Shown here piece after piece: positions 1-64,000 of a stretch of 64,000 bases of DNA (positions are counted from its first letter, which is position 1; the number at the start of each line of letters is the position of its first letter). Under the pieces are notes generated by a model. That model saw nothing but the letters and a program-made list of their open reading frames with translations. It was not told the origin of the DNA and did not search any database. The translations under genes and the position numbers were made by a program. The stretch comes from Epinephelus fuscoguttatus. Its lineage: Eukaryota > Chordata > Actinopteri > Perciformes > Serranidae. The stretch covers positions 27,600,339 through 27,664,338 of the forward strand of contig NC_064757.1 in assembly GCF_011397635.1 (NCBI RefSeq). The letters are read 5' to 3'.

Positions 1-826
1 CATATTTTGTAAAGTAAAAATAGTGATGCGCTACTGATTCACCTCACACATTAAAAAGAAGGTTATTAAAGGAGAAGTCCGGTATTTTGCACTTTGAGCC
101 CCATCTCTGGGTTGGTTATGATGAAATAGAGTGGTTGAGACCAAAATTTTGACGAGCGCTCCTTTTTGGAGAATTTGGCTTTCCCTGGCTTAACAATACA
201 GTCTATGGCCATGTGTAAATCTGTCTTAAAACCACTCTAAACGTTTGTTTTCAAAGCCATGAAACTCCAAAGCCAAATTCTCCGAATTCTCTGGATGTTA
301 CCCGCTGCTGCTACTTAGCTTGTGCTAACACTGTGGAGACAGTCCCTCAGCACAGTGTCTAATCTGTGTCGGGCGGTTGGAGATCAGACCCTTGGTGCAA
401 TCCTGTTTTCCTCTGGAACTGTGAAAGACGTCCACACCGTGACATGTTTTGCCATCTAGACAGCATGTTGAAGTTGTTACTGTTCTTCTTCTGTGTGTTT
501 ATTGGCAGCTCGCAAACCAAGTTTAGAGATACATGTACTCCCACCCACTGTGTCGGGTGAGTTGATGCCGCCATTGTTAAGTCAATGAAAGCAGTCTGGC
601 TTCGTATTATCGGTGCTGTTTATCGGCTTTAATTTTAATTATCGGAAAACTGCAAATTTATAAAAATGTCCCATTATCGGCTGATAATTTATCGGGCTGA
701 TATATCGTGCATCCCTAGTATTTATGTTTCTTGATTGTTGCAAGACCTGTTTGATATAATTTTCTCTTACTATGTTAATGTTATGCACGAAAACATGTAA
801 GCTAATAACAAAAGCTCAATCCCTGC
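1..826. repeat. Repeat-rich left flank, no gene
   Basis: No coding exon is visible. A TTAA at 66-69 followed by AGGAGAAGTCCGG looks like one end of a TTAA-type fish DNA element; its other end was not found. Bases about 590-720 are rich in TATCGG words and end in TCGTGCATCCCTAGTA, which resembles the terminus of a widespread fish hAT-like repeat. The open frames at 359-574 lie inside this repeat and match no family I recognise. Confidence 0.45.
818..826. repeat. Target-site duplication, left copy
   Basis: AATCCCTGC directly abuts the left arm of the foldback element and is repeated exactly at 1275-1283. Confidence 0.8.
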
Positions 827-1274
827 TAGCCTTGGACCAAGACGTTCATTGCATGAACGTCTTGAAAATGTTCATTGCATGAATGTCTTGAAAACAAACC
901 CTGTTTTTCGTGTGGAGGTTCCCGGTCTAGACCGATTAACGTCTCCATAAACTTTCAAATCAAATATGTAATGTAATCACCTCATAGGCACAGATGTTAG
1001 GAAGGTGTACGGGGGTTGCTGTGTGTTTGCATTGCAGGACAAAGAAGGGGTGAAGAAAATTTCAGACATCCGAGATAAAAATGCATGTTTATTGAACAAC
1101 AACGGATATACAAACACACGGCAACCCCCGTACACCTTCCTAACATCTGTGCCTATGAGGTGAGTACATTACGTTTGATTTGAAAGTTTATGGAGACATG
1201 AATCGGTCTAGACCGGGAACCCCCACACGAAAAACAGGGTTCGTTCATGTAATGAACGTCTTGGTCCAAGGCTA
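827..1274. mobile_element. Foldback element with ~190-bp inverted arms and 9-bp target duplication
   Basis: The left arm (827 to about 1032) and right arm (about 1093-1274) are inverted copies of each other, with only a few mismatches plus one extra stretch of about 35 bp in the left arm. The interior is only about 60 bp. The element starts TAGCCTTGGACCAAGACG and ends with the complement. It is bounded by a perfect direct repeat AATCCCTGC at 818-826 and 1275-1283. Long terminal inverted repeats with a 9-bp duplication are typical of Mutator-like (MULE, including NOF/foldback) transposons, so I infer a non-autonomous MULE-type element. It encodes no transposase. Confidence 0.8.
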
Positions 1275-1283
1275 AATCCCTGC
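1275..1283. repeat. Target-site duplication, right copy
   Basis: AATCCCTGC directly abuts the right arm and matches 818-826 exactly. Confidence 0.8.
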
Positions 1284-3620
1284 CAGACTGTAACCGATTG
1301 GTTCTGAGATTGCATTTTGGCTAATGCATTTGCTCTCCACGTAGACTGTTTAAACTTGAGGGCCCTCGCTGTGTTCATTAGAGTTGGACGCAGACTTGCC
1401 AGGACATTTTGATCCATGAGCAAAACAAAAAAGTATTGTAGGTTCTATTTTTAAGGGAGAAAACGTTTAAGAGAGCTGATTGTAGGAAATGACACATATC
1501 AGACAAAGAAGCATAAATAGTCAGCTACACTGCTGAGCAAAAGTGGCCACAACATTATACCTGGTGACTCATTCTCAACATCATACGTATCTGAACACCT
1601 GGAAGAAACCGAATACACCGAGAAACCAACGTGCAACTTCTTACATGCTTGAACATGTTTTTGTAGGTAAGACTACATTATTTGACTAAGTTTGTAGTGG
1701 CAGCTTTGTAAGGTTGAACTCTGTGCATTGCTCATCTTTCCGGTCGATACTGTAGGCTACAGCAGAGAATGGGCAAAGCTACAGTCATCCCAGCTCCCTC
1801 TACAGTACATCTGTTTTTGTCCATATAGTAGGAGGAGGAGTGCTGACATTTGATATGCAAAGGCCTTCTAATCCCCGAAGTGCATCCCAGTGTATGCACA
1901 TATCAAAGTGCGTGTTTTTCTCTTTTTTCTCTGGCAGAATATGCCTACTATCACTTTTAATACCAAACTGACTCACTCCTCTGCCTGCAGAGAGCTTCAT
2001 GATAGAAGCTGAGGTATAAAGATTCCCTTTGTCACTCCAGCTTAGACTCATTCCAGAGCTAAGTCTGTCTGCGTGCACAAGACTTTTTCCCACTGTCAAC
2101 GTGACATTGCTAAGGAACAGCAGCTTTGTGTGGGTGATACTGAAAGCGGGCAGTGTTATAACAAGACAGTGACACTAAGAACATCGAGTGAACTTGCACT
2201 CTCTGCTCTTTGAACTCCACAGGGTTTTCTAATTAGCTCATCTACGTGTTCTGCTTACGGACATGTAGAAAGTTCCCATGAGGCCAATAAAGATGATCTG
2301 CTCACATTTGCTGACTCACAGAAGAGATCCTGACTTACCCTGAATTTTCGCTTACAGTAATCATTAAAGAGGCTGAATCCACATCGGCAAAGGGAATGCT
2401 TTCCCTCACGTAACCTCAGAGAAACGGTCACTTTTCCTTTCGCTCACTTGCAAAGAAGCAGCAGGCTGTTATTAATTTAGTTCATCGTATTGCATCCATC
2501 TGCTGGAGATGCTGCACTCCTTTTCAGATGTTAGGACCAGGGCTAAAAATGCCTAAAGGCCAGAAAAATTCACATCAACAACCAAATCTATTTCTGTCTG
2601 ACTGAAGCGTCCATTCCAGGGGCCATTACTGTCAAAACACGCACACTCAGACCGGGAGGTGTCGTCATGAATAATTCCTGCTCCTTCTTCTTGTAGGCTA
2701 CTTCCTGCTCTGCTTCTGTCTGTGTGGGTATGTTTATGCATGAGGTATTCATTATTGAACTATGAAGAGCACTGATATTCTGTGAACATCCAAAGGGATG
2801 ACTCAAACATCCATGTTTAACTTCCATCATTACATAAGCTTCGGAAGGTGAAGAGGTGTTCAACAGACAGCTGGATCAGATACACGTGTGGAGAACAGAG
2901 AGAGGAATCAGCTAATCAGTGGCAGAAGTTACAGTTTTAGCACAAGTGTGTCAGGACATGAGCTCTGACTTTTAGCAGGGAGAAGCTGTGCCAGATGTCT
3001 TTTACGCAGCTTTCATTGATTTCCCACTAAATTGGTCAGCGGTTGCTTGTTGCCATGGTTACAGTCAGTGAATGTGAAAGGATGTCTAAGAATGACTACT
3101 AGCCTCGAGAGCTCTGATGCAATTGCTGACATAGTACGACACAGCCTGTCATTTTATTAGGCTCTCCTTCTAGCTGCACATGTCACCGTTTGGCTGTCTT
3201 TTCCGTCTGTACTTCCGAGCCACCCAGCTGGCCTATCTGTCGATGATGCCCTTATTTGTATGCAAAGTAACGCGTGTGCGCCTGTTTGTGCGAGACAAGG
3301 TCAGCCCCGTCAAACAGTCTTTGCCATCCTCCATTTATCATTGAGGAGGAAAACTTAACAAAGACAGAGCCCTGAACCAGAGTGTAAACAACTTCACTGT
3401 AAACATGCCCTCTATCATGTATCCATCTCTCTCTGTGCCCATTTCCTGTTGATGTTTAAAGATGAAATACTTGCTTTGACTTGGGCCACTGCACAGATAC
3501 AAGTGTGGTTTAATCAAATTATCATCACACTGTACAGTACATGAACTAATGAACTGCTAATTGCAAATACAACCATACACAAGCCATTTGCAGGTCTGTT
3601 TAAATGCATTTAAAAGACAA
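1284..3620. other. Intergenic, no gene recognised
   Basis: Both strands show only short open frames without splice-consistent neighbours or known motifs. The one motif noted is an RFX X-box-like GTTGCCATGGTTAC at about 3049-3062. Nothing else is supported. Confidence 0.5.
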
Positions 3621-4341
3621 TAAAGGAATACCTTACCCATAGAATGACCATTTGTAAATCAATTAGTCATACCTTGAATTTATGAAGACTTTTTTCTCAC
3701 ATGCATCACATGCAAACATATTGATTTATGAATTGATTCGAGACCACCTTCAACAACAGCAAGACTGTATCAAAGATTTGTTAACATACTCTCACACAAC
3801 TCGTGCAGTATTAGTGGTCGTAGTTTTGCTGTTGTTAAATGTGGTCCCCAGTCAATCATTTAATTTATTCATTTTCCATAACTGCTTATGTCGTTGGGGG
3901 TCACGGAGGGTCTGGAGCCTATCCCAGCTGACATCGAGCATGAGGCGGGGTACACCCTGGAAAAGGTCGCCAGACTATCACAGGGCTGACACATAGAGAC
4001 AGACAACCATTCACGCTCACATTCAAACCTATGGGCAATTTAGGGTCACCAATTAACCTGCATGTCTTTGGATTGTGGGGGAGAAACCGGAGCACCTGGA
4101 GAAAACCCATGCTGACATGGGGAGAACATGCAAACTCCTCCACCTTGGGGTTCAAACCCCCCACCTCAGGTACAAACCAGGAACCCTCTTCCTGTGAGGG
4201 GACAATGCTAACCACTGCACCACCATGCTGCCTCCAATCACTCAATAAACCAATGTTTGCTGTTTTCCATGGAGGCATGCAAGAGAAAGTTTTCTTCACA
4301 AATGGTCATTTTATGGGTGAAGTATTCCTTCAATACCAGGC
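3621..4341. mobile_element. TTAA-type element (AGGAATACTTCA family), split by a nested repeat
   Basis: The left end reads TAAAGGAATACCTTACCC with the family signature ATGACCATTTGTAAATCA. The right end (about 4270-4341) has GCATGCAAGAGAAAG and GGTGAAGTATTCCTT. The same left and right sequences occur uninterrupted at 13,633-14,366 and, eroded, at 48,490-49,207. Between the two halves lies an unrelated repeat (about 3868-4255), so this copy was hit by a later insertion. The flanking TTAA sites have decayed. Confidence 0.6.
3868..4255. repeat. Abundant dispersed fish repeat, nested
   Basis: The sequence contains words I recognise from a very common fish interspersed repeat: ACATAGAGACAGACAACC, GGTCACCAATTAACCTGCA and GGGGAGAACATGCAAACTCC. 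I cannot assign a named family. The open frames here (4031-4378 plus, 3919-4299 minus) are repeat-derived and are not genes. Confidence 0.6.
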
Positions 4342-4490
4342 TTCAGACTCAGAAAATGCAATAACAGTAAACATCTAATAACTCTTCAAGCAGCCCAAGA
4401 GAAAATTGTGTGTCTGAAAATAAAAATGGGTATAAACACTCAAGAGAAGACAAAGCACTCAGGTTTGTTTTTTTTTTTTACAAAATGCTC

Positions 4491-4496
4491 TTTATT
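4491..4496 (-). terminator. plk2: plk2 polyadenylation signal
   Basis: AATAAA on the minus strand lies about 840 nt after the stop codon. The A-rich transcript sequence about 15 nt beyond fits a cleavage region. Confidence 0.6.
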
Positions 4497-4498
4497 AT

Positions 4499-4511
4499 TA
4501 AATAAATAAAT
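4499..4511 (-). promoter_or_regulatory. plk2: AU-rich mRNA-decay element in plk2 3' UTR
   Basis: On the minus strand the sequence is ATTTATTTATTTA, three overlapping AUUUA pentamers, directly upstream of the poly(A) signal. This is a class II ARE-type arrangement, known in rapidly turned-over early-response mRNAs. Confidence 0.6.
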
Positions 4512-5333
4512 ACTGCACTTTTTTTACACAATAAGTTATTTAGCACATTTTCTACCATGGTGATAATGGCTCTTAAGGGATCCTTAAAAGTCCCCTGGTA
4601 CTGTTTTTTAAATGTAATGCTCTCCCCCTCTCTCCTCCCCCTCACATCATCCATCCAGTTCCCAGCTCAATGTGCTGAGTCCATCCGTCATTAAAGAGAA
4701 CAAATCACAGTTTTAAAAGTTAGTGTGATGTTACACCTCTCCCACTCACTCACACATATAAACTGCCGAACTCTGTGGCATCCACACACATCTAGCGAAT
4801 CATTTCTCTGCATTGGTGAGTCGGCTTTGACAGACACTGTACATCATTTACAATATTCCACAGTCGAGCATCAGTTAATGGATTACCTCTATAAAACTGC
4901 ATCAACTATACTGTACACATTCAAGCTGGTGCCAGCCCAGCCTGTCTTAACTTTCGAAATATCCCTCTTTTTTCCCCCGCCAGAAAACATCTGGGGTTCA
5001 CATTCGTACCAACATACTCGTTCCAACACATTCAGTCTTTCCTCTCCTCCAACAATCAACATACAAATCAGCCCTTTAACCATCCTCTGTCATTGTGCTA
5101 CATTTCATTCCCCACATCCACAGTCTGTTTGTTCTGTCTTTTCAGCTGCACCTCTGCTGAGTCATTAAGGTGCAACAGTGAGGGAATGTTAATTAAGTCT
5201 TCAACGGTCCATCCTCAAACTCGTCCTTCCCACACAGATTCCTTCAGAATCCTGGATCCACTGCAGCACTGCTGCAGTAGCACGATGCACAGATTTCTTT
5301 GTGTATCACCATCCAGAACACATTATTGTGGAT

Positions 5334-10866
<5,533 letters not shown>

Positions 10867-10923
10867 GAGAGGTGGTTGATCGTCCCGGACTCAGAATGCA
10901 GCCCGGAGAGTCCGTCTCTGAGA

Positions 10924-10930
10924 ATTTATA
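10924..10930 (-). promoter_or_regulatory. plk2: plk2 TATA box
   Basis: TATAAAT on the minus strand is 58 bp upstream of the plk2 start codon. Transcription would then begin near 10,895 and give a short 5' UTR. It sits about 42 bp downstream of a full CRE, a compact inducible-promoter layout. Confidence 0.65.
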
Positions 10931-10971
10931 CCCTGGCACCCACCCCACCCCGCTGTCTGCCGCCCTCTGTC

Positions 10972-10979
10972 TGACGTCA
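10972..10979. promoter_or_regulatory. plk2: Full CRE palindrome in plk2 promoter
   Basis: TGACGTCA is the perfect CREB/ATF palindrome, about 42 bp upstream of the TATA box. PLK2/SNK is an activity- and serum-induced gene in mammals, so a functional CRE is plausible. Confidence 0.65.
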
Positions 10980-13059
10980 CGGTGTGAAACGAGAGCATGA
11001 GGTCTGCCTGATATCGATTACCTTGCATGTACGTTCGTGTTGATGATGGCACGGACATGAAATGAAAAGGAAGAAAAACAGCCTGTGGGTTCTAATCTTT
11101 AATAAGTTTATGAATTCCCACGATTATTTGCATCACAAGTCGCCACCCACGGCAATCATTCACACAGACGTGTTCTGTCATATACAGCTTTTGTTCATTG
11201 AACAGGCAGGTGAATGAACCTTTTACATGTTGGTGCACAATATACTCCAAGGCAATGAAAAGCTAATGCATTTTGGTCGATAAAACAACCACCTTGCAGA
11301 GGAAGAACATGATCTGTATTCTGTTCAGACTCAGCTCATCCTCTGTTTTTGCACCAAAGTCAGTTTGGAGCACTAGCACCCTCAGGTGGAGATTTTGTAT
11401 ATCATTTTAAGGAATACTTCACCTATAAAATGATCATTTGTAATTCACGGTGTTTTCACATATAGTCCTTTTTAAACAAGCCGAACTCAGTCCTCTTAAA
11501 GTGCACCAAAAAGTGGACCAACAGAGAAAGGACTTGAAAGAGACTTCAGCTCTGATGGTGACTCTGTCCTCTTTCTGTTCACACTATGGCCTATGTAATA
11601 TATTGACATAATTTTGGTTTTTACTTTGACATGGCACTGCATTGCAGTTATGAAGCCCCTTGCTTTCAAATTAACTTAAAATTGGAGGAAAATCTTAGTG
11701 TTTCTGTGCTGTAGACTGTTGTATTCTACATTCCACATCTGGAGACATGCAGTATATTCCATGGACCAAACTACTGGTCCTGTGTCCTTTTTACAGGCAG
11801 ACATGGTTTTGTCTGATTGCAATAGCATGTGATCTAGAGGTCTAAATACAATGGCAAAGAGCAAAGCGAACCTGGAGTGCTTTGTGTTCACAAAGCACAG
11901 GTAAAGTGAACCGCACCACAGACTTGGAAGCAAACCAAACTCAGACCACCTCCTGAGGAACAGCGCAGGTTACAAACCTGTTCCACCTTTAAAACTATGT
12001 TTACCAAAGACTGTTTATGGTATAGCAACTAGACACTGAAATGTGAGACTTTATTAGAGTGTTTATAGTGGAGTTAGAGTGGGGAGATTGTGCAGGTGTC
12101 AGAACATTGGAAGATTACTGTTCTGACTTGCAGATGTGGGTCTTTTTTTTCCGAGGCCTACAGACTATGACAGTGTCACTGCAGTTGCTACAGTAGGACA
12201 AGTTCATTGATGTGCAAAACGGAGAGCAGGTTTCTCAACCAAGGCTTCATAATCCATCAAATTTGTTACCTTAACAACACAAAATGTTTAGAATGTTCTA
12301 GTCTTCATCCAAATAAAATCACAGACTTTGTTCACAAGAAAATGGCAAAATATTCAAAATGCTTTATCTTGCCATGTTCATTAAATTTTGATATGAATCA
12401 AATCATTTCACACTGAAATCTCGCTTTAATGCTGACAGACAGACAGACAGACAGACAGTTAGAAATATAACCATGGTTCTCTGACTAAAGCAAATACACA
12501 TTTCGCTACCCACTTACTCCATCTAACCCACAAGGGTCAGGTTGCACAGATAATTATTCTGGACTGTGCACAATATGAAAACATCTTTGTGCCTTACCCT
12601 CAGTGGCTGCCTAGGAGACCCACTGAATACATTTAACAATGGCCTTGAGCTGGAGACTTATTTATTTCTTGAAGAAACACAACAAATGAATCTTTGACAC
12701 AAAAGCAAAGCTGAACAAAACTATTGAATAACACACACAAACAATGACCTCCTGTAGCATGCTACTCAAGGGGTTTATTTCTGTTGATGTGGGGGTAAAA
12801 TTATCTTTAGTGGAGGAGCTCTTAGAGCTTTCCAGATAGTGGTGCACGGTGGTATTTATAACAAGATTGTCGGCTGGATGGCAAAGGTTCAGTCTGTTCT
12901 GGCTGTGCAAAGATGGAACAAATACTGCAGGGGATATGTGATGTCAAAATCATCCTGACATCTTGCTTAGTCAGAGTCCCTCTCATCCTTGCAATGTTCA
13001 AAGACATCTTTCAAAAGGATCATTCCTGATCAGTGCTCATAAGTGACAAGTATCACAAA
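10980..13059. other. plk2-antkmt intergenic region
   Basis: The two genes are on the same strand: plk2 begins at the left edge and antkmt ends at the right edge. A fragment at about 11,406-11,456 (TTTTAAGGAATACTTCACC) matches the left end of the AGGAATACTTCA TTAA-type family. The rest shows no exon or RNA gene I can support. Confidence 0.5.
12434..12458. repeat. (GACA)n microsatellite
   Basis: About six uninterrupted tetranucleotide units in intergenic sequence. Confidence 0.9.
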
Positions 13060-13065
13060 TTTATT
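13060..13065 (-). terminator. antkmt: Candidate antkmt polyadenylation signal
   Basis: AATAAA on minus, about 52 nt past the stop codon. Other candidates lie at 12,774-12,779 and 12,661-12,666, so the cleavage site is uncertain. Confidence 0.35.
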
Positions 13066-13116
13066 TATGATGACCTACTAAAAATGTGTTTTCTTTGTCT
13101 GGGATTCTTTCAAATA

Positions 13117-15966
13117 TCACAATTTTGTTAATTTCTGGTCCATGAAAACAGAGGAGTGTCTGGAGGGTTCGGTGCTGTTGAGAATAACAGTGCTAGTGTC
13201 TTGTCTCTTGCTCAGGTGTGAGCGCACAGTGCTCATGTCATAAGCAAAAGTCAAGTCGAGACCAGAGCCGACACACGATTGTTGTGGCCAGTTGGGGAAA
13301 GGAAAACGACAGGCAATGACACGAGCATCATCCGGAAGCTCTTTCAGTAACTTCTCACCCAGGACCTCCATCTGCAAACCAATCAGAAACAGTTATAAAT
13401 AAGTCAATTAGCAATGAAATGCTATGTATGCTAAATGACTTTTACAGCATCAAAAGCTCTACAGGGAGGCAAAAAAATAATTCTGCGTATTAGAAAAACC
13501 CACCACTCCTGGAGCAAGGAAAGCTGTCACATTGTTGTACCTCGATAAATCAGTCTATGAAAGAACAAAAGACACAAATAGGGTCATAAAACAACTTTGA
13601 TCTGGTTTGAGGGAAGGAATTGTTTTTGTTAAAGGAATACTTCAACCACAAATGACCATTTGTATATCAGCTACTCACTTGTGTTACATTGAATTCACAA
13701 AGATAACTTTGTTTTTCTCGCATACTTTTATGGAACAAAGAATCTGAAAATGGAGACCATTCTTGATCACCCCTTTAAGTAAAAGGGATTGGCATTTAAC
13801 AATAGCAAAACTACACCAACACTCCTGTTTGCCATCTTTAACACAACTTGCCATGTCTAATTTTTCCAGTCATATGCTCAGTACTTCCCAAACAGACAGC
13901 CCTCTCCAAAGGGGAACTGAGCTGAAAGTAAAAATATCCTTGCTCTCTTCAAAGCCAGACTCCATTGACAAAAACAGTAATTTTACCTTGTAGAACATGG
14001 AAGCTGCTGGTCTACCACTACCTCAATCATTTGTTTGTTTCTCTGTGTTTATGTGTGACTTTGCTGAATCGGAACAATCCCTTTAAAACACCGAACCGGG
14101 CTGTCTCAAAAGTATTGAACACACAACTGGATAAATTTGATTTAGATTATGCTGTATGAGTTGTGTGAGAGGTTGTCAGTGGATGTTTTGATATAGTTTG
14201 CTGTTGTTAAATGTTGTTTAATGAGGACCCCTATAACTTCAACTCATCAAGAATGTTCTCCCTTTTTGAATGCTTCGTTCACCAGAGGCATTCAAGATAA
14301 ACAATGTTTTCATCAAAGAAACAAAGAAGCTCCAAGAAGAAAAAGTAGCATGGGCTGAATATTCCTTTAAAGTCTTACCTTCCAGAAATCCTTTTTAACA
14401 AAGGTAGCCTGGCTGGGGGGCACTCCATTCCAGCTGGCCTTGTTCCTGGCATAGGCTACTAAAATGGAGTTAATCTCAAACCCTGTGCATTGGAAACCAG
14501 CAGAAGATGCCGCAAACACCTGGGAAAACAAATATGATGATTTAAAATACAACAGCAGTACCAAACAGAACACACATCACACTTAGATTTAAAATTAACT
14601 CATGAAAATAACAATTTTAGAGTCAGATTTGCGCTCTAGTTTTTGGCCATAAATGAATGTGATTGAAAACTATTTGCATTGGCTGGGTAACTTGAATCCC
14701 ACTCACTGGCTACACTTATATAAAACAAAGGCAGAGTCCAGATTTGCAGTTCGGACAGAGGGAATTCTTCACACTTATTTTCGTAAAACACTCACAGTCC
14801 ACATACCAGTCTTCCATCTCCTGATCCCAGATCTGCTAAGCGACCTGTCCGACCCTCCAGCAGCTGCATAATGTTCAGTGTCTGAACTTTGCTGGAGGGT
14901 AAATAAGGAACCTGGACCACAGTATAAACACAAAGTCAGTCAATACAAGTCACAATATGAGCCCTACTGTAGATAAGTCTGCATCAAGCTCGACTGAAAG
15001 GGAGAGTTCAAGAGAAATCATGACACTCTAACCAAGACTACAGCAACGTGATTTTCTTTTTCATGTAAAAACACCTCTGTATATGCTTTTCCTTTTACTT
15101 CTGCTGACAACAGTCCAGTCTTTTGAGTGCTGTGACTACAGTATAACCTTGAATCTGATCTCCCACTCACTGACAGTGGATCTGACATTATCTGTCTGAG
15201 TGACAAATTCTGCAGGGCTCTCTCTTGTCTCTAGCTGAGGTGCACTGGGTTTAGGATATACAGTCGCTGGCAGGATAAACAAATCATTGTGTCATTCATC
15301 CAAAAAAATCACAGGTCAGAGATATAATAAACAAACATGGAAAAGCTGTTACGTTTTAATCATATTTTATGTATTAGTATTAGCTGTTTAACTGCTTCTT
15401 TTTGCTTTGAAATATCAGATTCTCCATGCAACAAAAACAGCGTCAGCATTACCTAACTTCTGATAATCTGCTCCTGATCATCATGTTTTCCTGTTCATCT
15501 TGTTCCGACAGGGAACAAAAATAGTACACGAACCATTATGTTACGACAATAGACTTCAGATTGACATACTGTAGAAAATGGTGCAGCTCTCCATGACACA
15601 TAATGGCGGTTACAGACTTACCATTTTCTTCTCGCTAGCGCAAAACACTAAGCTCCAAAATAAGCAAATCATCGTTATTGTGCAAGTTATGTTCTGTCTT
15701 TTGATTTCACACAAACATGCAGCACTTGGTATTTGAAAGGATGTAAAGAAAGCAAAGCCAGCAGGTAAAAACAGAAAATAAAAGGGAATCTCAAGCACCT
15801 TGAGGTTCATTGGGATTTTGCGAAATCCAGGCAGAGAAAACAGGCTCCATAGTCCGTAGAGGCCTGTGAGGAGAGAGCCTACGCAGGCCGACAGGACGGG
15901 ATGGGGTTTGGTGGTGGGAAGGACCTTGCCATAATCCTGCAGAATCACTTCAATGGAGTCCTCCAT
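13117..15966 (-). CDS. antkmt: FAM173-family mitochondrial protein-lysine methyltransferase (ANTKMT-like), 5 exons
   Basis: Minus-strand exons 15799-15966, 14807-14911, 14379-14519, 13504-13554 and 13117-13371 join in frame to 239 aa. A hydrophobic segment at about 24-46 is the expected membrane anchor. The SAM-binding motif I is LADLGSGDGR (81-90), with acidic post-motif Glu106 in GFEIN. The family block DDARVIACRFPFPNW lies in the last exon. ANTKMT trimethylates a lysine of the adenine nucleotide translocase, and its paralogue ATPSCKMT modifies ATP synthase subunit c. The stretch PGFRKIPMNLKVPYLP, the block KKDFWK and FLAPGV favour ANTKMT, whereas RVIACRFPFP also suits ATPSCKMT. One deviation: the usual GYELNPW reads GFEINSI. 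It may be the orthologue or a fish paralogue. Confidence 0.8.
13633..14366. mobile_element. TTAA-flanked element filling antkmt intron 3
   Basis: Intact TTAA sites lie at 13,629-13,632 and 14,367-14,370. The ends are inverted: AGGAATACTTCAACC on the left and, complemented, AGGAATATTCAGCCC on the right. Length is 734 bp with no transposase. TTAA duplication is the hallmark of piggyBac-type insertion. Related copies are at 3621-4341, about 11,408 and 48,490-49,207. Confidence 0.75.
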
Positions 15967-18420
15967 TGTGAACTGTCACCAGTATGGCAGAAAATACAGT
16001 AAATGAGGGGAGAGGTTACTGCAAGAAATATCTCTGAAGAACTCTGTAATATTCCTTAGCCTGACAGATACTGGATTAATGAGGTCAAGATCAATACTGT
16101 TATTTGATCTTTTTAGAAATCAGATAGGATTTTCGGCTTTTGTTTTTGGCAACCCAACTGCCAGAGTAAATGTTGGCATTGTACATTTACAAACCACGGT
16201 TAAATTTTGTAGGTTTCATATTATTATGTTGATCTGTTCTGTATGAAGTCTATATCATGTCTGTCCATCCTGGAAGAGGGATCCCTCCTCAGTTGCTCTT
16301 CCTGAGGTTTTTCCCCCTGTTAAAGGGTTTTTTTGGGGGGAGTTTTTCCTTATCCGCTGCGATGGTCCTAAGGACAGGGGGATGTCGTATGCTGTAAAGC
16401 CCTGTGAGGCAAACTGTGATTTGTGATATTGGGCTTTATAAATAACATTGATTGATTGATTGATATGCAATGGATATGTTAAGACTTTACATTTCTGTAA
16501 GTTTCAATTTCCAATTTTATGCTGTGACAACACTGTGGATAACGTGATTAGGTTTAGGTACAAAAAACACTTGGTTAGGGTTGGGGAAACACCATGGTTT
16601 GGCTTAAAACACCAGGTTTGGTTGCTACAAACACGCCTGGACATGAAAACTAACTAATGTCCATACTTAATAAAAATAACTGTTGGGGTTGGTTAGGGCT
16701 TGGCAATAAATCAATATTGTATCCGTATCCTGATATGAGATTAGATTATCCTCCTGAGACCCTGTGTCCTCATATGAGGACATCACTTTTGGGTTTACTG
16801 CACCTTATACTTCATTCTACATAACTTAGACCTGCTGTCCTCGTTCGTGGACACTTTTTTGTGCCATCTAGTGGTAGTAAGAGCACAATACACTAATCCA
16901 TGTAAAAACAAGATGGCAGCCATCTCTGCCAAGTCAGTCTGCAGCCGATCCTGACACAAAAGTGACAAAAAGATCCAAAATCTGATCACAGTTTATGGTT
17001 GAAACTATTTACGATGTTTGTGGTTTAATAAATTTGACCAATGTTAGCAACAGTAACAAGCCTAGACACTGTTTCTAAATTTGACCAATGCCAAGTGCCA
17101 GCCTATTGATACTGTCCTATCATTCACCTTTACTCACTTAGTCAATATATATCCACATTACTGATGATTTACCAAAAATCTCATCCTATAAATATTTTCA
17201 AAAAGCACCAGTATTCAACTCCAGAGTGTCTTCTATAAAAGGTTTATACCCTATAACCTGTACTATTTTATGCTAGAGTAATTTAATGATGTCTCAAACA
17301 GTTGAGGTTAATTTGGAAAGCTGTAACACTAAAATAGGATAAGGTTGCTCTGGATACAAATAACCAATCTCCCTTTGCAAACAGACACAGCTCGTCGGTA
17401 TCAAGAAGTCAGTGGGCTTATAAAGCAACAGTTAGCCTATCTGAATTACAGCCAATATTGCTTTGTTAATCATTACCACAGGCCTGCCTTTGAGAGCTGC
17501 CAAAATATCACCAGAGCACCTTTTCCCAGCAGCAGATGGTGCTACAGCTGCCGTTCACTATGAATCCTTCTAGAAAAGTTTTGTTTACCATCATGCACTG
17601 AAACAAAAACGACATCTCTGTGTCTGCAAACAAATATTATTATTTCGAATGTAGGTGCTCGTATTGTCGAAAAGAGAAGCTGAGAAGCGCCACGGCTCCA
17701 AATGATCCCAGCGCAGCTTTCAAACACGCCAACAGATTGTTAGGATTTTGGACTCTGGATGAAATCGGCACTAAATATCCCAAACTAACAGAACAAATGA
17801 GCCACTGACCTACTTACGCGCAAGATGGACTCACGCCCTGCACAGATATGGCACATATTTGAAGTTACAACAGGCAAAATGTGCGTAAACAGACGTGTTT
17901 ATGCAGCCTACCTGACCCGCCCCTCTGCTGCGCACTCACCAGCCTGCACACACAGATCCTCCAGTCAAAGGGCGGCCAGTCAGCGCACAATCCCGCCCTA
18001 TAAACTCATACACGCCCTATCAAATGTCTGCTAACTGGCAGATACAAGACTCCCGACAGCTAGAGCCTGTGCGAGTTGTAGTCCGCGCTTATGTAATGTC
18101 TGTTGTGGCTGACTGTGGCCTCTTTGCGCACGCTGGACTGTTACAGACTAAGCGTCAGGTGTGAGATGAGTAATAGGGGAAAGTTGGGGCCACTTATTAA
18201 AAGCATCCAGGGGAATAATAAAGGAGAATAATTGTGCCAATCGCATTTGCACCTCTCAGATTAATTATGCAGGTGTTAAATAAGACAAAAAAAAAGAGAG
18301 AGCCGAGGTGATTACAATTGCAAAGATGCCCATTTCCATGCACTTCCGCCTCGGCCTCATCCCGCACTTGCTCCCATTGAAAGCAGCACAATAATAATAT
18401 TCATCACCACTCAGGCCTCT
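15967..18420. other. antkmt-rab3c intergenic region (divergent genes)
   Basis: antkmt starts on minus at the left and rab3c on plus at the right, so both promoters lie here or just inside the genes. The part from about 17,890 to 18,170 is richer in CpG. A retroelement tail occupies 16,255-16,465. Small open frames at 17,345-17,808 on both strands were not recognised. Confidence 0.5.
16255..16465 (+). mobile_element. Non-LTR/SINE 3' tail ending in (ATTG)n
   Basis: The block with CCTTATCCGCTGCGATGGTC, GGGATGTCGTATGCTGTAAA and GGGCTTTATAAATAACATTG, ending in a short ATTG tandem, is a frequent fish retroposon tail. Only this 3' portion is present. I do not name the family. Confidence 0.6.
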
Positions 18421-18465
18421 CTTATTTGCTCAGCCGCTTGCTCTCTGAAGCGGAGCTGGCTGCAT

Positions 18466-18590
18466 GGGCGGGGGGACGGCGGCGAGAGTGACGCAAAAGG
18501 AGAGGCCATTATATTTGCTTCCTGAAAAAAATTACTGTCCAGCTGGGAGTTTATTATAGGCACTGGAGTGTATTTTTAAAGAGACACAAA
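18466..18590 (+). promoter_or_regulatory. rab3c: rab3c proximal promoter and 5' UTR
   Basis: A GC box GGGCGGGGGG (18466-18475), a CRE-like TGACGCAA (about 18489-18496) and AT-rich TATA-like sequence (TTATATTTG near 18,510) precede the first coding exon. The ATG has a good context (AAAATGG). The transcription start is not determined. Confidence 0.45.
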
Positions 18591-18608
18591 ATGGACTTGT
18601 ACGGGAAG
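18591..18608 (+). CDS. rab3c: rab3c six-codon first coding exon
   Basis: MDLYGK is followed at once by the donor GTAAGA and is in frame with the next exon. It is too short for open-frame searches and is supported by Kozak context, phase and analogy with human RAB3C. Confidence 0.65.
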
Positions 18609-21600
18609 GTAAGATGCATTATTTAATTATGGCATCCAGCAGGGAGAGGCTGGAGAGAGGTTTCCAGTTTTATTGCAGTTTTCATCTCTGTCTTGCACGG
18701 TGAGGAGCGTTTGTAGGCGCTGTCTGATGCTTATTTAAAAAATTTAAAAAAGGAACTACAAAGCTTTTTCCTGCGCTCTCACATTAACTCACACATCTGC
18801 CGACAGCTGTGACGCGCTGCATGCTGAGTAATGTAGTCGCATCTCTGCTTTTAACGCTCTCCTCCGCCTGTGCGCCCATGCTGCGCAAAAAAACTACAAC
18901 ACCCGTCTGCTTTTTAAACCCCCCCCCCTCCGTGACGTCACACACACGCATGAAACGCACTTTCCCCTCCGCTCGTGCTCATCTCACGCGAGCCAGCCTC
19001 GTCAGCTCAGGGGCGCGTGCCACATCCGAAGCGGAGAGGGACAGCTCCCAGGTGCTGAAGCTGCTCGGCGCTCCAGAGAGAGAAAAACGAGACACAGAGA
19101 GGGGGGAAGGAAACACCACCGCCTGCATTAGACACTAATATTATAAAACCCGTATTCTGCAATAACAGGGGCAGACACAGATAGAGACCGAGGCCTTCAA
19201 AACAGGTTTGTTCACACAATGTCCTCAACGCGGTTTTTTTTTTTTGGTACTTTCATTTATTAATAGTTATGTGGAAGAATTTCATGAATACATAAAATGA
19301 CCTCCTGGCCAGAATTGCTCGTGTAGCATTAGCTGGCATGTAGCTCCCTGCTCAAATACATCGTGTATTATCATATTAAATGCTTTTATCGTGGTGTGTG
19401 TAAAGAGCAGCATTGTACTGATATTTTCAAAGCGGTGTCCTTGCCATTACTGCCTCGGTGGGGTTTTTTTTTTCTCATACACGGAAGCGAGCAGAAACCC
19501 GGTGCAGGATGTGCAAGATTGAGGTCCGGCATCTTTTATAACTGGTTAGGCTCCAAGGAGAGCTGGGCTGCTCATGTTTGGAATATAAGCGCAGTGGGTT
19601 TTGTCAAAACATTCACCTTGGAGCTAAGATGACTGCTCTGGACATCTTGCTCGTAGTACTCTTGTCCTCTTAGGTCGTTGACTGCTGACAGGTTGCACGG
19701 TGTATATTTAGATATATATCCATGACATCCTTTGTACAGCAGTAGGATATTGCAGCCTTAATGTGGAAGATTCAATGGCTGGTGAATTTTGATTGTATGT
19801 CCAGTAGCATATAGGTCTATTTTGCAAAGTGCATCAAAAGTGCCCCATCTGAATTGTATTCACCAGCTAATATCCATAAAATCAGTTCTAATAATCCTTG
19901 ACTTCATCATTTTGGCTTTAGAGAAGACAAACTCAGCTTTTTAAATAATCCCTGTTATCTAATACTCATCAATACAACAGCTTGCTGTGTTGGTCATGCT
20001 GCTTTGCCTGACACAGCCTTCTGTCACCTCTGATCTGAGGCCTGCACAGAAAGCATGTGCAGGACTCTGCGTTTCAACATCTCCAGTCCACTGAAAAACA
20101 AATAATCTCTTTGTCACGAGACGGATTCTTGCATCTTGTGAAACTCGTGTGCGTCATGGGCTCTGAAAAGCTCCACATCAAGTCAAGGTGAAGCTCTTCT
20201 TCAGCGTCTCCTTTTGTGTTTTCCTTGCAGATGGCTGCCACTCAGGATGTGAAAGGAAAGGGGGAGGGAGGGGACCAAAACTTCGACTACATGTTCAAGC
20301 TGCTGATCATCGGCAACAGCAGCGTGGGCAAAACGTCCTTCCTGTTCCGCTACGCCGACGACGCCTTCACCTCAGCCTTCGTCAGCACAGTGGGCATCGA
20401 CTTCAAAGTAAAGACGGTGTACAAGAACGACAAGAGGATCAAGCTGCAGATCTGGGTATGAAATATTAACACTGAAGCATTAAACATGTAGAAGCGGGAC
20501 GCAAAATGTTTGATTCCTGATCAAACCTGATGAAACAAGTGGAATATAGCAATCAAAGATGTGTTATTCCTGCTTATCCTGCGCTCCTTGGCTGATCATC
20601 ACAAGACAATCATATAATTATCTGCTGTTTCTTCCTCATATATCCTATTCAGTCTCTAAACTCTATATAGGATTTAAATATGATCTAATTATGGTCATTT
20701 AGAGAAGCAAGAAAACACATTTCCACACTACAAAGCAGCAACATATAACAAGCCGTAACCATGGCTTCCCTTTCATGTCACAGTTTCCTCTGTCATGCCA
20801 AGCGTGCACAAATTAATTCAGCTAAATTGAGAGTATTTGCATGATGAATCATAGTTAATAAGTGGGAGAAATCCATGTCCTGTCGTCCTCCAAGGTCTCC
20901 TGGAGGACTACCTAAGCTCTAAGGGGGCAGGGGCCTCTTCAGAGACGCCCTGCCCCCCTCGTTCATCTGCGTCTTTGTGTTCCCGCAGAGTGAATCCTGT
21001 CTATAAGAGGCTGTCAGTCTATGCCCAGAGCCCACTTTCTCCTGACCCCTGCCTGTATCTTTCTCTGCGGATCAATATGTTTCAAAGACGGTGACGGGTT
21101 GGGACTTGATAGCTGTGCGCTCGGCAATACAAAAAAGTCCTGCAGAGACAGGATCACCTATAAATTAATTCAGTTTTAGTCAGGGGTTTTGTCTCTGAGA
21201 GCAGATGCTTGTTTAGTATGTTGGGACACACTCCCCTTTTCATCTCTTGATGTTTATATTATGTTATATATACTTCAGTCAAAGTATAGAATGTAGATTT
21301 GAAGCTAATGCTATGTCAGTCTTTTAAAAGATCACTGTCACACATCCCAACTACACCGTCTTATTATACTAATGTTTGAATTTCAGCGCCTCAATTCACA
21401 ACAAAAAAAATGTTCCTTTTTTGTCCTTAGCCTTAAAAACAAGTGGCACATCGGTCATGTGCTCCATTAACCGAGGAAAGCTTCAGGAGAGGCTGCATTG
21501 TGTTTCCTTGGTTTAACACTCCAGGATGTAAGTCTGGAGACAGATGGAAGTCTCAACGTTACTGACAGGAGACTAGTAAGTGTTAGTTTGGCAAACAGCG

Positions 21601-23836
21601 GGGAAGAACGCAGAAGCAACACCTTCCTCAGAATGTGTGGGAAAGCGAAGAATGTCTGAGGCTGTTTAATTAGGAGTTCATCTGAGCTGCTGGAGCAGAT
21701 TGTCTGGTAATACCTCTGAGACAGTGGAAGGGATAGATATGTAAAAAGTTCTATTATTCTTTTTGCGCGCTTCACCAAATGGCAACTTTCCGTCAGATGT
21801 TTTTCCCCTTCTTGTCATAATAGGTGCCTTTTGCGGCAATTAGCCGCCCCCAGACGTTTGGTGTTTGCTAATCACACAAAGAGACAAAGGAGAAGCGCTT
21901 CAGCAGGATGTTGAAAAAATATATTTGAACAGTAAAATGACAGGCTTATCAGGGTAATGCGTTTTTCGTCAATAGTAAAGGCAAGCAGAGTCAGAGAGAA
22001 AAAGCACTGGAGTTGCATCCAATTAATTGGTTTGTCTTTTTTCGTATTTGGGCTCAAAGGGAGCTGAGGTTTACAGTAAGTGGCTGTTTAAGGTGATGGC
22101 TATCGACTAATGTCATTGTGGTGGTCGCACCATTAATCTGCTGAGAGATACAAGCATCAGAATGCATCATAGAGTTGTTCCCAGTTGTCGTATTAGGCCG
22201 AAGTGAATGAAGTGTATCGCAGAGAGTTGCCAAAATGAACCCTCGTGAAAAAAACTAAAAACTCACTTTACTGAATGAAGAGTTCAGGCGCATGTCAGCC
22301 TCCGCTCACTGCCTCTCCACTTGAAGCAGTCAGCTCCTTGGATTGATTTCTGGTGAGCTGCAAACTAAAAGCGAAGCTTTTCAAGGAGCTCCAATTTACG
22401 GGACTCAGCATTTTTTTCCCCCTGTCCTGCTCTTCTTTTTAACTGAGAACAAGCGAACCGGTGCACTGAAATAGCCTGGAAATGTAAAGGTCATTGTCAA
22501 CCACTCGGATGAGAATTAATAGGCTACTGAAATGTTTTAAAATTCAGCCAAGAGAAAGAACTGATGTTTGAATTTTTACATACTATATCATGATTGCTGC
22601 ATCCTCAGTTATACACTTAAGAAACTGAAAAAAACATGTTCTTCATCCCTTTATGCAGTTCAGAATGTCACTCCACAAACACTGCTATTTATACAACAAC
22701 ACACTGGCCAATGACATTAAAGATGCGCACGTTCACATGCATTTCTGGTGTTATTGTAAACTGACAAAAGGTCCTAGCTGTGGTGTGTGTGGACGCTCGG
22801 CAGGCTGCGAGCTCTGTCTCTGTGGAGTGAAGGTCAGAGCTGTCCTCTGGCTATAAACGGGCACACTGTTGCAGCCATGTGCAGACTGACAGAGAGCAAA
22901 ACCACTGTGGCAAATACAATTCAGTGCTGCCTGTCGAGCTTCTGTTTAACAAGAGCCAAGTGGAGCAGCCAGAAGTGCTCCATCATGATTCACAGACGCC
23001 TGCAAACACATTTGTTGTGGGTGGAACAACAGCGCAGTAAACATACAGTACAAACAGGAGGGGCATCACTGGGATTTATTATTATATAATGTACAATAAG
23101 ACAACAAATCTACACATCTATACGAGTAGAAACATTCCTGACCTCACATCTCTCTTCCTCCCTTGTGGACACACACTCACTACAGAGGGGCTTCATCTGT
23201 CTGTATTGGGAGCTATTAGCATTTTCATTGACATCCCGTAGCAAAGGCTGCAGTGGGCGCCTGTTTCCAGGGTAATCTGTGTACAATGTACTACTCCTCG
23301 AATGCTGTGTAATCACTCGCTTGCTTTGCCTTTGAGCAATTTGTTCAGCCTTATCGCCAACAGCAAGCAGTTTGCTAATGTTGAAATCATTTTATCTCTA
23401 TTTTTAGCTTTCTTTCCTAAGAAAATGCACGCCATGAGCCGGGCTCGGAGCACTGCACCACCGCGTGCTTAACACAGCTGAGTGATTATTTTATCGAGGA
23501 GAGGAAAGAATCAATCACATCAGCCAAAACTGAATCGCTGTTTTTGGCATCTTATCAATGCAAAGCCAGAGAGGCAGTTAGCATAATGATTATTTCCACA
23601 TCACGAACACAGCAAACGCAGCCTTAAGTAAATGTAGATGTAGATCCGAACTTGTGCTCAGACCTGGACTGACGAATCTCTCTGTATGTATAAATAGCTG
23701 CAGATTAATATTGCACGTGGCTTCTCATTTACCATTATGGACTTGAATATTATGTGCGGTGCAGGGTCATGTCAATGTTGCCGAGCCTGACGGCGTAAAT
23801 ATCAGTCAGCTGGCTAACAGCAGGGCTAAATCATGT

Positions 23837-23867
<31 letters not shown>

Positions 23868-26800
23868 GACACAGCAGGCCAGGAGCGCTACAGGACCATC
23901 ACCACTGCCTACTACCGCGGGGCCATGGGCTTCATCCTAATGTACGACATCACCAACGAGGAGTCCTTCGGTGCTGTGCAGGACTGGTGAGTCGTTCTGG
24001 GCTCTTTGGAGTCAATGTTTTTGATGATTTTTGCAGCTCTTATCTTATTTATATCTGTGGGTTATATTGTATTGTTATGAGCATCAGATCAACATATCAA
24101 AAGAGCTTTCTGTTTGTCGCTGTAATGCAATCAGTTGATATCCTGCACAGTCGATATTGTACATGGTTTTCCCTTCTTATGACACAATCTGCAGACAGCT
24201 TACCATCTCTATCTCCTTGCAGCTTCTCTGTCTAATATTAGACAGTGTTATGTAGTGTGCATGTGTGCAACATTGTCAAGCTTGGAGGTCGAGGGGAAAC
24301 TTGTCAAGTTCATGGCTCTCGTCCATTCATGAGTCATACAAGCGTCTGCAGGCTGAAGAGCAGCTCTCAGCCAAGCCCACATGTCGGCCATTTACGATGA
24401 TGTATTCATGTCTAAAACAGGACTTGGAAGGAAGGCAACGTCCAATTGGCTGCAGAAACCAGGTTTCTGGGTTAGGATTTTTAGCTTGAGAAACAAGCAT
24501 GTTCTCATCGGCACAAACAGCAGCGCAACAGCTTTGGTGAAAACACAGAGGAATTGCAGTGCTGCCAATTACTGCAAAGATAAATGTGCCGTTTGATTTA
24601 CATTTTGCTGATGTTTCTCCTCGCGCCCGACTCTCCACAGGTGTTGTGGTGAGAAACTGTCATTTTCCATTTTATTTACACCCCGCTGTCCTGCGGTTAT
24701 CTCTGTCTGCCAGCCCCAAAGAGATTATGGGAACACAGAATGAGCTGTTTTTAAAGGGGAAAGCATTCTGAGTAATATTCTCATGATGTTTCAACTCCAA
24801 GCAAATGACAATGTGACTCACACAGGCTTGATATAGATGGTGATGTTTTTGACACTTAAACCTTCATGCCACGTGGCTCGCACCCATTGTAGGACTATGA
24901 CAATAACTATTAAGGCCAGTGTCTACTTGGCCCTCATCACGTAGCCAGCAGCACTTGACAGCTGCTTTAGGAAGCACCTGTCATGCTTAAAGCAGCTGCA
25001 TTTAAAGTGAACACATGGTGTTCTTTAATTGGGGGTGTTTAAAAGGATGTACAACTGGGATGCTGCACTCTGTTATTAACATAAATTGTGTTAAAATGCT
25101 CCACATTATCAGCCTAATTTGTACTGAAATAGACTTACAGTCGTTACATGCAAGGAAAACAAGACTTCTTGTAAGGAGAGGTCGGAGCCAGACGCGCCTA
25201 TTATTCTTTTTAAGGCCTGTCTGACACTTTGATGGAATACTGCAGTCTGAGCACTGTCTGTGATGGGTATCTTAATTAATGGAGCCAAGTGTGACTCTGG
25301 CAGCGACAATCCTGGAGAGTTACCTGGGAGTACGAGACAGACAGTGCACAAATCAGTCAGCTGTACACAAGGGCAGAGGCTCCTCTTTTTTCTTTTTTTT
25401 TTTGTACCCTTCATATAACCACAATTCTTCTGTTTTTGCCTTTGCCACGGGCTTAAATTCCAGTTTCTCTTTCCCTTGTTCCTTGTGACAAGGTTGTAGA
25501 AAAAAAAGGGGGGGTTGCCATGGCAACCGCTCCTTCCCTGGCTGTGGCTGATTTAAGCTTGTGACGTGTTCATTTCCTGCCTGTGACAGAGACAAAACAG
25601 GGAAATATTGTAACGCCGACATCAAATGTAGGTCTTTAAAAGAAATCATGCTAATTAATTACGCGGCACACGAACGTGTTTTATTACTGCAAACAATCTC
25701 AAAGCATTTACTGCTCTTTTTCTTTCCCATTCATCCTCCGTTCTCCAGAGGCTGAATTGTTCTGGTGAATACAGACCTTTTATAGCCTGCATATGCAGCT
25801 CTGTTAGACTTGATACAAACACAAATGTTTTTCTGTCAGCGAACATTATCAGCAGTTGGCTTCAAAATGACCCACATCTGAACCGCTAAAACAAGTCAGA
25901 GCTGGACAGAGAGAGAGGAGGAGTGCCAACATCATGCTGCTCTCTCTATCTCTCTCTCTCTCTTGCTCTGACTCGTTGTTTCTTCCTCTTTCTTACTGGC
26001 TCCTTCGCCACTGTTTTCAGCCTGTGGTGTGTTAGCTGCCCTACTTTTAGTCAGACTGCAACACCACAGGAGATATTTGTTCCCTAAATGCCTTCTCAAA
26101 ATGTGTTTGGAGGTTAGAACAGTGCCAGCACCTCTCTGATGACGCACAGTCAGTGTGGATGTTGAAATTGTCATTGTTATCATGCAGGAACACTTGACAT
26201 GGCTCACAATGCAGATTATGTCATACAGTATTACATACATGCAGTGCATATGGTACAGGCAATGCGTGCATTTATCTAGTTGTCCTTTTTGGGATGTAGC
26301 AAACAATAAACCCACCGGAAATACTCATTCTGGCTTCAAGGCTAAACACAGAGTGTGTGCATCTTCTGCATACTTAACCATTATCTAGTAACAAACCAGT
26401 GTCTCCCATATGTCTTCTCAGTGACCATAACTAATACCCTTTGTAGCTACAATACCCAGCAAGCTGTTTGTAGCACACACAATTAATAGAGTGCCAGTCA
26501 GAAGTTAGCAGGAGTCAAAGAACAAATCTAAAGGAAGGGATGAAAAGTATGACATAACAAGTATCAGTTTCAAGTAGCCAGAAAATAGAAAATGGTAACC
26601 TACATCTGAGTAATGCTGAATGCATGTTTTCAGCCCAGAACAACAGTTGACCCACTTTTCCACTGCTGCCATCAGTGACTCAAACACTACACAATGCCAA
26701 AGTAATCGCCTATCACGACCCGTCCAAATGGCGAACGAACTTTACATCATGTCCTCCGCTCTGCCATATTTCAGGATTCTGCGCAATAAGAAGTGGCACA

Positions 26801-29309
26801 GAAACAATCCTGACAAGTTGTCATAACGTAGCAACAGCATTTTGTGATTCTTTTTTTAAAAGTTTGTATTTGTTTCTGATTACATGCAGGTCAACCCAAA
26901 TTAAAACCTACTCGTGGGATAATGCACAGGTGGTGCTGGCTGGCAATAAGTGTGATATGGAAGAGGAGAGAGTGGTCTCGGTGGACAGTGGCAGACTGCT
27001 GGCAGAACAGTTGGGTAAGTCTTGGAGCAACATTCAGCCCTTAATGCCTTCTGGGATGTTAACAAAAATACTGCTACGCCCTGTACAAAGGTGCCTGAAT
27101 ATTACTGCAGGCTCTGGAGGCCCTTCCCTCCTTTCACAGTACGCCATGGCAATATTAATTCAGGACTCCCTGTCAATGGACAGCGACAAATGGTACATGG
27201 AGTGCTCTCCCTAATCAGTAAGCAGAATATGAAACTCATCAATGTCAGACAGTACGTCAACAATAAGTCTAGACAAAGCTGGGTTATCAACCAAGTAGGC
27301 CTTTGTGCACAGTGGCATCACGAGGAGATCAGTCTTTTTGATTAAAGTATTTCGGAACACTGGGTTGTCTATGCAGTAGAAGGACACAGATACTTTTTCA
27401 AGGTGCTACATGACCAGGGAAAACAGAGATAAAGGGCTGTGGCAAGAGGTAGAGAACCTACAACTACCAGAATGCACTGCGCCACACAGGATCAAAAAAT
27501 GCTGGTGGGTGATGTAATGTGAGCATGTCCATTTTGACACAGGAAACAATATGGCACCTGGCTGGAGACAAACAGTGTTGTAGTACAGTTAAACAGTAAG
27601 CTAAAATATGTTTCTGTAAACATTTTAGGCAAGAAAAAGGCAACGCAGTTACAGAATTTTGGTACATTTTAGATCAACACTGCTTACTTTTCCATTTAAT
27701 CTCAGTTTTTTCAGCCTCTATTTTTACACCACATGAAATGGTGCCCACTTCCTGTTGACAAATTCTCATATTACAGCCAAATAGTGCACTAAAATGTGCT
27801 TATGATATTTTAGATGAGAAAAAGACAATACAGTAGCGTAATCTTGGTTTATATCAGCACTGCTGTTTTTCCATTTGATCTGAGTTTTTCCAGCCACTGT
27901 TTTTACAACACAGGACATGGCACCCACTTCCTGTTGACATATTGTCAGATTACAGCCAAATAGTGCACTAAAGTATGTTTCTGAAGGCATTTTTAAGTGA
28001 GAAAAAGGCAATACAGAAACATAATCTTGGTTAATATTTGATCAGTACTGCTTAGCTTGCCATTTGATTTGCCATTTGAGTTTGAGAGAGACAGAGATAG
28101 GAGCAGGTGTCTCTCTCTCGATCAACTACTGCACTGTTTGTGTCTGTGGTGGCAGCACAGACTGTATAAGTGGCAGGCATAAGAAAATGTGGAAGTACAG
28201 TCTGTAGTTCAAGCAATAATCCCAGAGCCAGCAAAAATCTGGCAGATTTGAGCTGAGAGATGAGCAGGGAGATCTGGGTGCTGGTAAGACAGAGGGAAGT
28301 TTATCAGAGTAAAAAATAGCAGCGTGCATGCTCCAAAATCTGAAATAATGTGTCGAGTGCTCGGTTGTGGATCCAAAACAAATAGAACACCAGTCCCGAC
28401 AGATAAGATTACTTATTTAATGTGGGAAAAACAAACAGAAAAGAGCCTGTCTCAGCTACAAAGCCATCATCTATGATGACAGGATGATGGCTATGTAGCT
28501 GATACGCCTTAATTTCGATTTGTTTCTTCCACATTAAATAAGTAAATTTAACACAGTTCATTTACACATACCACCCACATTGTTATGATACATTGCTGGT
28601 AAAGTATCCCTTTAAAAACCTGCAAACATCACAAGCAATGAACCAGTATAAAACTGGTATAAAACCAACTGTTGTCTTATTTCTCCTGGTCGTCTTTGCA
28701 TGATTGTGTCTTAAAAATCCACAGCCTGAAGAACGTCATCCTCACAGGACATTAGGTGGCTCAGTCTGCTTTGATTTGAGGAAGTGCGAAATGCTAATAT
28801 ACTTTAGTTTAGGGTTGAGACACTACAGTGCGCTAGTCATCAGCTATGCATGGGAAACCTCTGTGACTTCCCTGGCACAATATGGTTCATGGTGGTGGTT
28901 CAAATATATAATATTATAATTGTTGCTGATCTTTTAATAATTAAGCCAATGTCTTGTGAGGCGCCAAGAGGGCCCAGGACTTAGGCTTGCACATTAAGGC
29001 AACATTGACTACATAGAAGCAGCTTTGTTTTTAATAACTGTCAAAGCTTTTCCTATGGTATGGTTGTTGTCTTAGTCAGCTGTCTCTTCCTGTTCTCATG
29101 TTTCTCCCTCTTCCCAAGGTTTTGAATTCTTTGAGACCAGCGCCAAGGATAACATCAACGTGAAGCAGACCTTTGAACGTCTCGTCGACCTAATTTGCGA
29201 CAAGATGTCTGAGAGCTTGGACACAGATCCGGCCATCACTACGGGAGCCCCCACTGCCAAACTCACGGACAGCGCTCCGCCCCTCCAGCAGCCTGGATGC
29301 AACTGTTAG
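18591..29309 (+). CDS. rab3c: Rab3C synaptic-vesicle small GTPase, 5 coding exons
   Basis: Regulates Ca2+-triggered vesicle exocytosis by cycling between GTP- and GDP-bound states. Exons: 18591-18608, 20231-20455, 23868-23986, 26890-27014, 29119-29309; 678 nt, 225 aa (human RAB3C is 227). The P-loop GNSSVGKT is at 34-41, switch II DTAGQE at 82-87, the base-recognition NKCD at 140-143 and SAKD in the last exon. The C-terminal CNC (CxC) is the double geranylgeranylation site. The six-codon first exon (MDLYGK, phase 0, donor GTAAGA) mirrors the human gene, where a short first exon precedes a second in-frame Met; that Met is the first codon of the second exon here. An isoform starting at 20231 (219 aa) is possible. 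Rab3C rather than Rab3A, B or D is chosen from the tail sequence and the pde4d linkage. Confidence 0.92.
18780..19205 (+). promoter_or_regulatory. rab3c: CpG-rich block with full CRE and candidate alternative rab3c first exon
   Basis: The start of intron 1 is CpG-dense, holds a perfect TGACGTCA at 18933-18940 and a REST/RE1 left half-site GGTGCTGAA at 19051-19059, and ends in a possible donor AACAG|GTTTGT near 19,205. A noncoding first exon splicing to 20231 would give the shorter protein. The open frame at 18,809-19,138 is not considered real. Confidence 0.35.
20456..23867 (+). other. rab3c: rab3c intron 2
   Basis: 3.4 kb of mostly unique-looking sequence with no recognisable transposon and no extra exon. 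It ends in a TG repeat at the acceptor. Confidence 0.6.
23837..23865 (+). repeat. (TG)n microsatellite forming the splice acceptor tract
   Basis: About 14.5 uninterrupted TG units run directly into the AG (23866-23867) of the acceptor for the rab3c exon at 23868. No conventional pyrimidine tract lies between them. Confidence 0.9.
23987..26889 (+). other. rab3c: rab3c intron 3
   Basis: 2.9 kb without a coding exon. It contains a perfect RFX X-box palindrome (25,513-25,528) and simple T- and CT-rich runs near 25,390 and 25,940. Confidence 0.55.
25513..25528. promoter_or_regulatory. RFX X-box palindrome
   Basis: GGTTGCCATGGCAACC is a perfect 16-bp palindrome matching the RFX consensus GTTGCC-N2-GGCAAC, located within a rab3c intron. 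Confidence 0.5.
27530..28078. repeat. Tandem repeat, about 180-188 bp unit, three copies
   Basis: The landmark CCAAATAGTGCACTAAA recurs at about 27,778 and 27,957, and a diverged copy (GCTAAAATATGTTTCTG) at about 27,600. The words GAGAAAAAGRCAATACAG and CCCACTTCCTGTTGACA recur at the same spacing. Confidence 0.75.
28411..28543. repeat. Long imperfect hairpin
   Basis: The outer arms ACTTATTTAATGTGG and CCACATTAAATAAGT are exact complements. The inner arms CAGCTACAAAGCCATCATC and GATGATGGCTATGTAGCTG pair with one mismatch. The loop is about 7 nt and the total span 133 bp. Confidence 0.75.
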
Positions 29310-30699
29310 TGACTGATGTCAGGAAGCAAAGGGAGGGCGGCGCAGATCCCGTAAGGTGGTAGAGTGTGCAGAGTTTTGTTCTCCCTTATCACTCCTGCTA
29401 GTGCTGCTTCCTCTGGACTACAGTTCAAACCCTGTTTAGTAGTAGAATTACAAAATGCCGTCGTATTATCTCTCAACTTTATCACCTTATATCAAGAGCA
29501 AATAACCAGACAAGCAGACATGGCTATTGTACGATGTGTAACACTACAGGATATCTAGAATATAGAGACACCATATTCTCATGTTTCAGCTAGTTAGTAT
29601 GGTCATAAACCAAGATAAGGCTGGAAATAGTCCATAGTCATGATGTACAGTTAACCCTTAAGACCTTTAAAAATCTTTAAGACCTAGAATAATTATAAAA
29701 TGAGGGATAGAGTCAGTGAGTGCTTTATTTTTTATTTTTTGTACAGTATGTATTTTCCTTTTATAGGATTATTTGGTCTCCTAAAGCTGCCAAATCTATG
29801 ATTTAGTGCACTATAGGATGTAGCGGCTTTTCTTTTTTTTGTTGTAATGAGTGTGTGTGGCTGTTGTGTGACTGTACAGTAAGTGCGAGTGGGGTTGCAT
29901 GAGTGTGAGTTACAGATGAGTGCAACTTTGTCATCTAAAAAAAAAATCATCTACCTTGGATAAAAAAGTGGCCTTTTAGCATCTCCAACACGGCCTCTGT
30001 AAGTTCCTCTGTCATGCTTACTTTTGGAATGAATCCAGTATGTATAATGTTGATGTGATTCCACGTTTTTGGTGTCTGTAGATGTGCGATTTCTCTGATA
30101 AGTATATCTGTAAATCTTAAAAGCAACTATTTCTCTGTGCTTAGCCTCTAAGACGACCCTTTATAGTTTGATGCGATGAGCATGCTGCCAAAAAGAGTCA
30201 ATCATATGTGCTTTTTTTTAATCTAAAAGACAGATCCTAAACGTCCTTAACTCCATATGATAGCAGTGATCCAGCATTTCATTAAATGAACATCAAACAC
30301 TGACAAGGCACAGTACAGTGTATGATACACAACCTGATCAGCTCTGGCATGGAATAAACAGCCATATATATAAAAAATTATTTAATTCAGCATGCGAAAA
30401 TTTCATGTTTGTGCGATTAAATTAAGTCCATATTGAAAGAAAAATCTTAGTAAACTGCTTAGAAGACATTATAGACATACAGTAGTTTAAAATGGGAATG
30501 CAGATATGGAAGCAAATAAAAGACATACGTATTTGAGTCACTGAAAACTTGAAAACGTGAATTGATAGCATTGAAATATCTTTGCTTTGAAAAACATGTA
30601 TCTGAATTTATTTGTCCCTTAATTCCCCCTTTTGGGATTAAAATGTAAAAGAGTCTTGATTTGTGATTTTGAAAACCAAATTTGGTTTATTTTTCAATG

Positions 30700-30850
30700 T
30701 TCACTAATTCAGACTCAAAAATTCAAGTTTCAGAATTTCAGAATTTGACTGGTCAAATTCAGATCCAAAAATTCAAGTTTCAGAATTTCAAATTTCAGAA
30801 TTTGACTGAGCAAATTCAGATCCAAAAATTCAAGTTGAAAAATATCCATA
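30700..30850. repeat. AT-rich short tandem repeat
   Basis: Nearly three copies of a unit built on CAGATCCAAAAATTCAAGTT and TCAGAATTTGACTG, period about 48-60 bp with indels. It lies in the probable rab3c 3' UTR. Confidence 0.7.
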
Positions 30851-31938
30851 GCAATTTTGGGGTACCTTGGTCAGGAGGTATTTGGTCAGCCTTCAAACCA
30901 ATGAAAATTCAATTTTAAATCAATTAATTTTATATTTCAGTTTTAAACAGATTAATTACATGGTTTTTAAAGTAAAGAATTTTAATGCTATAAATTTATG
31001 TTTTTTTTTATTTCAAAATTAAGTATTTACTTGCTGTTAAAATTCAGATACTTGTGTCTCTTATTTGTTTCTGTATGCAAACATTAACAGTGCTGTAGTG
31101 GTCTTAAGAATAACTTAAGTCCAGGTAGTATAAAAGTTGTAGCTTATTTTCAAAATAAAATCCAGAAAGCCTTTCAGTTCTGCAACCCATAGAGAAAAAG
31201 TGTGCCAAAACATTACAGTTTCTTTAGCATCGTCAGTTGTTTGTTGCATAGTTGAATAAAAACCTCCAGAAAATTGCATGAAGCCAGTCCTGACTTATCT
31301 ATGTAGATTTATATAATAAGATAGTGTATATATAGCACTCTGTGTTACAGATTTAGAAGCATTGTCATAGCACTTGCTGTGAGATGCAATGGGCCAATAA
31401 GTGCAATATTTTATGAATGAAACCCTGTACATAGTTTCTCCTGTCCTCGAGTACTACAACTCTATCTGCAGTATGTGAGTGAATGTTTGGCTCTGAAACT
31501 GATGTACAATCTCCAACAACAAAAAAGAAAGAAAAGAAAAGTGAGAGCGTGCTTCATTCAGTAACTGCAGCCACTGAATGTGTGATTTGGTGTGTGTGAA
31601 TGTGTGTGTACCTGCCATACTGAACAGACAAATAATATAGTGTATTGTTTGTGTATACCTTTTGTACAAATGTATTCACGTACTCTATGCTGTTCCTGCT
31701 AACTGTGTTGGGTGTTGATTGATCGTGTATTATCATGTCAAAATGCAGTGTTATTGTGAAAGATAGTCAGGGAGGTAACTTAGTCCATGCCATAATATGC
31801 CATACTGTTGTAATTCCAAGAAGAAGGGATACACATTAACTAGTTCAGAGACCCTGCGCATATGTGTGTACACGTGCTTTGTGCGTGTGCATCTGTGTAC
31901 GTGTGTGTGATATTATAATTTTATGCTAATAGCCATGA

Positions 31939-31944
31939 AATAAA
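31939..31944 (+). terminator. rab3c: Candidate rab3c distal polyadenylation signal
   Basis: AATAAA in the context CATGAAATAAATTATTG, about 2.6 kb past the stop. It is the last good signal before repeat-rich intergenic DNA. Confidence 0.4.
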
Positions 31945-32523
31945 TTATTGTACTGATCTCCAGTCAAAATTCATTTAATAGAGGAATAGTTATGTGGCGA
32001 TGCCCAAACACTGACACTCTGGTTGAATCTCATTTTAGAACACTTTACATATAAAACTGAATATATTTGTTTCTCAGAGTGCAAGCAAAGTTAAGAAGTA
32101 TGTTTTTGAGATTATAGGAAATAAATCAAATTCTATCAGTGGGTCTCTGTGTTCTCTCTCGCTTGCCGCTGACTGCACAGAAGCATGATGGAGGGATTGG
32201 GCGGCTGCTGCCCTCTAACCCGGACCTGCTGTCTCTGATCTGGTGATGCAGCACAGACGCTTTGTTTTATTTCTAGTCAACGTACACCACCTAGTGTTGG
32301 AACGCTATGCCTGCATTGAGATCTGAGATGTTGCTGATGGTGATGATGGATATGGAGCATTTGACATTATAATGTATGGTGGTCAATCGCTTATATTTTA
32401 TGCTACTTTATATTTCTCTTTCACCACATTTTAGAGGCAGATACTAGACTTTTTACTCCTAAATTTATTTGACAGTTATATATATTGAGCTACTTTGCAG
32501 ATTAAGATTATACTTGCAATTAA

Positions 32524-33251
32524 AGTAGCCATGTGCAGGATTTAATGGCAGGATTGCAGATTACAACCAGCTGAAACTTTTCACGGTTAGAATTCCTTCA
32601 CTGTTTATTGTTCAAGAGGTTTTTAACAGGAGCCGAATTATCCACGGAGGTCTCTTCTTCTCCAAAACAAATGGACTCAGTGATTAAAATGTGTAGAAAC
32701 ACTGGATAAAGCAGTTTCAGTTTATAAATCTGTGTTTTTTCTATGCTGTTTGGCTTGTCGAAGATGCTGCGTGTGCTCACCTTTTTTCTCTGATAGCTTA
32801 AGATCCAGAGGTTCAAGAGGTTTTCACCGGAAGCTGAGTTGTATGCAGAAGTCTACTCCTCTCCACAACAACAAACCTGGTGATTTAAATCAGGGAAAAC
32901 ACTGAATAAAGCAGTTGCAAGTTTTACAAAAAACATTGTCTTTCACATGCTCTCATCACGTAGAAGCTGCAAACTACAGTGGTGGACGTGAAAACATGAA
33001 AATGTGAATACACAAAAGGCCCTATCTAGAGCCAGTGTTTGGCTTGTCTGTTCCGGGCTGCCGTAGAAACACAGTTGTAATCTCCATAAACAAGGACTAG
33101 TTCTTTAAGTAGATATATATGGTTCATTCTAAGGTAATGGAAACACTACAATATTTATTTTCAGGTAATTATACACTTAAGAAAACATAGGCCTACCTAT
33201 TATTTGATAATATATTTCTGCCAATATAGCCCACTAAATCCTACACACCAG
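32524..33251. mobile_element. TTAA-type element, GTGTAGGATTTAG family, diverged copy
   Basis: A TTAA lies at 32,520-32,523. The left end reads GTGCAGGATTTAATGGCAGG and the right end CCCACTAAATCCTACACAC. The inside carries the block TTCA(A/G)GAGGTTTT...GAATTATCCAC...GAATAAAGCAGTT about twice, against about four times in the copy at 38,080-39,232. Confidence 0.65.
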
Positions 33252-34239
33252 AGGCTGTATTCACAAATCTAGCCTAAATACATTTAGTAAAGGAGTCCTA
33301 GCTTCAGAGTGATTTAGGAAAGTTCACAGGGCAACTCTGAGCAAGGAAGAGAGAGACATTTACCTCAGTGAGGAGGTGTGGTTGGCCCCGTTGCTGGGTG
33401 TGATGCTTTCTTTTGACAGATGTGATTGGTTGTCACAGACATGTTCTTTAGTGAGCCTGCAAGGCGTGGACACCCAGTGGAAATGAAATGAACTGCTGAC
33501 TGTGAAAGTGTTAATGTGATCACTCTGCTGATGGAAGGCTGAGACAGACCCAAGTCATCACCGCTGCACTGTTATATTTCTGGTGTTATAGGTGGAAAAT
33601 GTTTGCGTACTCCTAAACACAAATATTATCCCTGCATAATTATATCTGTAGCATTTCATTTATTCACTGTCATCCAGTGTTTGGAGATAATTTCTCGTCT
33701 TTCCACTATTTTTCCCCTCTTAAAACTCCTCCCTGCTCCTGACGGTTTTTCACCTTAGGAGTTCTTTACAATACGCCCCCAAACCTTTAACTGATATACA
33801 TTAAACTACCCAACAGCACATGTAAAATAGTTACAGTTCACCTCAGCAACTTAATTAAATTTGCTACTTACATGTTGATGCATTACTAATGATTATTTGG
33901 CTGTACGTGTACCTGTGCTGTTGTTCCTTGTTCCTCTCCTGCAGCTCCTCTCAGGTGTGCTGCATTGCCTAACGAGGTGCACCTGGCCTGGGAAGGAGGT
34001 GCTTCAGAGCTTCCTTACCAGCAGCAGAGGTGAGAGGCACCTGCTGTGGGGACTGCTGGTCATGCTGCCTCTCAGCTTGGGACTTTATTGTCTTGTTTGT
34101 GTGTCTCATGTTAATAAATCCAATGATTTGATTGTTTTAAAGGTGTCTTCTGTAGTTTATTTAGGTCAGCCCATAACACCAAGGGTGAAATTTAACAATG
34201 TTCATTTGCTTTCTTTGGTATTTTATTTATATGCTACTT

Positions 34240-34740
34240 TTTTTCTTAAGGCTACTTACTGGTCTGGGGCCTAAATACACTTATGATTTACTTGTACAAA
34301 AAGAAGCATCCAGACCCCTCAGGTTATCTGAGACAGATTTACTCAACGTTCTCAACATCAGAACCAAGCAAGGTGAAGCAACTTTTAGTTTATATGCTCC
34401 CCACCTGTGAAACAAGCTCTCTGAATACCTGAAGTCTGCTAAAACTGCTAACTCATTCAAACCAGGGCGTAAAACATTATTTTTCACCGTGGCTTTCCAA
34501 AATCAAATCTCTTTCTTTAATCTATAACTACTGCATTTATTTATTTGCTTGCTTTTACTTGTTCAACTGTCATTTAATGATTTTGTTTTTCTTTCTCTTT
34601 ATCACTTTTTACCCCAATTTATTTATTCATTGTCTTCAGAATGCAATTTTATTGTTTTTCTAATGTATTAGATTTTATGTTTATCTATGCCCCTGTAAAG
34701 CATTGTCTTGTGTCTGTATAGTGCTATAAATAAACTCACC
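34240..34740 (+). mobile_element. 3' remnant of a non-LTR retrotransposon
   Basis: The translation around 34,270-34,480 resembles the C-terminal end of L2/Rex-type reverse transcriptase ORFs: a LRLSE...GEATFSLYAPHLWNKL-like stretch broken by a stop, then FKPGRKTLFF. It is followed by a typical 3' tail, GTAAAGCATTGTCTTG and AGTGCTATAAATAAA. It is truncated at its 5' end and inactive. Confidence 0.6.
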
Positions 34741-36009
34741 TTGCATTGCCTTGTCTAAAATCCTTGAGTACCACTGCAGGACCTTTACTTGTCAATGAGT
34801 ATTTTTACATTGCTGCATGGCTCCTTTGGCTAAGTAAAGGATCTGAATACTGTTGTCTCAGACTGTATAAACAAATGTAGCAGATTTATGCACCAAAGTG
34901 TATATGCAAACCTGTATAACCTACTGTTGCGAAACAAACAGGTCAAAGAAGGATTTATTGATCATTTCCTGACTGGTGCTGTTACATCAGATGTAACATA
35001 TCCCTTTATGTCTATATTGCACTTTGATATGATACTGTGATATCCACAACTTACTTTAAAAAAATAAAATAGTAGCATACATGTACAACAGCTGTAGATA
35101 TACAAAGGGAATGTAACAATGTATGCTGATCACAGCCTTTTCTTCCTGATCAGGGCTGCAGTGAAAGCTGTTCACTGAGATGAACAGCAGGTAACGCTGT
35201 TTAGTTAGGATGACTGACAGACCTGAAGCCATGCTGACTCAGACACAGATATTATCACCCAGAGACAGACAGTGAGCAATGACTGTAACTGTTCACAGAT
35301 TTAACAAGTATATGCAGAAAAGAGAAAATAAAAAATGTACAACAATATGTTGGTTAAATGTTTAACTGTAATTCAGGAGGTGTTAGTTGTTGAGAACAGA
35401 TGAATGGAAGTTAGTGGTGGTGAAGGTGGACAAGGATGTACTGAAGATCGGGCAGAGGGAGACACAGTGTGGGGGTTGTTCCGCCCAAGCTGATTACAGG
35501 CCCCCCAGACAGTACCTAGAATGAGACATGGGAGAGGTATGCACCAGATTGAACAGGAAGAGATGAGGTGAGAAGGATGAGGGGATGAAGGGATGTTGGT
35601 AGGGATGAGGATGATGGATGAACGGAAGGGACAAACAGAGCAGGATGGGTTAACCAGGTATAAGTAGGCTTGGAAGGTAATTGGAAGTGTGGTTGAGGCG
35701 TGGCCCTGCTCCTGAACCTTGGTTACTTTATTTAATATCAATCTCTGTGAGGTGCTGTATAAAGACACAGAGTATATCTAGAGCAGAAAAACTACAGAAC
35801 ACACTTACTGGACTAGGTGCGAGACATGTCTCACACCCAAAGCGGTCTGTGAGGGGGCTGCTGAATGCCAAATATAGAAAGTGCATTTACGATTTTTAAA
35901 CTATCCTCTCAGGCTGTCATCTCTTTTATCAGTGAATCTCATGCACAGTGACCACGTATAACCCTCTGAAACAATGACCACAAGGAACCAGCGAGTAGGC
36001 AGAATCAAC

Positions 36010-39000
36010 CCATGCTTTTATTTAATCCATTGCATATAAAAACTTTTTTTTTCATTCTTTTTATTTGTTTTTTACATAAAGTTGTATGATCTACAGTGCT
36101 ATCCAATAGACTGCAATTAACAAGGAATCCATTAAAATAACATTTTAATTGTCCTGTGAAACTTCCAGACAAGTTGGCATTCTAAAGACATAACCCAAAA
36201 AATAATTGTCCTGAAGACCTTTTTTTAAGTTACAGTTTGTGTTTTCCTTTCATACCATAAAAAATAGAACACATAATGAGAAAAGAACCCACTGTTTCCA
36301 TTGGTCCAGGGCTGTTTAGAATCTACAGTATGTGTGTCAAAATAAGAGTCCCCGTTTCGGGACAATGATGCACTCACCCGATACCCCTGTCCCCGCCCAC
36401 CCCAACCCGCCCTTCACAACAGAAATATACTAAACCCTTCTCCTGTCCAGGCAGAAAGATGTCAGTGGTTTTGGATATTGCAAGTAATGTGAGTGGAAGT
36501 GTGGGCCGAGCATAGATAAGCAACACACCGTCAGTGTTTCAGCCATAATTAATGCAGCAGTGGCTGAACATGCAGATGTGTCTCAAAGCCTCTGTGCTTC
36601 GTAGGCTGTGGTTGAGCAGCAACCGCACGCTCCTGTTGTGCCCCATTCAGTGTTTGCAGCTGTGATACAACCACTTGGATGCAGACGACGCTGCAGTTAA
36701 GCAAAAGTACTCCATTATCGTTTACATCTGCTGGTTTTGTCACATCTTTGAGTGTAGTGGCGGGGCGTGAGGAAAGTGCAAGTTGTCCCGACCACGTCTA
36801 CAGCAAATACGACTCTTGGACATCCGGCTATAGGCCACACATCACTCAAGTAGTACATCTATGACTCGTGGTTGACCTGAATCCCTGCAAGCTTCTGCAC
36901 TGACCACATTATTTTCTACCCAGAGCCGCTTCTTTTTTTTTTCTTAATAGAGCAATTTGTGTTTGGCTGTGACAGTAAAAGGCAACATTTTTCAAATTCA
37001 CAACAGGAGATCAGGCCAACCCGAGCCAAAAGATTCACTAATGCAGCAAAAGAGAACTAGAAAATAAAACAAAAATCAAAAAGGCTAAAGGAAATGACAT
37101 GCGTTGAATTTAAGGCACAGCCCATGGGCCAAGGAACAGTTTCTTTTTAAAAAACAATTTGGCTTTCCCCCTCTCTTCACTGAGCTAGTTCTCAGATAAG
37201 CAACATGTCGATGGATCATTTTTACACTGAAGCTCATGTGTAATAAACATTCTCTCAACAAGAGGTACGTAATACAGCCACACCATCACCAAAAGGGATG
37301 ATAAGAATCAACCATTTACAACAAACGGCATTATGATAGTAATAACATTAATAATTATATATTATATACAGCACAATAAATATATGTTTGTAAACAGCGA
37401 TAAAACCAGAAATTTTTATTACAGGTAAGGGCATTGGGTGAGGATGAAAAATAGAGAGAGAGAGAGAGAAAAATGTTGGCACTAAATGAAAGATTAAATA
37501 AAGTGTTTTGAAATGACACATAATTAACACAAGCACTCGTTTTTTTAAAAAAAGCAATGTGCAGTATTTCAAGTGTGTTTTTTTTTTCATTTGTTGATTT
37601 TCTATATTTTATGTACACAGAGAGAGGAGAAAAAAAGTATATTTGGGTATTGTAACTGCCAAGCCTGTACTGTGGTCTATGCTACAGTTAAATATTTACT
37701 GTACCACCTTTATATTGCAAAAAACGACTCAACAAATAGAAAAATATACCAATAAATAATAGCATCAGGTGTAAAGTGAAAAATGATAGAAACATGGAAA
37801 AAAGGAAGAGAGAGTCTTGGCCGAGGTGTAAGACAGCACTGTTCAAGCCTAAGTATTCATGAGTGAGTGTTTTGGCGAGTTTAAACATAGTAAAAATGTT
37901 TTAGTGGTGATATATGAATATATCAGTGCATTAGAGTATCTACGAAGAGGATAGTCTCATCTGATGACTATGCAACGGAGCTGATTGTCTTGTCAAAAAC
38001 AAAGACAGCAACTGGGTTTGATGTTGTGAAGGAGAAAGCAAACATTATTTTCATGAAAAATAAATTCATAACGTTTTAAGGAGCAGTGTGTAGGATTTAG
38101 TGCCATCTAGTGGTGGGGATTGCAGATCGCAACCAGCTGAAACTTCTCCCGTGTGCCAAGCATGAACTCCCGGTTAGGATACCATCAAGATTCATTGTTC
38201 AGGAAGTTTTTACTGGGAGATGAATTATCCACAGAGGTCTCTTCCTCCTCAAAATGAAAGCTCCAGGTAATAAAAGCTGGTAAAAAAAACATAAACATTA
38301 CAAATCAGTGTTTCTTCTATGCTGCTGAGCTTGTCACTAGCTAGCACCTGCTAATATGCGCTCATATTTCTGCCGTGACAACATGAGCATGGTTAGAAGT
38401 GTTTATTGTTCAGGAGGATTTAAACAGTAGCCGAATTATCGGCAGAGGTCCACTCCTTGCAAAAACAAATGGACTTGGTGATTTACACTGAATAAAGCAG
38501 TTTCAATTTATAAATCAGTGTTTTTTCAATGCTATTTGGCTTGTTGCAGATGCTATATGTGATCACCTTTTTTCTCTGATAATCTAAGATGCAAATGTTC
38601 AGGAGGTTTTTACCAAGAGCCAAATTATCCACAGAGGCCCCCTCCTCTCCAAAATAAATGGATCTGGTGATTAAAATCTGTAAGAACACTGAATAAAGCA
38701 GTTTCAATTTATAAATCAGTGTTTTTTCCCCACACTGTTTGGCTTGAAGAAGGTGCTATGCGTGATCACCTTTTTTCCCTGATAATTTAAGATCCAAACG
38801 TTCAGGAGGTTTTTACTGAGAGCCGAATTGTCCGCAGAGGTCTCCTCTTCTCCAAAACAAATGGACTTGGTGATTTAAACTGGTAAAAACACTGAATAAA
38901 GCAGTTTCACATTAAAAAAAGTGTTTTTCTGCTGCTGTTCGGCCTGTCGCAGAGGTGCTGCTAACTACAGTGGCTGACGTGGAAATGCAAAAATGTAAAA

Positions 39001-40568
39001 ACGTGAAAGGCTGTTTGGTTTGTCCGTTCTGGGATACTCTAGATACATGGGTGTGCAGAAATGGACTCTGTGGACGAGGACCCGTTCTCATGTACATATA
39101 AACGGCTCATTCTAAGATCATGAAAACACAACAATCCCTGTTTTTAGGTAATTATACACTAAAGAAAACATACTTATTATATTATATTCCATTTCTGCCG
39201 ATGTATACCCCTAGATCCTACACACTGGGCCCTTAAAGAAAATGAAGTGGGTGAAAACAAGCAGGCGGTGATGTGTACATCAAACAAAACGGGTGAGAAA
39301 AGTAAAAGTGAGGACAATAAAAGCTTTCGTAACATTGGTATAAAATCACCCCAGTAGTTTTTAACACCATTACTGTTTCTGTATACTCTGAACACTAATC
39401 AAGCTTCTAAAAAAAGGTGCTTTTTGTATCAACTACAAAGCATTGCATTGTCTCAAGATGTGTTCAAAAGAACTGCAGGCAACGATAATAATAAAATTTA
39501 AAGGCTTCCTCCACATCACAAACGGTTTCAATGAGAGTAAAGCATAAGACTTCAATTTCCTGCTTCCTTCTCAGTGAAAACTCTCAACATAATCATGGTT
39601 TTTATGAGTGAATTTCAAATTTCACACTCACAGGACTAACCAAATATGGGTAAAGTGGCATGGGAATAGTAGTATAAATGCTATTGGAGCAAGTGCAAAC
39701 ACCTCAGAACACTCCTAATGTAATCCAGCCGTGAAGATACCCCCTTTCAAAAACACTGAATATCTGAGACACATTTCTCCCCATTGGTTTCCAAAAGTTC
39801 TCTAATCTTTGCTAACAAAAGAAAGCCTAAGATTGCAAAAGTAAATTCTAGAAAATATCTGAATCTTACATACAGTATGATACAAAATTAAAGAGGTCTA
39901 GGACAGCATCATGGCTGTTTAGATTTGAGCTTTGTATCAGTCAGGTTTTCAAGGAAGACTTCCACACATTAGAAATGTGTCTCGAAAAGCTCCCCAGTGT
40001 GCTGCAGCTTTCATCTCTGCGGCGTCCCGTCAGGTTTTCAGCGGAACGGGGCAGCATTAAACGCCTCCTAATTCGCAGAGGAGAGGAAATGATCTAACCG
40101 AGAGGGAGATTCTCCTTGAACACGCCGATAACCATCTCTGTAGAGTATGGGCACTTGATAAAACAGAGAAACTTTCAGGCAAGGCTGAGACGAAGTGGAG
40201 GGAAGGAAAATGTGATATTATGTATCGTGTGAACAGCACTGAGCAGACTGGGAGCTGCTTGTCCACGTACTTAACTTAAGCTTGTAAAGGGGAGGCGTGA
40301 AAGTGAAATAAGGACACACCACTTCAGTAAAAACAGGAATGGAGAGGAGTTTTCCTGAGTGCAAAAAAACTTGAAGAAGTACCGGTGGGCGTGTCTGAAC
40401 GAAGCTGACAGGAGGAGTGGCCAAGGTGGAGAGCAGCGCACGCTTTGGAACCATAAACATAGATGTATAAAAAACACAGACAGACTCCACAAAACCCAAA
40501 AAATATTCTATAAATAATCATCTGTCATTACTAAGAAGAACAGTTAATCAGGTGCTGTCCATAAACTG
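36010..40568 (-). other. pde4d: pde4d 3' untranslated region (probable extent)
   Basis: AT-rich sequence without an exon follows the pde4d stop on minus. The first convincing distal AATAAA (minus) is near 36,014-36,020. Human PDE4D also has a 3' UTR of several kb. If this extent is right, a 1.15-kb TTAA element lies within the UTR. A shorter UTR is possible. Confidence 0.35.
38080..39232. mobile_element. TTAA-flanked element with internal ~200-bp tandem repeats
   Basis: TTAA lies at 38,076-38,079 and 39,233-39,236. Inverted ends are GGAGCAGTGTGTAGGATTTAG-like on the left and, complemented, GGGCCCAGTGTGTAGGATCT on the right. The interior repeats a unit of about 200 bp (TTCAGGAGGTTTTTAC, GAATTATCCACAGAGG, GAATAAAGCAGTTTCA) about four times, starting near 38,195, 38,405, 38,597 and 38,799. 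No transposase is present. A sister copy lies at 32,524-33,251. Confidence 0.75.
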
Positions 40569-60713
<20,145 letters not shown>

Positions 60714-61325
60714 ACTGGACAGGTGAGCCAGCTGTGCGGGTCTGGGAGTTTTCCTGTATCCTAACCCACAGATGAGCAGTCACAGGTCAGCTGCAGCAAA
60801 CGCTCACTGTTTCCCCTCGGAGAAAAGAAACCTCCGGTGACGTCCTACAGTTCGAATCCTGGATTCCTCCTTTTAAAAAGTAAGTCAGATACAATCCCAG
60901 GGAGTATAGTTGCAGGTGATGGATGGCTAACGGCCACCCTGAGTCAGTTCTGGGTGTCCAAATGAATGTTAACAGTAAGAAAATCACAGCAGAGAATACA
61001 GAGGTAACAGTAATCTCACACAGACAGACTCATTCACTGCCTCCCATACACAGCACACATATCACAGTCAGCGATCTAGGTGTGTGAGCTTTACGCTATC
61101 ATTCATAAGAGAGTATGTAATTCCAGTCATGTAGCAGGATGAACAGCAGTTTGCTTAGCAGGCCCATGTCTGCCATAGGAGGGATGGAGGGAAGACAGGG
61201 ACGGTGGGAAAAGAGAATCCAGTGAGAGGCTCACAACCAGGCAACATCCATGTCAGCACTGTCCAGCAAGGAGCAAGATTGTTCAGAGCATCCTGACATG
61301 GTTAACAAATACAGAGACATCTCAA

Positions 61326-61337
61326 ACACACACACAC

Positions 61338-61372
<35 letters not shown>

Positions 61373-61420
61373 CACACACAGACACACACATGCATCCACA
61401 CTCACACACACACACTCACA
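61326..61420. repeat. Compound CA microsatellite
   Basis: CA runs broken by GGACA and CTCACA interruptions, about 95 bp. Confidence 0.85.
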
Positions 61421-62473
61421 CCAGACGAAATGCTAACCATAACACATCATGATTTTGTCTCCTTAGCCCCTCTGCCAATGAAAATATCCATGGTGTCCGG
61501 GAAGCAAATGGTGTAATCCGGTGCTGTGTGTGTGCTGGGTAGTGTTTCCTATAGATGCTGTGTGTATAGGGGGTGGGCTGCTGTTGCTTCGGCGTCCCTG
61601 GTAGCCAAACGTGCTGCTCTCCCCAAGCTGTACCTAAAGCCTGAGAGGACTGCACTGTGGATGGGGAAGGGAGGAGGACAAGAGACGGAGTGGAGCAACA
61701 GAGGAGTGGAGCCAGAGCTGGGAGCTCCCTATACTGTGTGTGTGTGCTTGCATGCTGATATGTGCTCAGCATACAGATACACCAAAACAGAGGTAAACAA
61801 ATAGATGACTGAGACTATGGTAAAGATGGTTAGTGTCACATCCCTGCATCAATGTCTCTCTTTGGTCATTTGGAATTGAAGACATGCCCCCTTCTCAAAG
61901 TCAGTCTATGTTAACAGAAAATGTCACCTTGTCAGAAGCCAATTAATATTGATGCCTTGACTAATTTGGGAAAGCACGGGCTGGCGTTCAATTACACAGA
62001 CGGAGAAAACAGAAGCAGATTAAAATACAGAGGCTTTACATTCAGACCCTGTTAAAGCCTTTGGGAAAATACTGCCGTTCTTTAGGCTTAAATTATAAAA
62101 ATGCTGCTTTCCCCACTTATCTTTCATTCTGGGACATTTTATTCTCAAAGTAAATGATGCAAAGTTACAGCTCTGGGTTGCATGTGCAGTTTTTAGCTCC
62201 TTGGGCTCCAGTGCATCATAATATTATATTGTATGTTTGGGAACATGCACACCAGGACTGACCGACCATCCTTAAACCTTTTCTGACACCTCCTATTCTC
62301 AACAATATCCCCCCTCTCCTACTCCATTGTCTTTGACACATCTCTCCCTCCCTTCTTCCATCAGTCCCCTTCCTCTCCCACACTCCTCGTTTCCTCCGCT
62401 GATCTCTGAACATCCTTCCTCCTCCCCTCTTTTGTCTCCTTTCTGTCTCTCTCCTCTTTCTTTCTCTCTCTGT

Positions 62474-62494
62474 CCCCCCCCCCCCCCCCCCCCC
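62474..62494. repeat. Poly-C run in a pyrimidine-rich tract
   Basis: About 21 consecutive C inside a CT-rich stretch (62,330-62,515). The Gly/Arg-rich minus-strand frame over it is low-complexity. Confidence 0.85.
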
Positions 62495-62560
62495 TCGCTG
62501 TCTCTCTCCCTGGTGTGGTGTCAGTGGCTGGGGTGCTACTCTTTCTGACAGCAACTGCAC

Positions 62561-62568
62561 TGACGTCA
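62561..62568. promoter_or_regulatory. pde4d: Full CRE palindrome upstream of pde4d short form
   Basis: TGACGTCA in the context CACTGACGTCAATG. It is located 1.85 kb upstream of the short-form start codon on the pde4d strand. Confidence 0.45.
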
Positions 62569-62799
62569 ATGACATTCTTCTCATGCTTAGTGCGACATCA
62601 GACACCGGCGCTCGGAGAGGCCACTCTGCTGCACAGACGCAGGGCTGCAGCCAAACTATGTACCGGAACAGCTCGACGGTGAAGTCGGACTGTGAGAGGG
62701 AGAAGATGAGAGAGGAGGAGGAGGAGGACAAAAAATGCAGAGATGAGGAGACAGCAGGAGAGGGGAGACTGAACTGATGGGAAATAATGCTGATGTGAT

Positions 62800-64000
62800 T
62801 TCACTTGTTTGGATAATTCATATATGTTGTCACTTTGTTATACATCAGACCAAATGCTTGTTGTTTAGCAGCTTACATTTTAAGACAGTATCATGTGTCA
62901 GTTACAAAATAAATGGGTTCCAACAGACTGCACTGTACCACATGTGTCACTGGCCAATACAATGATTTTTTTCCCTCTTTTAATTCCATTTAATGATGAT
63001 TACTTTCACTCTGATTCATTCCTCGTACTCATAGTTTTTTTGATCAACTGTTGAAGAAGCACAGCTAGAAAGAAAATGGGAAAAATGAACTCTACACAAG
63101 ACTCAAAAAGACGACACTGGACTGGAATAATAATCAATAAATACACTAATCCTTAAGGCTGTAAAAACGTGCGTTTACCCAAGCAGCTTTTGTTTTGTTC
63201 GCTCTAAATTTTTCAACTACTTTACTATTTCTTTATGCTGTTGTAACTGACATGTCAGCATCATAAAAAATGTTTTAATATTTATCTAAGTATCATATTT
63301 AGTACCTCCACTCTGCTCCATGTCTTTAAAACCCTATCCATTGAAAGGTCTGACCCGTTTACATAAAATAGAATATTTATTTGAGACCTGATAGAGTAAC
63401 TCAAGCCCTGTTGTTTCCATATAAAGTACAAGATGCAATTTCAAGGAGAAAAGTTTAGAGTCATATCCTCACTCATATTATTAACTTTATACCCACAATA
63501 AAAATGTTTCGAAAAAAACTCCAAGAACATTTTGGATCGAGTGTATGGGATGTAAAATATTAAAATGATATTACACATACTAGTGTTGCATGATATTGGA
63601 TTTTTGCCAATATCTGATATGCCAATATTTTTCAACAATTTTGTCCTATTGTCAGCTGATCAATGCAGTCATTTCTTTCCTCCTAACTGCAGTTGAATTA
63701 AAATATTATTATGCCAACGCTTACCTTTGAGCTGTAAAATTATTTATTTATTTTTGTTTATTTTTTTTCTGGAAATTTTAAAACAGTGAGGATATTTGTT
63801 GTCATTGTTGTAATTATTGTCATTAGTAGTTTATTGTGGTTAATTTATTGTTTTTTCTGCGTGTTTTTTTTTTGACTATTGTTTTGTAGTTTTCCTATTT
63901 TCTTGTTGTATTTTGTTTCTTTTCCCCTTGGATTTTCAATTATTTGTTTTACACCATGATGTTATGTTTGCTTGCGTGGACCCCAGTCAGAGTTGTTGCT
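62800..64000. other. pde4d intron, right edge, with hAT-like repeat end
   Basis: No exon seen. From about 63,590 the sequence AGTGTTGCATGATATTGGATT and CCAATATCTGATATGCCAAT resembles the start of the widespread fish hAT-like repeat whose other terminus type appears at 590-720. It may run off the window. The final 300 bp is T-rich and featureless. Confidence 0.4.

Follow-up and report, generated by a model that had tools for sequence, protein, structure and literature searches.

A fish foldback transposon family with 9- or 10-bp target duplications, likely moved by a Mutator-like transposase

The window analysed here, a whole stretch of 64,000 nucleotides from Epinephelus fuscoguttatus (contig NC_064757.1), contains near its beginning a long palindrome enclosed by a short direct repeat, and this locus raises the question of what kind of mobile element it is and which transposase moved it. 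The earlier note on this DNA had described a foldback element with near-identical inverted arms and a perfect 9-bp duplication, and our analysis confirmed this description. The arms consist of three inverted blocks: 827-859/1242-1274 (33 nt, 97% complementary), 893-964/1174-1245 (72 nt, 94%) and 968-1032/1108-1172 (65 nt, 95%). The two copies of AATCCCTGC are exact and lie directly outside the TAGCC...GGCTA termini. The parts of the element are as follows.

818..826, no strand: target duplication AATCCCTGC, left copy, 9 bp
827..1274, no strand: non-autonomous foldback transposon, 448 bp, TAGCC...GGCTA
827..851, + strand: conserved 25-bp end TAGCCTTGGACCAAGACGTTCATTG, exact
827..1032, + strand: left arm, from the inverted blocks
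839..864, no strand: 26-bp palindromic unit, first copy
865..890, no strand: second copy of the 26-bp palindromic unit (88% identity to 839..864)
1033..1107, no strand: short middle separating the innermost arms, 75 nt
1108..1274, - strand: right arm, from the inverted blocks
1250..1274, - strand: 25-bp end TAGCCTTGGACCAAGACGTTCATTG, inverted, one mismatch
1275..1283, no strand: target duplication AATCCCTGC, right copy, 9 bp

The long inverted arms make up most of the element, as is characteristic of the foldback class. Folded as ssDNA the element gave -192 kcal/mol, compared with a mean of -51.5 (sd 4.6) for 100 shuffles, none of which was as low (z-score -30). A stretch of 122 nt (1038-1159) is open in one frame and is flanked by a splice-acceptor-like TTGCAG and a donor-like GTGAGT; the 40-residue peptide from the open frame in the arm was without a Pfam match. 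Elsewhere in the window there are two tandem arrays (27668-28037 and 38485-38928) of about two copies each, with units of 179 and 203 bp, and an open frame of 197 aa (55570-56163) that by eye looks like a Tc1-type transposase.

The search for further copies covered 1,046,998,120 bases in 26 contigs. The whole element gave at least 119 matching pieces; these come from the 40 candidates, out of 127, that were scored. When up to two mismatches were allowed the 25-bp end was matched 96 times (43 and 53 by strand), and an 18-nt end pattern was matched 105 times with up to one mismatch (50 and 55 by strand); the reversed control gave 0 in both cases. The common ends and the copy number are thus direct observations, a non-autonomous foldback family is real, and the many same-ended copies anticipated in the earlier note were found. 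The end sequence of the family is TAGCCTTGGACCAAGAC. One variant end is common to 18 of the 96 matches, all of them located no more than about 3 Mb from the end of a contig. In the four that were fetched (L083-L086) the surroundings are alike, with similarity continuing past the edge of the insertion over as much as 2.8 kb, and because of this likeness the 18 variant ends are not to be taken as independent transpositions; we read them as what appears to be a single insertion carried by a larger repeat. The arms show about 3% divergence from the majority sequence (18 of 28 arms used, 10 dropped for low coverage). Two arms differ by 5.6% within one element (4 pairs) and by 5.1% between elements (149 pairs), so there is no sign that both arms of a copy stay alike. 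These values fit a burst from similar source copies.

Target duplications were scored at 27 loci possessing both a left and a right end, with single-end loci excluded and the composite loci L013, L015, L017 and L021, described below, left out. Perfect duplications of 9 bp were observed at nine and of 10 bp at five of the 27 loci (14 in total). Duplications of 9 or 10 bp were present at 17 of the 27 when one mismatch was allowed, a length within the 8-11 bp, typically 9 bp, expected for Mutator-like elements (MULEs), and at 20 when two were allowed. No locus showed a duplication of 7, 8 or 11 bp, even with two mismatches. In the control, where left flanks were paired with right flanks of different loci, perfect matches of 9 or 10 bp occurred in 0 of 702 pairs, and one mismatch gave 2/702 at 9 bp and 0/702 at 10 bp. 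An earlier pass over 39 loci had yielded 10 duplications, with 0/3175 in the cross-locus control. The copies are flanked by different duplications, as had been foreseen. Seven of the 27 two-ended copies showed no duplication even with two mismatches. In four of these (L030, L039, L072 and L076) the left 'end' is flanked by the element's own middle sequence, and for this reason it is probably not a true outer end. Like flanks were seen in L070 and L073, and likewise in L061 and L063, each pair probably representing one insertion within a duplicated segment. The perfect duplications of L029 and L081 sit in simple repeats and are weak cases.

Related empty sites, which the earlier note had proposed to look for, were observed for three insertions. 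The joined flanks of L025 matched L021 over 93 nt (95.7%) and those of L062 matched L071 over 301 nt (90.4%), in both cases across the junction and with a single target; these are two of the 15 elements tested, the comparison being made against fetched loci only. The joined flanks of the window element matched at least 40 places in the genome, two of which were the window itself, and 21 of the 38 others span the junction at 72-80% identity. In the two alignments made, L089 and L090 both continue through the insertion point with the element lacking. The window element had thus jumped into an old dispersed repeat.

The subterminal anatomy was compared in 19 elements (38 ends), by measuring the distance from each end to a common AACCC landmark. 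At 23 of the 38 ends the landmark lies 43-44 nt from the terminus, and in most of these a single palindromic unit of some 26 bp is present. In the window copy the left end lies 69 nt and the right end 33 nt from the landmark. The additional ~35 bp of repeated palindrome that had been noticed in the left arm is thus real: it amounts to 36 nt (left minus right), made up of one more 26-bp unit on the left (839-864, 865-890) and a right side 11 nt below the usual 43-44 nt. It is peculiar to the window copy and not family-wide, since two full units were found in none of the other elements of the set. At the right end of L062 a fuzzy count gave two units, yet the letters are without a second one, and the left end of the same copy has a partial duplication of 12 nt. 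The unit is present in 0 to 2 copies per arm, and in this respect the variation of arm sub-repeats between copies, as in foldback elements, was upheld. L021 has three tandem repeats of the terminus together with middle sequence, at a spacing of 71 bp. AACCC was absent within 120 nt at seven of the 38 ends, where the terminus of roughly 25 bp is kept and is followed by an abrupt switch to middle-type sequence. Because these ends keep the terminus alone, it suggests itself as the essential part of the element. Fuller copies with duplications (L027, L029 and L043) are 548-570 bp long.

We consider it very likely that the family is a non-autonomous cut-and-paste transposon moved by a MULE-type transposase. 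The assignment is based on the length of the duplications, 9 or 10 bp, since PMC6446971 names 8-11 bp as a mark of MULEs. A transposase encoded at some other genomic site would recognise the element ends, presumably through the 25-bp end, and excise the element. On insertion, cuts staggered by 9 or 10 bp would then leave the flanking duplication. The enzyme would be a MULE, and faulty repair may have caused the loss or duplication of arms and middles.

With the Pfam model the MULE domain was detected seven times in the host genome, every match being above the Pfam cut-off. Mutator-type transposases are regarded as rare or even missing among vertebrates. One match falls within a 219-aa open frame (E 1.4e-13), and another locus has a FLYWCH finger (1.1e-6) ahead of a MULE frame (1.3e-8), with an element between them that is Tc1-like by eye. 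The 219-aa frame used as a query returned 17 exon-level rows with 38-69% identity besides itself and with stops in 6 of 17. Because of this low mutual identity and these stops, the MULE pieces look older than the foldback family, whose arms are about 3% from the majority. MULE transposases once existed in this genome, with no tie to the family ends: none of 14 MULE loci was closer than 200 kb to any of the 100 end positions compared (an incomplete set of the family's ends), no convincing TAGCC-like end was found beside the seven MULE loci, and a strict bracket (an inverted repeat with an 8-11-bp duplication) was found around none of them, nor in three shuffles of each. One candidate, L055, has inverted repeats of 494 nt (94%) around MULE exons, and it was rejected; the repeats start with TTAACGC and no 9-bp duplication was seen outside. 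Searches with the Pfam MULE model, the MULE protein query and the end and bracket scans found neither a coding member nor an autonomous partner of the family. Hence of the Mutator-like (MULE/NOF) mechanism put forward in the earlier note, the Mutator-like part is supported by the 9- or 10-bp duplications, whereas the link to NOF is by analogy only and none of the MULE loci found lies near a TAGCC end. Decayed frames and fragments of the FLYWCH/MULE type were seen in L054 (4437-5442), L055, L056 and L057, and these bear on MULEs in vertebrates. A second, different MULE-like protein type is present in L059 (4594-5568, open for 324 aa), L060 (4716-5078) and L058, whose translations match each other.

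The earlier note had also named as support a longer relative encoding a MULE transposase, and this was not borne out: the two long copies hold other sequences instead. L082 has a frame that by eye is reverse-transcriptase-like. The 3.3-kb TAGCC copy L081 contains an unrelated palindrome (573-3422) with 784-nt arms, 96% complementary, built of tandem units of about 178 bp around a middle of 11-bp repeats, and represents a second foldback-like element; this insert gave no match to the window. Besides these two, the long and half copies, which were read for frames mostly by eye, showed short frames only; L077 and L085 were among the loci read.

The principal alternative is a foldback element that belongs to a different cut-and-paste superfamily, be it Merlin, P (the superfamily of Galileo), hAT or one not yet described, and whose 9- or 10-bp duplications would be incidental. 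P elements leave duplications of 7-8 bp. Duplications are given as 5-8 bp for hAT and 8-9 bp for Merlin in PMC4482050, and the 9 bp seen here falls within the Merlin range. Galileo, which has long arms, is of the P type (PMC3688188), so foldback structure does arise in other superfamilies, and no transposase is tied to the present family. Against this explanation, 8 bp fits none of the 27 copies and 10 bp is perfect in five of them; as regards Merlin, 9 bp and 10 bp were seen and 8 bp was not. For hAT and P the count was 0/27 at 7 or 8 bp with up to two mismatches, these being the lengths within their ranges that were tabulated. We regard another superfamily as unlikely, and movement by a MULE as the better explanation.

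It was also considered that the family is merely a by-product of ISL2EU, the palindrome being part of ISL2EU elements and moved by their transposase. At ten fetched loci the foldback arms are nested in a larger palindrome ending AGGGAATGGGCACAG..., and the outer ends of these composites are flanked by AT in 14 of 15 cases (the exception, L024, has GT). A precedes the left end in 7 of 7 and T follows the right end in 6 of 8; two hits to the pattern at a single MULE locus (L049 = L056) were attributed to chance and excluded from the count. L013, L015, L026, L033 and L034 are examples of TAGCC arms within ISL2EU-type ends with AT flanks (in L015 at 686-1656). A genome search with the outer arm gave 36 matching rows. 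The flanks conform to A|AT|T, which is the ISL2EU target according to PMC4482050; PMC9179366 places ISL2EU in teleosts and reports its absence from gar, coelacanth and elephant shark. The presence of ISL2EU and the Tc1-like frame at 55570-56163 are both in keeping with a teleost host. An ISL2EU-like locus, L077 (DDE_Tnp_4, 1e-31; YqaJ, 0.0011, under the Pfam cut-off), itself bears old copies of the foldback ends. However, solo copies have TAGCC/GGCTA as their exact termini, lie between 9-10-bp duplications that are unrelated in sequence and have empty sites, and such scars are not made by ISL2EU. The by-product explanation is true of composites only and is refuted for solo copies, so that for the family it is very improbable. 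For the solo elements the outcomes that the earlier note had set against its own proposal, namely 8-bp or TA duplications or a lack of other copies, were not observed. It is probable that ISL2EU captured the foldback body and also multiplied it, in what would be that order of events. Palindromes can come from template switching or misassembly, but a chance palindrome, a local inverted duplication or an assembly artefact is virtually inconceivable and was refuted by the dispersed same-ended copies with different duplications; the fold z-score of -30 also speaks against it.

The kind of element is already known. FB/NOF elements of Drosophila have foldback arms and 9-bp duplications; the likeness to the present family lies in these two features, and no NOF-like gene was found. 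Tetris, a foldback of Drosophila virilis, has 8-10-bp duplications and was assigned to Mutator by that length (PMC4079207). By description it is also like the present family in the long arms with internal repeats, the lack of coding capacity and the lack of an autonomous partner found; the present arms are shorter and have a single palindromic unit of some 26 bp, whereas Tetris has 220-bp tandem repeats, and the host here is a vertebrate. The Tm1 Mutator/Foldback family of root-knot nematodes has 8-10-bp duplications, mostly 9 bp, in 45 of 53 elements (PMC3169594) and resembles our family in its composite arms of variable length, the range of its duplications and its non-autonomous, MITE-like members. 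It differs in having, in that account, members encoding a putative transposase, with none coding found here, and arms of many 13-15-bp tandem repeats. Sub-repeat number varies far more in Tm1 and Tetris than in the grouper family. Our composites obey the A|AT|T rule of ISL2EU (PHIS superfamily; PMC4482050 and PMC9179366), whereas the solo elements, including that of the window, do not.

Among open-access papers, judged by title or abstract opening, none was found on a fish foldback family with 9-10-bp duplications. The interest of the family is its vertebrate host and the MULE question there. We give an even chance to a scenario in which a MULE active fairly recently in a vertebrate, probably teleost, lineage amplified the family, the decayed MULE frames being relatives of the source, after which the body was captured and multiplied by ISL2EU, so that one body would have been moved by two superfamilies. 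The composites show foldback arms turning into part of another transposon's inverted repeat. A low-divergence family with clear 9-10-bp scars, together with MULE domains in the same genome, makes the question of MULEs in vertebrates testable.
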